DNA of 64,000 bases, from NCBI GenBank assembly GCA_040218535.1, contig JAVJRG010000005.1, positions 1,798,001-1,862,000 of the forward strand, given 5' to 3'. The translations under genes were made by a program, and so were the position numbers. Below, one piece after another: positions 1-64,000 of this stretch. Under the pieces are notes generated by a model. The model had not been told where the DNA came from. It worked only from the letters and a program-made list of their open reading frames with translations, and made no database searches. How positions within the stretch are numbered: position 1 is the first letter of the stretch; every line of letters starts with the position of its first letter. This stretch comes from Lacipirellulaceae bacterium. GTDB taxonomy: Bacteria; Planctomycetota; Planctomycetia; Pirellulales; Lacipirellulaceae.

Positions 1-102
1 CGACGGATCGTAGGAGAGCAAAGAAGCAGAGTCAACGCTGCTGGCGCACTGAATTGCTAGCGTGCCGGGTTGTTAGCGCCGGGTTCTGAGCATAGTGGGT
101 CA

Positions 103-915
103 TCAATCTCGGGGCTGGTAATCAAACCCCCGGCTCTGCCCAAAGAACGCGCGCGGGTTGTCGTAGACTACCTTGCGAATTAACGACTCCGCATGTCCGC
201 GGCTTCGCATTTCGACGATAAAGTCGGGCACTGCCGTTGGCTTTGACGGGCCCCAATCCCCAGCGGAATTCACCAGTACGCGGTCAGGGCCATACATTTC
301 AACCATGTCTGCGGCTCGTTGGGGCGTGCATTTGCTCACGGGGTACAGTGTCATGCCAGCCCAGAATCCAGCTTCCAGCACGGGACGGATCGTATGTTCC
401 TCAACGTGATCCACGAGCACTCGACTGCGGTCTATTCGCGAGTCCCCGGTGAGCATGTCCAGGATCATCCGCGTCCCCTGATGCTTATCCTCTAAGTGCG
501 GTGTGTGAATTAGGATCTGCTCATTGGTCTTCATCGCAAGGTCAAGATGCTCAAGAAAGACGGTCGCTTCATTCTTCGTGTTCTTGTTCAGCCCAATCTC
601 ACCAATCCCTAACACGCCGGGGCGGTCGAGGAACTCCGGGATCATGGCGATGACTTCTCGCGAAAGAGCAACATCCTCAGCTTCTTTCGCATTGATGCAA
701 AGCCAAGTGTAGTGCTGAATGCCGAAGCCGGCGGCACGGCGACGCTCGAAGCTCGTCAGTTGTTCGAAGTAGTCGCGGAAGCCATCAACGCTGCCCCGGT
801 CGTAACCGGCCCAGAAGGCAGGCTCGCTCAAGGCGACACACCCCATCCGAGCGAGCGTCTCGTAGTCGTCGGTCGTGCGCGAGACCATGTGGATGTGGGG
901 ATCGAAGTAATACAT
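103..915 (-). CDS. TatD-family metal-dependent hydrolase, EboB-like
   Basis: A TIM-barrel amidohydrolase of the TatD type. The start shows the metal-binding DPHIHM motif (residues 5-10), followed by GIGEIGLN, ILIHTPH and LVDHVEEHT, all normal for the fold. The sequence resembles the TatD-like protein (EboB) of the ebo cluster, which is thought to act in export or handling of a prenylated metabolite precursor; this link rests on remembered similarity, not on a search. I chose the ATG at 915; a GTG at 933 in the same frame would add six residues. A small gene ends 37 bp upstream on the same strand, suggesting an operon. Any further ebo genes would lie beyond the left edge, so the cluster assignment cannot be tested here. 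Confidence 0.8.
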   Translation of the reverse strand: MYYFDPHIHMVSRTTDDYETLARMGCVALSEPAFWAGYDRGSVDGFRDYFEQLTSFERRRAAGFGIQHYTWLCINAKEAEDVALSREVIAMIPEFLDRPGVLGIGEIGLNKNTKNEATVFLEHLDLAMKTNEQILIHTPHLEDKHQGTRMILDMLTGDSRIDRSRVLVDHVEEHTIRPVLEAGFWAGMTLYPVSKCTPQRAADMVEMYGPDRVLVNSAGDWGPSKPTAVPDFIVEMRSRGHAESLIRKVVYDNPRAFFGQSRGFDYQPRD

Positions 916-952
916 AGATCTGTCGCCGACCACTCAGTTGAGCAGCAAGGAA

Positions 953-1195
953 TTAAACCTGAAATTCTTCCCGCCAATTGGGCTGGTACTCTCGACTGAA
1001 CAGCAGTTGAATCGCTTCGGCACGATCAGCAGAATCTGCCAGAAGCTTCTCGATTCCCTGCCTCAGAAGACGCTTTTGGTCAGTTTGCGGTAACTCGCCT
1101 TCGCCACGATCGATACGGTCAAGAGCTGCGGCAATCTCGAGAATCTTTGCGCGAACCAGCAGGAACTCTCGCTCCAAGACTTGCTCTTTGTTCAT
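953..1195 (-). CDS. Small conserved hypothetical protein
   Basis: Encodes about 80 residues, charged and predicted mostly helical (MNKEQVLEREFLLVRAKI...). There is no signal peptide or membrane segment. I chose the ATG at 1195 because the region upstream (MVGLPSFYLF) looks like non-coding extension and GAGAG precedes this ATG. It sits just upstream of the TatD-like gene on the same strand and is probably co-transcribed with it. I do not recognise a family, and no function can be assigned from sequence. Confidence 0.65.
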   Translation of the reverse strand: MNKEQVLEREFLLVRAKILEIAAALDRIDRGEGELPQTDQKRLLRQGIEKLLADSADRAEAIQLLFSREYQPNWREEFQV

Positions 1196-1415
1196 TGCTG
1201 CTCTCATAAACAAGTAAAAACTAGGTAGTCCCACCAAAGGGCAGATGTGCCCACAGCATGAAACAGGTTTACACCGCAGGTGCCACCACTAGCCGGAAAC
1301 GCATGCCCAGCGAGGTTCCTCCCTGTTTAGCCCTATTTTGACGGATATTCCGGCAGTTGCCAATGAGTCGCACACGGAGACCTGCTCGTGTGGCGGTTTT
1401 GCAACCTACATTTCA

Positions 1416-3098
1416 ATGCCCTTGAAATACAGACCTTGGAAGCGCCTTGTAGGCGTTTTGCGTTCCAAGGTCGAGCACTGCAACAAGAAGAAGCCCTGCG
1501 ACGTGTCCGAAGCACTCAACCTGACTATCGAAACGCTCGCCAAGAGCCGCAACCAAGCGGCTACCGATGCGCTGCTGGCTGCGTTTGATAGCGGAGACGT
1601 CGACTCTTTCGATGCGGTCATTGGCGGACTAGCCAAGCGGCGCAGCAAGGCAGGACACAAGGCGCTGCTGGAAATCTGGCACACGCTTTCCAGCAAACAG
1701 CAAGACGCGGTTGAGCAAGGCCGTGGTCGCATGGGCGGGGCTTTGCGTGACGCTCTCTTGGGCGAAAATCAGCTATTCCAAAACGCCTGTTCTGTTGCTG
1801 AACGCTATAGTGAGTTCGATCTGATCCCCACACTCATTACCATCGGCGAGCATCCCACCAATCCCCGTGCGATTGAGTCCGTCAAAGTCGCGTCACGGCT
1901 GATCGCGCAGCTAAATAACTTGCTGCACAGCCCTCCTAGCGAAACCGAACATCGCGATCCTGAAGCAGTGCGGCGGTACGTGCTTGAGAGCTTAGAACGC
2001 AGCCTGGGCAGATTCCGAAAGCACCAGAGAACGGCTTTCGTTGAAGCTTTCGTGACACTTTCGGGGGCAACGAGTAACACCCTCCACTCGATTCTTGACG
2101 ATCCACGACACGGTTGCTTTCAGACCGTCGTCAACACGCTTTCTAGCAGCAACAGCCCTGGGGTGATCCATCTGATCTTCGAATTCTTAAAGTCGGATGA
2201 CGCCCACGTCGTTGTGAGGAACGTTGTCAGCAAGCGGTCGGACATGGCTTTCATTGTCGCGCTGGCCTCGTTTGCCTCGACAACGACTAACGAGCAAGTG
2301 CTAAAGAATCTGCACCGGGTGCACAACTACGAGTGGTTGGAACCACTAGATACTTTAACGCAGCGGTTCGATCAAAGTCAGCTCTTAAGCGTTACCAAGC
2401 TGGCAAGCAAGACGGGGCTCAAAGAGCCCGTTGCCCTTGCGTTCATCGAAGCTATCCTGGCGACTGAGAATTTGGAAGCGAAAGTGATCGCTTGCGAAAT
2501 GTTGGCGGCTTTCAAGAGCCAAACAGCGAACCAGATGGTCGTTCAGGCGTTGGACGCTGAGCAACCTGAGGTACAGGCCGCAGCCATTGGGCAGTTGGCG
2601 GATCGCAGCATCCCCGACATGCTGGATAAACTGATGAGCCTAATCGAGCACCCGAGCGAAATCGTTCAAAAAGCGGCAAGAGCAGCGCTCACGGAATTCA
2701 GCTTCGAGAGCTTTCTTTCTCGCTACGATATGCTCGATGAATCGGCACGCCGCAATACAGGCGGGCTGGTGCGACGAGTGGACAACGAGGTGCTCTCCAA
2801 GCTTCGCGAAGAGATGGACGGCCCCTCGCGGAAGCAGCGTTCAAGAGCAATCGAAATGGCTGACAGTCTGGGACTGACCGCCCAGATCTCCGATATGCTC
2901 GTCGAACGTCTCGACGACGAGGACCATTTGATTCGTGCAGCGGCTGCGGAAGCTTTGCAGTACTGCACGGGTACCGACGTTCGTGACGCCCTGATGACAG
3001 CCCTCAAAGACCGCAGCACGACCGTGCAGGCGGCGGCACGGGCGAGCCTCGTCTATCAGGGCATTCCTGTCGCACCTAGCAGCGGAGGTGCTTCATGA
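1416..3098 (+). CDS. HEAT-repeat protein
   Basis: A protein of about 560 residues built of helical repeats. Recurrent patterns such as VIACEMLAAFKSQTANQMVVQAL, VQAAAIGQLADRS, VQKAARAALTEF and IRAAAAEALQYCTGTDVRDALMTAL are classic HEAT/PBS-lyase-type units, giving an alpha-solenoid scaffold. There is no export signal, so it is probably cytoplasmic. The first ATG is at 1416; a TTG at 1338 in the same frame could add 26 residues. Its stop overlaps the start of the next gene by 4 bp (ATGA), so translation of the two is coupled. The partner has a membrane segment, so the solenoid may be recruited to the membrane; that is inference. Confidence 0.8.
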   Translation: MPLKYRPWKRLVGVLRSKVEHCNKKKPCDVSEALNLTIETLAKSRNQAATDALLAAFDSGDVDSFDAVIGGLAKRRSKAGHKALLEIWHTLSSKQQDAVEQGRGRMGGALRDALLGENQLFQNACSVAERYSEFDLIPTLITIGEHPTNPRAIESVKVASRLIAQLNNLLHSPPSETEHRDPEAVRRYVLESLERSLGRFRKHQRTAFVEAFVTLSGATSNTLHSILDDPRHGCFQTVVNTLSSSNSPGVIHLIFEFLKSDDAHVVVRNVVSKRSDMAFIVALASFASTTTNEQVLKNLHRVHNYEWLEPLDTLTQRFDQSQLLSVTKLASKTGLKEPVALAFIEAILATENLEAKVIACEMLAAFKSQTANQMVVQALDAEQPEVQAAAIGQLADRSIPDMLDKLMSLIEHPSEIVQKAARAALTEFSFESFLSRYDMLDESARRNTGGLVRRVDNEVLSKLREEMDGPSRKQRSRAIEMADSLGLTAQISDMLVERLDDEDHLIRAAAAEALQYCTGTDVRDALMTALKDRSTTVQAAARASLVYQGIPVAPSSGGAS

Positions 3099-3502
3099 AT
3101 CTCTCGCTGATCACTTACACACTGCTGGCTCAGGGCAACCGCCTAGAGCAAATGGGCCGCGGCATGCGGGCCTCGCGCGAGCGCGTCCAGTTGGTGGATC
3201 TCTGGCCGTTAGCTCTTGGGCTGTTCCTCCTGATTGGCGGAACACTCGCCTACAACGCTTGGAAGCGGCGGAACGACTTCAAAGAAAAATGCCACGATCC
3301 TCAGAAGCTTTTCCGCGAACTCTGCTCGATCCATAAACTGAACAGCAGCCAATGCCGACTGCTAAAATCGCTGGCCGACGCCTGCGAGTACGAGCAACCG
3401 GCACAGGTCTTCTTGATGCCTTCAGCCTTTGAGCAGCAACTGCCAGGGAAGCTTTCGAGCAAGGCAGAGCAGTACAAGCAACTGCGTGGGTTGTTGTTTT
3501 AG
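3095..3502 (+). CDS. Small membrane-anchored protein coupled to the HEAT-repeat gene
   Basis: 135 residues. One clear transmembrane helix lies around residues 36-54 (LWPLALGLFLLIGGTLAYN), followed by a basic stretch and a soluble helical domain containing HDPQKLFRELCSIHKLNSSQ. The start overlaps the upstream HEAT-repeat gene (ATGA at 3095-3098). The arrangement suggests a membrane partner for that scaffold. The family is not recognised. The soluble domain has a layout (phenylalanine-rich, FLMPSAFEQQL near the end) seen in other planctomycete hypothetical proteins, but I cannot name a function. Confidence 0.7.
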   Translation: MNLSLITYTLLAQGNRLEQMGRGMRASRERVQLVDLWPLALGLFLLIGGTLAYNAWKRRNDFKEKCHDPQKLFRELCSIHKLNSSQCRLLKSLADACEYEQPAQVFLMPSAFEQQLPGKLSSKAEQYKQLRGLLF

Positions 3503-3509
3503 CACGAAC

Positions 3510-3575
3510 GTAGCCACGCTCGCCAGAGCGTGGCAGCAGCCCCGTGACACTCCACCGTCTGGCGACGGTAGCTAC
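3510..3575. repeat. Paired-hairpin intergenic repeat, copy 1 (REP/BIME-like)
   Basis: Two short hairpins face each other. CCACGCTC-GCCA-GAGCGTGG is at 3514-3533 and CCACCGTC-TGGC-GACGGTAG is at 3552-3571. The outer edges are GTAGC and GCTAC, so the unit is also an inverted repeat overall. A second copy is at 44445-44528. It lies between the convergent 3095 gene and ccsBA and could act as a bidirectional terminator. Confidence 0.75.
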
Positions 3576-3584
3576 TGTGCTACG

Positions 3585-6500
3585 TCAAGCGTGCTTTCTC
3601 GCACCTATCTTCTCACGTCCAGGCAACCAGGCGAGTTGCATCAGCAAGAGTTGGCTAACCGCGAACAGCCCAAAGTAGAAAGCTCCACTCTCGGTGAATC
3701 CATAGGAGTGGAGGCCAACGCTGAGGAGATTCACTCCGAACCACGACCAGGCGACCACCACGTTGCCGAAAATGACTAACGCTGCCAGTCCACGGGGCCC
3801 AACCATCTTGCCCCATTTCGCGTGCAGGACGATGGCATTCCAGATGACGATCATCATCGCCCCGTTTTCTTTCGGATCCCAACCCCAGAAACGCCCCCAG
3901 GAATCGTCTCCCCACAGCCCACCTAAGACGGTACCGATAAAGCTGAAAAGGATCGAGAAACAGACCGTCCCGTAGGTCATGCGAGTAATCTGCTTCTGCT
4001 CTTCGAGCGAGAACTTTCCTGTGGCATTGCCCAGCAAATAGATGACTCCCAGGGCTCCCGCTAGGAATGTTGTCGAGTAGCCGAGCGTAATCGTGACAAC
4101 ATGAGTGGCCAGCCAGAATTGGGTATCGAGCACGGCTTGCAGTACTTCGAAGGTGTCGTCGCCATCGGCTGCCAGGAAGTAGGCGATGATCAGCGTCGGA
4201 TAACCGATGACGCTAGCAAGGAGGTTGCCGACACCAAGCCGGTAGACCTTTTCGAACACTAGAGCAAATAGCACAGCTCCCCAGCCGATAAAGACGGCCG
4301 AAGAATAAAGATTGGTCACGGGCGGGCGACCTGAGATGTAAATGCGGCAGAGCAGGGCGATCGTATGCAGACCGAAAGTCATCCAGAGCAACCAGTTTGC
4401 CGTGCGATTGAAACCTTCAGACCATCCCAAGAGACCGAAGGCAGCAAAGACAAAGGCGAGCACGTAAAGCGCACTGCACAGCGAGAAGGGACTCATATAG
4501 TTAAAGTAGGCTTCAAACTTCAGGCGGTCTAGTGAAAGCCTCTCAGCCGGCTTTCTTCCGATCTGGCCTTGCTTGGCAACTTTCGCTTCGAATTCTGCCT
4601 CTGCCGCTGCTCGATCCTGAATCAATGCCTGATAGTCTTCCAAGGCGGTGTTGAAACGCCCCGGATCCTCTTCTTGATAGGCGTCGAGAATCTCTTGGAA
4701 CTTCAGGAAGGCTTCGTTGGTGTCACCCCCATCCCGACGAATCTCGCTGTACGCAAAATCTCGCGCCGCCTCGGGTAGTAATTGCCAACTCTCTTCGGGA
4801 GTCTTTGGGGGAATCAGTTGGGGCGGAGCGACCGGAAGTCCTTTCAACAAGCGGATACGTTCAGTGACTCCAAGCGTCTCCAGAGTTCGTTCCACCAGTT
4901 CTTGGGGGCTGCTGATTCCGCGTAGAATCTGCATCGACCTTTTCAGAATGTCTTCATCGACTGTTGGCGCGGAAAAGGTGTGTTTCAGGATCAACAACTG
5001 ATCATAGCGTTGGCCCAGCTCAAGGACCTTCTTGTGGATCGGGTCCAGCTCGGTTCCGTTCTCATTTGCACTAACTGCCGCCTCCTTCGCTTCGCTGCGT
5101 AACTTGGCCAGTTCCTTTCCTCCATCCTCACCTTGCACTTCAGCAAAGCTGTAACGGAAACCTTTCCGTGGTTCCAAATCGAGAGCGCTGAGTAGGTCGA
5201 GACTGTCGATGCGAAAGATTCGATAGTCGTCCGCATCATTCGAATCGGTAACGGTATCAAGCAACCATTTGACTGCTGGAGCCTTTTTCTGCGAGCCGAA
5301 GAGGGTACCCATCAGGTTGTTCTTATAGCCAAGTTGTAAGTCCTCGCTCATCGAGATCGACCGCAAAGTATTGCGGGCAAGCGAGTCAATCGGTTGCACT
5401 CTGCCACCCTGAACGACCGGCAGTTCACCAAACTCGGCGATCTGCATCTTAAGGGTAGAGATCCTTGGCACCTGCACCTTCCTGGCAACGTAAAAAGCAG
5501 AAAGAATCACCACCAGAGCCGGTACCCAAAAACGAGGTGACTTCCAATTTTTCAGCAGGCCATCCCCCGCATCGGGTGTCTCGTGCGATGGCGATCTTCG
5601 CAGCTCTTCCTCGTCCCGCCGTCGAACGAAACGCAACAGCAGTGCTCCAAAATGCGCGAGCATCCCAGTGCCAACGATCATGCAGGCGACATAGGGGATC
5701 ATCCAGCCGGAGTTCTTCACCGCTTGCAAATCGGTGTAGGCCAGGTTGCCCGGATCGAAGCTTGACTGATAGATCGTATCACCGCGGTAACGCAGCGGAT
5801 TGTTCATCCAGATCTCAACCCTGCGATCCACTCCCAACTCGGGATCCTTCAACTGGACGATCGACTTGAAGCTCTTCGTCTTGTCGCTGCCAACGTAAGT
5901 CTTCCGCTCGAAATCAAGGAGCGTCAGTGTGTAGGGCTTGTCGTAAGGTTTGGGGCGAATTCGCACTTCGTAGGCGTTCTTCTTAGCTTCGACGACGGCT
6001 CCGGGAAGAGTCGGATAAAGGCTGAGTACGCCCGCGGAGTCGCCCGACTCTTTATCAAGCAATTCAATGACGGCCCCTGGTGAGTCAAAGGCCTGGTTCA
6101 TGTCCACGCCGGTCGAAGTATCCTTCTCAACAAATCGGTAGGCTTGTCCGACTCCCAAGTTCGCTGGGGACACTTGACCCGGCTGAAGCTCGCGAAGCTC
6201 CGCGTTGGGGTAGAGCTCCTTGATCTTGACATCAAAGGGCAACGCCTCGTCTGAGAGAATCGCATCGGAAGTATCCTCAGCACTTTTCGCTTTTTCGTAG
6301 GCTTGGCGGAGAATCTCAATGGGAACGACCACTTCATGATCCGTCGCTTTGGCCGACTTATCAATGAAGGCAAGCTCGAAATAGCGAAGGTCTTCGGCGT
6401 AGGAGGCCGTCTCGCCTTCAACCATACGAATATGGGTTTCGACCGAATTCACTGCCGTGTGGACTTCGCTATAGAGCATCAATCCGATACCAGCGTGCAA

Positions 6501-7298
6501 CAGAACCACTCCCGCTCGTTTAGCAAACAACAGCCAACAGCCAAACCAGAGGATGAGGCTCGCTCCAGTCCCTTGGATGAGTTGCCAAAGGATTCGCAAA
6601 CCAGAGGGGTTAAGAGCGACCTCTGGATTGATGAACAACCAGCCAGAGAGCGCAGCAATCAAGGCCGTAACAACGGCTCCCAACCACCAAAGAGCACGGG
6701 AAGCAGTTGCGCTCGTCTGATTGAAAGTGATTGCAAGCAGGTAGATCGAAACCAAAGTCGTGCCTAGCAGCGTCGCTTTCAGCCCCGCCCACAACTTAGC
6801 GCAGAATTCGGGCTGGAGTTGGCTTCGTACCGTGTCGTCGAGGCCGTTCTTAATGACGAGAAAGGTAACTAGAGTTCCAATTGCGATCGTAGCAAGACCA
6901 AGTAGTCGCTTATTACCCTTCGCCTGGATCCGGAATCGCAAGCTATGGGCTGCCAACAGATTCACGGCCAATGCAGTCCCCAGAGTCCAACCACCGGGGT
7001 AGTAGATTCGCATGATGGGGTCGCGCGTTCCTGGCAGGAAGTCGCGCACGTCGAGATGAGCAACCCAGGTGCGAAAATACCAAACGAGGACTTCCTGAAC
7101 ATCGTAGTATCGCTGGGCGGTCGTTCCAGCGAGAACGAGTACCAAAGAAACTGCAAACAGCGCCACCGTGATCTTCAGCGACGCCAGTGGCATTAGCAGT
7201 GCACGCACGGCATCAAGGCTCGAGACTTGTTGCCCCGCGCCTTTCGACTTTGCAAATGAACTCTGAGACGGAAAATTGCCTAGGTCTGTCGTTGCCAT
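3585..7298 (-). CDS. ResB-CcsA fusion cytochrome c biogenesis protein
   Basis: A 1237-residue membrane protein for System II cytochrome c maturation, which carries haem across the membrane and attaches it to apocytochrome CXXCH motifs. The N-terminal part is ResB/CcsB-like: the first membrane helix is near residues 42-60, more follow, and a large extracytoplasmic region holds YEVRIRPKPYDKPYTLTLLD. The C-terminal third is CcsA-like with many helices and the haem-handling WWD signature (WGRFWGWDPKENG near residue 1140) plus conserved histidines (WLATHVV, GLHSYGF). Between them lies a roughly 300-residue soluble insert beginning ELPVVQGGRVQPIDSLARNT. A lipoprotein gene lies 93 bp upstream. The c-type cytochrome at 56807 is a plausible substrate. 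Confidence 0.9.
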   Translation of the reverse strand: MATTDLGNFPSQSSFAKSKGAGQQVSSLDAVRALLMPLASLKITVALFAVSLVLVLAGTTAQRYYDVQEVLVWYFRTWVAHLDVRDFLPGTRDPIMRIYYPGGWTLGTALAVNLLAAHSLRFRIQAKGNKRLLGLATIAIGTLVTFLVIKNGLDDTVRSQLQPEFCAKLWAGLKATLLGTTLVSIYLLAITFNQTSATASRALWWLGAVVTALIAALSGWLFINPEVALNPSGLRILWQLIQGTGASLILWFGCWLLFAKRAGVVLLHAGIGLMLYSEVHTAVNSVETHIRMVEGETASYAEDLRYFELAFIDKSAKATDHEVVVPIEILRQAYEKAKSAEDTSDAILSDEALPFDVKIKELYPNAELRELQPGQVSPANLGVGQAYRFVEKDTSTGVDMNQAFDSPGAVIELLDKESGDSAGVLSLYPTLPGAVVEAKKNAYEVRIRPKPYDKPYTLTLLDFERKTYVGSDKTKSFKSIVQLKDPELGVDRRVEIWMNNPLRYRGDTIYQSSFDPGNLAYTDLQAVKNSGWMIPYVACMIVGTGMLAHFGALLLRFVRRRDEEELRRSPSHETPDAGDGLLKNWKSPRFWVPALVVILSAFYVARKVQVPRISTLKMQIAEFGELPVVQGGRVQPIDSLARNTLRSISMSEDLQLGYKNNLMGTLFGSQKKAPAVKWLLDTVTDSNDADDYRIFRIDSLDLLSALDLEPRKGFRYSFAEVQGEDGGKELAKLRSEAKEAAVSANENGTELDPIHKKVLELGQRYDQLLILKHTFSAPTVDEDILKRSMQILRGISSPQELVERTLETLGVTERIRLLKGLPVAPPQLIPPKTPEESWQLLPEAARDFAYSEIRRDGGDTNEAFLKFQEILDAYQEEDPGRFNTALEDYQALIQDRAAAEAEFEAKVAKQGQIGRKPAERLSLDRLKFEAYFNYMSPFSLCSALYVLAFVFAAFGLLGWSEGFNRTANWLLWMTFGLHTIALLCRIYISGRPPVTNLYSSAVFIGWGAVLFALVFEKVYRLGVGNLLASVIGYPTLIIAYFLAADGDDTFEVLQAVLDTQFWLATHVVTITLGYSTTFLAGALGVIYLLGNATGKFSLEEQKQITRMTYGTVCFSILFSFIGTVLGGLWGDDSWGRFWGWDPKENGAMMIVIWNAIVLHAKWGKMVGPRGLAALVIFGNVVVAWSWFGVNLLSVGLHSYGFTESGAFYFGLFAVSQLLLMQLAWLPGREKIGARKHA

Positions 7299-7391
7299 CT
7301 TCTAATCTGGCCCTTGGAGATCTAATTCACCCAACGCTTCACTGATTTACAAACCGACTTCGGACTCATTCGGGTAACGTCGCGGAAAATG

Positions 7392-8543
7392 TCATTCTGA
7401 CTCGCGAAATTCGAAGGAATTGAGGAAATCCTCGAATTCAGCTTCGCTATCAATGACTGCCTGCCGTGGTCCGTTGAGCTTGAAGAACCACATCTGGCCA
7501 CGCCGCTGGACCATGGCCGCTATCACCGCATTTTGATTCTTGCTTTGTTCAGTCTCGCCTTCCGCCTCCGATGCTTCTTCGTCGGGCTGTTCCGCAACAA
7601 GTCGGACGTATTGACCATCAAGCCCACCGATTGTGCGGTCTGTTGCAAGCTTCAAAAGCTGTTCATCGTCTTCGCGAATGCCAGCCTCACCGGCCCAGCG
7701 TTTCACATTAGCAAGGGTATCACCCATCATGCCACTGGCTGGAAACGCGGTAACGACGATCGCCGTTGGGAGTGCGTCCTCTTCATCGGCGGACTTCTTG
7801 ACGAGTGACAACTTTCGCATCGCATTCATACGACCCGCTTCCCACCCATCCGGCATATCGAAGCGAATCTCTTTGGACTGCATCGTCCGACTTCGGCTGG
7901 CAGCCACTCGCCATGCTGGCGGCTTTTGAAGCCGGCCAGATAACTCAAAATACTTGGCTGTCCCTACCTTAAGTGAACGCTTCTGTTGCAACTCTTCGAC
8001 CTGCCTATCTTCAAACGGCCGAAGCCCTAGTTGCCTTAACCAGCGATTCACGTTCATTGTGACGTAACGAGATTCCTTGGTCGTCACAGGCAAGCGCATG
8101 ACCGACAGACTCAGCGGTGCGGGGTCACTGGGGATGCGGACAACTGCATACTGCCCTCCTTCGCCACGCGTATTGAACCAGCCCTGGGGATTCTCCCAGT
8201 CGGGGACTTCTGCCTCTTGCTGCTCATCTCGCTCGAACTCGACAGTCGCTAGCCAAGCATCAAACTGCTCCCGAACTTTCTCGATCCCCTCTGCCGGTGC
8301 CGTCAGCTTGAAGAACCAAGCAAACTCTCCACGAACGGCCATCGCTACCATAATATGATCGCGACTGTTTCGCCAACTTACGACGTCGAAGGGCTCGTTG
8401 GCAGGTTCTGTCCGTGGTCGCTCTTGGACAATAATTTGAGGCGGATCCTGGCAACCGCTGAGCGGCGCCAAGCTGAGCAACAGTGCAAAAGAGCAGCGTA
8501 GCAACGTCGACCTGTTTCTCAGATTGCCGGAACTATGACACAT
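7392..8543 (-). CDS. Lipoprotein with duplicated domain
   Basis: About 383 residues from the ATG at 8543. The signal sequence ends in the lipobox LAPLSGC, predicting a lipid-anchored protein on the outer face of the cytoplasmic membrane or in the periplasm. Two similar modules are visible: GEFAWFFKLTAP with EQFDAWLATVEFE in the N-terminal half, and GQMWFFKLNGP with EFEDFLNSFEF at the C-terminus, indicating an internal duplication. A middle region (FDMPDGWEAGRMNAMRK) separates them. It lies directly upstream of the ccsBA-like gene on the same strand, so a role near cytochrome assembly is possible but inferred from position only. An upstream in-frame start at 8648 would bury the signal peptide and is unlikely. 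Confidence 0.75.
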   Translation of the reverse strand: MCHSSGNLRNRSTLLRCSFALLLSLAPLSGCQDPPQIIVQERPRTEPANEPFDVVSWRNSRDHIMVAMAVRGEFAWFFKLTAPAEGIEKVREQFDAWLATVEFERDEQQEAEVPDWENPQGWFNTRGEGGQYAVVRIPSDPAPLSLSVMRLPVTTKESRYVTMNVNRWLRQLGLRPFEDRQVEELQQKRSLKVGTAKYFELSGRLQKPPAWRVAASRSRTMQSKEIRFDMPDGWEAGRMNAMRKLSLVKKSADEEDALPTAIVVTAFPASGMMGDTLANVKRWAGEAGIREDDEQLLKLATDRTIGGLDGQYVRLVAEQPDEEASEAEGETEQSKNQNAVIAAMVQRRGQMWFFKLNGPRQAVIDSEAEFEDFLNSFEFRESE

Positions 8544-8691
8544 AAACAACTGGGGCTCGGGTGAGGAGTGAAGCTTTCGCTCCTCAAAGTAGCCAAGGCA
8601 TGGCTCAGGGAGGGAAACATACGCTCGGCAAGAATCACTGTAGCGCAATGCCTAATTATAGAGTAGCCGCAATCGAAGCCTACCCCAACCG

Positions 8692-8710
8692 CTTGCGGCT
8701 TAGCCGCGAA
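8692..8710. repeat. Short palindrome between the lipoprotein and HTH genes
   Basis: GCGGCTTAGCCGC at 8695-8707 is a perfect palindrome around one central base, preceded by CCGCTTGCGG. It lies in a 239-bp gap, upstream of the lipoprotein start and downstream of the HTH gene stop. Related wording (CGGCTTGCGGCTT) occurs at 27411. It could be a terminator stem or another dispersed repeat; support is limited to this window. Confidence 0.35.
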
Positions 8711-8782
8711 AGGCTTCGCTCAGGGGTTTCCGTGCGAGGCGTAGCTCGCGGGCTAGCGAGATAGTTAGCTTTCTCGCGTGTA

Positions 8783-10549
8783 CTATTTCAACCCGAAGAT
8801 ACCCAGTAGTGCATCCAGCAGTGAGCTGTTGAGCGATGTGGTCTGATCCCAGCTCCAGATGTTCCGAATCATATCGGTCAGCATCACGATTGAGAGCATC
8901 GAAAGTAAACCGCACCCACCCAGAGCTAGTACGTTCCAAACGCTGTAGTCACTCTCGGATCGTACCGCAGGTGCTCCGGCACCGGCGTAGGCAGCCGCTC
9001 CGAAGTCTTCCATCGGAGCTTCGTCGTCCTCGGTGAGTAAAACGGCGCCGTCAGGATCGTCGGCGAAGGCATCGCTCCCTAGGATACCAGCGTCACTCGC
9101 ACCAAGCCCTTCTTCGGCCTCGGCGTCGAGGGCAATCACTTGTGAGCTACTATCAGGGTCTTCGTCGACGGCTCCTTCAGACAGCGGTGTTAGCTGGAAG
9201 TCTTCGTCTTCCTGCACTTGGACTTGCTGACCGCCGGCGGGTTCGTCATCGCCAATCAGCGAGATATCAGGATCGGACTCGCCACCAAGTGAAAGGGAGC
9301 TCAAGATTGCCGAGCCGCCCATTTCCAGCGGGATGTCATCCAGCGCGAGTCCACTGTCAGAAGGCGAAACCAAGTTGATGCCGCTATCGCCACTATTGAG
9401 CGTGACATCGCTACCGCTGCCATCGGCAAGAACGAAATCACTACCGTCACCGCCGAGGTCTATGTCGGAGTCTCCGACAGCGGAGTCGCTTGCGGCCAGT
9501 TCAAGCTCAAGCTCTTCCTCGGGTGCCGGGTCGGTGCCTTCATCGGCTACTTCGAGTTCCAGATCCGAAGGAACCGGATCGGTCCCTTCATCGTCGAGCG
9601 TCAGATCATCATCCAGCGTGAGATCGCTGTCGGGCTCTGACTTGGCTGCAGGAGCCGCCTCTTTGGCTTCCGCAACATCTTCAGGTGAAAGGATACGACT
9701 CGATTCGGCTTCCAAGTCGAGTTCGAGTTCTTCTAAGTCTTCAAAAGCACTTGTGCCGCCAGATTCCGCAGTCAACTCATCGAGAACGCCTGAGCCAGCA
9801 ATACCCGAGGAAAGCACGTCGGAAGCACCCGAATCAGAAGAGAGCTCGAGTTCCGATCCCTCTTTGGCATCGTCATCTGTGGCTAGTTCGAGGTCGGCGT
9901 CCTCCAGACCCAACTCATCTTTGCCGATGATTGTGCTTGCCGGGGCGGGAACTGACTCGCCGAGCTCTTCTTCGCTCAAGAGAATCGAATCGGCCGGGTC
10001 GGTCGCGTCAGGATCATCTTCGTCGAGCATGACGTCGCTCATCTCGGCCGCGTCGACATCTTCCAGCTCTGCTAGTTCTAACGCACTCTCTTCCGCGGGT
10101 GGTTTCTCAGCTTTCGTCTCTTTCTTTGGTTCGCCCAGGTCACCTGTGTCGAGGTCGAGACCGCTGTCGGCAAGGCTCAGGTCATCATCATCCGCCAGCG
10201 AGAGTTCGAGCTCGCTTTCAGCGGGCTCGGACTTTGGAGTTGAGGGCTCGACGAGCGAATCTGCTTCGTCGGCAAGTTTCAGATCGTCGTCATCTTCGTC
10301 GATCGAAGGGAAATCGTCGTCAAGCGTTTCCAAAGCTGCCGAGGGATTCAAGCCGATGTCGCTCGGTGGCGGCATTTCAGGAACACCGTCGGAGACCATC
10401 TTCTCGATCTCATCGCCGCGGAACTTCCAGCTACCACCGTCACGGTAGGCGCGAAGAACACCTGACTCACGGAGTTCATTTAGCTTATCCGCGGAAACGC
10501 CTAGCTTTTCGACCGCGTCTTCAAATTTTACGAACCGTTGTTCAGCCAT
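8783..10549 (-). CDS. MerR/excisionase-type HTH protein with long acidic region and C-terminal membrane anchor
   Basis: 588 residues. Residues 1-55 form a helix-turn-helix domain of the excisionase/MerR-like type (FVKFEDAVEKLGVSADKLNELRESG, then AYRDGGSWKFRGDEIEKM). This is followed by over 430 residues of very acidic Ser/Asp/Glu/Leu low-complexity sequence with recurring LELELA, LTLDDD and SDSG motifs. A hydrophobic helix follows near residues 535-558 (LALGGCGLLSMLSIVMLTDMI). The start ATG at 10549 is preceded by GAGGT. The layout suggests a membrane-tethered protein whose N-terminal domain reads a peptide or DNA determinant. The HTH fold in such proteins often pairs with planctomycete-specific partners; the function is unknown. 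Confidence 0.8.
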   Translation of the reverse strand: MAEQRFVKFEDAVEKLGVSADKLNELRESGVLRAYRDGGSWKFRGDEIEKMVSDGVPEMPPPSDIGLNPSAALETLDDDFPSIDEDDDDLKLADEADSLVEPSTPKSEPAESELELSLADDDDLSLADSGLDLDTGDLGEPKKETKAEKPPAEESALELAELEDVDAAEMSDVMLDEDDPDATDPADSILLSEEELGESVPAPASTIIGKDELGLEDADLELATDDDAKEGSELELSSDSGASDVLSSGIAGSGVLDELTAESGGTSAFEDLEELELDLEAESSRILSPEDVAEAKEAAPAAKSEPDSDLTLDDDLTLDDEGTDPVPSDLELEVADEGTDPAPEEELELELAASDSAVGDSDIDLGGDGSDFVLADGSGSDVTLNSGDSGINLVSPSDSGLALDDIPLEMGGSAILSSLSLGGESDPDISLIGDDEPAGGQQVQVQEDEDFQLTPLSEGAVDEDPDSSSQVIALDAEAEEGLGASDAGILGSDAFADDPDGAVLLTEDDEAPMEDFGAAAYAGAGAPAVRSESDYSVWNVLALGGCGLLSMLSIVMLTDMIRNIWSWDQTTSLNSSLLDALLGIFGLK

Positions 10550-10664
10550 CGATACCTCGGGCCTTTTCGTTGACCACTCAAGTGGTTGATTAGGCTCGCG
10601 GTGCCGACTTCCATGCAAGGGCTGACGGCGAGCAGATCAGTTCATTTCTGTTCCGCCCAAGGAC

Positions 10665-11018
10665 TTACTGACTTCGCTCAGCAGCGTTTCGTAAGTCTTC
10701 GGGTAAAGGTTTGCCCGTTTGATAGCTGTTCAACTCCATATCCCAGCGTAGCGGACGAACACTCTTCAGTTGAATCTTACCTTTTTCTTCTCCAAGAGCA
10801 CCGATGTGATAGACGCTCATGACCTTTGTTTGCGGATCGACCAGAATCGCCTGCGTCGTTCCACCCTCTAAAACTTGAAAATGCGTGATGAGATCACCGC
10901 CAGTCGACTGATATCCCAACTGGCCGCGATTTGTCGGTTGTGCGGAGGCCAACCACGCCATCGCGGCGAAGGCGAAAACGCAGATTCCAACCCCTAAAAC
11001 AGTTGTTCCTCGCATCAT
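10665..11018 (-). CDS. Small exported or membrane-anchored protein
   Basis: About 117 residues. It starts with two ATGs (11018, 11015) after AAGGATCTC, a good ribosome site. A hydrophobic N-terminal segment (VLGVGICVFAFAAMAWLASA) acts as a signal peptide or anchor. The body contains DLITHFQVLEGGTTQAILVDPQTKVMSVYHI, resembling a small beta-rich domain. It lies 116 bp upstream of the HTH/acidic gene on the same strand. I do not recognise the family beyond its look as a planctomycete hypothetical protein. Confidence 0.7.
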   Translation of the reverse strand: MMRGTTVLGVGICVFAFAAMAWLASAQPTNRGQLGYQSTGGDLITHFQVLEGGTTQAILVDPQTKVMSVYHIGALGEEKGKIQLKSVRPLRWDMELNSYQTGKPLPEDLRNAAERSQ

Positions 11019-11404
11019 GAGATCCTTCTCAGGCTCACATAATTCATCGCGATAAACGAGAATATGATCAGCCCGGCTGGGGGAAGCCAGCCTTTCGTCC
11101 ACTTCTATTCTAAAAGCGGCTACCCCGGGTTCAAGAAAAAATCACCCCATCCTCTTACAGTTACTCAACTTACCGCCACCTCACAACCGCTACCAGCGGC
11201 GTTGGCTGAGCTAAGAATGTGGCAAAAAGTCAACATGAGTCTAACCCTGGGTCTTGAATCTGGGCAATGTCAGCTCCTAAGGGCGAATTTTGAGATAGCC
11301 CGCGAGCACCAGAACTCTCGGTTTGGCTCGCGCGGCACAAGCGGCTAGGCTGCAAGCGGAACACAACCATTCTCCTCAAACAAAAACGCTGTTAGCCTGA
11401 ACCC
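11019..11404. other. Divergent intergenic region with no gene seen
   Basis: 386 bp between two divergent genes. I see no convincing coding sequence, RNA gene or repeat. It must hold promoters for the 10665 gene (minus) and the hisN-like gene (plus), but I cannot place them with confidence. Confidence 0.5.
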
Positions 11405-12208
11405 ATGGAAGAAGAAACGCAAAATCGGCTCGATTTCGCCATTGAAATCGCGAAACTGGCCGGCGAAAAGACACTCGACTGGTTCCGCAAGCCGACTCTC
11501 GCCGTTGACCGCAAAGGCGATGGCTCACCCGTCACAGCGGCCGATCAGGCGGCTGAAACGCTCTTGAGAGAGAAAATAGCGGCCAAATTCTCCGACGACG
11601 GAATCATCGGAGAAGAATATGGTGAAACCGCCGGAACTTCGCCGTTCAAATGGATCCTCGACCCGATCGACGGGACGAAGTCGTTCATCACGGGTGTCCC
11701 GCTCTACACCACGCTTGTAGCCGTGATGCGAGACAATGAGCCTGAGATTGGCGTCATCTACGCCCCAGCCACCCGTGAAATCATCTATGCCCAGCGCGGC
11801 GGAAAAGCCTTTTACGCTGTTGGAGATGAAGCTGCCAGCGCTGTTCAAGTGTCTGATGTGGCAAGCCTGACCGAATCGACCTTCCTGACGACGAGCGTTG
11901 CATCGTTTGAGAAGGATCGTGATCCCAGCGGGCGATCTCAGTACGAAGCGTTGGAGTCGGCCTGTCGACTGAGCCGCACCTGGGGCGACGCCTATGGGTA
12001 TTTACTCGTCGCCACGGGCAGGGCGGAAATCATGGTCGATCCGGCCTTAAATCTCTGGGATGCGGCCTGTTTGCAGCCGATTATTGAGGCCGCTGGGGGC
12101 GTTTACACGGACTGGCAGGGACGGCCCAGCGTGCACTCAGGGGATGCAATCGCCACCAACGCCGCGATTGCCAATGAGGCCAGAGCCCTACTGGCGAGCG
12201 AAAAATAA
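11405..12208 (+). CDS. hisN: Inositol monophosphatase-family phosphatase, probable histidinol-phosphatase
   Basis: 267 residues, the usual length for the IMPase superfamily. Metal ligands are visible in order: GEEYGE (about residue 75), DPIDGTKSF (about residues 88-96) and the C-terminal LNLWDAACLQPIIEAAGG. The GTKSFITGVPLY wording and the WGDAYGYLLVATGRAE segment are closest to the HisN-type histidinol-phosphatases, which remove phosphate from histidinol phosphate in the last steps of histidine synthesis. Substrate choice in this family is hard to read from sequence, so inositol phosphate or 3'-phosphoadenosine phosphate remain alternatives. The ATG at 11405 has no clear Shine-Dalgarno. rpmB follows 117 bp downstream. 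Confidence 0.8.
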   Translation: MEEETQNRLDFAIEIAKLAGEKTLDWFRKPTLAVDRKGDGSPVTAADQAAETLLREKIAAKFSDDGIIGEEYGETAGTSPFKWILDPIDGTKSFITGVPLYTTLVAVMRDNEPEIGVIYAPATREIIYAQRGGKAFYAVGDEAASAVQVSDVASLTESTFLTTSVASFEKDRDPSGRSQYEALESACRLSRTWGDAYGYLLVATGRAEIMVDPALNLWDAACLQPIIEAAGGVYTDWQGRPSVHSGDAIATNAAIANEARALLASEK

Positions 12209-12224
12209 CCGCCGCCGTTGCGTA

Positions 12225-12253
12225 AACCGCCTACAGGCGTATACTTAGCGGTT
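12225..12253. repeat. Inverted repeat between hisN-like gene and rpmB
   Basis: AACCGC at 12225-12230 pairs with GCGGTT at 12248-12253, with an inner CGCC-TACA-GGCG hairpin. It lies in the 117-bp gap before rpmB. It may be a terminator for the upstream gene, a leader structure for rpmB, or a member of a dispersed family; there is no U-tract. Confidence 0.4.
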
Positions 12254-12325
12254 TGTCCAAAGCGAACTACCGCAGGCAGACTGCGACCCGATCCCAATCA
12301 CAGAGACCAGAAGCGAGTAAGAACG

Positions 12326-12601
12326 ATGGCACGTCAATGCGAAGTCTGCGGAAAAGGCGCCCAGCTAGGCAATCAAGTCACGACCCGCGGTAAGAAAAAG
12401 TACCTCGGCGGCGTTGGTACGAAAATCACTGGCATCACGCGACGCAAGTTCAAGCCGAACCTGCAGCGCGTCCACGTGAGCCTGCCCAACGGCACTCGCA
12501 AGGCGATGCAGGTCTGCACACAGTGCATTCGTTCAGGTGCCGTGAAAAAGGTCGTCCGCAAGGCCCCATTCAAGGTGCCTCAAGACGCCTCGAAGAAGTA
12601 G
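12326..12601 (+). CDS. rpmB: 50S ribosomal protein L28
   Basis: 91 residues. It begins MARQCEVCGKGAQLGNQV, with the typical L28 core of basic residues (KKYLGGVGTKITGITRRKFKPNLQRV). It is a zinc-binding (C+) form: C5xxC8 near the start and C64xxC67 (VCTQC) later. A low-zinc paralogue without these cysteines may exist elsewhere. In-frame sequence upstream of 12326 is not L28 and is taken as leader. It stands 36 bp before gatC and is followed by the whole gatCAB set, so it may be co-transcribed with the amidotransferase genes. Confidence 0.95.
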   Translation: MARQCEVCGKGAQLGNQVTTRGKKKYLGGVGTKITGITRRKFKPNLQRVHVSLPNGTRKAMQVCTQCIRSGAVKKVVRKAPFKVPQDASKK

Positions 12602-12637
12602 TCGCTTCCTTCTGATCTAGCGTCCGCTGATCTCGTT

Positions 12638-12928
12638 ATGGCCATCACGCGCGAAACGGTCGAAAAAGTCGCTCTCCTCGCACGCTTGCGGCTGTCTGAG
12701 CAGGAACTCGAAACCATGACTGATCAACTCGGTCATATTGTTGGCTACGTGGATCAGTTGAGTGAGGTCGACACCGAAGGCGTCGAACCAATGGCGCACG
12801 CCGTTGAGGTGACGAACGTCTTCGCGGAAGACGTAGTTCAGCCGAGCCTGTCGCGTGAGCAAGCTCTTGCCAACGCCCCACGCAGCAACGACCGTGGTTA
12901 TCTGGTTCCCGCGGTGCTAGGTGATTGA
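12638..12928 (+). CDS. gatC: Aspartyl/glutamyl-tRNA amidotransferase subunit C
   Basis: 96 residues, standard length. The family pattern is clear: VEKVALLARLRLSEQELE, then VDTEGVEPMAHAVEVTNVFAEDVV and the ending SNDRGYLVPAVL. GatC is a small belt that stabilises the GatA-GatB complex, which converts Glu-tRNA(Gln) and/or Asp-tRNA(Asn) to the cognate amide forms. gatA follows after 55 bp and gatB after that, in the usual C-A-B order. No strong Shine-Dalgarno is visible. Confidence 0.95.
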   Translation: MAITRETVEKVALLARLRLSEQELETMTDQLGHIVGYVDQLSEVDTEGVEPMAHAVEVTNVFAEDVVQPSLSREQALANAPRSNDRGYLVPAVLGD

Positions 12929-12983
12929 TAAGCTGAGCGTTCGTAACGTCTTGTAAATTACCTCTCTGCTGCCAACTTCACCC

Positions 12984-14525
12984 ATGTCCCTCCTGGATCG
13001 CTCCGCAACCGACCTGCTTTCCGACCTTCAATCAGGCGAGCTTTCCTCGGTCGAGCTGACCCAAGCCGCTCTGGGACGCATTGAGCAGACCGATAAACAA
13101 GTCGGCGCTTTCCTCTACCAAGATGCCGAATCGGCATTAGGTACCGCCAAGAGTATTGACCAGCGAAGGCAAGCGGGTGAACAGCTCGGCCTACTCGCAG
13201 GACTACCCGTCGCGGTGAAGGATGTTCTCTGCGATCAAAACACGCTTGCGACTTGCGCCTCGCAAATGCTGAAGAACTTCCGCCCCCCCTACGACTCTAC
13301 GGTGGTCGCCAAGCTCAAAGCGGCTGATGCCGTATTGATTGGTCGCACGAACATGGACGAGTTCGCCATGGGCGGCTCAACCGAAAATTCATCCGTGCAA
13401 CTCACACGCAATCCCTGGGACCTCGAATGCGCCCCCGGGGGATCGAGCGGTGGGGCAGCCGCTTGCGTTGCCGCTGGCATGGCCCCGCTATCCATCGGCA
13501 CCGACACCGGCGGATCGATCCGCCAGCCGGCGGGGCTCTGCGGTGTTGTCGGGATGAAGCCTACCTATGGGCGGGTCAGTCGTTATGGCCTGATCGCCTT
13601 CGCCAGCAGCTTAGATCAAGTCGGACCGCTCGCGCGCACTACCAGCGATGCGGCTCTGCTGCTCGAAGCGATCTCCGGTCACGATCCGCGCGACTCAACA
13701 TCCCTCAACCAGCCTGTGCCGGCTTATTCACAGACCATCGACAAGCCGCTTGAGAATCTTAAAGTCGGCATCGTCCGCGAACACTTTGCGGAAGGCCTCG
13801 ACAGCGAAGTTGAAAGGGCAGTTCGAGACGCGATCGCAGTTTACGAGTCTCTCGGAACAGAGGTGAAGGAAGTCTCACTCCCTCACAGTAAGTACGGCGT
13901 AGCCGCTTACTATGTGATCGCTCCTAGTGAAGCGTCTAGTAATCTTGCTCGGTATGACGGGGCTCACTACGGCCATCGCACCGATCAGGCGGAGATGATG
14001 GCGGAGTTGGCAGCCGAACGCAAAGAGCTAGAAGAAGCTGGTGACACCCGCGGCTTGGACAACCTCGATACGCCGCTTATCCGCATGTACCGCCGCAGCC
14101 GTGCCGAGGGTTTTGGCCCCGAAGTGAAGCGACGCATCATGCTGGGGACCTACGCATTAAGTGCCGGATACTACGATGCCTATTATCTGAAGGCTTTGAA
14201 AGTTCGCCGGCTGATTCGGCAGGACTACGACAAGGCTTTCGAAGAAGTCGACGTCATCGCCGGCCCTGTGACGGCGGCCCCGGCGTTCAAGCTGGGCGAG
14301 ATGGTGGACGACCCGCTGGCGATGTACTTGGTTGATCTCTACACCGTGAGCGCCAACCTCGCGGGGCTACCTGGAATTAGCCTCCCCTGTGGACAGAGCG
14401 AATCCGGCCTCCCGATCGGCCTCCAACTTCAAGGCCCACCGCTGCAAGAAGAAAGACTTCTCAGGGCTGCTCACATGTACGAGCAAGAAACGGACTGGCA
14501 TACACGGCGACCCACGAGTATCTAG
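12984..14525 (+). CDS. gatA: Glutamyl-tRNA(Gln) amidotransferase subunit A
   Basis: 513 residues, slightly longer than the roughly 485 usual. The amidase-signature catalytic set is intact: the Lys in LPVAVKD (about residue 79), then APGGSSGGAA and the nucleophile Ser in TDTGGSIRQPA. It hydrolyses glutamine and passes ammonia to GatB through an internal tunnel. C-terminal elements (GPVTAAPAFKLGE, GLPGISLPCG, LPIGLQLQGP) are all typical. gatB starts 6 bp after its stop. Confidence 0.96.
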   Translation: MSLLDRSATDLLSDLQSGELSSVELTQAALGRIEQTDKQVGAFLYQDAESALGTAKSIDQRRQAGEQLGLLAGLPVAVKDVLCDQNTLATCASQMLKNFRPPYDSTVVAKLKAADAVLIGRTNMDEFAMGGSTENSSVQLTRNPWDLECAPGGSSGGAAACVAAGMAPLSIGTDTGGSIRQPAGLCGVVGMKPTYGRVSRYGLIAFASSLDQVGPLARTTSDAALLLEAISGHDPRDSTSLNQPVPAYSQTIDKPLENLKVGIVREHFAEGLDSEVERAVRDAIAVYESLGTEVKEVSLPHSKYGVAAYYVIAPSEASSNLARYDGAHYGHRTDQAEMMAELAAERKELEEAGDTRGLDNLDTPLIRMYRRSRAEGFGPEVKRRIMLGTYALSAGYYDAYYLKALKVRRLIRQDYDKAFEEVDVIAGPVTAAPAFKLGEMVDDPLAMYLVDLYTVSANLAGLPGISLPCGQSESGLPIGLQLQGPPLQEERLLRAAHMYEQETDWHTRRPTSI

Positions 14526-14531
14526 ACGGCT

Positions 14532-16004
14532 ATGGCTGAGCAACCCTACACCACCGTTATTGGCCTAGAAGTCCACGTTCAACTTGCCACCAAGAGCAAG
14601 CTGTTTTGCCGCTGCTCGACGCAGTTCGGGGCTGAGCCCAACACCCAGACTTGCTCGGTTTGCATGGGATTGCCCGGGACCCTGCCGGTGATGAATGCTC
14701 ACGCGTTTGAGCTAGCCATGCAGACGGCTATCGCATTGAACTGCGACATCCCCGAGTTCACCAAATGGGATCGTAAGCAGTATTACTATCCCGACTTGCC
14801 CAAAGGCTATCAGATCAGCCAGTTCGACCTGCCGATGTCGAGCGACGGTTATTTGGAGATCAGCGATCCCAAAGAACGCTTCGAGCCCAAGAAAGTACGC
14901 ATTCTGCGAGCCCATCTCGAAGAGGACGCTGGCAAGAGCATTCACGATGAAGCCGCAGGCAAGGCTGACACCGAGATCGACCTCAATCGCACAGGAACGC
15001 CACTACTAGAGATTGTCTCCGAGCCCGACATGCGTAGCTCGTTGGAATCGCGTGCCTATCTTCAGGAACTCAAATTGTTGCTCACTTACATCGGTGTTTC
15101 TGATTGCAACATGCAAGAAGGCAGCCTCCGCGTGGATGCCAACGTGAACTTGCACCTCGAAGAAGGCGGAGAAAAAATTGCAACGCCGATTGTCGAAATC
15201 AAAAATATGAACAGCTTCCGCGCTGTCGAACGAGCCATCGACTACGAAGCGGAACGACAATGGCGCGAGTGGCAAGAGACTGGCCGCAAGCTTGGCGAAT
15301 CGCCGAAGCAAACTCGTGGCTGGGACGATGCTGCTGGGGTCACTCGCGGGCAGCGCTCGAAAGAGGAATCGAGCGATTACCGCTACTTCCCAGACCCTGA
15401 CCTGATGCCGGTAGTAACCAAAGCGGAGCAAGTTGAAGAAGTGCGTGCCACCTTGCCGGAGCTACCCGCGGGCTTGCGCCAGCGGCTCGGGGAGGAATAC
15501 TCGCTCAATGCGTATGACTCCGATGTGCTTGTGAACCAGGGGCGCGGCGTCGTGGATTACTATCTTTCTGCTGCTGATGCATCCGGGAACCCCAAACTCA
15601 CGTGCAACTGGGTCACGCAAGAAGTTCTCCGCGAGCTGAAAGAGCAAGAAATCGCGATCGATGACTTTGGCGTCACCGCCGAGCGACTTTCTGGCCTGGT
15701 CAAAGCCATCGACGATAGTCTCGTCCCAGGGCCTCGTGGCAAGGAAGTCTTCGCCACGATGCTCGCGAAGAACTGCGACGTCGAAACTGCGACCAAAGAG
15801 TTGGGCATTGAGCAGGTCGATGAGTCGGAGCTCGTCGCGCTCTGCCAAGAACTCGTCGATGCGAACCCAAAAATTGTTGCCGATGTGAAGGCAGGCAAGA
15901 TGCAAGCCATCGGGGCACTCATCGGGCAAGCGAAGGCGCGTAACCCCAATGTGGATCCGGGAAGAGTTCGCGAAATCTGCCTGGAACTAGCTCAGAAAGC
16001 CTGA
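14532..16004 (+). CDS. gatB: Aspartyl/glutamyl-tRNA amidotransferase subunit B
   Basis: 490 residues, full length. It starts MAEQPYTTVIGLEVHVQL, the family hallmark, with the zinc-type cysteines in FCRCSTQF and TCSVCMGLPG. The kinase-like core (YPDLPKGYQISQFD, HLEEDAGKSIH, DLNRTGTPLLEIVSEPD) binds and activates mischarged tRNA. The helical and YqeY-like tail ends in IGALIGQAKARNPNVDPGRV. It completes the gatCAB operon; the stop is 79 bp before the next gene. Confidence 0.97.
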   Translation: MAEQPYTTVIGLEVHVQLATKSKLFCRCSTQFGAEPNTQTCSVCMGLPGTLPVMNAHAFELAMQTAIALNCDIPEFTKWDRKQYYYPDLPKGYQISQFDLPMSSDGYLEISDPKERFEPKKVRILRAHLEEDAGKSIHDEAAGKADTEIDLNRTGTPLLEIVSEPDMRSSLESRAYLQELKLLLTYIGVSDCNMQEGSLRVDANVNLHLEEGGEKIATPIVEIKNMNSFRAVERAIDYEAERQWREWQETGRKLGESPKQTRGWDDAAGVTRGQRSKEESSDYRYFPDPDLMPVVTKAEQVEEVRATLPELPAGLRQRLGEEYSLNAYDSDVLVNQGRGVVDYYLSAADASGNPKLTCNWVTQEVLRELKEQEIAIDDFGVTAERLSGLVKAIDDSLVPGPRGKEVFATMLAKNCDVETATKELGIEQVDESELVALCQELVDANPKIVADVKAGKMQAIGALIGQAKARNPNVDPGRVREICLELAQKA

Positions 16005-16083
16005 CGCTACGCTGTTGGAGAAACAGAAATCTGCCACTAAAATCAGGAATGCAATCACTGATGCAGCGCAGGGAGCAACAATC

Positions 16084-16371
16084 GTGGCCAACAAAATCGA
16101 GGGAAAAATCGAGAGCGTCGACTCTCAGGGAAACCTCGTCACGAGCATTTCTGGTGATCAGCTTACGGTAGCGCCTACGGACGACACGGTCAGCGTTTTC
16201 TGTGAAGGCCATGAAACCCAGGGCATCTTTGGTGCTGATCACGATCAGCCAGCCATGACGCTCATCGCACTCGTTGGCGAGAGTGGCAACCTGGAGCTTT
16301 CCATCGTCGAAGATAGCGCCAAGATCATGCTAGGTGTTTCTGTTGGGGCCGATGTGCTTGTGAAATGGTAA
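16084..16371 (+). CDS. Stand-alone SAM hydroxide adenosyltransferase C-terminal-like domain protein
   Basis: About 95 residues from GTG 16084, which is preceded by AGGGAG. The sequence reads GKIESVDSQGNLVTSIS in the first strand region and LVGESGNLELSIVEDSAK, then GVSVGADVLVKW at the end. This matches the C-terminal beta-barrel of SAM hydrolases/halogenases (DUF62 family). The N-terminal catalytic domain is absent here. bioA begins 6 bp downstream. BioA uses SAM as amino donor, so a SAM- or adenosyl-binding helper is an attractive guess; that is inference. A TTG at 16015 would add 23 residues of unlikely composition. Confidence 0.75.
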   Translation: MANKIEGKIESVDSQGNLVTSISGDQLTVAPTDDTVSVFCEGHETQGIFGADHDQPAMTLIALVGESGNLELSIVEDSAKIMLGVSVGADVLVKW

Positions 16372-16377
16372 AGTAGT

Positions 16378-17757
16378 ATGCCAACTTCAGAGAACCCCAG
16401 CCCCAAAGAACTTCACGATTGGGACCGCCACTACCTTTGGCACGCTTTCACCCAGATGGCGGAGTACGAGCCTCTGATCGCCGAGCGTGGCGAGGGGTGC
16501 TACCTGTTTGACGTCAATGGAAAGCGATATCTCGATGGCGTGAGTAGCCTCTGGTGCAATCTCCATGGACACAATCATCCAAGGCTGAACGCCGCGATCA
16601 CCCAGCAAGTTGATTGTCTCTCCCATGCGACCACCCTGGGAATGAGCAATCCTCCGGCAATTGAGTTGGCCAAACGGCTTGCTGACATCAGTCCCGGTGA
16701 GCTGGAGCACGTCTTCTACTCATGCGACGGTGCTTCCGCCGTGGAGGTTGCACTTAAGGTGAGCTACCAATACTGGCAGCAATGCGACGAGCCCCAGCCC
16801 CAAAAAAGAAAGTACCTCGCATTTGGCAATGCCTACCACGGTGACACTCTCGGCAGCACTGCCGTCGGCGGAATCGAACACTTCCACGAAATCTTCGGCC
16901 CGTTACTGTGCGAAGTCGTCCGTGTTCCTTCTCCAGACCGACGCTACGGTTCAGCAAGTGAGCACCTCTCGAAACTAGAAGCCGTACTCATTGAGCAGCA
17001 TGAAACGATCGCTGCTCTGGTGATTGAACCCCTCATGCAAGGCGCCGCTGGCCTACTGATGCAGCAGCCGGGTTATCTGCGTGGGGTTCGAGAGCTATGC
17101 ACCAAGTACGGCGTGTTGATGATCGCCGACGAAATCGTCACGGGGTTCGGACGCAGTGGCAAGATGTTCGCCTGCGAGCACGAAGACGTCGTCCCCGACC
17201 TGATGTGCCTAGGAAAAAGCCTCACCGCGGGCTACTTACCGATGGCTGCAACACTGGTCACACCGGAAGTCTATCAAGCGTTTCTCGGAGAATTCAGCGA
17301 GCAACGAACCTTCTATCACGGGCACACCTTCGGCGGAAATCCCCTGGCTGCATCGGTCGCGCTTGCGTCTCTCGATTTGATCGAAGAGACAAAGATGCTC
17401 GCAGAAGTCTTGCCGCCACGTGTTGAGCAGCTTCAGCAGCGACTCGAAAGGCTCAGCAAGCACTCAGAAATCGGTCCGCATATTGGCGACATCCGCCAAC
17501 TAGGGCTGATGGCAGCAATCGAGCTTGTGTCTGATCGAGAAACGATGACAAGCTACGAGCCCAACGAACGCATCGGCTACCATGTCTGTCGAGTAACCAC
17601 GCAGAAAGGTGTCTGGCTTCGCCCTCTAGGGGACGTCGTCGTGCTCATGCCACCGCCGGTGATCAGCGAAGAAGAACTTGATCTCTTGTTCGATGTGCTG
17701 ACGGAGAGCCTGCTCGAAACCTGTGTCACAAGAAACGTTGCCCGAGCAGGATCCTAG
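16378..17757 (+). CDS. bioA: Adenosylmethionine-8-amino-7-oxononanoate aminotransferase
   Basis: 459 residues. A PLP-dependent class III aminotransferase of biotin synthesis, converting 8-amino-7-oxononanoate to 7,8-diaminononanoate with SAM as amino donor. Recognised from the N-terminal DRHYLWHAFTQM, GVSSLWCNLHGHNHPRL, the PLP-contact stretch IADEIVTGFGRSGKMFACEH, and the Schiff-base lysine in CLGKSLTAGYLP. HGHTFGGNPLAASVALASL is also typical. Its stop codon overlaps that of the convergent coiled-coil gene in the shared CTAG at 17754-17757. No other bio genes are in the window. Confidence 0.94.
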   Translation: MPTSENPSPKELHDWDRHYLWHAFTQMAEYEPLIAERGEGCYLFDVNGKRYLDGVSSLWCNLHGHNHPRLNAAITQQVDCLSHATTLGMSNPPAIELAKRLADISPGELEHVFYSCDGASAVEVALKVSYQYWQQCDEPQPQKRKYLAFGNAYHGDTLGSTAVGGIEHFHEIFGPLLCEVVRVPSPDRRYGSASEHLSKLEAVLIEQHETIAALVIEPLMQGAAGLLMQQPGYLRGVRELCTKYGVLMIADEIVTGFGRSGKMFACEHEDVVPDLMCLGKSLTAGYLPMAATLVTPEVYQAFLGEFSEQRTFYHGHTFGGNPLAASVALASLDLIEETKMLAEVLPPRVEQLQQRLERLSKHSEIGPHIGDIRQLGLMAAIELVSDRETMTSYEPNERIGYHVCRVTTQKGVWLRPLGDVVVLMPPPVISEEELDLLFDVLTESLLETCVTRNVARAGS

Positions 17758-19187
17758 TACGGCGTCGGAGGTAACCGCTTGCGGAAGGTTCCGGTGGGCT
17801 GCGTTCGCTTGCGTGGCAACTCTTGAGTTGCCGGTTGAGCTGGAAACGCATCAGGACGTGCTGAAGGGCCAAGGGTCACCGCCCGATTGTCAGGACGCCA
17901 TCCCATGAGAGTAATAAACTCATCGAGGGCGATCGTCTCAATTCCAAGCGAGTCAGCGTCTTCGCTCATGCGATCGTAGGCTTGACCAAGGTGTCGCATC
18001 TCTTCGGGATTGCCGTCGGTTTCTCTCGGTCGCTCACCTAGTACGAGAAACCGTGTGGCGACATCCATCTCGCCCACAACCAGCTTACCCTCTTCATTTT
18101 TATAGTCCGCAGGGTAAGCATCGACGTCGCCGCCGCTGGTGTTGATGATCCGCCGCATGAGAGCCTGATCGCTCTGGTCGTCACCATCTACGTCAATAAA
18201 GCCGGTAAACGCAAACCCAACCTTGCGACCACGGTCCCAGACTTGGCTGTAGATCTTGTCCTCAGGCATGACGGGATTCGTCGATTTATCACCCGTAATA
18301 CGGACCTCAGCAAGATGCGGTTCCATCACGCGGACCACTTCGATGGTTCCCTTTTTCACGGCGAGCGCCGCGTCGGCTTCATCAGGCGAGTACACACTGA
18401 AGGTCACTTGCGGACGTAATCCATCAGCAGAGCCGAGGTTGATCCAAGCCTTGCCGTAACGTTGGTTGACCCAGGTGATCTTCCCATCCGCAGGCTCAGC
18501 GAAAGGATCAGGACTTTGACGCTCAGACAAAAGCAGGTCGTTGGCACGGTCAAGCTTAGCGATTTTGTCATTCAGGTTGGTAATCGAAGACCTCAGCTTG
18601 GCAATCTGTTCATCATGCTCAGCACGCTGAGTGGCTAGCTGCTCCGAAATCTTGTCTTTCTCGGCATTGATATCTTTGTACTGCTTATCGAACTTCACAC
18701 GTTCACTTGCAGCGTCTGCTTTGACATCCTGGAGCTCCTGCTCGTAGGCTTTCACCTGCGCGTCTTTCGCTGCCTCAACCGCCAACAAACGTTGCTTGAG
18801 ATCCTTCACCTGCTCTTTGGCGTTGGCTTCATCTTGAGACATCTTGTTGTAATCGTTTTCGATCTGCTCCAAGATGCGACGGTAGCTACGTTCTTCTTCG
18901 GCAAAGTTCTTCCCATAGCGTTCCATGTCCGCCTGAAACGGCTCTCGCAAAGTCGTGATCGGGTCTTCCGTTGAGAAGCCGATCCAACTCTTGTAGTTGT
19001 TGGCTTCTTCTTGGAGCGTGCTCTGCGCGGTCTGAGCTTCCGTGTAGCTCGACTGCAGTTGATCAGCGCGAGCGACCGCGGTCTTCTTGGCGTTGTTCAC
19101 CAGGAAGACTGCCACTAGTAGGCCCAGGACCAAAAGTGTGAGGACGATGATGATTGCCTGCAGGCCTTGGTTTTCTTTCGCGGCCAT
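17754..19187 (-). CDS. Membrane-anchored coiled-coil protein
   Basis: 477 residues. An N-terminal transmembrane helix is near residues 9-30 (AIIIVLTLLVLGLLVAVFLV). A long coiled coil follows, about residues 35-230 (EQVKDLKQRLLAVEAAKDAQ, KLRSSITNLNDKIAKLDRAN). The C-terminal domain of about 200 residues includes ITWVNQRYGKAWINLGSADGLRPQVTFSVY, a small beta-barrel seen in other planctomycete coiled-coil proteins. The tail is Pro-rich and basic. It is probably anchored in the inner membrane with the coiled coil in the periplasm. The function is unknown; the shape resembles MreC-like or envelope-spacing proteins but I do not claim homology. It is convergent with bioA. Confidence 0.75.
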   Translation of the reverse strand: MAAKENQGLQAIIIVLTLLVLGLLVAVFLVNNAKKTAVARADQLQSSYTEAQTAQSTLQEEANNYKSWIGFSTEDPITTLREPFQADMERYGKNFAEEERSYRRILEQIENDYNKMSQDEANAKEQVKDLKQRLLAVEAAKDAQVKAYEQELQDVKADAASERVKFDKQYKDINAEKDKISEQLATQRAEHDEQIAKLRSSITNLNDKIAKLDRANDLLLSERQSPDPFAEPADGKITWVNQRYGKAWINLGSADGLRPQVTFSVYSPDEADAALAVKKGTIEVVRVMEPHLAEVRITGDKSTNPVMPEDKIYSQVWDRGRKVGFAFTGFIDVDGDDQSDQALMRRIINTSGGDVDAYPADYKNEEGKLVVGEMDVATRFLVLGERPRETDGNPEEMRHLGQAYDRMSEDADSLGIETIALDEFITLMGWRPDNRAVTLGPSARPDAFPAQPATQELPRKRTQPTGTFRKRLPPTPY

Positions 19188-19567
19188 GGATTACCTCTGC
19201 GTTTTTCTGAGAGATACTGTCTCTGATTAGATGCTGTTCCGCACGTCTGTTTTCAAGACGCTCTGCTGGTCCAGAGCCCATGCATGATAAGCGGGCCCAG
19301 GTAGGAAAATGCTGTAAGTCGAGCTTAGTTGGGGGATTAGGTAGTGTCAACGAAATGCGAATCCCGCACCAAACGGCCCCTCACGCCAGCGCGACCATCA
19401 ACGTCTCTGACGTTCATGAGGGTCCCACAACTTCCCAGAGTTGGGATAATCCGATTATATCGAATGCCACCCGCCGTGACCAATTCACGAAGACTCGTCG
19501 CTCGCGGTAAGCTAAAGGCTCGAGCTACCTGCCGTGTTGCGATTCCACCACCTCTTCGAGCTAAATC
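19188..19567. other. Divergent intergenic region upstream of polA
   Basis: 380 bp between the coiled-coil gene (minus) and polA (plus). A small imperfect hairpin (TCCCACAACT at 19423-19432 with AGTTGGGA at 19439-19446) is the only structure I noticed. Open frames here look accidental. Promoters for both genes must lie here. Confidence 0.45.
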
Positions 19568-22486
19568 GTGCCGAAAAGCCCCAGACAAGCCAAACTATTC
19601 GGCACCGACCCAGATGAGATTACGGAGAAGACTTCGGCAGATGCGCCCCCCCAGCCAGCCACAGCGGTAGCTCCTTCAGGCGAGGAAGCATCACCATATC
19701 CCGAAGTGGCGTCCGCCGCAGCGGTCGCGGCAGCGCCTACGAAACTCGGCCCTGACTGGACGGTCTATGCGGTCGACGCTCACTCGCTGATTTTCCAGGT
19801 ATTTCACGCGATGAACGCCTCGGACATGACCAGCCCCCAGGGCGAGCCGGTCGGGGCCGTCTACGGCTTCGCACGAGATATGCTCCAAATCATCGAACGC
19901 AAACAGCCGACGGCCCTCGTCTGTGCGTTCGATCTCTCTGGCCCGACATTCCGCCACGAGATGTACGACAAGTACAAGGAAGATCGGGGCGAGATGCCCG
20001 CCGAGTTGCGGTCGCAACTTCCGAAAATACGTGATCTCGTGACGGCTATGGGCATTCCGATTTTGGATTACGAGGGTTTCGAAGCCGACGATATTCTGGC
20101 GACTTTATCTCGGCTGTGTGACGAGGCGGGAGCGAAGTGCTCGGTGGTCACCGGAGATAAAGATTGCCGCCAACTGATTACCGAGAATGTCGACATCTAC
20201 AACATCCGCAAAGATCAGCACTACAACGCAGTCGATCTGTTTGGCGACTGGGGAATCCGGCCTGACCAAGTTGTTGATTTTCAGGCATTAGTTGGCGACA
20301 AGGTCGATAACGTCCCAGGCGTGCCGCTCATTGGGCCGAAGATCGCCAGCGAGCTGCTCGATCGCTTCGGCACGGTCGAGGAGGTTCTCGACAATGCCGA
20401 AGAAGTTTCCGGCAAGAAACGCAAACAGAACTTGATCGACTTTCGCGAAGATGCACTCATTTCTCGCAAGCTGGTCGAGCTCGACCAGCACGTGCCCATC
20501 GAGCCTGACTGGCAAGCCATGCAAGTTGGATCAATGGATGTCCCGCGACTCGAAGAATTATTCCGCGACTATGGTTTCCGAGCGCTTGGCGATCGTATTA
20601 AGGAGTTGGCCACTGCTTCGTCGCTGTCGGGAAGCATCAAGAAGACCGCAACTTGGGAAGCGGATTACCATCTTGTCGATACCCTGGAGGGGCTCGAAGA
20701 ACTCGCGGCAAAGCTCGCGCAGCAAGAGCTGATCTCCATCGACACCGAAACCACAGACGTCTCTCCGCGACATGCCGACTTGGTCGGCTACTCATTCTGC
20801 TGGCAACCAGGCGAGGCTTACTACGTGGCAGTGCGTGGTCCTGAAGGCTCCACAGTGGTCGATCCCGATCAAGCAGCGGCTCTATTGAAACCGATTTTCG
20901 AAGACCCGGCGATCGGCAAAATTGGCCAGAACATCAAGTACGACATGGTTGTCCTTCGAAACATCGGCATCGAGATGGCCGGCGTGGAGTTCGACACGAT
21001 GGTGGCGAGCTATCTGCTGGAAGCGGGCGAGCGCAGCTACAACCTTGACTTGCTCTCAGAGCGCTACCTCGGCCACACGATGAGCAAGATCGAGGATCTC
21101 ATTGGCAAGGGCAAAAACCAACGCCGAATGGACGAGGCCCCCGTCCCTGAGGTGAGCGATTACGCCGCTGAGGATGCTGACGTTCCGCTCCGGCTACTTC
21201 CGATTCTCCAAGAACGGCTTGAAAAGGAGGGGCTCGTTGAGCTCAACGAAACGCTCGAAACCCCACTGATCGAAGTTCTCGCTGAAATCGAACACCAAGG
21301 CGTATGCGTCGATACCGAACGTCTCGCTGAGTTAAGCGAAGCTTACACAGAGAAGCTGGCGATGCTGGAAGCCGAGATCGAAGGGATGGCAGGACATCCG
21401 CTGAACATAGGTTCGCCCAAACAGTTGGCCGAAGTCTTATTCACAGAACTGGGGCTGCCCGTCATCAAACGCACCAAGACTGGCGCAAGTACCGATGCGA
21501 GTGTGCTTGAGGAGTTGGCTTCCCAACATCCACTGCCAGCGAAGATCGTTGAGTACCGGCAATACTCCAAGCTCCTCAGCACCTACATTGATGCACTGCC
21601 TAAGCTGGTACATCCAACGACATGTCGGGTGCATGGCTCGCTCAACCAGGTGGTCGCCTCTACGGGACGGCTCAGCAGCAGCAATCCGAACTTGCAAAAC
21701 ATCCCCGTCCGCACTGCCGAAGGCCGCGAGATTCGCTCGGCGTTTCGCCCAGAGAAACCTGATTGGTTATTGCTAGCCGCTGACTATTCGCAAATCGAGT
21801 TGAGAGTGTTGGCCCACTACTGCGGCGACCTCTCGCTTTGTGATACCTTTGCCGCCGACGAAGACATTCACCGTCTAGTCGCCAGCCAGGTCAACGATGT
21901 CGCACTTGAAGACGTGACTCCCGACATGCGACGCGCCGCCAAGGCCGTCAACTTTGGAATCATCTACGGTCAGAGCCCGTTCGGCTTGGCGAAGGCATTG
22001 GATATCACCAAAGAAGACGCCGCGGACTTTATTGAAACCTACTTCGCCAGTTATCCCGGCGTGTTGGACTTCTTTGTGGAAACGCTCGAATCCTGCCGCA
22101 ATCGTGGTTATGTGACGACTCTTCTAGGTCGTCGCCGAGCGGTCTCGGGCGTTCGACCGGTCCCGGAAGGCCTTCGCGAACCGAAGAACGGTCAGCTTCG
22201 CCAATTGAACTTGCCTGAACGGACCGCGGTAAACTCCGTCATCCAAGGCTCGGCAGCCGACCTCATCAAACTGGCAATGCTGGCAGTGCATCGCCGCCTC
22301 AAGGAAGAACCGCTCGAGGCCAAGATGATCCTTCAGATTCACGACGAGTTGCTCTTCGAAGCTTCCCCGGAAGCAATCGACCCACTTGCAAAACTGGTCG
22401 AGGAGGAGATGACCAACGTGATGACGCTCGACGTGCCTCTCAAGGTCGACGTGAAAACAGGCCCCAATTGGGCGGAGTGCGACTAA
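19568..22486 (+). CDS. polA: DNA polymerase I
   Basis: 972 residues. It starts at a GTG (19568); the first 55 residues are a Pro/Ala-rich, low-complexity extension. The flap-nuclease domain (about 60-350) shows YAVDAHSLIFQVFHAM, VTGDKDCRQLI and DKVDNVPGVPLIGPK. The 3'-5' exonuclease keeps its acidic ligands (ISIDTETTDV, QNIKYDM, YAAEDADV), so proofreading should be active. The polymerase domain carries motif A DYSQIELRVLAH, motif B RRAAKAVNFGIIYG and motif C QIHDELLFE. It acts in gap filling, Okazaki-fragment processing and repair. coaE follows after 4 bp and is probably co-transcribed. Confidence 0.97.
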   Translation: MPKSPRQAKLFGTDPDEITEKTSADAPPQPATAVAPSGEEASPYPEVASAAAVAAAPTKLGPDWTVYAVDAHSLIFQVFHAMNASDMTSPQGEPVGAVYGFARDMLQIIERKQPTALVCAFDLSGPTFRHEMYDKYKEDRGEMPAELRSQLPKIRDLVTAMGIPILDYEGFEADDILATLSRLCDEAGAKCSVVTGDKDCRQLITENVDIYNIRKDQHYNAVDLFGDWGIRPDQVVDFQALVGDKVDNVPGVPLIGPKIASELLDRFGTVEEVLDNAEEVSGKKRKQNLIDFREDALISRKLVELDQHVPIEPDWQAMQVGSMDVPRLEELFRDYGFRALGDRIKELATASSLSGSIKKTATWEADYHLVDTLEGLEELAAKLAQQELISIDTETTDVSPRHADLVGYSFCWQPGEAYYVAVRGPEGSTVVDPDQAAALLKPIFEDPAIGKIGQNIKYDMVVLRNIGIEMAGVEFDTMVASYLLEAGERSYNLDLLSERYLGHTMSKIEDLIGKGKNQRRMDEAPVPEVSDYAAEDADVPLRLLPILQERLEKEGLVELNETLETPLIEVLAEIEHQGVCVDTERLAELSEAYTEKLAMLEAEIEGMAGHPLNIGSPKQLAEVLFTELGLPVIKRTKTGASTDASVLEELASQHPLPAKIVEYRQYSKLLSTYIDALPKLVHPTTCRVHGSLNQVVASTGRLSSSNPNLQNIPVRTAEGREIRSAFRPEKPDWLLLAADYSQIELRVLAHYCGDLSLCDTFAADEDIHRLVASQVNDVALEDVTPDMRRAAKAVNFGIIYGQSPFGLAKALDITKEDAADFIETYFASYPGVLDFFVETLESCRNRGYVTTLLGRRRAVSGVRPVPEGLREPKNGQLRQLNLPERTAVNSVIQGSAADLIKLAMLAVHRRLKEEPLEAKMILQIHDELLFEASPEAIDPLAKLVEEEMTNVMTLDVPLKVDVKTGPNWAECD

Positions 22487-22490
22487 AGCC

Positions 22491-23102
22491 ATGAAGATCA
22501 TCGGACTCGTCGGAGGTGTCGCCAGCGGAAAGTCCACCGTTGCCGCGGCGTTTGCCGAACTCGGTGCTGTGGTCTTGGACGCAGACAAGATGGCTCATGC
22601 CGCCTTGGAAGATCCCTCGGTTCGAGAACAACTCGTCGAGCGCTGGGGCGACGTCATACTTTCCCCAGACGGTAACGTCGATCGACAAGCGATCGCCAAG
22701 CGAGTCTTCGGCGAAGACGTAAAAGCTCGCGAGGAGCGGGACTTCCTCGAAGGGTTGTTGCACCCAAAAATTCGTGCGAAAGCAGAGGTGAAGATTGCGG
22801 AATTGGCTGATTCCCAAGTGTCAACAACACCGAAAGCTGTCGTGATCGACGCTCCTCTGCTGTTGGAAGCAGGTTGGGAAAAAATCTGCGAGTTTCTCGT
22901 TTTTATCGATACTCCAGAGGCCAACCGCAAAACAAGAGCGGGAGATCGCGGCTGGAGCCAGGAGGATTTTTCTCGACGAGAGTCCGCTCAATTGCCGATA
23001 GCGAAGAAAAGAGAGACGGCTACCCACATTATCGACAACAGTGGCTCAACTGAGGATCTCCGGCGCGAGGTCGAACAGGTTTGGTTGCAGATCGTCGGGT
23101 GA
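22491..23102 (+). CDS. coaE: Dephospho-CoA kinase
   Basis: 203 residues. It phosphorylates the ribose 3'-OH of dephospho-CoA in the last step of coenzyme A synthesis. The Walker A motif GGVASGKST sits at residues 8-16. DADKMAH, the lid-like HPKIRAKAE and VVIDAPLLLEAGW are family landmarks, as is the C-terminal ATHIIDNSGSTEDLRREV. The usual QM-R wording around the lid is slightly divergent (RESAQLPIAKKRETA). It begins four bases after polA. Confidence 0.93.
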   Translation: MKIIGLVGGVASGKSTVAAAFAELGAVVLDADKMAHAALEDPSVREQLVERWGDVILSPDGNVDRQAIAKRVFGEDVKAREERDFLEGLLHPKIRAKAEVKIAELADSQVSTTPKAVVIDAPLLLEAGWEKICEFLVFIDTPEANRKTRAGDRGWSQEDFSRRESAQLPIAKKRETATHIIDNSGSTEDLRREVEQVWLQIVG

Positions 23103-23459
23103 GTGCAGCAAGTCTTTCATGCGGCAACAGTTTCGCTCAGCAAATTCCGGCATTTTCCGTGAATAGGCTTTGCCATCGAGCGGTTGCCTGCAATACTGAG
23201 ATAACGATGCGGACCCGCCTTCTAGCCGCGTCAATTTTTGAAGTCATGCTCGGGTAACTCAGCTCGCAGCTTTAGAATCCTACCTATTTTTCTCATTTGC
23301 TACTGTAGCGGCCAGACCGGGTCCTCGTATTTTGCATGCTCATTCAGCATGTCGAATGGTCGATCAGTCTTGCCTCAAAACTTCCCACCCCATCAAAGTC
23401 TTCCTCCCTCCGACGCCTTCCGTGCGTCGCCCCCTGCTTTTCGATTTCCGGAGCCTACC
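23103..23459 (+). promoter_or_regulatory. Long C-rich leader of rho, possible autoregulatory rut site
   Basis: 357 bp lacking a credible gene. The last stretch, 23365-23450, is strikingly C-rich and G-poor (about 38 C against 12 G in 86 bases, counted by eye), then GGAG leads into the rho ATG at 23460. Unstructured C-over-G RNA is what Rho loads on, and rho genes in other bacteria are autoregulated in their leader. An in-frame extension from 23238 exists but its composition does not look like Rho. Confidence 0.45.
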
Positions 23460-24950
23460 ATGAGTGAAAATCACGGCCGCTCACAGCGGCCCAGTCCACA
23501 GCGATCCAACCGAGGCCGGTCTTACGACCGCGGCCGGCGCGACAACGTCCCCAGCAACATCGATACAAAACTTCTCGCTGATCTTGAACGCGAGGAACCG
23601 CTTTCGATTGCGGAAGAACTCGATAAAGCGGCCGAACGCGTCCGTCGTGTCGGCAAGAAGATCGAGCAGGCCGATAAGCCGGACAACAATGTGCATATCG
23701 CTGCGCTGCAGAAGATGAGCATGCCTGAGCTCATGCAGGTGGCCGAGGAAGAGCAGATTGAAGAAGCGAGCGGCCTGCGGAAGCAGGAACTCATCTTCCG
23801 CATCCTCAAGGCCAGGGTGAAGCTCGAAGGGATGATGTTTGGCGAGGGAACCTTGGAGATCCTCCCTGACGGATTCGGATTCCTCCGCTCTCCCGACTAT
23901 CACTACCTCTCCTGCCCGGACGACATCTACGTTTCGCCTAGCCAAATCCGCCGTTTTGGGCTGCAAACCGGTGCTACCGTCGCGGGAACGATTCGACCCC
24001 CGAAAGAGAACGAGCGTTACTTCGCGCTATTGCGTGTTGAAGCGATCAATGGCCAAGACCCCGACCTCGTCAATAAGAAGGTCTTGTTCGACAATCTCAC
24101 GCCCAACCATCCCGACGAGCGCATCCGCATGGAAACCACTGCGGACGAGATTGCGATGCGGGTGGTCGACATGATTGTGCCTATTGGGTTCGGCCAACGC
24201 GGCCTCATCGTCAGCCCGCCGCGTGCTGGTAAGACGATCTTGATGCAAAAAATGGCCCAAAGTGTCCTCGCCAACTACCCAGATGCCCATGTTGTCATGC
24301 TGCTGATTGACGAGCGGCCCGAAGAAGTGACCGACATGGAGCGCGAGGTGAAGGGCCCCAACTGCGAGGTCATCAGCAGCACGTTCGACGAAACCTCAGC
24401 CCGGCACGTCCAAGTGGCCGATATGGTGATCGAAAAGGCAAAGCGGATGGTCGAGTACGGCCGCGACGTCGTCATTTTCCTCGATTCCATCACACGGCTC
24501 GCCCGAGCTTGGAACAGCGAATGCCCCAGCAGCGGCAAGGTGCTCTCGGGCGGTATCGACGCCAACGCCATGCAACGCCCCAAACGCTTCTTCGGCTCCG
24601 CTCGTAAAGTCGAGGAGGGCGGCTCGCTGACGATTATCGCCACGGCACTGATCGATACTGGTAGCCGCATGGATGAGGTGATTTTTGAAGAGTTCAAAGG
24701 CACGGGCAACCAGGAAATCGTCCTCGACCGGGCCTTAGTCGACCGCCGCGTCTGGCCCGCTATCGACATTAACCGCAGTGGCACCCGTCGCGAAGAAATG
24801 CTGATGGACCCCGAGGAATACCGTCGTGTGTGCCTCCTGCGACGGGTCCTCAGCGAGATGAACGGCCCCGACGCGATGGAATTGCTGACCACGCGACTCT
24901 CCAAGACGAAGTCGAATGCTGAATTTCTGCTGAGCATGAAAGAGGATTGA
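23460..24950 (+). CDS. rho: Transcription termination factor Rho
   Basis: 496 residues from the ATG at 23460, which has GGAG eight bases upstream. An N-terminal basic, low-complexity segment ([19 protein letters not shown]) is followed by a Rho-N region ([30 protein letters not shown]). The cold-shock RNA-binding domain comes next ([23 protein letters not shown]). The ATPase domain holds Walker A SPPRAGKT, Walker [17 protein letters not shown], and the Q/R-loop stretch [20 protein letters not shown]. The hexameric helicase ends transcription of untranslated RNA. No nearby gene shares its function except nusB further on. The leader upstream may allow autoregulation. Confidence 0.96.
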
Positions 24951-24972
24951 GGTTGCCTTTTCAGAGGCTTCG

Positions 24973-25062
24973 AACCCCTAGCTTGCGCTAGGGGCTAGGG
25001 GTTTGCCAGTTTTTTCGTTCACGACTGATACAACCCTAGCCCCTAGCGCAAGCTAGGGGTTG
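24973..25062. repeat. CTAGGGG-type inverted repeat pair between rho and ribH
   Basis: The left arm 24973-25004 (AACCCCTAGCTTGCGC, then TAGGGGCTAGGGG) and the right arm 25032-25062 (AACCCTAGCCCCTAGCGC, then AAGCTAGGGG) are near-perfect reverse complements about 30 bases long, with a spacer of about 27 bases that includes TTTTTT at 25010. Each arm also contains smaller palindromes. A single arm of the same sequence recurs at 47758-47790, so this is a dispersed family. Here it could terminate rho transcription. Confidence 0.75.
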
Positions 25063-25092
25063 TTACACTTTTCCGCGACTCCAACCTTCAAA

Positions 25093-25566
25093 ATGCCTGA
25101 AGAATTCAAACCACAAGAAACCGATCCCAAAGATCGCTACGCGATCGTCGTGGCCCAGTGGAATCAGCTTGTTACCGATAAATTGCTCGATGGGGCTGTC
25201 GAAACGCTGCTTGCTGCGGGTGTCGCTGACCATGCGATTCACGTGGCTCGCGTGCCTGGCTCTTGGGAACTGCCACTTGCTGCTCAACAATTAGCACGAA
25301 GCGGCGACTACGCAGCGGTGATTTGTCTGGGCGTCGTCATCCAGGGTGAAACCACGCACGATCAGCACATCAATCGCGGAGTGAGCCTGGCGCTCAGTCA
25401 GATTTCTCTGGAGTGCGAACTGCCGCTTCCGCTTGGTCTGCTGACCGTCCAATCACTGGAGCAAGCCCTCGCCCGTGCAGGGGGGGAAGTCGGCAACAAG
25501 GGCAACGAATGTGCTGAAGCGGCCCTGCACATGGTCGGATTGCTCAGGACCATGCCCGAAGCGTAG
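25093..25566 (+). CDS. ribH: 6,7-dimethyl-8-ribityllumazine synthase
   Basis: 157 residues. It condenses 3,4-dihydroxy-2-butanone phosphate with the ribityl-aminouracil in riboflavin synthesis. Recognised by VVAQWNQLVTDKLLDGA, VPGSWELPLAAQ, GVVIQGETTHDQHI and ARAGGEVGNKGNECAEAAL. The catalytic-type His of GETTH and the Arg of ARAG are kept. DQHI replaces the more common F/YEY/DYI after the histidine, a mild oddity near the active site. I chose the ATG at 25093; an upstream frame start at 25060 falls in the repeat. nusB lies 158 bp downstream, the common ribH-nusB order. Confidence 0.93.
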   Translation: MPEEFKPQETDPKDRYAIVVAQWNQLVTDKLLDGAVETLLAAGVADHAIHVARVPGSWELPLAAQQLARSGDYAAVICLGVVIQGETTHDQHINRGVSLALSQISLECELPLPLGLLTVQSLEQALARAGGEVGNKGNECAEAALHMVGLLRTMPEA

Positions 25567-25581
25567 AATACTGCAAGCAGC

Positions 25582-25642
25582 AATGTCCAAGCCCCAATGA
25601 CCAGTATTATCTTTCAAGACTGGTCATTGGGACTTGGACATT
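25582..25642. repeat. Large hairpin of word-like repeats between ribH and nusB
   Basis: The left arm 25582-25605 (AATGTCCAAGCCCCAATGAC, then CAGT) and the right arm 25619-25642 (ACTGGTCATTGGGACTTGGA, then CATT) pair at 23 of 24 positions around a 13-base loop. Words such as CAATGACC and TTGGTCATTA recur just outside. No U-tract follows. A terminator or an RNA-processing site is possible; the wording resembles the other word-type repeats in the window. Confidence 0.7.
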
Positions 25643-25723
25643 GGTCATTACTAGGATGCACCAATCTTGGAGCGTTATCGCCCCGCAAGCAGTCAACAAG
25701 ACAAGCAAGCTAGCAACCCAATC

Positions 25724-26143
25724 ATGTCCCGCCGTACCCGTGCACGCGAAGTCGCGTTGCAGGTCCTTTTCCAAGACGACCTGAATCCCGACCCCATCAA
25801 CGAAGAGGCTTCGCTTAACAAGCTGGGCGCCTTTCTCGGTGCGCGGCTTCGAGAGGAAGATCTGCGTGACTTCGCGAAAGGGCTTGTCTTGGGTGTCAAA
25901 AGAAATCAGCAGGAACTCGACGAACTACTCGAAAAACATGCTGAGAATTGGACCCTGCGACGGATGGCGGCCACGGACCGCAACCTCATGCGATTGGCAG
26001 CCTATGAAATCCGCTTCACTGAAACCCCACCCAACGTCGCCATCGACGAGGCCGTCGAGCTAGCCAAACGCTTCGGCGCCAAGCAAAGCTCCCAATTCGT
26101 CAATGGCATCCTTGATAAACTAATTGAAAGGAACGATGAATGA
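25724..26143 (+). CDS. nusB: Transcription antitermination protein NusB
   Basis: 139 residues from the ATG at 25724 (MSRRTRAREVALQVLFQDDL). The all-helical family pattern is complete: RNQQELDELLEKHAENWTLRRMAATDRNLMRLAAYEI, then PPNVAIDEAVELAKRFG and SSQFVNGILDKL. With NusE (S10) it binds boxA RNA and supports antitermination on rRNA operons. An upstream TTG-started extension (25667) is Gln/Ser-rich and unlikely. The stop codon lies inside a GATGAA-word repeat that runs up to ftsY. Confidence 0.94.
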   Translation: MSRRTRAREVALQVLFQDDLNPDPINEEASLNKLGAFLGARLREEDLRDFAKGLVLGVKRNQQELDELLEKHAENWTLRRMAATDRNLMRLAAYEIRFTETPPNVAIDEAVELAKRFGAKQSSQFVNGILDKLIERNDE

Positions 26144-26206
26144 TAAGTGATGAATGATGAATATAAAGAAACTTCATCCTTCATCCCTCTGCCTTCATCC
26201 TTGATT
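26135..26206. repeat. GATGAA-word inverted repeat filling the nusB-ftsY junction
   Basis: The left side (26135-26162) repeats GATGAATGATAAGTGATGAA; the right side (26172-26206) repeats the complement words CTTCATCC, TTCATCCC, CTTCATCC, TTGATTC. The nusB stop codon sits in the left side and the ftsY ATG (26208) directly follows the right side. It is the same style as the word repeats at 25582, 29637, 33079 and 37220. No Shine-Dalgarno is left before ftsY. Confidence 0.65.
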
Positions 26207-26207
26207 C

Positions 26208-27146
26208 ATGGGCTTATTCGATAAATTCAAACGCGGTCTCAAGAAAACCAAAGACGTACTCAAGACCGACGTCCGCGACCTTTTCAAGAGTGAAGGACGC
26301 CTCATCGACGAGGAATTCCTCGATGAGATGCGTGCTCTCCTATTCAAAACTGACATGGGCTACGACTCCGTGGAAGAGATCGTCGCTGAGGTCGCTAAGA
26401 ACTTCCGAGGCAGGGTCGTCCAGCTCGAAGATGTCGTGGCCACCTGGAAAGAGAAGCTCTCGGAGCTGATGGCACAAGACGCGTCACCGATTGGGTTTGC
26501 TGCCAGCGGCCCAACGGTCATTATGGTCGCCGGCGTCAACGGAGCGGGCAAGACGACTTCGATTGCGAAACTCTCCAAGATGTTCGTCGATGAGGGTCGC
26601 AAGGTGGTCCTAGGGGCTGGCGACACGTTTCGCGCGGCAGCCGTTGAGCAACTGACCATCTGGTCAGAGCGACTCGGCGTGGACATTGTCAAAGAAGAGC
26701 AGGGCACCCATCCGGCCACCGTCGCTTACAAGGCCGTGGAACGAGCCATCGAGACGGGAGCGGATGTCTGCATCGTAGATACGGCAGGCCGGCTGCAGAC
26801 GCAGAAGAATCTCATGGCCGAGCTGACCAAAATTCAGCAATCGCTTAAGAAGCTCATCCCCGAGTCGCCCCACGAGGTTCTGCTCGTTCTTGACGCTACC
26901 ACCGGCCAGAACGGTATCAGTCAAGCAGGCAAGTTCACCGAAGCCGTTGATTGCACGGGGATCGTCCTGGCAAAGCTCGACGGCACCGCCAAGGGAGGCG
27001 TGGTCGTGGCGATCCGCCAGCAAGTCGGCCTGCCCGTGAAATACGTCGGCGTCGGCGAGCAGCCAGAGGATTTGGCACTCTTCAAGCCCGACGAGTTCGT
27101 TGACGCTCTGTTTGCCGAGGTGGGCGTCGAGCCCGCGACGAAGTAA
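26208..27146 (+). CDS. ftsY: Signal recognition particle receptor FtsY
   Basis: 312 residues, the short form without the long acidic A domain of E. coli. It has an N-terminal amphipathic basic helix (MGLFDKFKRGLKKTKDVLK). The NG GTPase domain carries GVNGAGKTTSIAKL (G1), GAGDTFRAAAVEQL, IVDTAGRLQTQKNLM (G3) and LAKLDGTAKGG (G4). GVGEQPEDLALFKPDEFVDALF closes the domain. It docks SRP-ribosome complexes at the membrane for co-translational insertion. It is followed by a 520-bp gap before amtB. Confidence 0.96.
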   Translation: MGLFDKFKRGLKKTKDVLKTDVRDLFKSEGRLIDEEFLDEMRALLFKTDMGYDSVEEIVAEVAKNFRGRVVQLEDVVATWKEKLSELMAQDASPIGFAASGPTVIMVAGVNGAGKTTSIAKLSKMFVDEGRKVVLGAGDTFRAAAVEQLTIWSERLGVDIVKEEQGTHPATVAYKAVERAIETGADVCIVDTAGRLQTQKNLMAELTKIQQSLKKLIPESPHEVLLVLDATTGQNGISQAGKFTEAVDCTGIVLAKLDGTAKGGVVVAIRQQVGLPVKYVGVGEQPEDLALFKPDEFVDALFAEVGVEPATK

Positions 27147-27257
27147 CTAAGTCCAGTCTCAGTATCTCTATCTCTCCACAAGGCAGCCGCAGCCCCAGTA
27201 ATAGTTGTTGTGGGGGCTGCCGGTAACTGGCTCGCAAGGTTTGACCCTGCGAGAATT

Positions 27258-27284
27258 CACCGGCGAGCTGTTAGCTCGCGGCTA
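27258..27284. repeat. CGGCGAGCTGTTAGCTCGCG-type repeat, copy 1
   Basis: The palindromic core CGAGCTGTTAGCTCG is flanked by CACCGG and CGGCTAC. The same element occurs at 35535-35564 (opposite orientation) and 35624-35653. It lies in the 520-bp gap downstream of ftsY, where it could stop ftsY transcription; it may equally be a mobile or structural intergenic repeat. Confidence 0.7.
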
Positions 27285-27447
27285 CATACGTCTTTTCGCC
27301 TGCCTACCCGCGCGACAATCTCTGATGCATCCTCAGGCATCGCTAGCTTTCGAGCGAACAACCGGCCAGAAAAGCAACTTCTTTTTCCGTCGTAAATCAT
27401 AGTATACAAACGGCTTGCGGCTTCTATAGAAAACGGTGCGTCAAGTC

Positions 27448-27463
27448 TGGCACAGACCTTGCT
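27448..27463 (+). promoter_or_regulatory. Sigma-54 (RpoN) promoter of amtB
   Basis: TGGCACAGACCTTGCT matches the -24/-12 consensus TGGCACGN4TTGCW at all fixed positions except one (A for G at position 7). The GG-N10-GC spacing is exact. It would start transcription near 27475, giving a leader of about 190 bases before the amtB ATG at 27667. The position upstream of an ammonium channel fits nitrogen control through an NtrC-type activator. Confidence 0.75.
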
Positions 27464-27666
27464 CTCCTGCCCGCTAGCAATTGCCGGTGGGGCGTTTCGC
27501 AGGGAAAGCGAGTCGCTCTCGCCAGATTTGAGTGCAATGTCAGGCGGTCGGCACGGTGCCATGCCCGCAGATTGCAGAGGCGGTTTCTTCAACCAACGGT
27601 TTGTTCAAACCACTGCAATCACCATTTACGTCCTTCTGAAATCTCGAACACAAAGGGTAACTACAG

Positions 27667-29154
27667 ATGATGTCTACTCTCACGGAGCGCCGCTGGCTGA
27701 CGCTCCTGCTCGCGGCAATCATGTCGCTCACAGTCATAAGCGTTGGGCCGACGGCCTACGCGCAAGGTGAAGAAGAAGGGGAAACGGCTACGGAATCCGA
27801 GTCCGAAGCACCCGAGGAAGAAGCTGAAGAAGAGGGTCCGAAGAAAGAAATCGATTACGACGGTGCCGATTTCAAGTTCGGCTACACCATCAACACGTTG
27901 ATCATGTTTGTCTGTGCCGTGTTGGTCATCTTCATGCAAGCTGGCTTCGCTATGCTTGAGGTCGGCCTCAACTCAGCCAAGAACACGGTGAACATTCTCT
28001 TCAAGAATGTTATGGATTTATCGGTGGGCGTATTGCTCTACCTGTTCATCGGCTGGGGGATCATGTACAGCGGTACCGATAGCCCGTACTTCGGTTACGA
28101 TGGGCCATGGGTTTCTCGCGACGCTGTTGCTGCAGAAGACGGCTCATGGGAAACGCCACCAAACGACAACGACGATGCAACCGAAGAGACTGCAGCGACC
28201 GCCTACGCAAGTAGCGGAGCTGACTTCCTATTCCAGGTTGCCTTTGCTGCTACCGCAGCAACGATCGTTTCTGGAGCTGTAGCAGGACGTATGCAATTCA
28301 AGGCGTACCTCATCTATTCAGCGATTCTCACAGGTATCATCTACCCAATTAGCGGTTTTTGGAAATGGGGCGGGGGATTCCTCGACCAAGAAGGCTTCCA
28401 AGACTTTGCGGGATCAGTGGTGGTGCATGCGGTGGGCGGTTTCGCCGGTCTCGCTGGTGCCATGATTCTAGGTCCACGTCTTGGTCGATACGTGAATGGA
28501 AAATCAGTACCTATGCCAGGCCACAATGTTGCCTTCGCTGCCCTGGGTGTATTCATCCTATGGGTAGGGTGGTACGGATTTAACCCTGGTAGCCAGTTGA
28601 CCTACGATGGCTACGCGAACGCTGAAGCAACGACTTACATTGCCTTGACCACCACCATCGCTGCCGCTGCCGGTGCTGTAGCAGCTATGATTTTCGCTTG
28701 GGCGATGTTCGGGAAGCCAGATGTCACCATGGCATTGAACGGCACTCTCGCAGGCCTTGTTGCGATCACTGCTAACTGTGATCGCGTAAGTCAACCAGAA
28801 GCTCTGATTATTGGAGCCGTTGGTGGTCTGCTAGTCGTTCTCGGAATTGTGCTTCTGGACAAACTCAAGATCGACGACCCTGTCGGTGCTTGGCCAGTTC
28901 ACGGGCTCTGCGGAGTCTGGGGCGGACTCGCAACGGGTATCTTCGGCGATCTGCCAGACGGTATCGACACCCAAGGTGCTTTCTTCTTCGTTCAGTTGAA
29001 GGCGACAGTGATTATCTGTGTCTGGGCATTCGTGACGATGTTCATCCTGTTCTCCATCCTCAAAGCCATGGGCATCCTCCGTGTGAGCGAAGCCGAAGAG
29101 CAGCAAGGTTTGGATATCAGCGAGCACGGCATGCAAGCCTATACGACTGGTTGA
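27667..29154 (+). CDS. amtB: Ammonium transporter
   Basis: 495 residues, Amt/MEP/Rh family. A signal peptide (LTLLLAAIMSLTVISVGPTAYA) is followed by a very acidic linker (EEEGETATESESEAPEEEAE, residues about 36-60), then eleven membrane helices. The conserved twin histidines that line the pore are visible in VVHAVGGFAGLAGAMILGPR and GAWPVHGLCGVWGGLATGIFG. The family start AGFAMLEVGLNSAKNTVN is present. It takes up ammonium or ammonia at low external nitrogen. A sigma-54-type promoter lies upstream, and the PII gene at 29748 is its expected regulator. ATG 27670 in the same frame is an equal start candidate. Confidence 0.95.
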   Translation: MMSTLTERRWLTLLLAAIMSLTVISVGPTAYAQGEEEGETATESESEAPEEEAEEEGPKKEIDYDGADFKFGYTINTLIMFVCAVLVIFMQAGFAMLEVGLNSAKNTVNILFKNVMDLSVGVLLYLFIGWGIMYSGTDSPYFGYDGPWVSRDAVAAEDGSWETPPNDNDDATEETAATAYASSGADFLFQVAFAATAATIVSGAVAGRMQFKAYLIYSAILTGIIYPISGFWKWGGGFLDQEGFQDFAGSVVVHAVGGFAGLAGAMILGPRLGRYVNGKSVPMPGHNVAFAALGVFILWVGWYGFNPGSQLTYDGYANAEATTYIALTTTIAAAAGAVAAMIFAWAMFGKPDVTMALNGTLAGLVAITANCDRVSQPEALIIGAVGGLLVVLGIVLLDKLKIDDPVGAWPVHGLCGVWGGLATGIFGDLPDGIDTQGAFFFVQLKATVIICVWAFVTMFILFSILKAMGILRVSEAEEQQGLDISEHGMQAYTTG

Positions 29155-29172
29155 GAGACAGCTTGACGACTC

Positions 29173-29217
29173 TCACCGCTGGCGGATTTGCTACCTCCAA
29201 GAACCGCCAGCGGTGAG
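29173..29217 (+). terminator. Strong hairpin after amtB
   Basis: CTCACCGCTGGCGG (29173-29186) pairs over 14 bases with CCGCCAGCGGTGAG (29204-29217) around a loop of about 17 bases. It starts 18 bp after the amtB stop codon. TTTAG follows rather than a long U-tract, so it may slow polymerase or protect the 3' end as much as terminate. Confidence 0.6.
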
Positions 29218-29263
29218 TTTAGAAACTATGAAGCGTTCGACTCTTGCCTGGGTCGAGCTTTGA

Positions 29264-29320
29264 AGTCCCAATGGCTTGGCCGCCGATCGCCGCCTACTGG
29301 CGGCCAGGCCGGGACTTTTT
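29264..29320 (+). terminator. Probable intrinsic terminator downstream of amtB
   Basis: The outer stem AGTCCC (29264-29269) pairs with GGGACT (29311-29316), and the inner GGCCGCC pairs with GGCGGCC, forming a long stem with bulges. TTTTT (29316-29320) follows directly. This is the best intrinsic-terminator shape in the amtB-glnK gap and would separate the two genes into different transcripts. Confidence 0.65.
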
Positions 29321-29393
29321 CGTTGCCTTTCGAGTAGGTTTAGGTTCAACGGCGGTTTGGAACGAACATCGATAGTCGCCGGGAACGAAGGCA

Positions 29394-29466
29394 GGCTATC
29401 AGTTTTCAGCCCTCAATTCTCAGCCTCTTCCAAAGCTGAAAGCTGACGGCTGATAGCTGACAGCTA
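29394..29466. repeat. GCTGATAGC-word inverted repeat
   Basis: The left side GGCTATCAGTTTTCAGCC (29394-29411) mirrors the right side GCTGAAAGCTGACGGCTGAT, then AGCTGACAGCTAG (to 29466). The right side is itself a run of variants of AGCTGA. It belongs stylistically with the other word-type intergenic repeats. Confidence 0.6.
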
Positions 29467-29502
29467 GTCCTCTGAGCAGATGCTCAATCTTCAGAACATG
29501 TC

Positions 29503-29525
29503 AGTGGCACACTCCGCGTGCCACT
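29503..29525. repeat. Short perfect hairpin AGTGGCAC/GTGCCACT
   Basis: AGTGGCAC (29503-29510) pairs perfectly over 8 bases with GTGCCACT (29518-29525), with loop ACTCCGC. It lies between the word repeat and the cloverleaf in the amtB-glnK gap. The TGGCAC here is not a sigma-54 element because no GC follows at the required spacing. Confidence 0.55.
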
Positions 29526-29545
29526 CTCTAAGAAACCGCTTCCTC

Positions 29546-29629
29546 CAGAAGGACGCCCCAAGTGGCTTGGGCGTGCTTTACCGCCTAAGTGCGCTCAAGC
29601 CGGGGTGTCTTGCGAGGCTTGTCCTTCTG
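29546..29629 (+). ncRNA. Candidate structured RNA with four-stem cloverleaf
   Basis: 84 bases upstream of glnK. Closing stem: CAGAAGGAC (29546-29554) with GTCCTTCTG (29621-29629), 9 bp. Inside are three hairpins in a row: CCCAAG-TGG-CTTGGG (29557-29571), CGTGCTT/AAGTGCG (29572-29578 with 29587-29593, two G-U pairs) and AAGCC/GGCTT (29597-29601 with 29616-29620). The G-U pairs favour the plus strand as the RNA. It is not a tRNA: there is no T-loop consensus. It may be a cis element of glnK or a repeat family member. Confidence 0.4.
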
Positions 29630-29634
29630 TGGGT

Positions 29635-29746
29635 CAGGGGATTAGGTTATTAGGTGGTTAGGGTCGAGACGAATTACGGCTAGAATCAGTCAACGCATTC
29701 CTGTTCAACCCTACTTACCTAACCACTTAATCCCTAGTCCCCTACC
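29635..29746. repeat. TTAGGT-word inverted repeat abutting glnK
   Basis: The left arm 29637-29664 (GGGGATTAGGTTATTAGGTG, then GTTAGGGT) faces the right arm 29707-29745 (AACCCTACTTACCTAACCAC, then TTAATCCCTAGTCCCC), which ends two bases before the glnK ATG. The left arm closely matches the complement of 33079-33106 in the atpD-atpC gap, so this is one family. No Shine-Dalgarno is left before glnK. Confidence 0.65.
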
Positions 29747-29747
29747 G

Positions 29748-30095
29748 ATGAAGCTCATCATTGCCGTGATCCAGCCAAGCAAGCTGGAAGATGTGAAACA
29801 GGCCCTCTCAGAGGTCGAAGTCGTGCGTCTCACCATCATGGATGTGCAAGGCTTCGGTCGTCAGAAGGGCCAGACGGAGATCTATCGAGGTCGCGAGATT
29901 ACCGTCAACCTTCTCCGCAAGGTCCAGTTGCAGATTGCCGTGAATGACGACTTTGTCGAGCCGACGGTCAACGCCATTCTGCAGGGCGGTCGCACCGGCG
30001 AGACAGGCCAGATTGGCGACGGCAAGATCTTTGTGCTGCCGCTTGAAGACTGCATTCGCATCCGTACGGGCGAGCGTGGAGAAGAAGCGATTTGA
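29748..30095 (+). CDS. glnK: Nitrogen regulatory protein PII
   Basis: 115 residues, a full-length PII trimer subunit. It binds ATP/ADP and 2-oxoglutarate and gates AmtB or nitrogen enzymes. MKLIIAVIQPSKLEDVKQAL, GFGRQKGQTEIYRG and the C-terminal GDGKIFVLPLEDCIRIRTGERGEEA are diagnostic. In the T-loop the residue at position 51, Tyr in enterobacterial PII (the uridylylation site), is Ile here (RGREITVN), and position 49 is Arg, not Ser. Tyr46 is kept. It should therefore not be uridylylated at the classical site. The call glnK rather than glnB rests on amtB lying upstream. Confidence 0.93.
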   Translation: MKLIIAVIQPSKLEDVKQALSEVEVVRLTIMDVQGFGRQKGQTEIYRGREITVNLLRKVQLQIAVNDDFVEPTVNAILQGGRTGETGQIGDGKIFVLPLEDCIRIRTGERGEEAI

Positions 30096-30189
30096 GCGAT
30101 GCATCCGGCTCAGCTAAGGTGTAACGCAGCCCCAGCCGGGAGTTTCTCACACCTCTTCAGCACTTATCTTTCAATCCAGGGGAGTAGCG

Positions 30190-30891
30190 ATGCACCTCAA
30201 GCGACACTTAGCTTCTTATTTCTTACTATCCGCTTTGATCGCCTTGCTCGCGAACTCAAGTAGCCGTGCCCAGCCAGTGGCGGAGGCCCCGCCTTCTTCC
30301 GCTCAGCCTGCGAAAGATTCCCGGCTCATGAAATTGGTTGCCGAAGGCAAGCTCACATCACAGATTCTCTATCCGATGCGCAAGGGGTCTAACTGGACCT
30401 ACGATATGGATGTGCAGGGTAAAACGCTGGAGATGAAATGCCGCATTGCTTCAAAAGAAAAGATCAACGACCAGGAATTGTACAAGCTCGAGGCCGCATT
30501 TAACGGGCAAGTTTCAGCCACCGAGCACATGAGCAACAACAAACGAGGCTTAGCCCGACATCGCAACAATGGAATCGAGCTGACGCCCGCGCTTCAACTA
30601 CTACGTAATCCCGTGAAGCCCGGCGACCGGTGGCAACAAGAGGTCGAGCATGGCGGAACCAAACTAAAAACCACCTGCAAGACTTCGGCTGAGGTGATCA
30701 CGACGCCGTTAGGCAAGTTCGATGTCATCCGGGTGACGCTCAACACAGCCGTTGAAGGAATCAATATCGATGCTGACTATTGGTTCGCTGCGGATGTTGG
30801 CTGTGTTCGCCAGGTCTTGAATCTCGGTCAAACGAAAGCGAACGTGGTCCTAAGGAAATACGAGCTCGCGAAAGAAGAGAAACCTGAGTGA
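30190..30891 (+). CDS. Exported protein resembling DUF3108-type beta proteins
   Basis: 233 residues with a signal peptide (LASYFLLSALIALLANSSSRAQ). The mature part is beta-rich: GSNWTYDMDVQGKTLEMKCR, KPGDRWQQEVEHGGTKLKTTC, and TPLGKFDVIRVTLNTAVEG with DADYWFAADVGCVRQVL. The PLGKFDV...YWFA-VG pattern resembles the periplasmic DUF3108 lipoprotein-like fold; I hold this loosely. It has GGGGAG before the ATG. The Deg-type protease gene begins 73 bp downstream on the same strand, so the two may be expressed together. Confidence 0.7.
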   Translation: MHLKRHLASYFLLSALIALLANSSSRAQPVAEAPPSSAQPAKDSRLMKLVAEGKLTSQILYPMRKGSNWTYDMDVQGKTLEMKCRIASKEKINDQELYKLEAAFNGQVSATEHMSNNKRGLARHRNNGIELTPALQLLRNPVKPGDRWQQEVEHGGTKLKTTCKTSAEVITTPLGKFDVIRVTLNTAVEGINIDADYWFAADVGCVRQVLNLGQTKANVVLRKYELAKEEKPE

Positions 30892-30964
30892 CCACAGGCC
30901 ATTCTTTCGAACTTCCCATAGATGTCGAATCTCCGTGAACTTCCTCTAGGAAACTTGGATAACC

Positions 30965-32590
30965 TTGATGAAATCCTTCTCGCTTGTCGTTGTAGTGCTC
31001 TCAAGTTGCCTTCTCGGCAAAGCAAGTCTTTGTCTGTCAGGAGAAGAGCTATCAACAGCGGTCATTGAACCTTCGACTGAGTCCGAGTCCTCCGTCAGTG
31101 ATCTTGAGAAACCCGCGTTGCCGGCTAAGAAAGAGTCGGCAGCCGAACCGAAAATTGAAGCTCACGTTGTCAAAATAAAGATGACGCAACGCCGGCCTGA
31201 TTTCTTTCGCCCCTGGACGAAGGCCAGCCCAGCAAAGAGCTCTGGATCGGGCGTCGTGATCTCGGGGAATCGCATCCTCACGAACGCTCATGTCGTCATG
31301 TACGCCAGCCAGGTTTTGGTGCAACTTCAACAGGGTGGCGATCAGCTCTCGGCTAAAGTGGTCGCGATCGCCCCGGGGATCGATTTGGCAATCGTCGAAT
31401 TGCTCGATCCGTCGGCACTGGAGGATCTTCCCGGCTTAGAGATCGGCGACGACCTCGCTGAAGTCAAATCCCGCATCACGGCCTACGGATACCCCACCGG
31501 GGGCGACGACCTTTCCGTGACTGACGGGATCGTCTCGCGGATTGAGTTCACCGGCTTTTACCATGGCGCAATGGGGGCTCGAATCCAAGTCGATGCGGCC
31601 CTTAACCCGGGCAATAGCGGGGGTCCAGCCATCCAAGAAGGAAAGATCGCCGGGCTCGTGTTCAGCAAGATTCAGGAAGCGGACAACATTGGCTACCTGA
31701 TTCCTCCCGAGGAGATTCGCACGTTCCTCGCCGATGTCGAGGACGGTAAGTATCACGGTAAGCCGATGCTGCTCGATCAGTTGCAAACGGCCGAGAATCC
31801 GGCGTTCCGATCCTTTCTCAAACTGGAGAAGAACGAGACCGGCATCGCCGTAAAGACGCCCTACCACCACTTAGATGACTCGGTGCTTCAGCCGTGGGAC
31901 GTCATTACCCACGTCGGTGAACACGAAATCGACAATCAGGGTTACGTAGAAGTCCGAGACGGACTGCGGCTCCGGTTTCTCTACTACGTGCCCAAGCTCG
32001 CCAAGCCGGACCCCGAGCATCCCGACGACCCGAGTCGCGGTCTTGTGCCACTAAAGCTGTTGCGTGATGGAGAGCCGGTTGAGGTGGAGGTTCCCGTGCA
32101 AGCGGACCGCGACCTTGTCGTTCCGCTGCTCAAAGAGAACTATCCGGATTACTTCATTTACGGTCCGATGGTGTTCACGGCAGCGACGCAAGAGTACGTT
32201 CGCGCGATTGGCGGTCGCGGAATGAGCGCGCTGATCTCGCTAGAGAATCCGCTAATCAATCGCATGACCGATCGTCCTAGCGAACCGGGCGAGCAGATCG
32301 TCATCATGGCGACACGAATGTTCCCTCATCGGATCACGAAGGGGTACGACAACCGCCCGCTGGGAGTGATCACCTCGCTCAACGACACGAAGATCAAGAA
32401 CCTGCGACATTTGGCTGAGCTGATCAAGAACAGCACCGACGAGTTTCTCAATTTCGAGGTTGCTGGACGCAGCGAATCGCTTGTATTCCGCCGCGAAGAA
32501 ATCGAAGCGACGACCGAAGAGATCCTGGTCGACGAAGGTATCCGCTATCAAGCGTCCAAGAGCTTGCGTGACGTTTGGGAAGACGATTAG
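30965..32590 (+). CDS. Deg/HtrA-type serine protease
   Basis: 541 residues with a signal peptide. The trypsin-like domain shows SSGSGVVISGNRILTNAHVV (catalytic His), GIDLAIVEL (Asp) and DAALNPGNSGGPAI (Ser), so the triad is intact. PDZ-like regions follow (GIAVKTPYHHLDDSVLQPWD, VITHVGEHEIDNQGYVEV) and a second one lies near the end (GVITSLNDTKIKNLRHLAEL). The layout, with a long second module and the phrase LVPLKLLRDGEP, resembles plant-type Deg9/DegP-like proteases more than E. coli DegP. It probably acts in the periplasm on misfolded proteins. It converges on the atp operon with a 23-bp gap containing AGCCG-CTCAT-CGGCT. Confidence 0.88.
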   Translation: MMKSFSLVVVVLSSCLLGKASLCLSGEELSTAVIEPSTESESSVSDLEKPALPAKKESAAEPKIEAHVVKIKMTQRRPDFFRPWTKASPAKSSGSGVVISGNRILTNAHVVMYASQVLVQLQQGGDQLSAKVVAIAPGIDLAIVELLDPSALEDLPGLEIGDDLAEVKSRITAYGYPTGGDDLSVTDGIVSRIEFTGFYHGAMGARIQVDAALNPGNSGGPAIQEGKIAGLVFSKIQEADNIGYLIPPEEIRTFLADVEDGKYHGKPMLLDQLQTAENPAFRSFLKLEKNETGIAVKTPYHHLDDSVLQPWDVITHVGEHEIDNQGYVEVRDGLRLRFLYYVPKLAKPDPEHPDDPSRGLVPLKLLRDGEPVEVEVPVQADRDLVVPLLKENYPDYFIYGPMVFTAATQEYVRAIGGRGMSALISLENPLINRMTDRPSEPGEQIVIMATRMFPHRITKGYDNRPLGVITSLNDTKIKNLRHLAELIKNSTDEFLNFEVAGRSESLVFRREEIEATTEEILVDEGIRYQASKSLRDVWEDD

Positions 32591-32603
32591 CCGCTCATCG
32601 GCT
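32589..32603. terminator. Small hairpin between convergent protease gene and atpC
   Basis: AGCCG-CTCAT-CGGCT at 32589-32603 forms a 5-bp stem overlapping the protease stop codon, in the only 23 bp that separate the two convergent genes. It is a minimal candidate for a shared terminator; no U-tract is present on either strand. Confidence 0.35.
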
Positions 32604-32613
32604 TAGCCGCCTG

Positions 32614-33012
32614 CTAATTCCGCTTCGCCACACGAAGCTGCGCTCGCAGTTGAGCCAGCGACTTCTCACGAAGCGCCAGTTGCTCGTCTCCCGCGGTCCG
32701 AGTGCTCACGGCCGTTGAGATCTCTTGCTGGAGCTCGCCAGCATCAAGCTTGGCAGGCAGCTTCGCCTGGTTGGTAAGAACGGAAACAAGGTTGTCCGCG
32801 ATCTGAACAAAGCCGCCGTCGACGTAAAAACGCTTCTCGCCTTCGGTAGTGCGGATACGCAGCTCGCCGTAACCGAGCCGTCCAATCATGGGGGCATGAT
32901 GACGTGCGACGCCCATCTCCCCGTCGAAAAGTGGCAGCGAAACGAAGTCGGCCTCGGTTTCGAGAACCGTTTCTTCGGGGGTAACGACAACGCAGCGGAG
33001 ATTGTTGGCCAT
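32614..33012 (-). CDS. atpC: ATP synthase F1 subunit epsilon
   Basis: 132 residues from the ATG at 33012. Typical N-terminal beta-sandwich: CVVVTPEETVLETEADFVSLP, DGEMGVARHHAPMIGRLGYGEL, FYVDGGFVQIADNLVSVL. The helical hairpin is the C-terminal third. It links the gamma stalk to the c ring and can inhibit ATP hydrolysis. It is last in the atp operon, separated from atpD by a 118-bp gap containing a hairpin and a word repeat. Confidence 0.95.
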   Translation of the reverse strand: MANNLRCVVVTPEETVLETEADFVSLPLFDGEMGVARHHAPMIGRLGYGELRIRTTEGEKRFYVDGGFVQIADNLVSVLTNQAKLPAKLDAGELQQEISTAVSTRTAGDEQLALREKSLAQLRAQLRVAKRN

Positions 33013-33037
33013 GTCTGTTCTGTTTCTCGTTATGCAA

Positions 33038-33060
33038 CCCGTGGGCTGACGCCTCACGGC
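33038..33060. repeat. CCGTG/CACGG hairpin in the atpD-atpC gap
   Basis: CCGTG (33039-33043) pairs with CACGG (33055-33059) around GGCTGACGCCT, just upstream of atpC on the minus strand. It stands next to the TTAGGT-word repeat at 33079-33126. It may be a processing or pausing site that tunes atpC dosage within the operon. Confidence 0.45.
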
Positions 33061-33078
33061 TCTTAAGCTGACAATTCC

Positions 33079-33126
33079 AACCCTAATGACCTAAAACCTA
33101 ATCCCCTAACAACCTAACAACCTAAG
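33079..33126. repeat. CCTAA-word repeat in the atpD-atpC gap
   Basis: Plus-strand wording AACCCTAATGACCTAAAACC, TAATCCCCTAACAACCTAAC, AACCTAAG. Its reverse complement reads GGGGATTAGGTTTTAGGTCA, TTAGGGTT from 33106 downward, almost the same as the left arm upstream of glnK (29637-29664). It is a recurring family built from slightly varied TTAGGT words. Confidence 0.65.
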
Positions 33127-33130
33127 CTCG

Positions 33131-34606
<1,476 letters not shown>

Positions 34607-34628
34607 TCAATTGGTGTCAGAACTAGGA

Positions 34629-35510
34629 TCAATTGAGCGCTTCGACGCCACCAATCAAATCCATCAGTTCCGAGGTAATTTGCCCCTGACGGGCACGGTT
34701 GTATTGCATACTGAGCGACTTGATCAGCTCGCCAGCGTTTTCGGTAGCACTCTTCATTGCGACCATCCGAGCGATCTGTTCGCTCACGGCCGAGTCGAGG
34801 AAGCACTTAAACAGCTTGACTTTGAAGCTGGTCGGGACGACTTCCTCGAGGATACTCTCAGGCGAGGGTAGGAATTCGTACTGCGACTGCCCGCCTGCCT
34901 CTTCTCCCTCACTGTCGTCATCACCGATTGATCCGAGGGGAAGTAAGGTTTCAACCGCGACTTCCTGACGGGCGATCGAATTGAACTTCATGTAGACGAC
35001 ATCCAGCCGATCCAACTCCCCAAGCGTGTAGGCTTCGAGGTACCGATTTGCAATGACGTCAACCTCGGCAAAGGTCGGCTTGTCTTCAAAATGCGTGAAC
35101 GACTCGTCGGGTTGATGGCCGCGGAACTCAAATCCACTGATGCCTCGTTTACCGGCAACTTCCAGGGTGCAATTCGGGACCTCAGCCTGAATCTCTTTCC
35201 ACCGATTCAATCCGGCACGAGTCAGATTGCCGTTAAAACCACCGCACAAACCACGATTGGCCGTCAACACCAAGAGCTTGCCGTTGGTCACCTCTTCACG
35301 CTTCTCAAGTAGCGGGTGACTTACTTCTAGTCCCGTCTTGGTGAGGTCACGGACAAGCTGTGTGATTTGGTTCGTGTAAGCCGTCGCTGCGGCAGCGCGG
35401 TCCATCGCTTTCTTGAATCGCGCTGTGGCGATCAACTCCATCGTCCGCGTGATCTTGCGGATGTTCCGGATCGACTTGCGTCGTTTATCAAGTGCTCTGG
35501 AATTTGCCAT
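34629..35510 (-). CDS. atpG: ATP synthase F1 subunit gamma
   Basis: 293 residues. The N-terminal helix KRRKSIRNIRKITRTMELIATARFKKA and the C-terminal SATENAGELIKSLSMQYNRARQGQITSELMDLIGG form the central rotary shaft. VLTANRGLCGGFNGNL is the family signature. A short acidic insert (GDDDSEGEEAGGQSQY) lies near residue 205, longer than in common homologues. The gap to atpA (159 bp) contains an inverted pair of dispersed repeats. Confidence 0.97.
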   Translation of the reverse strand: MANSRALDKRRKSIRNIRKITRTMELIATARFKKAMDRAAAATAYTNQITQLVRDLTKTGLEVSHPLLEKREEVTNGKLLVLTANRGLCGGFNGNLTRAGLNRWKEIQAEVPNCTLEVAGKRGISGFEFRGHQPDESFTHFEDKPTFAEVDVIANRYLEAYTLGELDRLDVVYMKFNSIARQEVAVETLLPLGSIGDDDSEGEEAGGQSQYEFLPSPESILEEVVPTSFKVKLFKCFLDSAVSEQIARMVAMKSATENAGELIKSLSMQYNRARQGQITSELMDLIGGVEALN

Positions 35511-35534
35511 TGCTGAGTAAAACTGTTCTTTCGA

Positions 35535-35653
35535 GCAGCCGCGAGCTAACAGCTCGCCGGAATGTGCTCTAGTAACTCAATTGGTTCTTCGTAATCGACA
35601 GTGGTAATTTAATCTCTCGTTGTTCACCGGCGACCTGTTAGGTCGCGGCTGCC
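35535..35653. repeat. Inverted pair of CGGCGAGCTGTTAGCTCGCG-type repeats between atpA and atpG
   Basis: Copy 2 (35535-35564) contains CCGCGAGCTAACAGCTCGCC; copy 3 (35624-35653) contains CCGGCGACCTGTTAGGTCGC. They face each other 59 bases apart. In copy 3 both arms are changed together (GACC and GGTC instead of GAGC and GCTC), so the palindrome is kept, which suggests selection on base pairing. The pair lies inside the atp operon. Confidence 0.75.
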
Positions 35654-35669
35654 TATTTCCAAGAAATCA

Positions 35670-37211
<1,542 letters not shown>

Positions 37212-37219
37212 TTTCGTTC

Positions 37220-37249
37220 GTGACTAGTAACTGGTTGCTTGTGACTAGT
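37220..37249. repeat. GTGACTAGT-word repeat between atpH and atpA
   Basis: GTGACTAGT at 37220-37228 and again at 37241-37249, with AACTGGTTGCTT between. ACTAGT is itself a palindrome. It has the same character as the other word-type repeats and occupies most of the 58-bp gap, directly before the atpA start on the minus strand. Confidence 0.55.
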
Positions 37250-37269
37250 GAATTTACGTTTTCGTTGAT

Positions 37270-37926
37270 CTAGCCTTCTGTCGGCGGAGCCGCGGCACGA
37301 TCAATAAATTGTTCAGGGTGTTGCTGGATCGCCTCGATGGCATGTTCGACCATGCCTTGCCGTGAGTTCTCCAGCCGCGTACGGGCAGAAGCGTCGTAGA
37401 CTTTGTCGCCGACGCGAACAACGAATCCTGCCAGTAGTTCGGGGTTGATTCGTGTCTCCACATGGGGGTCCGCGCCGAGCACTTTGCCTAAGGAAGCGAG
37501 GATCTCTCCCTGTAAAGCATCATCAATCGGCTGGGGAATTTCTAACTCGACTCGCACTCGACCTGAACGCTCTTCCCACATCTCATAGGCACTACGAGCG
37601 ACTTCGCGAATCATGCCGAGCCGACCATGCTTCGTCATCACCTTCAGCAGGTTTAACAAAGCATTGGAAGCTCGCCCTCCAAAGACGCGATCTAGCAACT
37701 CCAACTTTTCGTCCTGCGAAATCAATTCCGAGCGGAAGACCTCTTCCATCTCCGAGTGTTTCTCAAGGATATCGGTGACGATGCTTGATAATTCCTCGGC
37801 CAGCGAGCCTTGCGACGACAGATCACCAGCGGCATCCAAACCCGCCTGGGCGTAGACCTTGCCAAGGCGTTCGGCATCAACGTCGAACACATTGTCATGC
37901 TTAGGTTGGTCAGACAGGTCTGCCAT
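37270..37926 (-). CDS. atpH: ATP synthase F1 subunit delta
   Basis: 218 residues, longer than the usual 175-180 because of an N-terminal extension (MADLSDQPKHDNVFDVDAER). The family core ERLGKVYAQAGLDAAG, SQDEKLELLDRVFGGRASNALLNLLKVM and the C-terminal GFVVRVGDKVYDASARTRLE are clear. It is part of the peripheral stalk linking F1 to subunit b. It is placed between atpF and atpA as in most operons. Confidence 0.93.
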   Translation of the reverse strand: MADLSDQPKHDNVFDVDAERLGKVYAQAGLDAAGDLSSQGSLAEELSSIVTDILEKHSEMEEVFRSELISQDEKLELLDRVFGGRASNALLNLLKVMTKHGRLGMIREVARSAYEMWEERSGRVRVELEIPQPIDDALQGEILASLGKVLGADPHVETRINPELLAGFVVRVGDKVYDASARTRLENSRQGMVEHAIEAIQQHPEQFIDRAAAPPTEG

Positions 37927-37982
37927 AGGTGACTATCAATCAGTAAGAGGACAATCCTTTAAGGACGAACGGCTATCGCTTC

Positions 37983-38675
37983 CTAGTTGTTGCTGGGAAG
38001 CTGAGCCAACGATTCGCGAACCAACGTGGCCTGCGTGTCGGGCGAGATATTCTGACGAATTACCTTCCCCGCCATTTGAATCGCCAAGTTCGCACTGTGC
38101 TCCGCCATATTTTTCATCGCGTGATCCGCGGCAATCTCGATTTCGCGAATTCCGCGTTGCTGCTCTTGCTCTGCAGCTGCGCGAGCTTCCGAGACGATCT
38201 GCTCCTTGGTTGCTTCCGCATCGCGGCGAGCTTCCTCAAGCATGCCACGGACTTCGTCGGCCGCACTCGCCAGCTTCGCTTCGTGCTCAGCAAGCAAACG
38301 TTTCGCTTCCTCGTGCTTGCCTTCGGCAGCCGCAATCTGACCCTCAATATGCTTCTCACGTTCCACGAGGGCCGAACTAATCTTCGGCCACGCGGCTTTC
38401 GCGAGAATCGCTAACAAGAGCCAGAAAACGATGAAGGTGTAAACAGCAAGCTGGGTACTCCATTCCGCTGGGCTATCCATTCCGGCGGCGGCGTTGGCAT
38501 GGCCTGGGTCGTGATGACCACCACCGTGGCCTCCACCATGCGCTTTCTCATCGCCGCCAGCCTCCGACAATGCCGGACCATCGCCGGCATCCTCAGCATG
38601 AACAACCGAGGTGGTCAGCGAAGCCAACAACACCAGCGAAAACAGCGGGCTTAAACCCAAAATGAACTTGCTCAT
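37983..38675 (-). CDS. atpF: ATP synthase F0 subunit b with N-terminal signal peptide
   Basis: 230 residues against about 160 in most bacteria. A signal peptide (ILGLSPLFSLVLLASLTTSVVHA) comes first, then a Gly/His-rich stretch (HGGGHGGGHHDPGHANAAAG). The normal single membrane helix follows (LAVYTFIVFWLLLAILAKAAW, about residues 75-95) and the long charged coiled coil that forms the peripheral stalk. The His-rich part would face the periplasm and could bind metal. The extra leader is unusual for subunit b but shared in style with the neighbouring atpE. Confidence 0.93.
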   Translation of the reverse strand: MSKFILGLSPLFSLVLLASLTTSVVHAEDAGDGPALSEAGGDEKAHGGGHGGGHHDPGHANAAAGMDSPAEWSTQLAVYTFIVFWLLLAILAKAAWPKISSALVEREKHIEGQIAAAEGKHEEAKRLLAEHEAKLASAADEVRGMLEEARRDAEATKEQIVSEARAAAEQEQQRGIREIEIAADHAMKNMAEHSANLAIQMAGKVIRQNISPDTQATLVRESLAQLPSNN

Positions 38676-38729
38676 CTTTCACCTCAAGGAACCTTCGAAA
38701 TCGACGCTGCAATCAGTGCGAGTGACGAA

Positions 38730-39035
38730 TTAACCTGCTGCCCATGGGTTTTGCTGAGAGCAGATAAACAGAGCGTAGAAGGTGAAACCTTCGATAAGAG
38801 CTGCCGCAATAATCATGGCTGTCTGAATGCTACCTGCAACCTCAGGCTGGCGAGCCATGCTCTCAAGCGCTGAGCTAGCAAGCTTGCCAATGCCCATTGC
38901 CGCACCAAGCGTTACAACGCCTGCGCCGATGGCACCTGAAAAACTGATCGAAGAACCGTCAGCCGCGGCGGCTGGCGAGGCCAGGATCACTACCGCGAAC
39001 AGACTCCAGACAAAAATCTTAGCTACCTTAGTCAC
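38730..39035 (-). CDS. atpE: ATP synthase F0 subunit c with signal-like leader
   Basis: 101 residues, about 25 more than usual. The leader (KIFVWSLFAVVILASPAAAA) looks cleavable. The mature part is a two-helix hairpin with GAIGAGVVTLGAAMGIGKLA, the loop MARQPE and helix two AALIEGFTFYALF, where the Glu carries the ion. The residues next to it (EGFTF, and Ile where Na+-type rings have Gln in helix one) point to proton rather than sodium coupling. Confidence 0.95.
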   Translation of the reverse strand: MTKVAKIFVWSLFAVVILASPAAAADGSSISFSGAIGAGVVTLGAAMGIGKLASSALESMARQPEVAGSIQTAMIIAAALIEGFTFYALFICSQQNPWAAG

Positions 39036-39090
39036 GAAACGAACTCCTTATAAAACTTGAGCTACTCCCACTCTCGCCTGCGAACGTGCG

Positions 39091-40374
39091 TCAGTGATGA
39101 TGCACGGCTGAGCCGATGAAGAGGGCGGACAAAAATGTAAAAACGTAGGCCTGCAAAAAGGCTACGAACAATTCGAGCAAACTAAATAACGCGGATCCCA
39201 CAATGGAGATGACCGCGGTGATCGTAAAGTTATCTGAGCCCGCCCTAGCGGCAGCCACGGCCAATCCCATGATCGCCAAGAGCACCAAGTGGCCCGCAAC
39301 CATGTTGGCAACCAACCGGATACCCAGCACCAAGTGCTTAATCAGCAAGCCCAGCACCTCAATGGCAAACAGCATCGGCTTGATGAGGTATCCGAGCGGG
39401 AACGGTAGGTCCATCGATGGCACTTGATTCTTCCAAAAGCCGACAACACCGAACCTCAGTGAACCAGCGACCAGAACGGTAGCGAACGTGACAAGGGCCA
39501 TGCCAACAGTCACGCTAAAGCTACCAGTTGGTGCTCCCAACCAGGGCAGCATCCCGAGCAAATTACACCCAAGAACGAACAAGAAAATCGTCCACAGCAG
39601 CGGCACGAAACGATCGGCATCGTGCTTTCCGATCGCAGGACGCGCGACCTCATCACGAATGAATAGCAAGAAGGTTTCAAACAGATTCCACAACTTGCCG
39701 TGAGCAGGCCGACCATTCTCAACCTTCTTTGCCAGCTTGTTGAATGCCCACAGGATCCCTGCAGCAACCAACAGCATCAGAATCATGAACTTCGAGATTC
39801 CGAAGCCTGACTCAACCTGATAATTGTTCTGCAGTTTGGCGAACGGCTGAGGAATGAGGATCTTGCCATGCAGGCTGTCGTTGTACTCGCGAATCTTCTC
39901 GGCTGACCAAGCGGGCGTTTCCTCATAATACGCTTCAAGGTCTTCAGCCTGGGCCTTCGCAACTCGCCAATCCTCTCGCATGACGTTAGCTGAAGTCTCT
40001 CGCTCACGCCACTGCTCAGCCGACTCCTCTTCCTTGGTCAGTTGCTGAGCATATTTGCCAAGTGCCATTTGTTTCTGGAACCAGCCTTGGCTCTCGGCTT
40101 CTTCGAGAAAGCGGTCGAACGGCTTGCCGAAGTTGCTGTTTTCGTGACGCCAATGGTCGAAGTCTGACTTGAGCGAGTCAAAGGCCGGAAGGTCTTCGAG
40201 CCCCTTCAACTCCTTCAGCGACTCATACTGCCGTTCGGCTTCCCAATCTTGGTAGTCTTCATCGTTGCGGACGAAGTGGCTCGGCAGCTCTTCGCGCTTC
40301 GAACGTTCCGATCGCCACAGTCCGTTGGGCACCTCGAAGTAGAAGCTGTCTTTGATGTGCAACAGGTCGGACAT
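39091..40374 (-). CDS. atpB: ATP synthase F0 subunit a with very long N-terminal extension
   Basis: 427 residues, roughly 150 or more beyond the common length. Residues 1-185 are soluble, charged and helical (ELPSHFVRNDEDYQDWEAER, RETSANVMREDWRVAKAQAE). Then come the membrane helices, with DADRFVPLLWTIFLFVLGCNLLGM and the essential Arg in GIRLVANMVAGHLVLL. The half-channel chemistry is therefore conserved, and only the N-terminus is new. It starts 3 bp after the upstream gene, so translation is closely linked. Confidence 0.93.
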   Translation of the reverse strand: MSDLLHIKDSFYFEVPNGLWRSERSKREELPSHFVRNDEDYQDWEAERQYESLKELKGLEDLPAFDSLKSDFDHWRHENSNFGKPFDRFLEEAESQGWFQKQMALGKYAQQLTKEEESAEQWRERETSANVMREDWRVAKAQAEDLEAYYEETPAWSAEKIREYNDSLHGKILIPQPFAKLQNNYQVESGFGISKFMILMLLVAAGILWAFNKLAKKVENGRPAHGKLWNLFETFLLFIRDEVARPAIGKHDADRFVPLLWTIFLFVLGCNLLGMLPWLGAPTGSFSVTVGMALVTFATVLVAGSLRFGVVGFWKNQVPSMDLPFPLGYLIKPMLFAIEVLGLLIKHLVLGIRLVANMVAGHLVLLAIMGLAVAAARAGSDNFTITAVISIVGSALFSLLELFVAFLQAYVFTFLSALFIGSAVHHH

Positions 40375-40376
40375 GA

Positions 40377-40826
40377 CTAGGTGGCAGCTCCGTTCGCTAC
40401 ATTATCTGATGATCGCTTGTCTTCGCCCGTCCCGGATTGTTCTCCCGACTGAGCTCGCCTGATGATCCCAACCAGCAATGGCGTTTCGATAAGCAAACCG
40501 GCCAAGAAGAACACCAGGAGCAGATTGGCGAAACCCGCCTCAGCCAAACGACCCGAGGAGCCAGGCACAATGAAGAGGGACGCGAGCGGCAGCCCCATTC
40601 GGACGAGCATGCCGCCCATGAGAGCATTCAATCGTGCGTGATGATTAGGCGCCAGGGCAGCGACTAAGAGGCCGAAGCCACAAGCGACCCAAACAATCAA
40701 GGCCGCTAAGCCGCAAGACAGATAAGCGTCGTTGCCATATTTTGGCACAGCGAACCAAGCCGCTATTGCGGCGACGACCGCTAACGAAGCACTTAGAATC
40801 AAAAGTGGTTTCAAGAAACCTGACAC
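40377..40826 (-). CDS. AtpI-like small membrane protein of the atp operon
   Basis: 149 residues with about four hydrophobic helices (LLILSASLAVVAAIAAWFAV, LSCGLAALIVWVACGFGLLV, LPLASLFIVP, NLLLVFFLAGLLIETPLLVG). Its position between atpZ and atpB is where atpI sits in many operons, and the topology fits, but the sequence is too divergent for me to assert homology. AtpI-type proteins help assemble the c ring. It ends 2 bp before the atpB start. Confidence 0.7.
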   Translation of the reverse strand: MSGFLKPLLILSASLAVVAAIAAWFAVPKYGNDAYLSCGLAALIVWVACGFGLLVAALAPNHHARLNALMGGMLVRMGLPLASLFIVPGSSGRLAEAGFANLLLVFFLAGLLIETPLLVGIIRRAQSGEQSGTGEDKRSSDNVANGAAT

Positions 40827-40901
40827 TGAACTCGCTAAAGCGCCCGGAAGGGCCTTTGCCTTATGGTGGGGACTCTCTGGTCTTGTCTGCTGACCTATTA
40901 A

Positions 40902-41171
40902 CTAAGCCTTATCTTCACGAGAATCGGTCGGGTTCTCGCGATTGTGTTTTTGCCTTCTCAGTTCCGCCTGCTTCGTCTGAGCGATCAGGTAGGCCATGCC
41001 AGCAATCAAGCCTCCAGCGAAGCCAATCAGAACCAGAAAGCTGGTCCCTAACTTGCCGTCCAACCACTGCCCAGCAAGGCCCGGCAAAACCATGAGCATG
41101 GCTGCCGCAAAGATTCGACTCACCCACTGCATGGCCGCGGCCATGGGCTGCTCGGGATCGGGAGAAGCCAT
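40902..41171 (-). CDS. atpZ: AtpZ/AtpI-family protein
   Basis: 89 residues with two membrane helices (RIFAAAMLMVLPGLAGQWLD and FLVLIGFAGGLIAGMAYLIA) and a charged tail rich in Lys, Arg and Glu. The GQWLDGKLGTS connection and the G-rich second helix fit the AtpZ family, suggested to aid F0 assembly or Mg2+/Ca2+ handling. It is the first gene of the operon; the promoter region lies to its right (41172 onward). Confidence 0.8.
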   Translation of the reverse strand: MASPDPEQPMAAAMQWVSRIFAAAMLMVLPGLAGQWLDGKLGTSFLVLIGFAGGLIAGMAYLIAQTKQAELRRQKHNRENPTDSREDKA

Positions 41172-41834
41172 ACCGCCTTCCTCAGCAAGTCTGATCGAGC
41201 CTCAATTCCTGCAGAGCTCTGACTCACAAACTCTTTCGCTGCAGAGACTTAGGAAACCGGCCGAGCATCAACAAGCCTCGAACAGTCGTTGGCCGGTGTG
41301 AGGCGATTTCCTCGTAAATCTCTACGTGACAGCAATTTATTTCGATCTTAATTTAGTGTCAACGGCCCGAACCCCGAATTTGTGATTTTTTTCACAAAGT
41401 CTGTCTTTTCACCCTAAGTATTTACTTAATATTGACTTACGTCATATCAGCATGCCTCCGGGTGAATAGCCTCGACAGCGACACGTTAGCTCATGACAGA
41501 CTATCGTAAATCGAACACAGGGATACCAACGTAAACTGCTTGAATTAAACGACTTACGTCTACTCACTTTGATGCAACCGTTGATATTTCGAGGCATATC
41601 GATTACGCTAGTGTTACTACTGGGGCAACTTCTGATAGGCGGCCATTAAGAATAGGCACTTTCTATTCGCACAGCCGGCTCTCCTAAGAGCTGATCAGGA
41701 GCCGTCCACGCTACTCAAAACGCCCACCTGCCTGGAACAATTCCAAGCAGCCAAGGTGTTCTCTGGCCACGGCTGGCCGCAACAAAGACTGTTTGCCAGA
41801 CCTCTTAGCTTTACTCCATTCGCCGGCCACCGCT
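41172..41834. other. AT-richer divergent regulatory region between the atp operon and DUF4912 gene
   Basis: 663 bp with no credible gene. It contains the CRP/FNR-like palindrome at 41379-41398 and two copies of GACTTACGTC (41434-41443 and 41551-41560). The stretch 41335-41445 is clearly AT-richer than the surrounding genes. Promoters of the atp operon (minus) and of the DUF4912 gene (plus) should lie here. Confidence 0.5.
41379..41398. promoter_or_regulatory. CRP/FNR-type operator-like palindrome
   Basis: TTTGTGA-TTTTTT-TCACAAA. The core TGTGA-N6-TCACA is an exact match to the classical CRP half-site arrangement, with the flanking TT/AA also symmetrical. It lies about 210 bp upstream of atpZ. 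It could equally be a weak hairpin (7-bp stem, U-rich loop). Binding is inferred from the pattern only. Confidence 0.5.
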
Positions 41835-42890
41835 ATGACAGCCTCCAAACTTCGTTCGTACACTGCCAAAGACCTTGCGCAAATGGCGCGGGAAAAAGGG
41901 GTATCCGGTTGGCATTCGATGCGTAAGGAACAACTTGTTAAAGCACTGATCCAGCAGAGCAAGAAACGTTCTCGTAACGGGGCAGCCAAGTCTAATATCA
42001 ATGGCAAGGCCAGCCCAACCAGCGCGAAGACCCTTCGCAAAATCAACCAACTGCAGCAAAAGCTCGCCTCGATCAAGAATCTTGCCGCCTCCAGCGAGTC
42101 GAAGACGGTTGAACGAGATCGACTCGTTGTGATGGTCCGCGATCCCTACTGGCTTCACGCCTATTGGGAGCTCGGGCAGAAAAGCATTGATCGCGCCCAA
42201 GCCGCCATGGGGCAGCACTGGCACAGCGCTACTCCCGTGCTTCGCTTGCTCACGATCGACAGGGAAGGGCACGCCCAGCTTGAACGCGACATCGAGATCC
42301 ACGGAGGCGTCCAGAACTGGTACCTCGACGTTCAAGACCCGCCCAATAGCTATCGCCTTGAAATCGGCTACCTGGCAGCGGATGAAAGCTTTCATTGCCT
42401 TGCCCGCAGCAACGAGGTTTCCACCCCACCTGCGGGGACAAGCGACGCGGTCGATAACAACTGGGCCGATGTCGCTGAGAAGGCAGATCGCATCTTCGCC
42501 ATGAGCGGCGGTTACACGCCTGAAGGGGCCAGTCGAGAACTTCAAGAGATCCTCGAAGAACGCCTGCAGCGGCCACTCGGCACACCGATGAAGACGAAGT
42601 TCGGTAGCGGAGCTGCCGGAAGAGAACAGAGCAATTTGCAGTTTGCCGTCGATGCTGAAGCAATCGTCTACGGAGCGGCAGATCGCAACTCTCATGTGAC
42701 GCTCAAAGGCGAGCCCGTCCCGCTTCGGGAAGACGGCACTTTCACCGTCCGCATTAGCATGCCCGATCGCCGTCAGGTGATTCCCGTGGTGGCTAGTTCC
42801 GCCGACGGGGCCGAACAGCAAACAATCATTCTGGCCATCGAGCGCAATACGAAGGTCATGGAAAAGATCGTTCGAGACGTGACGGGCTAA
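41835..42890 (+). CDS. DUF4912 protein with SAP/Rho-N-like N-terminus
   Basis: About 351 residues from the ATG at 41835. The N-terminal 45 residues (KLRSYTAKDLAQMAREKGVS, GWHSMRKEQLVKALIQQSKK) look like a Rho-N/SAP helix pair, often nucleic-acid binding. The centre carries the DUF4912 hallmark (VVMVRDPYWLHAYWELGQKS, with DPPNSYRLEIGYL). The C-terminus has an FTVRISMPDRRQVIPVV stretch, an immunoglobulin-like strand set. The function of DUF4912 is not known to me. larE follows after about 50 bp. Confidence 0.8.
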   Translation: MTASKLRSYTAKDLAQMAREKGVSGWHSMRKEQLVKALIQQSKKRSRNGAAKSNINGKASPTSAKTLRKINQLQQKLASIKNLAASSESKTVERDRLVVMVRDPYWLHAYWELGQKSIDRAQAAMGQHWHSATPVLRLLTIDREGHAQLERDIEIHGGVQNWYLDVQDPPNSYRLEIGYLAADESFHCLARSNEVSTPPAGTSDAVDNNWADVAEKADRIFAMSGGYTPEGASRELQEILEERLQRPLGTPMKTKFGSGAAGREQSNLQFAVDAEAIVYGAADRNSHVTLKGEPVPLREDGTFTVRISMPDRRQVIPVVASSADGAEQQTIILAIERNTKVMEKIVRDVTG

Positions 42891-42939
42891 ATAGCTAGCC
42901 GCGATAGACCATCTTCCCCATTTGGATTCCAATGGAAGG

Positions 42940-43791
42940 ATGAGCGGTACTCCTTTCTCAATTCCTGAAGTTGACAGCCGACTAGTCGCCTCGCTCGCAA
43001 AGCTAGAAAGCTGCGTCGTAGCTTTCTCCGGTGGTGTCGACAGTGCGGTTGTTGCGAAGGCAGCTAAACTGGCCCTTGGCGACCGCGCACTTGCCGTGAC
43101 TGGCACCAGTGTCAGCCTTGCCGAGGGGGAGCTCGACATAGCCCGGCGGGTTGCTTCGTCTATTGGCATTCGCCACGAGGTCATCCGCACCGACGAGCTG
43201 GCCGACGATTCTTATTTGGCGAACAATCCTGACCGCTGCTTCCATTGCAAGACGGAACTGTACGGTATCTTAAGTCGTTATGCTTCCGATCATGGCTACA
43301 TTCATGTCGTCGCTGGAGCTAACTTCGACGATCTGGGTGACTTCCGTCCCGGCTTGCAAGCGGCCTCCAACCACGGCGTGATGAATCCACTAGCCGAGTG
43401 CCAAATCACCAAGCCGCAGGTCCGCGAATTAGCAAAAGCTTGGGACCTTGAGGTTTGGGACAAACCGGCGACCCCCTGTCTTTCCAGCCGTGTGGTCTAT
43501 GGGCTGGAGATTACCCCCGAACGGCTTTCCCGCATTGATGCCGCAGAGCGAATCCTGCGTGAGTTGGGGCTCACAACCGTGCGAGTCCGCTGCCATCAGG
43601 ACGAACTCGCTCGCCTGGAAGTTCCACTCGCTGAACTGCCACATCTTTGTGAGGAAAACGTACGCACGAAGCTGGTCGCGGGGTTCCGCGCGTTAGGCTT
43701 CGGTTACGTGACGGTCGACTTAGAGGGGTTTCGCTCGGGGAGCTTTCAGCAGTTGGTACCTTTGGAAGAGCTGCAAGCTTCGCGGGCGTAG
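42940..43791 (+). CDS. larE: ATP-dependent sacrificial sulfur transferase LarE
   Basis: About 283 residues. A PP-loop protein (VVAFSGGVDSAVVAKAAKLA) that sulfurates the pyridinium carboxylate precursor of the nickel-pincer nucleotide used by LarA. CLSSRVVYGLEITPERLSRI contains the Cys of the PCLSSR motif, and a CxxC (DRCFHCKTELY) is also present. AGANFDDLGDFRPGLQAA is typical. The start is uncertain: ATG 42940, or TTG 42922 adding six residues. A LarA-like protein lies 8.6 kb away at 51620. No larB or larC is in the window. Confidence 0.88.
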   Translation: MSGTPFSIPEVDSRLVASLAKLESCVVAFSGGVDSAVVAKAAKLALGDRALAVTGTSVSLAEGELDIARRVASSIGIRHEVIRTDELADDSYLANNPDRCFHCKTELYGILSRYASDHGYIHVVAGANFDDLGDFRPGLQAASNHGVMNPLAECQITKPQVRELAKAWDLEVWDKPATPCLSSRVVYGLEITPERLSRIDAAERILRELGLTTVRVRCHQDELARLEVPLAELPHLCEENVRTKLVAGFRALGFGYVTVDLEGFRSGSFQQLVPLEELQASRA

Positions 43792-43832
43792 TGATCATTT
43801 GGCACCCGAGAGCTTATGCTTCTCGGCTCTGA

Positions 43833-44420
43833 TTATCTTCCACCGCGAGGGCCTCGGCCGAAGAAACCGCGTGGGCCAACGGGGTCGAGTCCTCGCTCTT
43901 CGCGACGTTGGTTGAACATCGTGATGACCGTTTCGAACTTGGCACGTTGATCTGGGGTCGTTCGTTCGAGCATCCCCTTCATGCGAGCTTCCATCTGCTC
44001 GGGCGTGCGCGGTGCACGCTCGCCGCCCGGGCCTCCAGGGCCACCGCCATTGGCTCCTCTTTCGCTACGGCGTGCCTCTTGCTCGTCAATACGCTTGTCC
44101 ATTTCGGTCCTCTGCTCCTCGGGCGAGAGCGCGAGGAACGTGTCCATGCGTGCTTCCATCATCTTCATCATCATGGGCATCATGCGTTCGCGAAATTGTT
44201 GACGTTGCTCATCATTGAGGTTCGCATCTCGCATCCGCTCGAAGAACGCACGGCCTGCATCGCGTTGCTTTTCCTCAGGAGCTTCAACAATCTTCTTCGC
44301 TTCTTGCTCGAGTTCCGCCACCTTCGGGTCAACACTCTCGCCACCGAAGAGGCCGAAGGCCCAACTTGCGAAGAGTACGCAGACGATCATGGCGGTTAAG
44401 CCAACGACATTCTTGTTCAT
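43833..44420 (-). CDS. Met/Arg-rich exported protein, LTXXQ/Spy-like in style
   Basis: About 195 residues from the ATG at 44420, where GGGAAA gives a ribosome site. An N-terminal hydrophobic segment (VVGLTAMIVCVLFASWAFGL) exports or anchors it. The body is a helical, Met-rich stretch (FRERMMPMMMKMMEARMDTF, LALSPEEQRTEMDKRIDEQE) and a Gly/Pro/Arg-rich tail ending GFFGRGPRGGR. Repeated SPEEQR/TPDQR phrases recall the LTXXQ-type periplasmic stress sensors, but I do not claim homology. Confidence 0.65.
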   Translation of the reverse strand: MNKNVVGLTAMIVCVLFASWAFGLFGGESVDPKVAELEQEAKKIVEAPEEKQRDAGRAFFERMRDANLNDEQRQQFRERMMPMMMKMMEARMDTFLALSPEEQRTEMDKRIDEQEARRSERGANGGGPGGPGGERAPRTPEQMEARMKGMLERTTPDQRAKFETVITMFNQRREERGLDPVGPRGFFGRGPRGGR

Positions 44421-44444
44421 GGTTTGTTTCCCAAAAGTAGGATC

Positions 44445-44528
44445 GTAGCCACGCTCGCCAGAGCGTGGTTGCACGGGGAGTATAAGGGTCCATCGCGAAA
44501 ACCTCCACCGTCTGGCGACGGTGGCTAC
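44445..44528. repeat. Paired-hairpin intergenic repeat, copy 2
   Basis: CCACGCTCGCCAGAGCGTGG at 44449-44468 and CCACCGTCTGGCGACGGTGG at 44505-44524, flanked by GTAG on the left and CTAC on the right. Both hairpins match copy 1 (3510-3575), while the spacer between them differs in length and sequence. It lies between the 43833 gene and the DUF1559 gene. Confidence 0.75.
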
Positions 44529-44574
44529 TCTGCTCGTTGAGCGCGATGCAAGCACCCGCGGCGAAACGGGAGGG

Positions 44575-45162
44575 TTAGCTTCCTTCAGGTAATACTACCG
44601 CATCAACGTGGCCATCGAGGTAGACGTAGTTTCTTGAGCCGTCCTGACCGCTAGGGCCGTGGAAGGAATTTAAGTCGTAAACAATCCAAACTCGACCAGA
44701 GCCAAGTTGCCCGATGCGGGAGTCGAGCACCTCAGGCCGCGACTTGCCGGCGAGCATCAGCGACGGGTACTCGTAACTCAGGCCTTCGCGCTCGTGATAG
44801 GTGAAATACGAATCGTCGTCGGTGGTCTCGGTCGTGTCCGGGTCGAAATAGTCGCTCGGACAAATGAAGATCTCGCGGTTATTTTCGCAGTAGGGTCCCA
44901 GCACTTCGTAGAGGGCGGGAAGGTTCAGGGGGTTGAGGGTCTTGGGGAGCTTGGCCGCTTCGGGGAACTTGCCGCGTTCGCCCTTGGCATCAAGGTACTG
45001 CGTCATTGCCAAGCCGATTTGCTGGAGGTGCGCTTTGCACTGCGTCCGGCGAGCCGCCTCACGAGCCGACTGAACGGCGGGCAGAAGTAGGCCGATGAGC
45101 ACGCCGACGATGGCGATCACCACCAACAGTTCGACCAGCGTGAAGGCACGATTGCGCTTCAT
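44575..45162 (-). CDS. DUF1559-type prepilin-like protein
   Basis: 195 residues. The type IV prepilin N-terminus is perfect: [20 protein letters not shown] with the cleavage Phe and Glu+5. [26 protein letters not shown] follows, the hallmark of the very large planctomycete DUF1559 family. The C-terminus carries the H-X9-DG-like ending ([17 protein letters not shown]). Such proteins are thought to be processed by prepilin peptidase and exposed at the cell surface. This copy is shorter than the common 300-residue form. Confidence 0.9.
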
Positions 45163-45636
45163 AGTAGGCTCTTCTCCAAGACATTTCAGGGAAAGTACGA
45201 TCTAGTAACAACCCCTCGCGAAACGCGAAGTTTCGGCGAAGTTGAAAATATTCTGAGGCGTGCCTTACGAGGCGCGCCAGGGCTATGTCCTCAATACTGG
45301 CTATTCGTACTTTTGCTTTTGCACGAAAACACGCTTCGACAGTGCAAAAGCCCAGCCCGTCACATCGCCGCTTGTGCTACAAAATCAAGCCCTCTCTGCA
45401 CTTACGTTATGTGCTCGACAACAGGGTATCCGACTTTTGCTTTGCAGAAGTCGGAGGTCGTGGCAGCAGCCGTCAGCGAGGAACAAAGACAACACGGCCA
45501 TGCGAAAAACATTTTACCTGATTTCGAGGCCCAAAATCCAATGGAAAACCTGCGTCGGGGCTCCGAGCGAGCCCAACACAGCAATATCGTACTCGCGGGC
45601 TAGAGCGAGGAATTAACTTGCGGGAGTAGAGTGTGG
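45163..45636. other. Intergenic region, no gene seen
   Basis: 474 bp between two minus-strand genes. Several overlapping short frames exist but none has a credible protein look. One hairpin, CCGACTT (45430-45436) with AAGTCGG (45448-45454), is visible. I see nothing else. Confidence 0.4.
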
Positions 45637-47556
45637 CTACCAGAAGATTCCGTAGAGAATCAGCGTCAGGATCACCACGACGATGCCGCAGGTTTTGGCT
45701 CCCGAGGACGGCTCTAGCGAGATGGCCGTGTTAACGGGCATTTCCTTGGGCTCGTTCAAAGGGTTCATCATAGTCATCAAGCCCATCACTCCCAAGTTGC
45801 AGAAGAAGGCGACCGCCATGCGATCGAGAAACGCCATGTCAGGGAAGGCGAACGCCAAAGCACCGTAGAGGAAGGGGTTGATCAGCAGGCCGACGACGCC
45901 GGCCATGGCTGGGGCTCGCTTCACGAGGATTCCGAAGACGAACACTGCCAAGATGCCCGGGGAGATGTAACCCTGAAACTCTTGGATGTAGTTGAAAATT
46001 CCGCGGAAACGAGGGTCACCCAGTACGGGGGAAATCAAGCAGCCAATCACTGTGAATAGCACGACGCACATCCGGCCTACGCCTACCAGCGACGATTGCG
46101 AAGCGTCGCGGTTGATGAACTTGCTGAAGATGTCCATCGTGAAAATGGTCGAAGCTGAATTGAGCATTGAGGCCAGCGAGCTCATCACTGCGCCGAGAAT
46201 CGCAGCGAGCATAAAGCCGCGGAGGCCTTCAGGGGTCAGCTTCTTGATCAGCAGGCCGAACGCGGAATCGTACTTGTAACCGATGAGCTTGCTCTCGGCT
46301 TTGATTTTGACCTCAGCAGCGGCAAGAGCTTTCAAGTTGGCGTCATTCAACTCCGCTAGTTCCGTCACTTCGGCATCCGCATCGATCTGCTTGACTCCTT
46401 CGGTGTCCGAGTACTTATCTGCGACGAACGCAGCCAAATTGCGGGCGACTTCGGGGCTTTGCTCGGCAAAATCAGCGTCGAAGGGGAATACTTTCCCATC
46501 AGCAGGGCTGCCGTCGTTGAAAGCTTCGAGAATCTTTGCATTGTCTTTCTCTGCCTCAGCCACCATATCTTGGCTGTAAACGTTGAAGGCAATCAGACCC
46601 GGAACCACAATGATGAAAGGGATAATCAGCTTCAAAGCCGCAGCGAAAACAACACCCTTTTGACCCTCACCCAGCGAGTGAGCTCCCAGGGTTCGCTGCG
46701 TGATATATTGATTTAGACCCCAGTAATAGAAGTTGGGTATCCACAGCCCCAGGACCAAAGCTGTCCACGGAATGTCTTGATTCTCCCGAGGCAGCACCAT
46801 GTGCAGCTTATTACTGTTGAGCGCGAAGAACTTCGTCAGTCCTGTCGACTCGTCTGTCAGATTCTCAGAAGCAATCGCTTCCTCTCCTAGCGTGGTGGAA
46901 AGCTGATCAACCGGCGTTTCGCCTAGAGTCCGCAGAGCGAGGACAACGACGATGAAGCCGCCGAGAATGAGCGCTGACCCTTGCAGCAGATCGGCCCACG
47001 CACAGGCTTTCAAACCGCCGAAAGCCACATACATGGCAGCCAGCACACCGATGATCCAAGAAGCACTGACAACGTTGATTTCGACGCCAAGTAGTTTTTG
47101 ACCTGCAAAGAGTGTGTCGCAGACCAAGGCTCCCGAGTAGATCACCGCGGGAATGGTCACGGCCACATAAATGACCATCGTGAAGCCGGCCATCAGTGTG
47201 CGTGAGAGCTTGTTGTAACGGTACTCAAGAAACTCAGGGATTGTGTAGATGCCCGAGCGCAAGAACATCGGCAAGAACACAAACGCAACGACCACGAGCG
47301 TTACCGCCGCCATCCATTCATAACTGGCAATCGCGAGGCCCAGCGAGCCTGCTGCCTGGCCGGACATGCCGACGAATTGTTCGGTTGAAATGTTCGCGGC
47401 AATCAACGAGAAACCGATGACCCACCACTTCAATCCGCGACCGGCCAGGAAGTAATCCTCGCTGGACTTCTCACCCCGTCCCATGAAGAAGCCAACACCC
47501 AGCACGGCGGCAATAAAAGCGAAGAAGACAGTCAAGTCGAGCGGCGAAAGCACCAT
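45637..47556 (-). CDS. Sodium/solute symporter, SGLT-like
   Basis: 639 residues, SSS family. SGLT-like phrases: EDYFLAGRGLKWWVIGFSLI, AANISTEQFVGMSGQA, YTIPEFLEYRYNKLSRTLMA, NFYYWGLNQYITQRTLGA and ASMLNSASTIFTMDIFSKF. Likely imports a sugar or similar solute with Na+. Between two membrane helices (about residues 330-445) lies an extra charged soluble loop of about 100 residues (DMVAEAEKDNAKILEAFNDG, then DADAEVTELAELNDANLKAL), unusual for the family. No linked sugar-metabolism gene is in the window. Confidence 0.88.
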   Translation of the reverse strand: MVLSPLDLTVFFAFIAAVLGVGFFMGRGEKSSEDYFLAGRGLKWWVIGFSLIAANISTEQFVGMSGQAAGSLGLAIASYEWMAAVTLVVVAFVFLPMFLRSGIYTIPEFLEYRYNKLSRTLMAGFTMVIYVAVTIPAVIYSGALVCDTLFAGQKLLGVEINVVSASWIIGVLAAMYVAFGGLKACAWADLLQGSALILGGFIVVVLALRTLGETPVDQLSTTLGEEAIASENLTDESTGLTKFFALNSNKLHMVLPRENQDIPWTALVLGLWIPNFYYWGLNQYITQRTLGAHSLGEGQKGVVFAAALKLIIPFIIVVPGLIAFNVYSQDMVAEAEKDNAKILEAFNDGSPADGKVFPFDADFAEQSPEVARNLAAFVADKYSDTEGVKQIDADAEVTELAELNDANLKALAAAEVKIKAESKLIGYKYDSAFGLLIKKLTPEGLRGFMLAAILGAVMSSLASMLNSASTIFTMDIFSKFINRDASQSSLVGVGRMCVVLFTVIGCLISPVLGDPRFRGIFNYIQEFQGYISPGILAVFVFGILVKRAPAMAGVVGLLINPFLYGALAFAFPDMAFLDRMAVAFFCNLGVMGLMTMMNPLNEPKEMPVNTAISLEPSSGAKTCGIVVVILTLILYGIFW

Positions 47557-47757
47557 AGAAAGCGATCCTCAAACCTAAAATTGATTTGGCCTTAGTTCGG
47601 TTGGCAAGCCGCTGAGATGAGCCCATCCGCCTGGTTGACTCTTGAAGGAGATCGGAGTCGAGCGACTTTTGAAGCTGCATGATAATCACAGCGGCGACCG
47701 AACGCTAGCAGTGGAAAGCTGTTAGGGAAACGCGGAGTTTGCCGGAGTGCAAAGAAG

Positions 47758-47790
47758 AACCCCTACCTTGCGCTAGGGGCTAGAGGTTTG
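47758..47790. repeat. CTAGGGG-type repeat, single arm
   Basis: AACCCCTACCTTGCGCTAGG, then GGCTAGAGGTTTG, matches the left arm at 24973-25004 with two substitutions. It lies in the gap between the symporter gene and the HELGH gene. Only one arm is present here. Confidence 0.65.
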
Positions 47791-47824
47791 AAGCTTCCCA
47801 AGGCTTACTTTGGGATCTCAACTC

Positions 47825-48541
47825 CTAAACCTTGTGATGCCGTTTGCGGATCGGCTTTTGGCGACGGGCGGCGGCTCCGCCGGTGGCTCGGTAGCCGTGT
47901 TCGATGGCGAACCACTCAGCGAATTGCTCTCGCTCGAGGTACGATGTGTTGCGATCGTCTACCAAGTGGCCCAGTTCGTGGATCAGGATGTTGTTGAGGT
48001 AGAAATCCCGAACCGTGTCCTCGGTCCAAGTTAGTCGCCACACCCCCGTTTCGGGGCAATCCCAGCGACCGCCGTACATCTTGGCTTCATTGATCACCTG
48101 AGGAGCGGGTGGGCTGTAGAAATGCTCTTCGAGCGATTCCTCCAGTGGGTAGAGGTAAATTGTTGTGCCCCACTGTAGCCCGTAGCAGGGGAAACTCTGC
48201 TTCTTGCGAGTCATGCCGCTGATTTGCACGACATCGAGTTCCTTAACGAAGTGCTGCGGCACCTGCGACAGGCGATCACGGATTTCTTCGGGAGTCACCA
48301 CATGTCGATAGCCCCAGCCAGGGTCTTGAACGACCGTTTTGTAAGTGCCATCGCGTTTCGATTCTTCGCGCGGTTCGTACCAATTCTCTGGCGGGCTGAA
48401 TGGTTCGGCAAAGTCTCGGTTGAGTGTGCTTGAGTGTGTGCGACGTGCTTGACGCGGACGACGATCAGCGCGATCGAAGGTCCGACCCTTTGCTTGTCGT
48501 ATCGCGTACTTCTGCGCGTTGTTTTTTGCGTTTCTTGTCAT
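47825..48541 (-). CDS. HELGH-motif protein, possible zinc metallopeptidase
   Basis: 238 residues, basic. Near the C-terminus ILIHELGHLVDDRN shows an HExxH-type zinc motif, with EREQFAEWFAIEHGY following at a spacing suitable for a third Glu ligand. The N-terminus is Arg/Lys-rich (QKYAIRQAKGRTFDRADRRP) without a signal peptide. The middle (FPCYGLQWGTTIYLYPLEES) is not recognised. The tail is again basic (RRQKPIRKRHHKV). Whether it cuts protein is unproven; a nucleic-acid-associated (SprT-like) role would fit the charge but is inference. Confidence 0.7.
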   Translation of the reverse strand: MTRNAKNNAQKYAIRQAKGRTFDRADRRPRQARRTHSSTLNRDFAEPFSPPENWYEPREESKRDGTYKTVVQDPGWGYRHVVTPEEIRDRLSQVPQHFVKELDVVQISGMTRKKQSFPCYGLQWGTTIYLYPLEESLEEHFYSPPAPQVINEAKMYGGRWDCPETGVWRLTWTEDTVRDFYLNNILIHELGHLVDDRNTSYLEREQFAEWFAIEHGYRATGGAAARRQKPIRKRHHKV

Positions 48542-48831
48542 CGTCGCACTCCTCTTAAGTTGTTATTAAGGAAGAACTTGCTACGTTTATAGTGAGGCGA
48601 CCAGCCTTTCGATCGAGGTCGTCCCCAAGGCGGTATATCCATCGTAGGCAGGTGGCCAGCGGGGCTCCAAACAGAACTCCTAAGTCCCGTCGGGAGCCCA
48701 ACTTAACGCCCCAGGAGAAACCCCACCAAAGAGGGGTTCGGCGGGTATTGAGGGCGGTTCTGCAGCAGGCCGCGACAGGTGCTTTGAGAGCGAAATCAGG
48801 AGTCAGCAGACAAGGCGAGAACCATACCTTG
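48542..48831 (+). other. Divergent intergenic region with hairpin-forming stretch
   Basis: 290 bp. GGGCTCC (about 48655) can pair with GGAGCCC (about 48695), and AACCCC/GGGGTT (48718-48737) forms a small hairpin. A frame joined to the glutaredoxin gene spans it but its composition (Arg-rich, no domain) speaks against coding. It could be a structured leader RNA; support is weak. Confidence 0.3.
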
Positions 48832-49065
48832 ATGAACCAGATCAATTTCTATACACGCAAGGGCTGCCACCTTTGCGACGAAGCGCTGTCGACGCTCCTA
48901 GATCACGGCGTCGAGCCGGAGACGATTGATATCGACGAGCAACCAGAGCTTTTCGAAAAGTTCAACACGTGCGTGCCCGTTGTCGAAATCGACGGCAAGG
49001 TGCGTTTTCGTGGTCGTGTTGATGAAGTGCTGCTTCGTCGTCTGCTGCATGCGGAGAGAAAATGA
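48832..49065 (+). CDS. Glutaredoxin-family thiol protein
   Basis: 77 residues from the ATG at 48832. A thioredoxin-fold protein with the active-site-like CHLC at residues 12-15 (FYTRKGCHLCDEALSTLLDH), and the cis-Pro region NTCVPVVEIDGKVRFRGRVD. Short glutaredoxin-like proteins of this kind (DUF836-like) are common next to nucleotidyl or glycosyltransferases. Its stop overlaps the next start by 4 bp (ATGA), so the two are coupled. The upstream in-frame stretch is not taken as coding. Confidence 0.8.
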   Translation: MNQINFYTRKGCHLCDEALSTLLDHGVEPETIDIDEQPELFEKFNTCVPVVEIDGKVRFRGRVDEVLLRRLLHAERK

Positions 49066-49718
49066 GAAAGGACTACGCGAATTGCTGTCTGGGATTGTTT
49101 GCCAAGCATTGGACTCCAGGAAAGGTCAAAACCCGACTAGGGGCTTTGGTTGGAATGGAGCGTGCTGCTCATCAGTATCGCTGCTTCGTAGAGACAACAA
49201 TTGCTCGATTAAATGGGCTTCCCATCGACAAGACTCTGGTTTACACCCCGGGACACGAGAGGCTTGTTTTTGAAGAGATTTCGTCCGGATGGCAGCTCCT
49301 TTATCAAGGAGAAGGTGACCTCGGAGTTCGCATGCGTCGGTTCTTCCACGAGCATCTAACGGCCAACTATCACCGGATCATTTTGTTGGGAACCGATAGT
49401 CCCAACGTACCGCTCGATTACATTGAGCAGGCTTTCGAGTTGCTCAAGGAGCACGATGCCGTGTTTGGTCCTACTGAAGATGGCGGTTACTACCTCATTG
49501 GACTAAGCCGGCCTGCGGATCGGTTATTTGAAAGTATCCCTTGGAGCACTGGAGAAGTTTGGTCAGTCACGCAGTCGCGACTGAAGGAAGAGGGCATTCC
49601 CTTCGCAACCGTGCCTAGTTGGTATGATGTGGATACCGAGTCAGACTTTAACCGCTTGCGTGATGATCTTAGGCACAGTGAAGAATCGGAATTGAGAGAA
49701 CTATCGAGCAAACTTTAG
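49062..49718 (+). CDS. TIGR04282/DUF2064-family transferase
   Basis: 218 residues. CLGLFAKHWTPGKVKTRLGA at the start, QGEGDLGVRMRRFFHEHL, and IILLGTDSPNVPLDYIEQAF with DAVFGPTEDGGYYLIGLSRP are the signature of this GT-A-fold family, annotated as glycosyltransferases linked in some genomes to arsenosugar synthesis and related to CofC. The donor is unknown here. It overlaps the glutaredoxin gene and is 56 bp ahead of thiO. Confidence 0.85.
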   Translation: MRKDYANCCLGLFAKHWTPGKVKTRLGALVGMERAAHQYRCFVETTIARLNGLPIDKTLVYTPGHERLVFEEISSGWQLLYQGEGDLGVRMRRFFHEHLTANYHRIILLGTDSPNVPLDYIEQAFELLKEHDAVFGPTEDGGYYLIGLSRPADRLFESIPWSTGEVWSVTQSRLKEEGIPFATVPSWYDVDTESDFNRLRDDLRHSEESELRELSSKL

Positions 49719-49774
49719 GGAACGCCCTGCGTGGCGTTCTCTAAAGCGGCAGATTCTCAACTGAATCGAATTTC

Positions 49775-50908
49775 ATGTTAGCAGTCAATCAATACGACGT
49801 GGCCATCGTAGGCGGAGGGGTGATCGGGCTTTCGATTGCTTGGGAGCTGTCGCGTCGTGGGCAGAAGGTCTGCGTCATCGAACGCGACCAGCCTGGCAGG
49901 GCCGCGTCTTGGGCGGGGGCGGGGATGATTCCTGCGGGACCGGTCGAAGAGTTCTGGCGGGTGGCGACACCGCTGGAACGCCTAGCCGGCCTCAGTCAGC
50001 GTCTGCATCGCGAGTGGCATGAGAGGTTGCTCGACGAAACAGGCATCGACAACGGTTACCTGGCAAGCGGAAGCATCTATCTGCCCTGCAATTCGGCTAG
50101 CCTTGCCGACAAACATCGCCGCTTGCTGGAGTTAGGAGTAAAAGTCGAAGCACTTGAGTGGCCCGATGCTCACGATGTGGAACCGGCATTGGCACCTGCT
50201 GATTCTGCTTTTCTGCTGCCTGGGGAATCACAGATTCGTAATCCTCGGCATCTTCGTGCTCTAGTCGCTGCCTGTGATCGGAATGGTGTGCGTATTTTTG
50301 CTGGCCAAGCGGTGACCGCCTGCGGTGAAAACGACAAGCGGATGGTCAGCGTAGAGACAAAGAACGGTCCTATTTCTGCTGAGCAATTCTGCATCACGGC
50401 GGGGAGTTGGTCGGGGGTACTTGCTGCTCAACTTGGGTTTGAGCTCCCAGTATTTCCAGTCAGGGGGCAGATCGCTTTATTGCATGGCGAGCGGGGAATT
50501 CTCAAGCGAATCATTAACGTTGGGCCTCGGTACTTGGTTCCTAGAAGCGATGGGCGAATCCTCGTCGGTTCGACGATGGAAGAGGTTGGGTTTGATACGC
50601 AGACGGATGACGAGGCGATTGCCGATCTGCTAGAATTCGCCGCCCAAGTTGCCCCGCCACTTGCTCACCTTACCGTGGAAAAAACTTGGGCAGGCCTCCG
50701 CCCGGCCACGCCCGATCGACTACCTCTACTGGGAAGATTGAGCGAGTTCTCCAATGTCTGGATCGCTACCGGGCACTTTCGAGCGGGACTACAGCTAAGC
50801 ACCGGGACTGCTGTCTTGATGGCTGACGCGATTTCAGGTGTGGAGCCGAAGCTTTCGCTTGAACCGTTCGCTCCAGATCGTCAGAGCTTACGCTGCGAAG
50901 CTTTGTGA
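49775..50908 (+). CDS. thiO: Glycine oxidase ThiO-like FAD enzyme
   Basis: 377 residues. FAD-binding Rossmann start (DVAIVGGGVIGLSIAWELSR), ASWAGAGMIPAGP, and the C-terminal EKTWAGLRPATPDRLPLLG with GHFRAGLQLSTGTAVLMADA identify a DAO-type oxidase of the ThiO class. It would oxidise glycine to the imine used in making the thiamin thiazole ring; other D-amino-acid substrates cannot be excluded. No thiG/thiS is nearby. The 3' end overlaps the convergent 50881 gene by 28 bp. Confidence 0.85.
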   Translation: MLAVNQYDVAIVGGGVIGLSIAWELSRRGQKVCVIERDQPGRAASWAGAGMIPAGPVEEFWRVATPLERLAGLSQRLHREWHERLLDETGIDNGYLASGSIYLPCNSASLADKHRRLLELGVKVEALEWPDAHDVEPALAPADSAFLLPGESQIRNPRHLRALVAACDRNGVRIFAGQAVTACGENDKRMVSVETKNGPISAEQFCITAGSWSGVLAAQLGFELPVFPVRGQIALLHGERGILKRIINVGPRYLVPRSDGRILVGSTMEEVGFDTQTDDEAIADLLEFAAQVAPPLAHLTVEKTWAGLRPATPDRLPLLGRLSEFSNVWIATGHFRAGLQLSTGTAVLMADAISGVEPKLSLEPFAPDRQSLRCEAL

Positions 50909-51447
50909 CCTTCATTCGCATGCCGCCAAGCGTGGCGGGTGATCGAGCCAAAGCTGTAAGCCATAAAAGCAAGCCATGCCCCAAATACGCCGCACGAGAC
51001 AGCGCCCAAGGCTAGCCCAGGCCACGTGACCTCGTCCCCCAAAGCGGTCGCCAGCCCCCATGCTCCAAGGAGCGTACCGACCGCCCCGCCGATACCCGTG
51101 ACGATGTACTTCCACCGGACAACATGGTCGCGGTAGGCGAGCGGGGTGGTTTCGACTTCCGAACTGACGATCTGACCTTGCGAGTCGCGAAAAGAGGGTC
51201 GCTGGCTGTCCTCAACGCTGGGCGTGCGGGAAGTGCTACTTAGCCGATTGCCGACAACCGTTCCAAAAACGTGTGCAAAGATGAGCAGAGCCCCCATTCC
51301 AATGACGCCCGGCCAATATCCGTCGGTCTTTACCAGAAGTGCCAGCAACACGGACAGGATGGCCATCACCGTCAGCATCTGTCTAAGACCGAAGCGCAAC
51401 AGCGGCTCGGGAGACGACTCATCGGGTTGCGATTGGCTGACTTTCAT
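50881..51447 (-). CDS. Planctomycete-type multi-helix membrane protein
   Basis: About 188 residues from the ATG at 51447 (MKVSQSQPDESSPEPLLRFG). The phrase LRFGLRQMLTVMAILSVLLALL is a recurring N-terminal pattern in planctomycete membrane proteins. Three or four more helices follow (VIGMGALLIFAHVFGTVVG, YIVTGIGGAVGTLLGAWGLA, LALGAVSCGVFGAWLAFMAY). The function is unknown. It overlaps the 3' end of thiO by 28 bp on the opposite strand. Confidence 0.7.
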   Translation of the reverse strand: MKVSQSQPDESSPEPLLRFGLRQMLTVMAILSVLLALLVKTDGYWPGVIGMGALLIFAHVFGTVVGNRLSSTSRTPSVEDSQRPSFRDSQGQIVSSEVETTPLAYRDHVVRWKYIVTGIGGAVGTLLGAWGLATALGDEVTWPGLALGAVSCGVFGAWLAFMAYSFGSITRHAWRHANEGHKASQRKL

Positions 51448-51619
51448 GGACTGTGACACTACTAAATAAGCCGACACAGGTAATGGCTACTCGCTCAGGC
51501 ATTATCAAACGACTGTTCGCGTTGGACAAGCACTGAGAACTCCTGCCACAACCACAGTCCGTGGAGTAGAATAAAGCGTCAGTCATTCTATTCCCAAGGT
51601 GCCAACTGATTTCCTCTCT

Positions 51620-52894
51620 ATGGCTTTGCTGCTAGCTACCGGATCTCCGACAACGGAATTAACTGACGATCAGCTTCGTGCTGCACTTGAAGAGGTCTAC
51701 GAGAAGCTTGGCCCAAAGGAACGTGTGTTTGCCGTTCCCCCCGACTATTCTCGCTACGCCAGCAGGGCAGGGCGGTTGACGGAGATGACCTGGGAGCATT
51801 ACGGCGAGAAACTCATCGACGTGATGCCAGCGGTTGGCACGCATAAAGAAATGAGCGAGAAGCAGCGGCTGAAGATGTTCGGCGAGACTCCCAAGTCGCT
51901 CTTTCGTTATCACAATTGGCGTACCGACATTGACACCGTGGGGACCGTCCCTTCGGAGTACGTGTCCGAAGTGACGGAAGGGATCTACACGTATCCCTGG
52001 CCGGCTCAGCTCAATAAGCGGATCAACTCGGGGGAGCATGACCTCATTCTCTCCATCGGCCAAGTAGTGCCGCATGAAGTGATCGGGATGGCCAATTACA
52101 ACAAGAATATTTTTGTTGGAACTGGCGGAGTTCGCGGGATCAACGAGAGTCACTACATCGGCGCGGCCTACGGTATGGAACGGATCATGGGCCGCGGCGA
52201 TACGCCACTGCGTCGCATTCTGAATTTCGCCCAGGACAACTTTTGTCAGCATCTTCCACTCGTCTATGTGCTGACGGTGATCGGGCCGAACGATCAGGGT
52301 GAATCCGTTGTGCGTGGACTCTTCGTGGGAGACGATGTCGAGTGTTTTGAACGCGCGTGCGAGCTTTCGCGCGAAGTAAACCTCGAGCAACTCGACAAGC
52401 CGTTTGAAAAAGTCGTCGTAAATTTGAACGCGGAGAAGTTCGAGAGCACCTGGTTAGGCAACAAAGCGATCTATCGGACGCGGATGGCGATTGCCGATGG
52501 TGGAGAGCTCATCATTCTCGCCCCCGGTGTGAGCATGTTCGGCGAAGATGACGATATTGATCGCTTGATTCGAAAATACGGCTATCGGACAACACCCGAG
52601 ATTTTGGACTTTGTTGCCAAGAATGAAGTACTGCGGGAGAACCTTTCAGCCGCGGCTCACTTGATTCACGGCTCGACTGAGAACCGCTTCAAAGTGACCT
52701 ACTGCACCGGAGAATTGTCTCAGGCGGAGGTCGAGAGTGTTGGCTACGAGTACGGCGAGCTGCGAGAGTACCAAGATCGATACCAGCCGACAGGCATCAG
52801 CAACGGCTATCACAAGACAGACGATGGCGAGCAGTATTATTACATCGACGACCCGGCAATGGGGCTTTGGTCGTACGAGGGAGACAAGTCTTGA
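51620..52894 (+). CDS. larA: Lactate racemase LarA-like protein
   Basis: About 424 residues. DUF2088/LarA family: PPDYSRYASRAG (the DxxR-type motif), MPAVGTHKEMS (His), VVPHEVIGMANYNKNIFVGTGGVRGINESHYIGAAYG with His, Lys and His at the places that hold the nickel-pincer cofactor. It would interconvert a 2-hydroxy acid stereoisomer; lactate is the best-known substrate but paralogues differ. larE at 42940 could supply the sulfurated cofactor. Start at ATG 51620; GTG 51599 in frame is an alternative. Confidence 0.85.
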   Translation: MALLLATGSPTTELTDDQLRAALEEVYEKLGPKERVFAVPPDYSRYASRAGRLTEMTWEHYGEKLIDVMPAVGTHKEMSEKQRLKMFGETPKSLFRYHNWRTDIDTVGTVPSEYVSEVTEGIYTYPWPAQLNKRINSGEHDLILSIGQVVPHEVIGMANYNKNIFVGTGGVRGINESHYIGAAYGMERIMGRGDTPLRRILNFAQDNFCQHLPLVYVLTVIGPNDQGESVVRGLFVGDDVECFERACELSREVNLEQLDKPFEKVVVNLNAEKFESTWLGNKAIYRTRMAIADGGELIILAPGVSMFGEDDDIDRLIRKYGYRTTPEILDFVAKNEVLRENLSAAAHLIHGSTENRFKVTYCTGELSQAEVESVGYEYGELREYQDRYQPTGISNGYHKTDDGEQYYYIDDPAMGLWSYEGDKS

Positions 52895-52896
52895 AC

Positions 52897-53418
52897 CTAG
52901 CGGCGACGGGACGACACCAGCGAAAGACTTCCCAGTCCGAGCAGCCACAGCGTCGAGGGTTCTGGAATGCTTGTCGTGTATTCCAAAGTAACGTCAAACG
53001 TTCCGCCAGCGATAAATCCAGGGCGTACGACCGAAACTTGCACTTCACCATCCGCGACATACGCGTCTAGTGAGGCCAGCGGAATCGTCACTGGCGATAC
53101 TGGTTGATTAGCACCGTCAAGAAAATTGACTGGACGAATCCAACCGGCGGGATCACCCGCAGTTTGGTAGCCGTCTCCGTCAACCATTAACTGTTCGAGT
53201 CGCTTATTGTTGTTCGCCAGCTCGCCTCCGGTTGCGAACAACGAGAGCGTGGCATCTCCTGCCGCGGGAAGAGCACCAGTGAAGGTCAGCACCACTGGCG
53301 TTGAATCAGGAAAGGCAACGCTCCCTGATTGCGTTTGGCTGTAGAGCGTCATCGCCGAAACTTGCGAGGTGGCAGCCGAGAACAGAATGAGCAGAAATAA
53401 TTGCCGAGAGAATTTCAT
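52897..53418 (-). CDS. PEP-CTERM exported protein
   Basis: 173 residues. Signal peptide (KFSRQLFLLILFSAATSQVSA) from ATG 53418. The body is beta-rich (TPVVLTFTGALPAAGDATLS, DAYVADGEVQVSVVRPGFIA). The C-terminus is a PEP-CTERM tripartite signal: IPEPST, hydrophobic helix LWLLGLGSLSLVS, basic SRRR end. Such tails are processed by an exosortase and the protein is tied to exopolysaccharide or the cell surface. It ends 2 bp after larA's stop, on the opposite strand. Confidence 0.85.
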   Translation of the reverse strand: MKFSRQLFLLILFSAATSQVSAMTLYSQTQSGSVAFPDSTPVVLTFTGALPAAGDATLSLFATGGELANNNKRLEQLMVDGDGYQTAGDPAGWIRPVNFLDGANQPVSPVTIPLASLDAYVADGEVQVSVVRPGFIAGGTFDVTLEYTTSIPEPSTLWLLGLGSLSLVSSRRR

Positions 53419-53535
53419 GAGTCGTGCCTTGCTAGAAGTGAAAAGCCAGTTGCCAGCTACGTCATTCGCATTTGGCACAATTTAAGTGGGTAAAAAGCGA
53501 GAGTCAAATAGAATGCCTCTGGAATCCCGATTTTC

Positions 53536-54516
53536 TCAAAAAACGCCTGAGAGTCTCAGCATCGCGATGATTCTTGAATCGTTGAAAAGCACTTGCGATG
53601 CGTAATGCGTTGGCTCTTCGCTACCGCGGAATCGCTGCTTGTACTTTGCGTGATTTGCCAAGGGGTAAATCCAACGGTTGATCCAGCGTGCGTGAAGTCC
53701 CGCTCGGAACGACCAATGCAAGAACGGGTTGTGCTGGAATCGTTTGTTCTCAACCCCCGCCAAAGGCGAAAGGCCCAGCGTAAGCGTCTTTCGCCCTTCG
53801 ATCTGAAACTTCTCGATTGCGTGCTTCATTATCGCAGCCTCGGCATAAGTCGGCGCGTTAGGGCGGCGGCGTTTGATGCAGGTGCAGTAGCCTACAATCT
53901 CTCCGTTTCGATAAAGAGGGTCGAAAAAGAGAAACGCCTCGATTCGTCCTGACGCATCAATCAAGTAGAACTTCCGCACATCTGGTTCGTCCGCATAGAC
54001 AACCGGGCGATTGAGAAAACCGACTTCGCGTTTCTTGACCGTTTTGCCTTCTTTCCACTGAGCCGAGACCTCTTCAACCTGCTCGCGAGAAATCTCGTCA
54101 AAGCTCAACTCTGCGATGCGGTAATCATGCGACTCAATCCAATTCGCCGCGTAACGCAGCCACTCCTTCTGCTTGCCGTCGAAGTAGTATTCCGTGAGAT
54201 CAAGGCTCGTATCCACGCCCATTTCATTGACGTAGAAACCCTCTCCTTCAAGCAGAGCACCGAGCTTCTCCGAAGCTTGGACAAACACGCACTTGCGATG
54301 TGCCTTGAGGAACTCGCTCACAAGGCTTGGCCACTTATCTTTCGCTGCGATGGGGTCGCCCAAAGCGAAGGTGTAACCCCACTTCCGACCGTAGGCGAGA
54401 TAGCCCTCGTGATCGCCGAAGTGTTCGAGGCCCTCTTGAACTGCCGTGGAATAAGCCAGAGTAAAGTCACCATATTGGCGGCACAGACGCAAGCGATCTT
54501 CTAACGTTAACGGCAA
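53536..54516 (-). CDS. DUF2156/LPG-synthase C-terminal-type protein
   Basis: 326 residues. A soluble protein of the GNAT-like fold found at the C-terminus of phosphatidylglycerol lysyltransferases (LAYSTAVQEGLEHFGDHEGY, ALGDPIAAKDKWPSLVSEFL, NEMGVDTSLDLTEYYFDGKQ). There are no membrane helices, so unlike MprF it lacks a flippase part. It might transfer an aminoacyl group, but that activity is not assured. It follows the DoxX-fusion gene by 41 bp on the same strand, an apparent operon. Confidence 0.8.
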   Translation of the reverse strand: MPLTLEDRLRLCRQYGDFTLAYSTAVQEGLEHFGDHEGYLAYGRKWGYTFALGDPIAAKDKWPSLVSEFLKAHRKCVFVQASEKLGALLEGEGFYVNEMGVDTSLDLTEYYFDGKQKEWLRYAANWIESHDYRIAELSFDEISREQVEEVSAQWKEGKTVKKREVGFLNRPVVYADEPDVRKFYLIDASGRIEAFLFFDPLYRNGEIVGYCTCIKRRRPNAPTYAEAAIMKHAIEKFQIEGRKTLTLGLSPLAGVENKRFQHNPFLHWSFRAGLHARWINRWIYPLANHAKYKQRFRGSEEPTHYASQVLFNDSRIIAMLRLSGVF

Positions 54517-54557
54517 CGTGGCTCACTTAATTGTTGGAATTAGCAGGGTCTTTGTCG

Positions 54558-55466
54558 CTAATCCTTGGGAGCGACTGGCTCCAGCGAATAAGTATACGAC
54601 TCCGTATCCACCTGCAAACGATACTTGCCGGCTTTGGGAATGTAAGCCTTAATGTTGTCGGCTCCTTTTTCGACCTTCCCCTCCACGGGCATGCCTTCGC
54701 CCTGCTGATCCGACTCTCCAAAGTTGAGATTCCACGACCCGTTCGCAGCGAACTTAAACTCAATGGGGCCAGCCTCGGGGATGTCTAATACGGTACTCCA
54801 AATAGTTTCACCTGTTTTAGCAAGAACATTCCTCGACAGTTCCCAATCGTTGAACGAACCCGGCACACTGATCGATTCGATCTTCGTTTCCTGCTCGGCC
54901 ATGTCAGCCGCAGGTTCTGGTGGCGAGAGCTGGTGATAGATTCCACTGCCCACAATAGCGAGAGCGATCCCGACAGAGGCAAACCAGGCCTTAGAATTCC
55001 ACCTACTCTCGGACGTTGTCAGTCGGTGGAGTAAACCATCACACGAAATCCGGCCAGCTCCGAACGCTATGAGGACAACGTACAACCAAAAGAAACCCTG
55101 GGTGAGATGCATTCCAGTGATTGGAGCCACCTCATGAAAACCGAATGCTGCGACGCCGAGGGTAAACGCAAGTAAGATCGCGTTAATGCGAGTGAAGAGC
55201 CCCAAAGCCAACATCGCCCCGCTGACAAACTCAGTCACACAAGCGACTGTGGCAAAGAATTCTGGAACTGGGAACCAGCCGATCTTAACGACTTGGTCCA
55301 CCATCCAATCGGGACGGGGGAGTTTGTCGAGTCCCGCGTAGGCAATTGTGACCCCTCCGTAAAGTCTTGCCCCTAAGAGTGCAAGGTCGGCGGCATAAGA
55401 ATGACGCGCCTCTGGCAACAAATAGTCGCGAAGGGAAAGTCCCCTTTTCTCTGGATTCATCTTCAT
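54558..55466 (-). CDS. DoxX-family membrane protein fused to a starch-binding-like beta domain
   Basis: 302 residues. Residues about 25-165 are DoxX-like with four helices (LALLGARLYGGVTIAYAGLDKL, EFVSGAMLALGLFTRINAIL, GFFWLYVVLIAFGAGRISCD). A fifth helix near residue 170-185 (FASVGIALAIVGSGIY) is followed by a C-terminal beta domain with VPGSFNDWELSRNVLAKTGE and FKFAANGSWNLNFGES, the look of CBM48/SusE-type carbohydrate-binding modules. The fusion is unusual. The DUF2156 gene follows downstream. Confidence 0.75.
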   Translation of the reverse strand: MKMNPEKRGLSLRDYLLPEARHSYAADLALLGARLYGGVTIAYAGLDKLPRPDWMVDQVVKIGWFPVPEFFATVACVTEFVSGAMLALGLFTRINAILLAFTLGVAAFGFHEVAPITGMHLTQGFFWLYVVLIAFGAGRISCDGLLHRLTTSESRWNSKAWFASVGIALAIVGSGIYHQLSPPEPAADMAEQETKIESISVPGSFNDWELSRNVLAKTGETIWSTVLDIPEAGPIEFKFAANGSWNLNFGESDQQGEGMPVEGKVEKGADNIKAYIPKAGKYRLQVDTESYTYSLEPVAPKD

Positions 55467-55655
55467 GAACTAAGCAACGGAGTGATTGTTTTGGAGAACG
55501 AAAAGTTGCAATGAACGCACGCTAGAACATGTCTTCGTTTCTATCATGACTACGGATTCACAGATAGTTACAATTCTTGAAGGGTTAGCCGGAGACTGCT
55601 ACTGCGACTGATCGCTACGCATGCAGTAACTATTGCCGGACGTTGAGGGAGAAGT

Positions 55656-56039
55656 ATGAAAGTCAGTGGCTTATCTGCACAAGTCGATGAAGCTGAGGCA
55701 GTTTCTGGTATGTTACAAATTTGTGGTCTTTCTCGGCCTTTTCGATTCACGTCGATGACGATAAATGCAATGGAACCAACACCAATCATTCGATTGAAAT
55801 GCAACTCAGTTCCATATCGACAAGGTTTCATCGAAGTAACTCCTTCAATCCACGATGGACACATCAATATCGAGACCTGGAATATCAAGCCAGAAGCTAG
55901 CCTGGACAATGTTTCATGGGTAGATGACAGATCAGTGCCTGATGCAGATGTATTGGCAAACATTGAGCTTGAATTGACTGCGGGCGAAGCTGAGCGGCTT
56001 GCCGGAGCAATACTGGCAGCTATCAAAGCCTTGGACTAA
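55656..56039 (+). CDS. Orphan hypothetical protein
   Basis: 127 residues. GAGGGAGA precedes the ATG at 55656 at good spacing, which favours this frame over the overlapping antisense one. The protein looks like a small alpha/beta domain (VSGMLQICGLSRPFRFTSMT, HINIETWNIKPEASLDNVSW) with an acidic middle and a helix at the end (GEAERLAGAILAAIKALD). The family is not recognised. It is less GC-rich than its neighbours and is followed 21 bp later by another small gene. Confidence 0.6.
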   Translation: MKVSGLSAQVDEAEAVSGMLQICGLSRPFRFTSMTINAMEPTPIIRLKCNSVPYRQGFIEVTPSIHDGHINIETWNIKPEASLDNVSWVDDRSVPDADVLANIELELTAGEAERLAGAILAAIKALD

Positions 56040-56060
56040 TACCCAAACCCAGATTATCAA

Positions 56061-56366
56061 ATGCCACTTGTAGTCAAACACAAGTATCGCGGCTTCAATG
56101 AGTCCGAGATAGAAGAACTCGGCCTTGAGGCCTTCACAATGCGTCCAGCTAGGCGGTTAATGCCATTGGAAAAAGACGAGCTGGCTAAGCTAACAAAGAG
56201 CCGTCTCTTGGAGTACCGGAAGAAGGCACTCTCACTTGAAAATAGCTTGGCGGAGTCTGACTACCATGAGCAGAATATCAAAGATTGGGACCCAGCATAT
56301 ATCTACTTCAAGGAAGACCCTCGTTGGCAACTGACTTACGACCTCGTCCTTCACTACCTGGCATAG
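56061..56366 (+). CDS. Orphan hypothetical protein
   Basis: 101 residues, highly charged and helical in the middle (RRLMPLEKDELAKLTKSRLL, EYRKKALSLENSLAESDYHE). No signal peptide or membrane helix. It lies 21 bp after the previous small gene, same strand and similar lower GC, so the two may be a unit. There is no clear Shine-Dalgarno. I do not recognise the family. Confidence 0.5.
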   Translation: MPLVVKHKYRGFNESEIEELGLEAFTMRPARRLMPLEKDELAKLTKSRLLEYRKKALSLENSLAESDYHEQNIKDWDPAYIYFKEDPRWQLTYDLVLHYLA

Positions 56367-56806
56367 GAGTAATAATTCAATCCTAAGCTGCCCAAGCGTG
56401 ATACGCTGAGGCAACACCGGCGGTTTACAAAATTCGCTAGTTGCCGTCTGAAAGTCGTGGACTGCGCTACACGATTCTTGACGCGTACTTTTTCGTCGTT
56501 AACACGGAAGTGTTTCTCAACGAGCTGCCCTCAGGCCTTCCACGATTATTGTGCACCAGACCCTGCCCTTCGCTAGGGAAGGTGGGTGGTCGGACGCTAC
56601 TGCTCTCTTTTGATCGTTGATGAAGCAATTCTCGCAAGTTTCTTGCCCACGACCGGTAATGTATAATAGCCCCTTTAATCGATTGCTCATTCCCTTGTTG
56701 CTCGACTGCCTGGAATGAAAAAGCGATAAGTCTCGCATTAGCGAAAGTCGCGATATTTGTTACGAGTGCGTTTGCCGCCAAGCAAATGAGTATTGGGAGT
56801 TCATGA
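56367..56806. other. Intergenic region before the cytochrome gene, no gene seen
   Basis: 440 bp. Open frames on both strands look accidental. GGGAGT at 56796-56801 serves as ribosome site for the next gene. I see no repeat or RNA gene. Confidence 0.4.
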
Positions 56807-59800
56807 ATGAGGCCAATGATTTACCGTTGCCGAGCGATCTTGAGTGGCTTGACTACGTTGGTGGGGCTGCTTTGTTTGGTTTCTGCTCCAGAAGTTGTGC
56901 GTGCCGAAGAGATTACTGATCAGCCGACGGCGTCTCCCGTTAGTTTCAGCAGGGACGTGCGGCAGCTTCTCTCAGACCGTTGCTATCTCTGTCACGGACC
57001 TGATGAGAATAGTCGCCAGGCGGATTTGCGTCTCGACAACTTTGCTGCGGCAACCGAGTGGGCGATTGTTCCAGGTGATCCTGAGGCGAGCGAGGTGCTC
57101 ACGCGGATCACTTCCGATGATCCTGACCTACGGATGCCTCCGCCGGAAAGCAATAAGCCGCCTTTGACTGCTGAGCAGGTACAGTTGCTCAAACGCTGGA
57201 TCGCCGAAGGGGCAGAGTACGAGCGGCATTGGGCGTTCGATTCCCCCGAGCGCCCCGAAACCCCGCAGGTCAATCGCCCAGACTGGAACAAGCATCCGAT
57301 CGATCGGTTCGTATTAGCAAAGTTACAAGAACGTGGTTGGGAGCCTTCGCCACAAGCTGATCGGCGGACGCTGTTGCGGCGGGCGTCGTTTGACCTGACC
57401 GGCTTGCCGCCGACGCCTGAGCAGATTCAAGAGTTCCTCGACGACGAATCGCCCGATGCTTGGTCACATGCGCTGGATCGGTTGCTCGCATCAACGAGTT
57501 ACGGAGAACATCAAGCTCGACATTGGCTCGACGCGGCTCGCTATGCGGACACCAACGGCTACCAGTACGACTTTCAGCGCGACCAGTGGGTGTGGCGAGA
57601 TTGGGTGATCGCGGCTTTCAACGAGAACAAACCTTTCGACGAGTTCACCATCGAGCAACTCGCCGGTGACTTGCTGCCCGGTGCGACTGCGCAGCAGCGT
57701 TTGGCGACCGGTTTCAATCGGAACCATCCGATCACGATTGAGGGGGGCATTATTGATGAGGAGTACCGCGTTGAGTACGTGCTCGACCGGACGACGACCG
57801 TCGGGACGGTTTGGATGGGCATGACCCTTGGTTGCGCCCGTTGCCACGATCATAAGTACGACCCTCTCACGCAGAAGGAGTTCTATCAGCTTTCAGCGTT
57901 CTTCAATCAAGTGCCAGAACGTGGGATGCGCGGGTTCAATCCGTCGGAGAAAATTACCTCGCCATTGCAGGAAACAAAATTCCGCGAAGCGCGAAGACAA
58001 CTCGTTGAAGCTGAAGACGCGGTGCTGGCAGCCTACGCTGCTTGGAAGAATCCGCCCCAGGAAAAGCTGTTTGACGATCTCCGCTCGGAAAAGGATTCCC
58101 CATGGCCGGTTCGACGACCGGAAACGGTCGAATCACTGAAAGGCTCGACACTCGATATTCTCGAAGATCAGAGTGTCGCTGCTAGCGGAGATAACCCAGC
58201 GCAGGATGTTTACGAAGTCGTCTTGCCGGTGGAAGAGGAACCTGTGCGTGCAATCCGATTGATTGCCATGCCTTCAGAATCCGGGGAAAAGAAATGGCTT
58301 GGACGTTCTTCCAACGGCAACTTCGTTCTCTCGGAGATCGAAGTCGAGGCAACCCGCCCCAAGGATCAAGAGAAATACGAGCCGGTCGAAATTACGAAGG
58401 CGAGCGCCACTTATTCGCAATTCCGATTTAACGTGGCGGATGCCATTGACGGAAGTCTTGACGACAAGGGTTGGGCCATCCGTGGCGAACCGGGCAGTGC
58501 CGAGAAGGAACAGACAGCGACCTTCACGCTTGCCCAGCCCGTGATTGCCGGTGAGAACATCAAACTCAAGGTTCGCTTACGCTTTGAGAGTAGCTTCGGG
58601 CAGCATCAGATGGGGCGTTTTCGCCTGGCGACGAATCGTTCCTATGGCAATGTGTTGGCGCCAATCGTTCTGGCTGCGTCTGAAAAGGAGCCGAGCGAGC
58701 GAACGCGAGACGAGCAACTCGCGATCGCCCAATTGCTATCAGAAAGCGGTGGTACGCAGGCCCTCCAGGAAGCGCTAAGTCGACTGGCGGAAGCTCGCAA
58801 GGCGAACCAACGGCTGCTCGAGGAGACGCCGGAAACGATGGTCATGCGCGATATTGAGAAGCCACGCGGCGCTTACGTGCTCGACCGAGGTGAGTACGAC
58901 AAACGAGGCGAACGCGTTGAGCCCGACACGCCAAGTTGGTTGCCTTCGCTGGGCGAGGACCTTCCCCGCAATCGTTTGGGCCTGGCAAAGTGGCTAACCA
59001 AACCGGGGCACCCGCTGACGGCGCGGGTAGCGGTCAACCGATTCTGGCTGGAGTTGTTCGGACTTGGCTTGCTGGACTCGCCTGAGGACTTTGGTCTCCA
59101 GAGTCAGCCGCCCAGCCATCCCGAGCTGCTTGACTGGCTAGCCGTTGAGTTCGTCGAGTCCGGTTGGGATGTCAAACAGTTGTTGAAGACCATCATGACC
59201 TCGCAGACCTACCAGCAGGCTTCAACGATCACCGCCGAGATGGCTGAACGCGATGCTGAGAATCGTTTTCTCTCTCATGGACCACGGCTGCGGCTTGATG
59301 CCGAAACGATTCGCGACGCCGCGCTCGCCGTCAGTGGCTTGCTGCATCGTGAGATTGGCGGACCAAGCGTGTTCCCTTACCATCCGCAGGGCCTTTGGAT
59401 GGAAATCAACAACCGCCCCGGCTATTCCAGAGCCTACCGGCGGGACTCGGGCGACAAACTCTATCGGCGCAGTATTTACACGTTTTGGAAGCGGACCGTA
59501 ACACCACCGTCGATGGCGGTTTTCGATGCCCCTTCGCGCGAATACTGCCTGGTACGCCGTTCGCGCACGAATACGCCTTTGCAGGCTTTCGTCATGTTGC
59601 ACGATCCCCAGTTCGTTGAAGCGGCTCGTTGCCTAGCCGCACGCATGTTGAAGGAAGGTGGGCAATCCTTTGAGGAGCAGATTGACTTCGGCTTCACGCT
59701 CGCCTTAGGAAGACCACCCACCGAGCAAGAAAGGCGTGTGCTTGCTTCCACCTATCAACAAAAGCATGAGCAATACCAATCCGCACCCGCACAAGCCGAG

Positions 59801-59920
59801 CGACTGTTGAGCATTGGTGAATCGCCAAATGACGATCAGTTGCCGCTGGCAGAACACGCGGCCATGACCACCGTTGCCCGCTTGCTGATCAATCTCAGCG
59901 AGTTCATCACAAAAGGTTGA
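56807..59920 (+). CDS. PSCyt1/PSCyt2/PSD1 planctomycete cytochrome c protein
   Basis: 1037 residues, exported (signal peptide GLTTLVGLLCLVSAPEVVRA). The PSCyt1 domain holds the haem motif CYLCH at residues 59-63, with PDLRMPPPESNKPPLTAEQV ending the module. The DUF1549 (PSCyt2) part includes HPIDRFVLAKL, ARYADTNGY and a second CxxCH (LGCARCHDHKYDPLTQKEF). The DUF1553 (PSD1) part closes the protein with NRLGLAKWLTKPGHPLTARV, RRSIYTFWKRTVTPPSMAVF and RTNTPLQAFVMLHDPQFVEA. The role is not established; many are found with sulfatases. Here its partner is the DUF1501 gene 9 bp downstream. Confidence 0.95.
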   Translation: MRPMIYRCRAILSGLTTLVGLLCLVSAPEVVRAEEITDQPTASPVSFSRDVRQLLSDRCYLCHGPDENSRQADLRLDNFAAATEWAIVPGDPEASEVLTRITSDDPDLRMPPPESNKPPLTAEQVQLLKRWIAEGAEYERHWAFDSPERPETPQVNRPDWNKHPIDRFVLAKLQERGWEPSPQADRRTLLRRASFDLTGLPPTPEQIQEFLDDESPDAWSHALDRLLASTSYGEHQARHWLDAARYADTNGYQYDFQRDQWVWRDWVIAAFNENKPFDEFTIEQLAGDLLPGATAQQRLATGFNRNHPITIEGGIIDEEYRVEYVLDRTTTVGTVWMGMTLGCARCHDHKYDPLTQKEFYQLSAFFNQVPERGMRGFNPSEKITSPLQETKFREARRQLVEAEDAVLAAYAAWKNPPQEKLFDDLRSEKDSPWPVRRPETVESLKGSTLDILEDQSVAASGDNPAQDVYEVVLPVEEEPVRAIRLIAMPSESGEKKWLGRSSNGNFVLSEIEVEATRPKDQEKYEPVEITKASATYSQFRFNVADAIDGSLDDKGWAIRGEPGSAEKEQTATFTLAQPVIAGENIKLKVRLRFESSFGQHQMGRFRLATNRSYGNVLAPIVLAASEKEPSERTRDEQLAIAQLLSESGGTQALQEALSRLAEARKANQRLLEETPETMVMRDIEKPRGAYVLDRGEYDKRGERVEPDTPSWLPSLGEDLPRNRLGLAKWLTKPGHPLTARVAVNRFWLELFGLGLLDSPEDFGLQSQPPSHPELLDWLAVEFVESGWDVKQLLKTIMTSQTYQQASTITAEMAERDAENRFLSHGPRLRLDAETIRDAALAVSGLLHREIGGPSVFPYHPQGLWMEINNRPGYSRAYRRDSGDKLYRRSIYTFWKRTVTPPSMAVFDAPSREYCLVRRSRTNTPLQAFVMLHDPQFVEAARCLAARMLKEGGQSFEEQIDFGFTLALGRPPTEQERRVLASTYQQKHEQYQSAPAQAERLLSIGESPNDDQLPLAEHAAMTTVARLLINLSEFITKG

Positions 59921-59929
59921 AAGACGACA

Positions 59930-61405
59930 ATGCATCCCCTTCTCGAACATCATCTGCAATTGAATCGACGGCACTTCTTTGGACGCGGTCTGTCAGCGGT
60001 TGGCTTGGCGGCACTCGGCACGTTGATGCCCGAGGGGCGTAGCGGCCAGGCAGTGGCTGGCACCCTGGCGGAGAACAACGGTCCAGGCTACGGCCCCGGG
60101 CGGGTTGGCCCGACGCATTTTCCTGCCAAGGCGAAGAGTGTGATCTATCTCTGCCAGTCAGGCGCACCGAGCCAAATGGATACCTTTGATTACAAGCCTG
60201 AACTGGAGAGCTTTGACGGCCAAGAGTTGCCAGACTCAGTGCGTGGGGGACAACGACTCACGGGGATGACCGCGGGGCAGAAGTCGTTCCCTGCGGCCAA
60301 GTCCATCGCAAAGTTTCGTCAGCATGGCGAGTCAGGGCAGTGGATCAGCGACCTGCTACCGCACCACGGAAAGATCGCCGACGACATCTGCGTGATTCGC
60401 TCGATGTATACCGAGGCGATTAACCACGATCCGGCCATCACCTTTTTTCAAACCGGACATCAACAGCCAGGCCGCCCGTGCATCGGCGCTTGGGCCAGCT
60501 ATGGGCTAGGCAGCGAGTCGAATGATCTGCCGAGCTTTGTCGTGCTGCTCGACAAGAACACGGATCGCGAAGCTCAGCCGATTTACTCTCGATTGTGGGG
60601 CAGTGCGTTCCTTCCTTCCAACCACCAGGGCGTGAAACTACGTACGGTTGGCGACCCCGTTCTTTATCTCCAAGACCCAACCGGCGATTCCCTGGCCGAC
60701 AAACGCCAGCTGCTTGACCAATTGGCGGAACTGAACGAGCTGCGACATCGCCAAGTCGGCGACCCTGAAATTAACACACGTATTGCTGCCTACGAAATGT
60801 CGTACCGCATGCAGACCTCAGTACCTAACCTGATTGATTTCAGCGACGAGCCAGCCTCGACACTCGAGTTGTATGGCCCAGAGGTGCGCAATCCGGGCAC
60901 CCACGCGGCCAACTGTTTGCTCGCGCGGCGGCTCGTCCAGCGTGGCGTTCGGTTTATTCAGCTTTACCACCGTGGCTGGGATCACCACAGCAACCTGCCG
61001 AATCGCCACCCAAGTATCGCCAAGGAGGTCGATCAAGGTTCCGCTGCTTTGGTGCAAGATCTCAAGCGACTAGGCATGCTCGAAGACACCCTCGTCGTCT
61101 GGGGTGGTGAGTTCGGTCGCACGGTTTACAAACAGGGAGATCCCAACCGCTTCGGGCGTGACCACCATCCGAAATGTTTCAGCATGTGGATGGCCGGCGG
61201 CGGCATCCGGCCTGGCATCAGCCACGGCAAAACAGACGAATGGTGTTACAACATCGTCGAGAATGGTGTCCACGTTCACGATCTCAACGCGACGATTCTT
61301 CACCTACTAGGGTTCAATCACGAGCGTCTTACATATCGGTTCCAAGGTCGCGATTACCGCTTGACGGATGTCCATGGCAAAGTCGTGAGCGAGATTCTGG
61401 CCTAG
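59930..61405 (+). CDS. DUF1501 protein with Tat signal
   Basis: 491 residues. The N-terminus carries a twin-arginine motif (NRRHFFGRGLSAVGLAALG). The rest shows VIYLCQSGAPSQMDTFDYKP, MYTEAINHDPAITFFQTGHQ, GVRFIQLYHRGWDHHSNLPN and VVWGGEFGRTVYKQ, all typical of DUF1501, an alkaline-phosphatase-like fold. It is the constant companion of PSD1 cytochromes. It starts 9 bp after the previous gene and ends in a CTAG shared with the convergent 61402 gene. Confidence 0.95.
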   Translation: MHPLLEHHLQLNRRHFFGRGLSAVGLAALGTLMPEGRSGQAVAGTLAENNGPGYGPGRVGPTHFPAKAKSVIYLCQSGAPSQMDTFDYKPELESFDGQELPDSVRGGQRLTGMTAGQKSFPAAKSIAKFRQHGESGQWISDLLPHHGKIADDICVIRSMYTEAINHDPAITFFQTGHQQPGRPCIGAWASYGLGSESNDLPSFVVLLDKNTDREAQPIYSRLWGSAFLPSNHQGVKLRTVGDPVLYLQDPTGDSLADKRQLLDQLAELNELRHRQVGDPEINTRIAAYEMSYRMQTSVPNLIDFSDEPASTLELYGPEVRNPGTHAANCLLARRLVQRGVRFIQLYHRGWDHHSNLPNRHPSIAKEVDQGSAALVQDLKRLGMLEDTLVVWGGEFGRTVYKQGDPNRFGRDHHPKCFSMWMAGGGIRPGISHGKTDEWCYNIVENGVHVHDLNATILHLLGFNHERLTYRFQGRDYRLTDVHGKVVSEILA

Positions 61406-62157
61406 TGCGTGTCGACCAGCGTCTCGTTCTGCGAATGCCTAATCGGTGACGAGCAAATGCTCTTGAAAAGAAACAGGCCGGCAACTAGCAGGACAGAGCT
61501 CGAAGGCTCGGGGACGTCGTTGGGCGTCGTGTCTTCGCTGCTAGCTCTCGTGATGATTCTCAATTGATCCAATTGTGAGGTAGTCATGAAGTGAAAGGTA
61601 ATCGTCCGCAGATCTTGGGCCAGTCCTACACTGTCGTTGATTTGTAGTCCTTGCGTGCGAAAACCGGGCCCCTCAAAACCTCGATAGTAGCTAGGGGGAA
61701 TGTAGCGGGTTACCTCCGAGCCAAGCGCGGAATCGCTGGCGTCTAGTTTTGCTCCTGTGACCATGAGGCCGAGGATTTCTTCCTCAAACGTAATCGAACC
61801 GGCATAGTCTCGCGCGGGAAAACCGTGACGAACGGGATCTGCGTGAAGCAAGTAGCTGTTGACCTCGACATCAATCAAAGTCGCTGGGCTGAGATCGCCG
61901 GCTGAGCTAACCACACCTGGCGTGGAGACATCGAGCAGTAGTTCTTCTTCGAGCAGCACTGATTGCTTTTCAAGAAATAACTTGGCAAGAAAGTCGTCCT
62001 CAAGGCTACTAAGCGTGACCGCCGTTGGTGGATCGATCACGACCAAATCTCCCGAGAAGCTGGAGATGGCCGCCGGGGCATCCGTCGCGAAGAGCAGACC
62101 AAGTAAGAGTCCTGCCGTCGAAGCAATAGCTCTGTTAAGACTTATGCGGAGCCGCAT
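61402..62157 (-). CDS. PEP-CTERM-like exported protein
   Basis: About 251 residues from the ATG at 62157. Signal peptide (IASTAGLLLGLLFATDAPAA), a mature region with acidic FLEKQSVLLEEELLLDVSTP and a C-terminal VPEPSSSVLLVAGLFLF sorting-type helix. Unlike standard PEP-CTERM ends, about 20 polar residues follow the helix (SICSSPIRHSQNETLVDTH), so it may be a decayed or read-on tail. Its stop overlaps that of the DUF1501 gene. Confidence 0.7.
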   Translation of the reverse strand: MRLRISLNRAIASTAGLLLGLLFATDAPAAISSFSGDLVVIDPPTAVTLSSLEDDFLAKLFLEKQSVLLEEELLLDVSTPGVVSSAGDLSPATLIDVEVNSYLLHADPVRHGFPARDYAGSITFEEEILGLMVTGAKLDASDSALGSEVTRYIPPSYYRGFEGPGFRTQGLQINDSVGLAQDLRTITFHFMTTSQLDQLRIITRASSEDTTPNDVPEPSSSVLLVAGLFLFKSICSSPIRHSQNETLVDTH

Positions 62158-62511
62158 CAGTACGATAAGATCGCCTCGAATTGAATGTGTGAACACTAGC
62201 ACCTCCTCAAGCTGAGAGTGTTAGCAGCTTGCCCCGAAAACACTCTTGCCAAAAGGCCCATTCTCTGAGGACGTACAACCTAGTGGAAAACCGCAGTGCC
62301 GTAAAATTTCTATAGGTCTCTCGGGTTCCACTGAGACCAAAGGTCGAGTTTATTTCAATCCAGTGGAGAGAACTGGCTTGGGCGGAGACGGGATATTTGG
62401 ATAACTGCACAGGACGATGAAGCCGAGGCAGCTTGTCATCGCAATCGGTGTACCCAACCTCAGCAGATTGGAGCCTGAGGTATCTGTCGGCGGAGTTAAC
62501 GTTTCGTGCAG
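62158..62511. other. Intergenic region, no gene seen
   Basis: 354 bp between two minus-strand PEP-CTERM genes. Short frames exist on both strands but none looks coding. No repeat recognised. Confidence 0.4.
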
Positions 62512-63150
62512 TTAGCGACGGCGACAGCCCAGCAGGCAGAGTGCAGCCAGAGCGAGTGTGCAGGTCGTGGGTTCGGGGATGCCGAGGTAGTAGTTATCCG
62601 CTTCACCGTTGCCGTAGAAACCAATTCCAGCACCAGTTCCCGTGTAAGTCGAGTTTAGCGTGCCACTGAAGAATTCACCGGTGGCTTCCACGTACGCGGT
62701 CGCAGTGCCATCCCCGTTGTCGGTGGCTTGGAAGTAAGTCGCGCCCACTTGGCTAGAAAGGTCGAAAAAACTTGATCCGATAAAAGCAGCTACTCCGTTA
62801 TTGCCTGTATAGAAGAAAACGCGATCAAATAGACCGTTGGCGTCATTATCTTGAATCTTGATAAACAAGTTGTCGCTTAGCGAGTTGTAATTTAGCACCA
62901 GGGCCACGTAGTCAGTTCCAGGATTAGCGATTGCGTCGACACCGAGGCTTGAACTGGATACGCCATCGAGCGTGGCCAAAGATTCATCAGTGCCATAGAA
63001 TACCCCGCCCGACTCGGTGATTGTGCCGTTTTGAATCGTCCAGCCTGAAGTGCTGCCATCGTTGAAGTCGTCCACCAGAAGTTGTCCCTGCGCCGAAGAT
63101 GAAGCTAGAACCAGGGCGTAGGTCAGGAATCCATAAAATGTCGTTCTCAT
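62512..63150 (-). CDS. PEP-CTERM exported protein
   Basis: 212 residues from the ATG at 63150. Signal peptide (TTFYGFLTYALVLASSSAQG). The mature part (VDDFNDGSTSGWTIQNGTIT, DYVALVLNYNSLSDNLFIKI, NGDGTATAYVEATGEFFSGT) looks like a concanavalin-type beta sandwich. The end is a classic PEP-CTERM signal: LGIPEPTTCT, helix LALAALCLLG, CRRR. Confidence 0.85.
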   Translation of the reverse strand: MRTTFYGFLTYALVLASSSAQGQLLVDDFNDGSTSGWTIQNGTITESGGVFYGTDESLATLDGVSSSSLGVDAIANPGTDYVALVLNYNSLSDNLFIKIQDNDANGLFDRVFFYTGNNGVAAFIGSSFFDLSSQVGATYFQATDNGDGTATAYVEATGEFFSGTLNSTYTGTGAGIGFYGNGEADNYYLGIPEPTTCTLALAALCLLGCRRR

Positions 63151-63720
63151 TAATTCTTCCCTCAGTTGTGTTTGCAAATGCTGTTGCGGAGTTCAAAAAT
63201 CAATGACAGAAGGCTGGGCGGTTGACCCGCGTCGAACCGATTCCGTTAATATGAAATGGGGGAGCGGTCGAAAAACTCTCACGACAAGTTCGGCACGGAT
63301 AAGATCCACTTTCACCCTGCTCAGTGCGCACAAACCGGCAGTAGCTCTTCTGATCAGTCTAAATCGTTGCTGACCGAGTTAGTGCCCCCTTCAGGATTCT
63401 ATGCTACCCTGGGCCAATTCGACCGCAAGGCTCTTTCAAGGAAAACTGGTTGTACGCAAATTGATGTGGGTTGCCAGTCTCCGAGTCCCCTTTCGCAAAT
63501 GGTTTAGAACGACCTCCGTAACGCCAACGAACATGCTGCAACAAAAGGCAGCGGTGAATCTGACGACGCTCGATTCGGCTACTGGCAAACCGACAGAGGT
63601 CGCATGAACCGACTTTCATTTCGACTTCGCGAAACATGCACAAGCGTGAAACACTGAACGCAAGAAATCAAATCGGATCCACAGCCGCAGGACTCTAAAT
63701 CTTCAGCTCTCCTAGACCGA
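63151..63720. other. Intergenic region, no convincing gene
   Basis: 570 bp. Small frames such as 63401-63607 and 63256-63507 on the plus strand have no recognisable domain or good ribosome site. I do not call them. No repeat was found. Confidence 0.4.
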
Positions 63721-64000
63721 TCAATCAACCACTTCGACACCCGAGCGTGAGGTCAACTCTCGAAAGGCTGTGGTCAATCGTTTCAAGATCGGTCCTGCGT
63801 CGCCGTCGCCAATTTGATTGCCGTCGATCAGGCTAACGGGAACCAACTCGCCCATGGTTCCCGTGCAGAATACTTCGCTGCTTCGGTAGAGTTCGGCAAG
63901 TGAAACGTCGCGTTGCTCGTGAGGGATTGAGAGCTGTTGACAGATTTGCAGGACGATGGCTCGTGTGATTCCTTCAGGACAGGCGACCGTCCGGGAGGTG
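63721..64000 (-). CDS. Class IV aminotransferase (BCAT/DAAT-type), 3' part, cut by window edge
   Basis: The stop codon is at 63721-63723 and the frame stays open to the window edge, giving the last 92 residues. The sequence reads RTVACPEGITRAIVLQICQQ, then RSSEVFCTGTMGELVPV and IDGNQIGDGDAGPILKRLTT, the cofactor-phosphate and C-terminal motifs of branched-chain or D-amino-acid aminotransferases. The start and catalytic lysine lie outside the window. The exact substrate cannot be read from this part. Confidence 0.8.
   Translation of the reverse strand, partial: TSRTVACPEGITRAIVLQICQQLSIPHEQRDVSLAELYRSSEVFCTGTMGELVPVSLIDGNQIGDGDAGPILKRLTTAFRELTSRSGVEVVD

Follow-up and report, generated by a model that had tools for sequence, protein, structure and literature searches.

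A conserved hairpin family with a near-invariant CCGCC loop at the amtB and glnK genes of Pirellulales

A long RNA hairpin carrying the loop motif CCGCC accompanies the ammonium transporter gene amtB and the PII gene glnK in Pirellulales, and its standing as a conserved family of this order is well supported. The family is under selection as RNA, in the sense direction of amtB and glnK. Its members share a long covarying stem, bulged on the 5' side, and a near-invariant CCGCC loop. The copy studied here, hairpin B, lies in a window of 64,000 nucleotides from a Lacipirellulaceae genome, where the order of elements is amtB, a small hairpin (P0), hairpin A, a gap, hairpin B and glnK (Table 1).

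Table 1. Elements of the amtB-glnK locus, in positions of the window
Feature	Positions	Strand	Parts and scores	Basis
amtB, ammonium transporter, upstream neighbour	27667..29154	+		ORF; Pfam PF00909, 422.5 bits
P0, small hairpin 5' of hairpin A	29237..29256	+	loop UUGCCU 29244-29249	fold; P0 family
Hairpin A, second copy of the family, 3' of amtB	29262..29318	+	loop CCGCC 29290-29294; U-tract 29316-29320; R1 38.6 bits, R2 46.8 bits across 29254-29320	covariance models; fold
Hairpin B, flagged copy	29545..29611	+	unpaired 5' CCAGA; P1 29550-29559/29602-29611 (10 bp); 5'-side bulge 29560-29563 (4 nt); P2 29564-29578/29587-29601 (15 bp); loop UACCGCCU 29579-29586, with CCGCC at 29581-29585; R1 79.0 bits, R2 69.6 bits	one long hairpin by fold; covariation in relatives
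3' half of the 9-bp closing stem first proposed	29621..29629	+		flanks of relatives: not kept
glnK-like PII gene, downstream neighbour	29748..30095	+		ORF; Pfam PF00543, 97.1 bits

The initial annotation had marked positions 29546-29629 as strongly structured, and the plus-strand fold bears this out, reaching -47.7 kcal/mol (z -5.86) with none of 200 shuffles as good, while the minus strand folds less well (z -2.92, 3 of 200 shuffles). The cloverleaf drawn there, with a closing stem around three inner hairpins, is rejected. The minimum-energy fold of these bases consists of the long covarying hairpin, which alone gives -41.6 kcal/mol (z -6.3), and a 4-bp side hairpin. The sequence does allow the proposed closing stem CAGAAGGAC/GTCCTTCTG, but the 3' half of that stem is not conserved in relatives and is therefore placed outside the family; their P1 pairs AGGAYRCCCC with GGGGYRUCCU. 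The element is not a tRNA, as had been stated, and ARAGORN finds no tRNA or tmRNA gene in the window. What had been described as a terminator-like structure upstream does carry a U-tract, and it is itself a member of the family, hairpin A.

Several other features were observed around the hairpins. Directly past the amtB stop, at 29172-29217, there is a perfect 14-bp inverted repeat, CTCACCGCTGGCGG ... CCGCCAGCGGTGAG, with a spacing of 18 nt, which is distinct from the hairpin family. Imperfect inverted and direct repeats of the GCTGAAAGCTGA type occupy 29395-29457, between hairpins A and B, and the interval from hairpin B to glnK holds the inverted repeat GGGATTAGGTTATTAGGTGGTTAGGG / CCTAACCACTTAATCCC (29631-29741), which a stretch 3' of the hairpin in locus L029 resembles. 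A promoter scan of 29100-29800 found none, and no conserved promoter was seen.

Compensatory stem changes, which had been named in advance as support for a regulatory RNA, were found. One line of evidence is A1, a sequence-only alignment of 24 copies that owes nothing to the model and leaves out L031 (a 20-nt match) as well as L033 and L034 (second tandem copies). Double changes occur there in 10 of 24 base pairs, against a shuffled mean of 3.4 (0 of 500). Among 103 distinct copies, double changes appear at all 24 pairs, in 478 cells against 124 after shuffling, and 31 copies outside Lacipirellulaceae contribute 132 such cells against 38; because the models favour CCGCC and alignments A3-A5 are fitted to the model, loop and pair counts are inflated. 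Of the 50 rows of alignment A4, the 35 in sense orientation were used. A1 and a sequence-free scan of the gaps are free of this bias. Over the same 103 copies, G-U pairs fill 305 cells and A-C pairs only 36, an excess that identifies the sense RNA as the selected strand and fits the early remark that G-U pairs occur only on the plus-strand reading. Where a neighbour could be found, the 110 copies taken at E<=0.0006 all lie on the sense strand of the locus.

Over all copies, the CCGCC bases of the loop carry 1.92-2.0 bits each, and a single stem column exceeds 1.8 bits. By fold, 159 of 163 distinct copies have CCGCC in the main loop; this loop is usually 8 nt long and the base preceding CCGCC is variable. 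A contiguous-stem scan that uses no sequence model, applied to 16 amtB/glnK gaps chosen for having model matches, placed CCGCC at the loop in 73 of 79 stems, and the same scan of the rest of the window, on both strands, gave 0 of 35. A looser survey, also without a sequence model and with many bulges allowed, was uninformative (89 stems with CCGCC, 187 with other loops, 6 with GGCGG).

The family is widespread within the order and was found nowhere else in the phylum sample, in which 9 of 392 genomes match, every one of them in Pirellulales. The covariance model R2, built from 110 copies, matches at least 215 of 396 Pirellulales genomes, in 81 of 144 genera and 19 families, a lower bound because 13 candidates were scored per genome. 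Within Lacipirellulaceae, own genome included, R1 matches 35 of 43 genomes at E<=1 and 33 of 43 at E<=0.01; of the 28 genomes of good quality it matches 27. DNA similarity alone detects the element in 24 of 58 relatives, the own genome not counted, and among the 27 matches listed the fetched stretch contains glnK in all except L025, L031 and L032. Hairpins were also present at 8 of 35 named PII loci that were fetched, mostly planctomycete. Some of these eight bear the submitters' labels Planctomycetales or Planctomicrobium, and the hairpin is missing from loci labelled Pirellula, Pirellulales (L055) and Thermoguttaceae; submitter names do not fit the order neatly.

In its own genome the element is confined to one locus. 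A 116-nt DNA query against the 5.36-Mb genome returned itself and seven matches of 14-19 nt only, and models built from relatives recover just hairpins A and B, 230 nt apart, which does not support the earlier suggestion of a dispersed structured repeat. A second amtB-PII pair of this genome (contig C10:292374-294080) is without a hairpin.

Position ties the family to nitrogen genes, and a structured RNA linked to such genes, suggested from the start, is supported by covariation and by the place beside amtB and glnK. The 88 distinct hairpins in fetched stretches comprise 45 flanked by amtB upstream and glnK downstream, 22 that have only glnK, downstream, 19 that have only amtB, upstream, and 2 with neither gene close by; the "only" counts are upper bounds because some stretches stop at contig ends. 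The first description of the element as upstream of glnK is thus part of the rule, but the 19 copies that follow amtB alone lack a glnK gene further along the fetched DNA. Thirty further genomes, sampled at one locus each, show amtB and/or glnK adjoining the hairpin in 29 cases. A set of 29 genomes gave 38 hairpin loci, 36 of them at Amt or PII genes, and 99 of 101 copies within 2.6 kb of such a gene on the same strand; like the 30, these genomes were drawn from those already known to have matches. Copies were present at 28 of 69 amt genes and absent from 41, including one of the two in the own genome. For these counts two antisense shadows were dropped (103 to 101 hairpins), two rows of a single split amt gene in genome G013 were merged (70 to 69), and the best 73 of 131 PII gene rows were used.

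A crude ORF picker places some copies 2-15 nt past an upstream ORF and facing a convergent gene, and some glnK-only copies next to a divergent upstream gene. Since copies stand both 3' of amtB and 5' of glnK, the hairpin is neither a leader element only nor a 3'-end element only. A few orphan or weak copies adjoin other genes (L164, L243, L244, L245, L246). Three of them (L243, L245, L246) are orphan hairpins that have the CCGCC loop away from amtB/glnK, L243 at a contig end, and in L247 a copy lies ahead of amtB.

These distributions make it highly improbable that the hairpin is a mobile or REP-like DNA repeat residing in the gap by chance. Tandem arrays do occur in some Lacipirellulaceae, at a spacing of about 100 nt, as such a repeat might show. 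However, the two copies at a single locus of the own genome largely refute the idea, and it is further opposed by the sense-strand orientation of the 110 copies, the G-U bias and the 99 of 101 copies near Amt or PII. Dispersal of the REP/BIME kind is not what was found, with one locus in the own genome and 36 of 38 loci at Amt or PII across the 29 genomes.

The companion hairpin P0 gives a second view of the loop. In many families outside Lacipirellulaceae P0 abuts the element, with the consensus GGCUC-UUGCCU-GGGCC, and runs into the conserved CCAG. P0 covaries moderately: double changes fill 16 cells against 6.2 (0 of 500) and occur in 4 pairs against 2.3 (32 of 500). The main loop is without CCGCC in L164, L231, L235 and L241 (the 4 of 163 by fold) and in the weaker matches L244 and L247, being UUCG in five of these and UUGCCU in L231. 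In all six, a stem scan finds CCGCC as the loop of P0, a hairpin that forms by fold in four of them and not in L241 and L247. Among 66 other copies classed as having CCGCC in the main loop, P0 contains it in none; one of the 66, L166, has CCGCC in the stem only, absent from both loop and P0. It and L167, which has CCGCC in neither the loop nor P0, are weak matches and are not counted as members. The move of CCGCC to P0 indicates that the CCGCC loop is separable from the terminator hairpin.

This separation bears on a simpler reading, according to which the hairpins are plain intrinsic terminators or 3'-end stabilisers whose loop is kept for folding only. Across the order, a tract of 5 or more U within 7 nt follows 55 of 88 hairpins, a count that starts further inside the hairpin than an earlier one (31 of 60), which began too near the hairpin end. 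A Lacipirellulaceae-centred set has the tract in 10 of 30, against a background of 3.6%. The U-tract of hairpin A and the copies starting 2-15 nt past an upstream ORF agree with termination. On the other side, 33 of 88 hairpins are without the tract, among them hairpin B, after which a clear U-tract is absent; in arrays the loop is kept and the tract follows 14 of 77 copies (63 of 77 without; background 3.6%); CCGCC appears in P0 when the main loop becomes UUCG; and the other stems of the window are without CCGCC. We consider termination or stabilisation alone unlikely.

Arrays reach considerable size by R2, with 20 copies in genome G013, 15 in G016 and 9 in G003. In G013 (L153) the array follows amtB, though the PII gene whose score is comparable is about 21 kb off (C1:3070115-3070441), and a convergent ORF stands beyond the last hairpin of the array. 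In L154 and L155 (contigs C94 and C90 of G021) the assembly apparently breaks within an array, leaving glnK and amtB at two different contig ends.

Ahead of glnK, many Lacipirellulaceae copies carry AUG or GUG, continued by GCU UGG, after AGAAGGA and a short spacer, as a translated leader peptide would require. This candidate was rejected, and its probability is practically negligible: other families often have AACGG at that place, the start codon is missing in L025, L027 and L030, and array copies are without an AUG or GUG start. The 30 nt 5' of glnK (29718-29747 in the window) are mostly pyrimidine-rich in Lacipirellulaceae, where a Shine-Dalgarno site before glnK is not obvious; some other families differ.

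Rfam 15 at the gathering threshold, glutamine riboswitches included, gave no match in the window or in 12 related loci. A permissive search of the gap (E<=5) returned 10 sub-threshold matches, none over 29545-29611; one of these is a minus-strand EGFOA match overlapping hairpin A, with 20.1 bits against a cut-off of 37.7. The open-access literature searched contained no description of the hairpin element, so that it is new relative to Rfam 15 and that literature, a comparison that has the 2017 survey and the Rhodopirellula-1 motif outside it. The 2017 survey reportedly comprises 224 candidate RNAs. The Rhodopirellula-1 motif is a table row in PMC2864571.

The element can nevertheless be set beside known systems. 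In the CsrB/CsrC sponge RNAs, many hairpins carry GGA in their loops; the repeated loop motif is alike, with CCGCC here in place of GGA. A CsrA site in the CCAGAAGGAUG box was rejected on inspection, GGA being absent from most array copies and several others. The multi-hairpin sRNAs of rhizobia are the "cuckoo" RNAs. According to PMC3927594, these RNAs (SmelA075/SmelA099) are rows of hairpins with one loop motif on variable stems. The likeness lies in the constant loop, the variable stems and the several hairpins (here in array genomes only), but the rhizobial loop is the anti-Shine-Dalgarno CCUCCUCCC according to the same paper. The Pirellulales hairpin, unlike those sRNAs, belongs to another phylum, is tied to amtB/glnK and is often single.

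Candidate glutamine riboswitches, as PMC2864571 describes them, precede genes for PII, glutamine synthetase and ammonium transporters, a number of them in tandem, and so have target genes in common with the hairpin. This match is what favours a metabolite-binding riboswitch ahead of glnK, sensing glutamine, ammonium or 2-oxoglutarate. We hold it to be very unlikely, for the hairpin has no Rfam match, is a single hairpin whose bulge sequence is variable, and sits also after amtB with no downstream gene on that strand. The pan motif of the same paper is a simple stem, mostly in tandem, and a suggested protein-binding site; its conserved part is two bulged A residues, and it accompanies other genes. 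Targets of ANTAR proteins (NasR, AmiR, EutV) include nitrogen genes and consist of two adjacent hairpins near a terminator, with conserved loop bases in hexaloops that have A1 and G4 (PMC3369931). The dual hairpins are alike, but the A1/G4 rule as given there fails here, where P0 is mostly UUGCCU and the main loop CCGCC. An ANTAR partner was rejected, the domain occurring in 9 of 29 hairpin-bearing genomes, own genome included. In membership, the hairpin family matches none of the rhizobial sRNAs, the glutamine-riboswitch candidates or the ANTAR targets.

Loop conservation, the loop swap and the arrays together argue for recognition rather than termination alone. We give an even chance to the preferred reading, that the hairpin is a cis element, its loop bound by a putative trans factor that would control amtB/glnK transcripts. 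CCGCC would be the recognition part, and the factor, more likely a protein and possibly an RNA, would bind the loop on the amtB 3' end and the glnK leader. Depending on nitrogen status, binding might set the stability of these transcripts, their 3'-end formation or read-through; single copies may often coincide with an intrinsic terminator, and arrays would offer more binding sites on each transcript. Against a cis reading stand the 41 of 69 amt genes without the hairpin and the few orphan copies beside other genes. Its occurrence both at 3' ends and in leaders fits no simple single cis mechanism.

A possible but rather improbable alternative is a trans RNA, in which hairpins freed from the amtB 3' UTR, or from the leader of glnK after termination, would sponge up a protein or sRNA, or would pair with mRNAs through the CCGCCU loop. 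The arrays of 9 to 20 copies suit this, the U-tract after 55 of 88 hairpins would yield sRNA-like ends, the constant loop on variable stems resembles the rhizobial sRNAs (PMC3927594), and a few genomes have AGGYGG close to the start of glnK. Nevertheless, the copies remain at Amt and PII genes rather than in free genes, a neighbourhood that a trans RNA does not need. A conserved complement of the loop was not found, and the downstream enrichment of AGGCGG/AGGUGG is modest (15 against 7.2, 12 against 4.8) with no fixed place. Pairing between the loop and the start region of glnK was rejected as a conserved feature, as it was seen in a minority only.

Returning to the hairpin as a bound element of amtB/glnK transcripts, a wider and more tentative proposal, to which we give a somewhat less than even prospect, is a Pirellulales RNA code for nitrogen control. 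The CCGCC-loop hairpin on these transcripts would be read by a putative RNA-binding regulator, and some lineages would have amplified the hairpin for dose (20 R2 copies in G013), so that the 3' region of amtB would serve as a sponge.

PII and AmtB form the core of ammonium sensing in bacteria, and to our knowledge their control in planctomycetes is largely open. An order-wide hairpin at the PII and AmtB genes, with a fixed loop on a rewritten stem, offers a concrete object for a partner search, and the reappearance of CCGCC in the neighbouring hairpin when the main loop loses it adds to what can be tested on that object. Hairpin arrays at a single locus, if regulatory, would amount to a copy-number experiment set up by nature.
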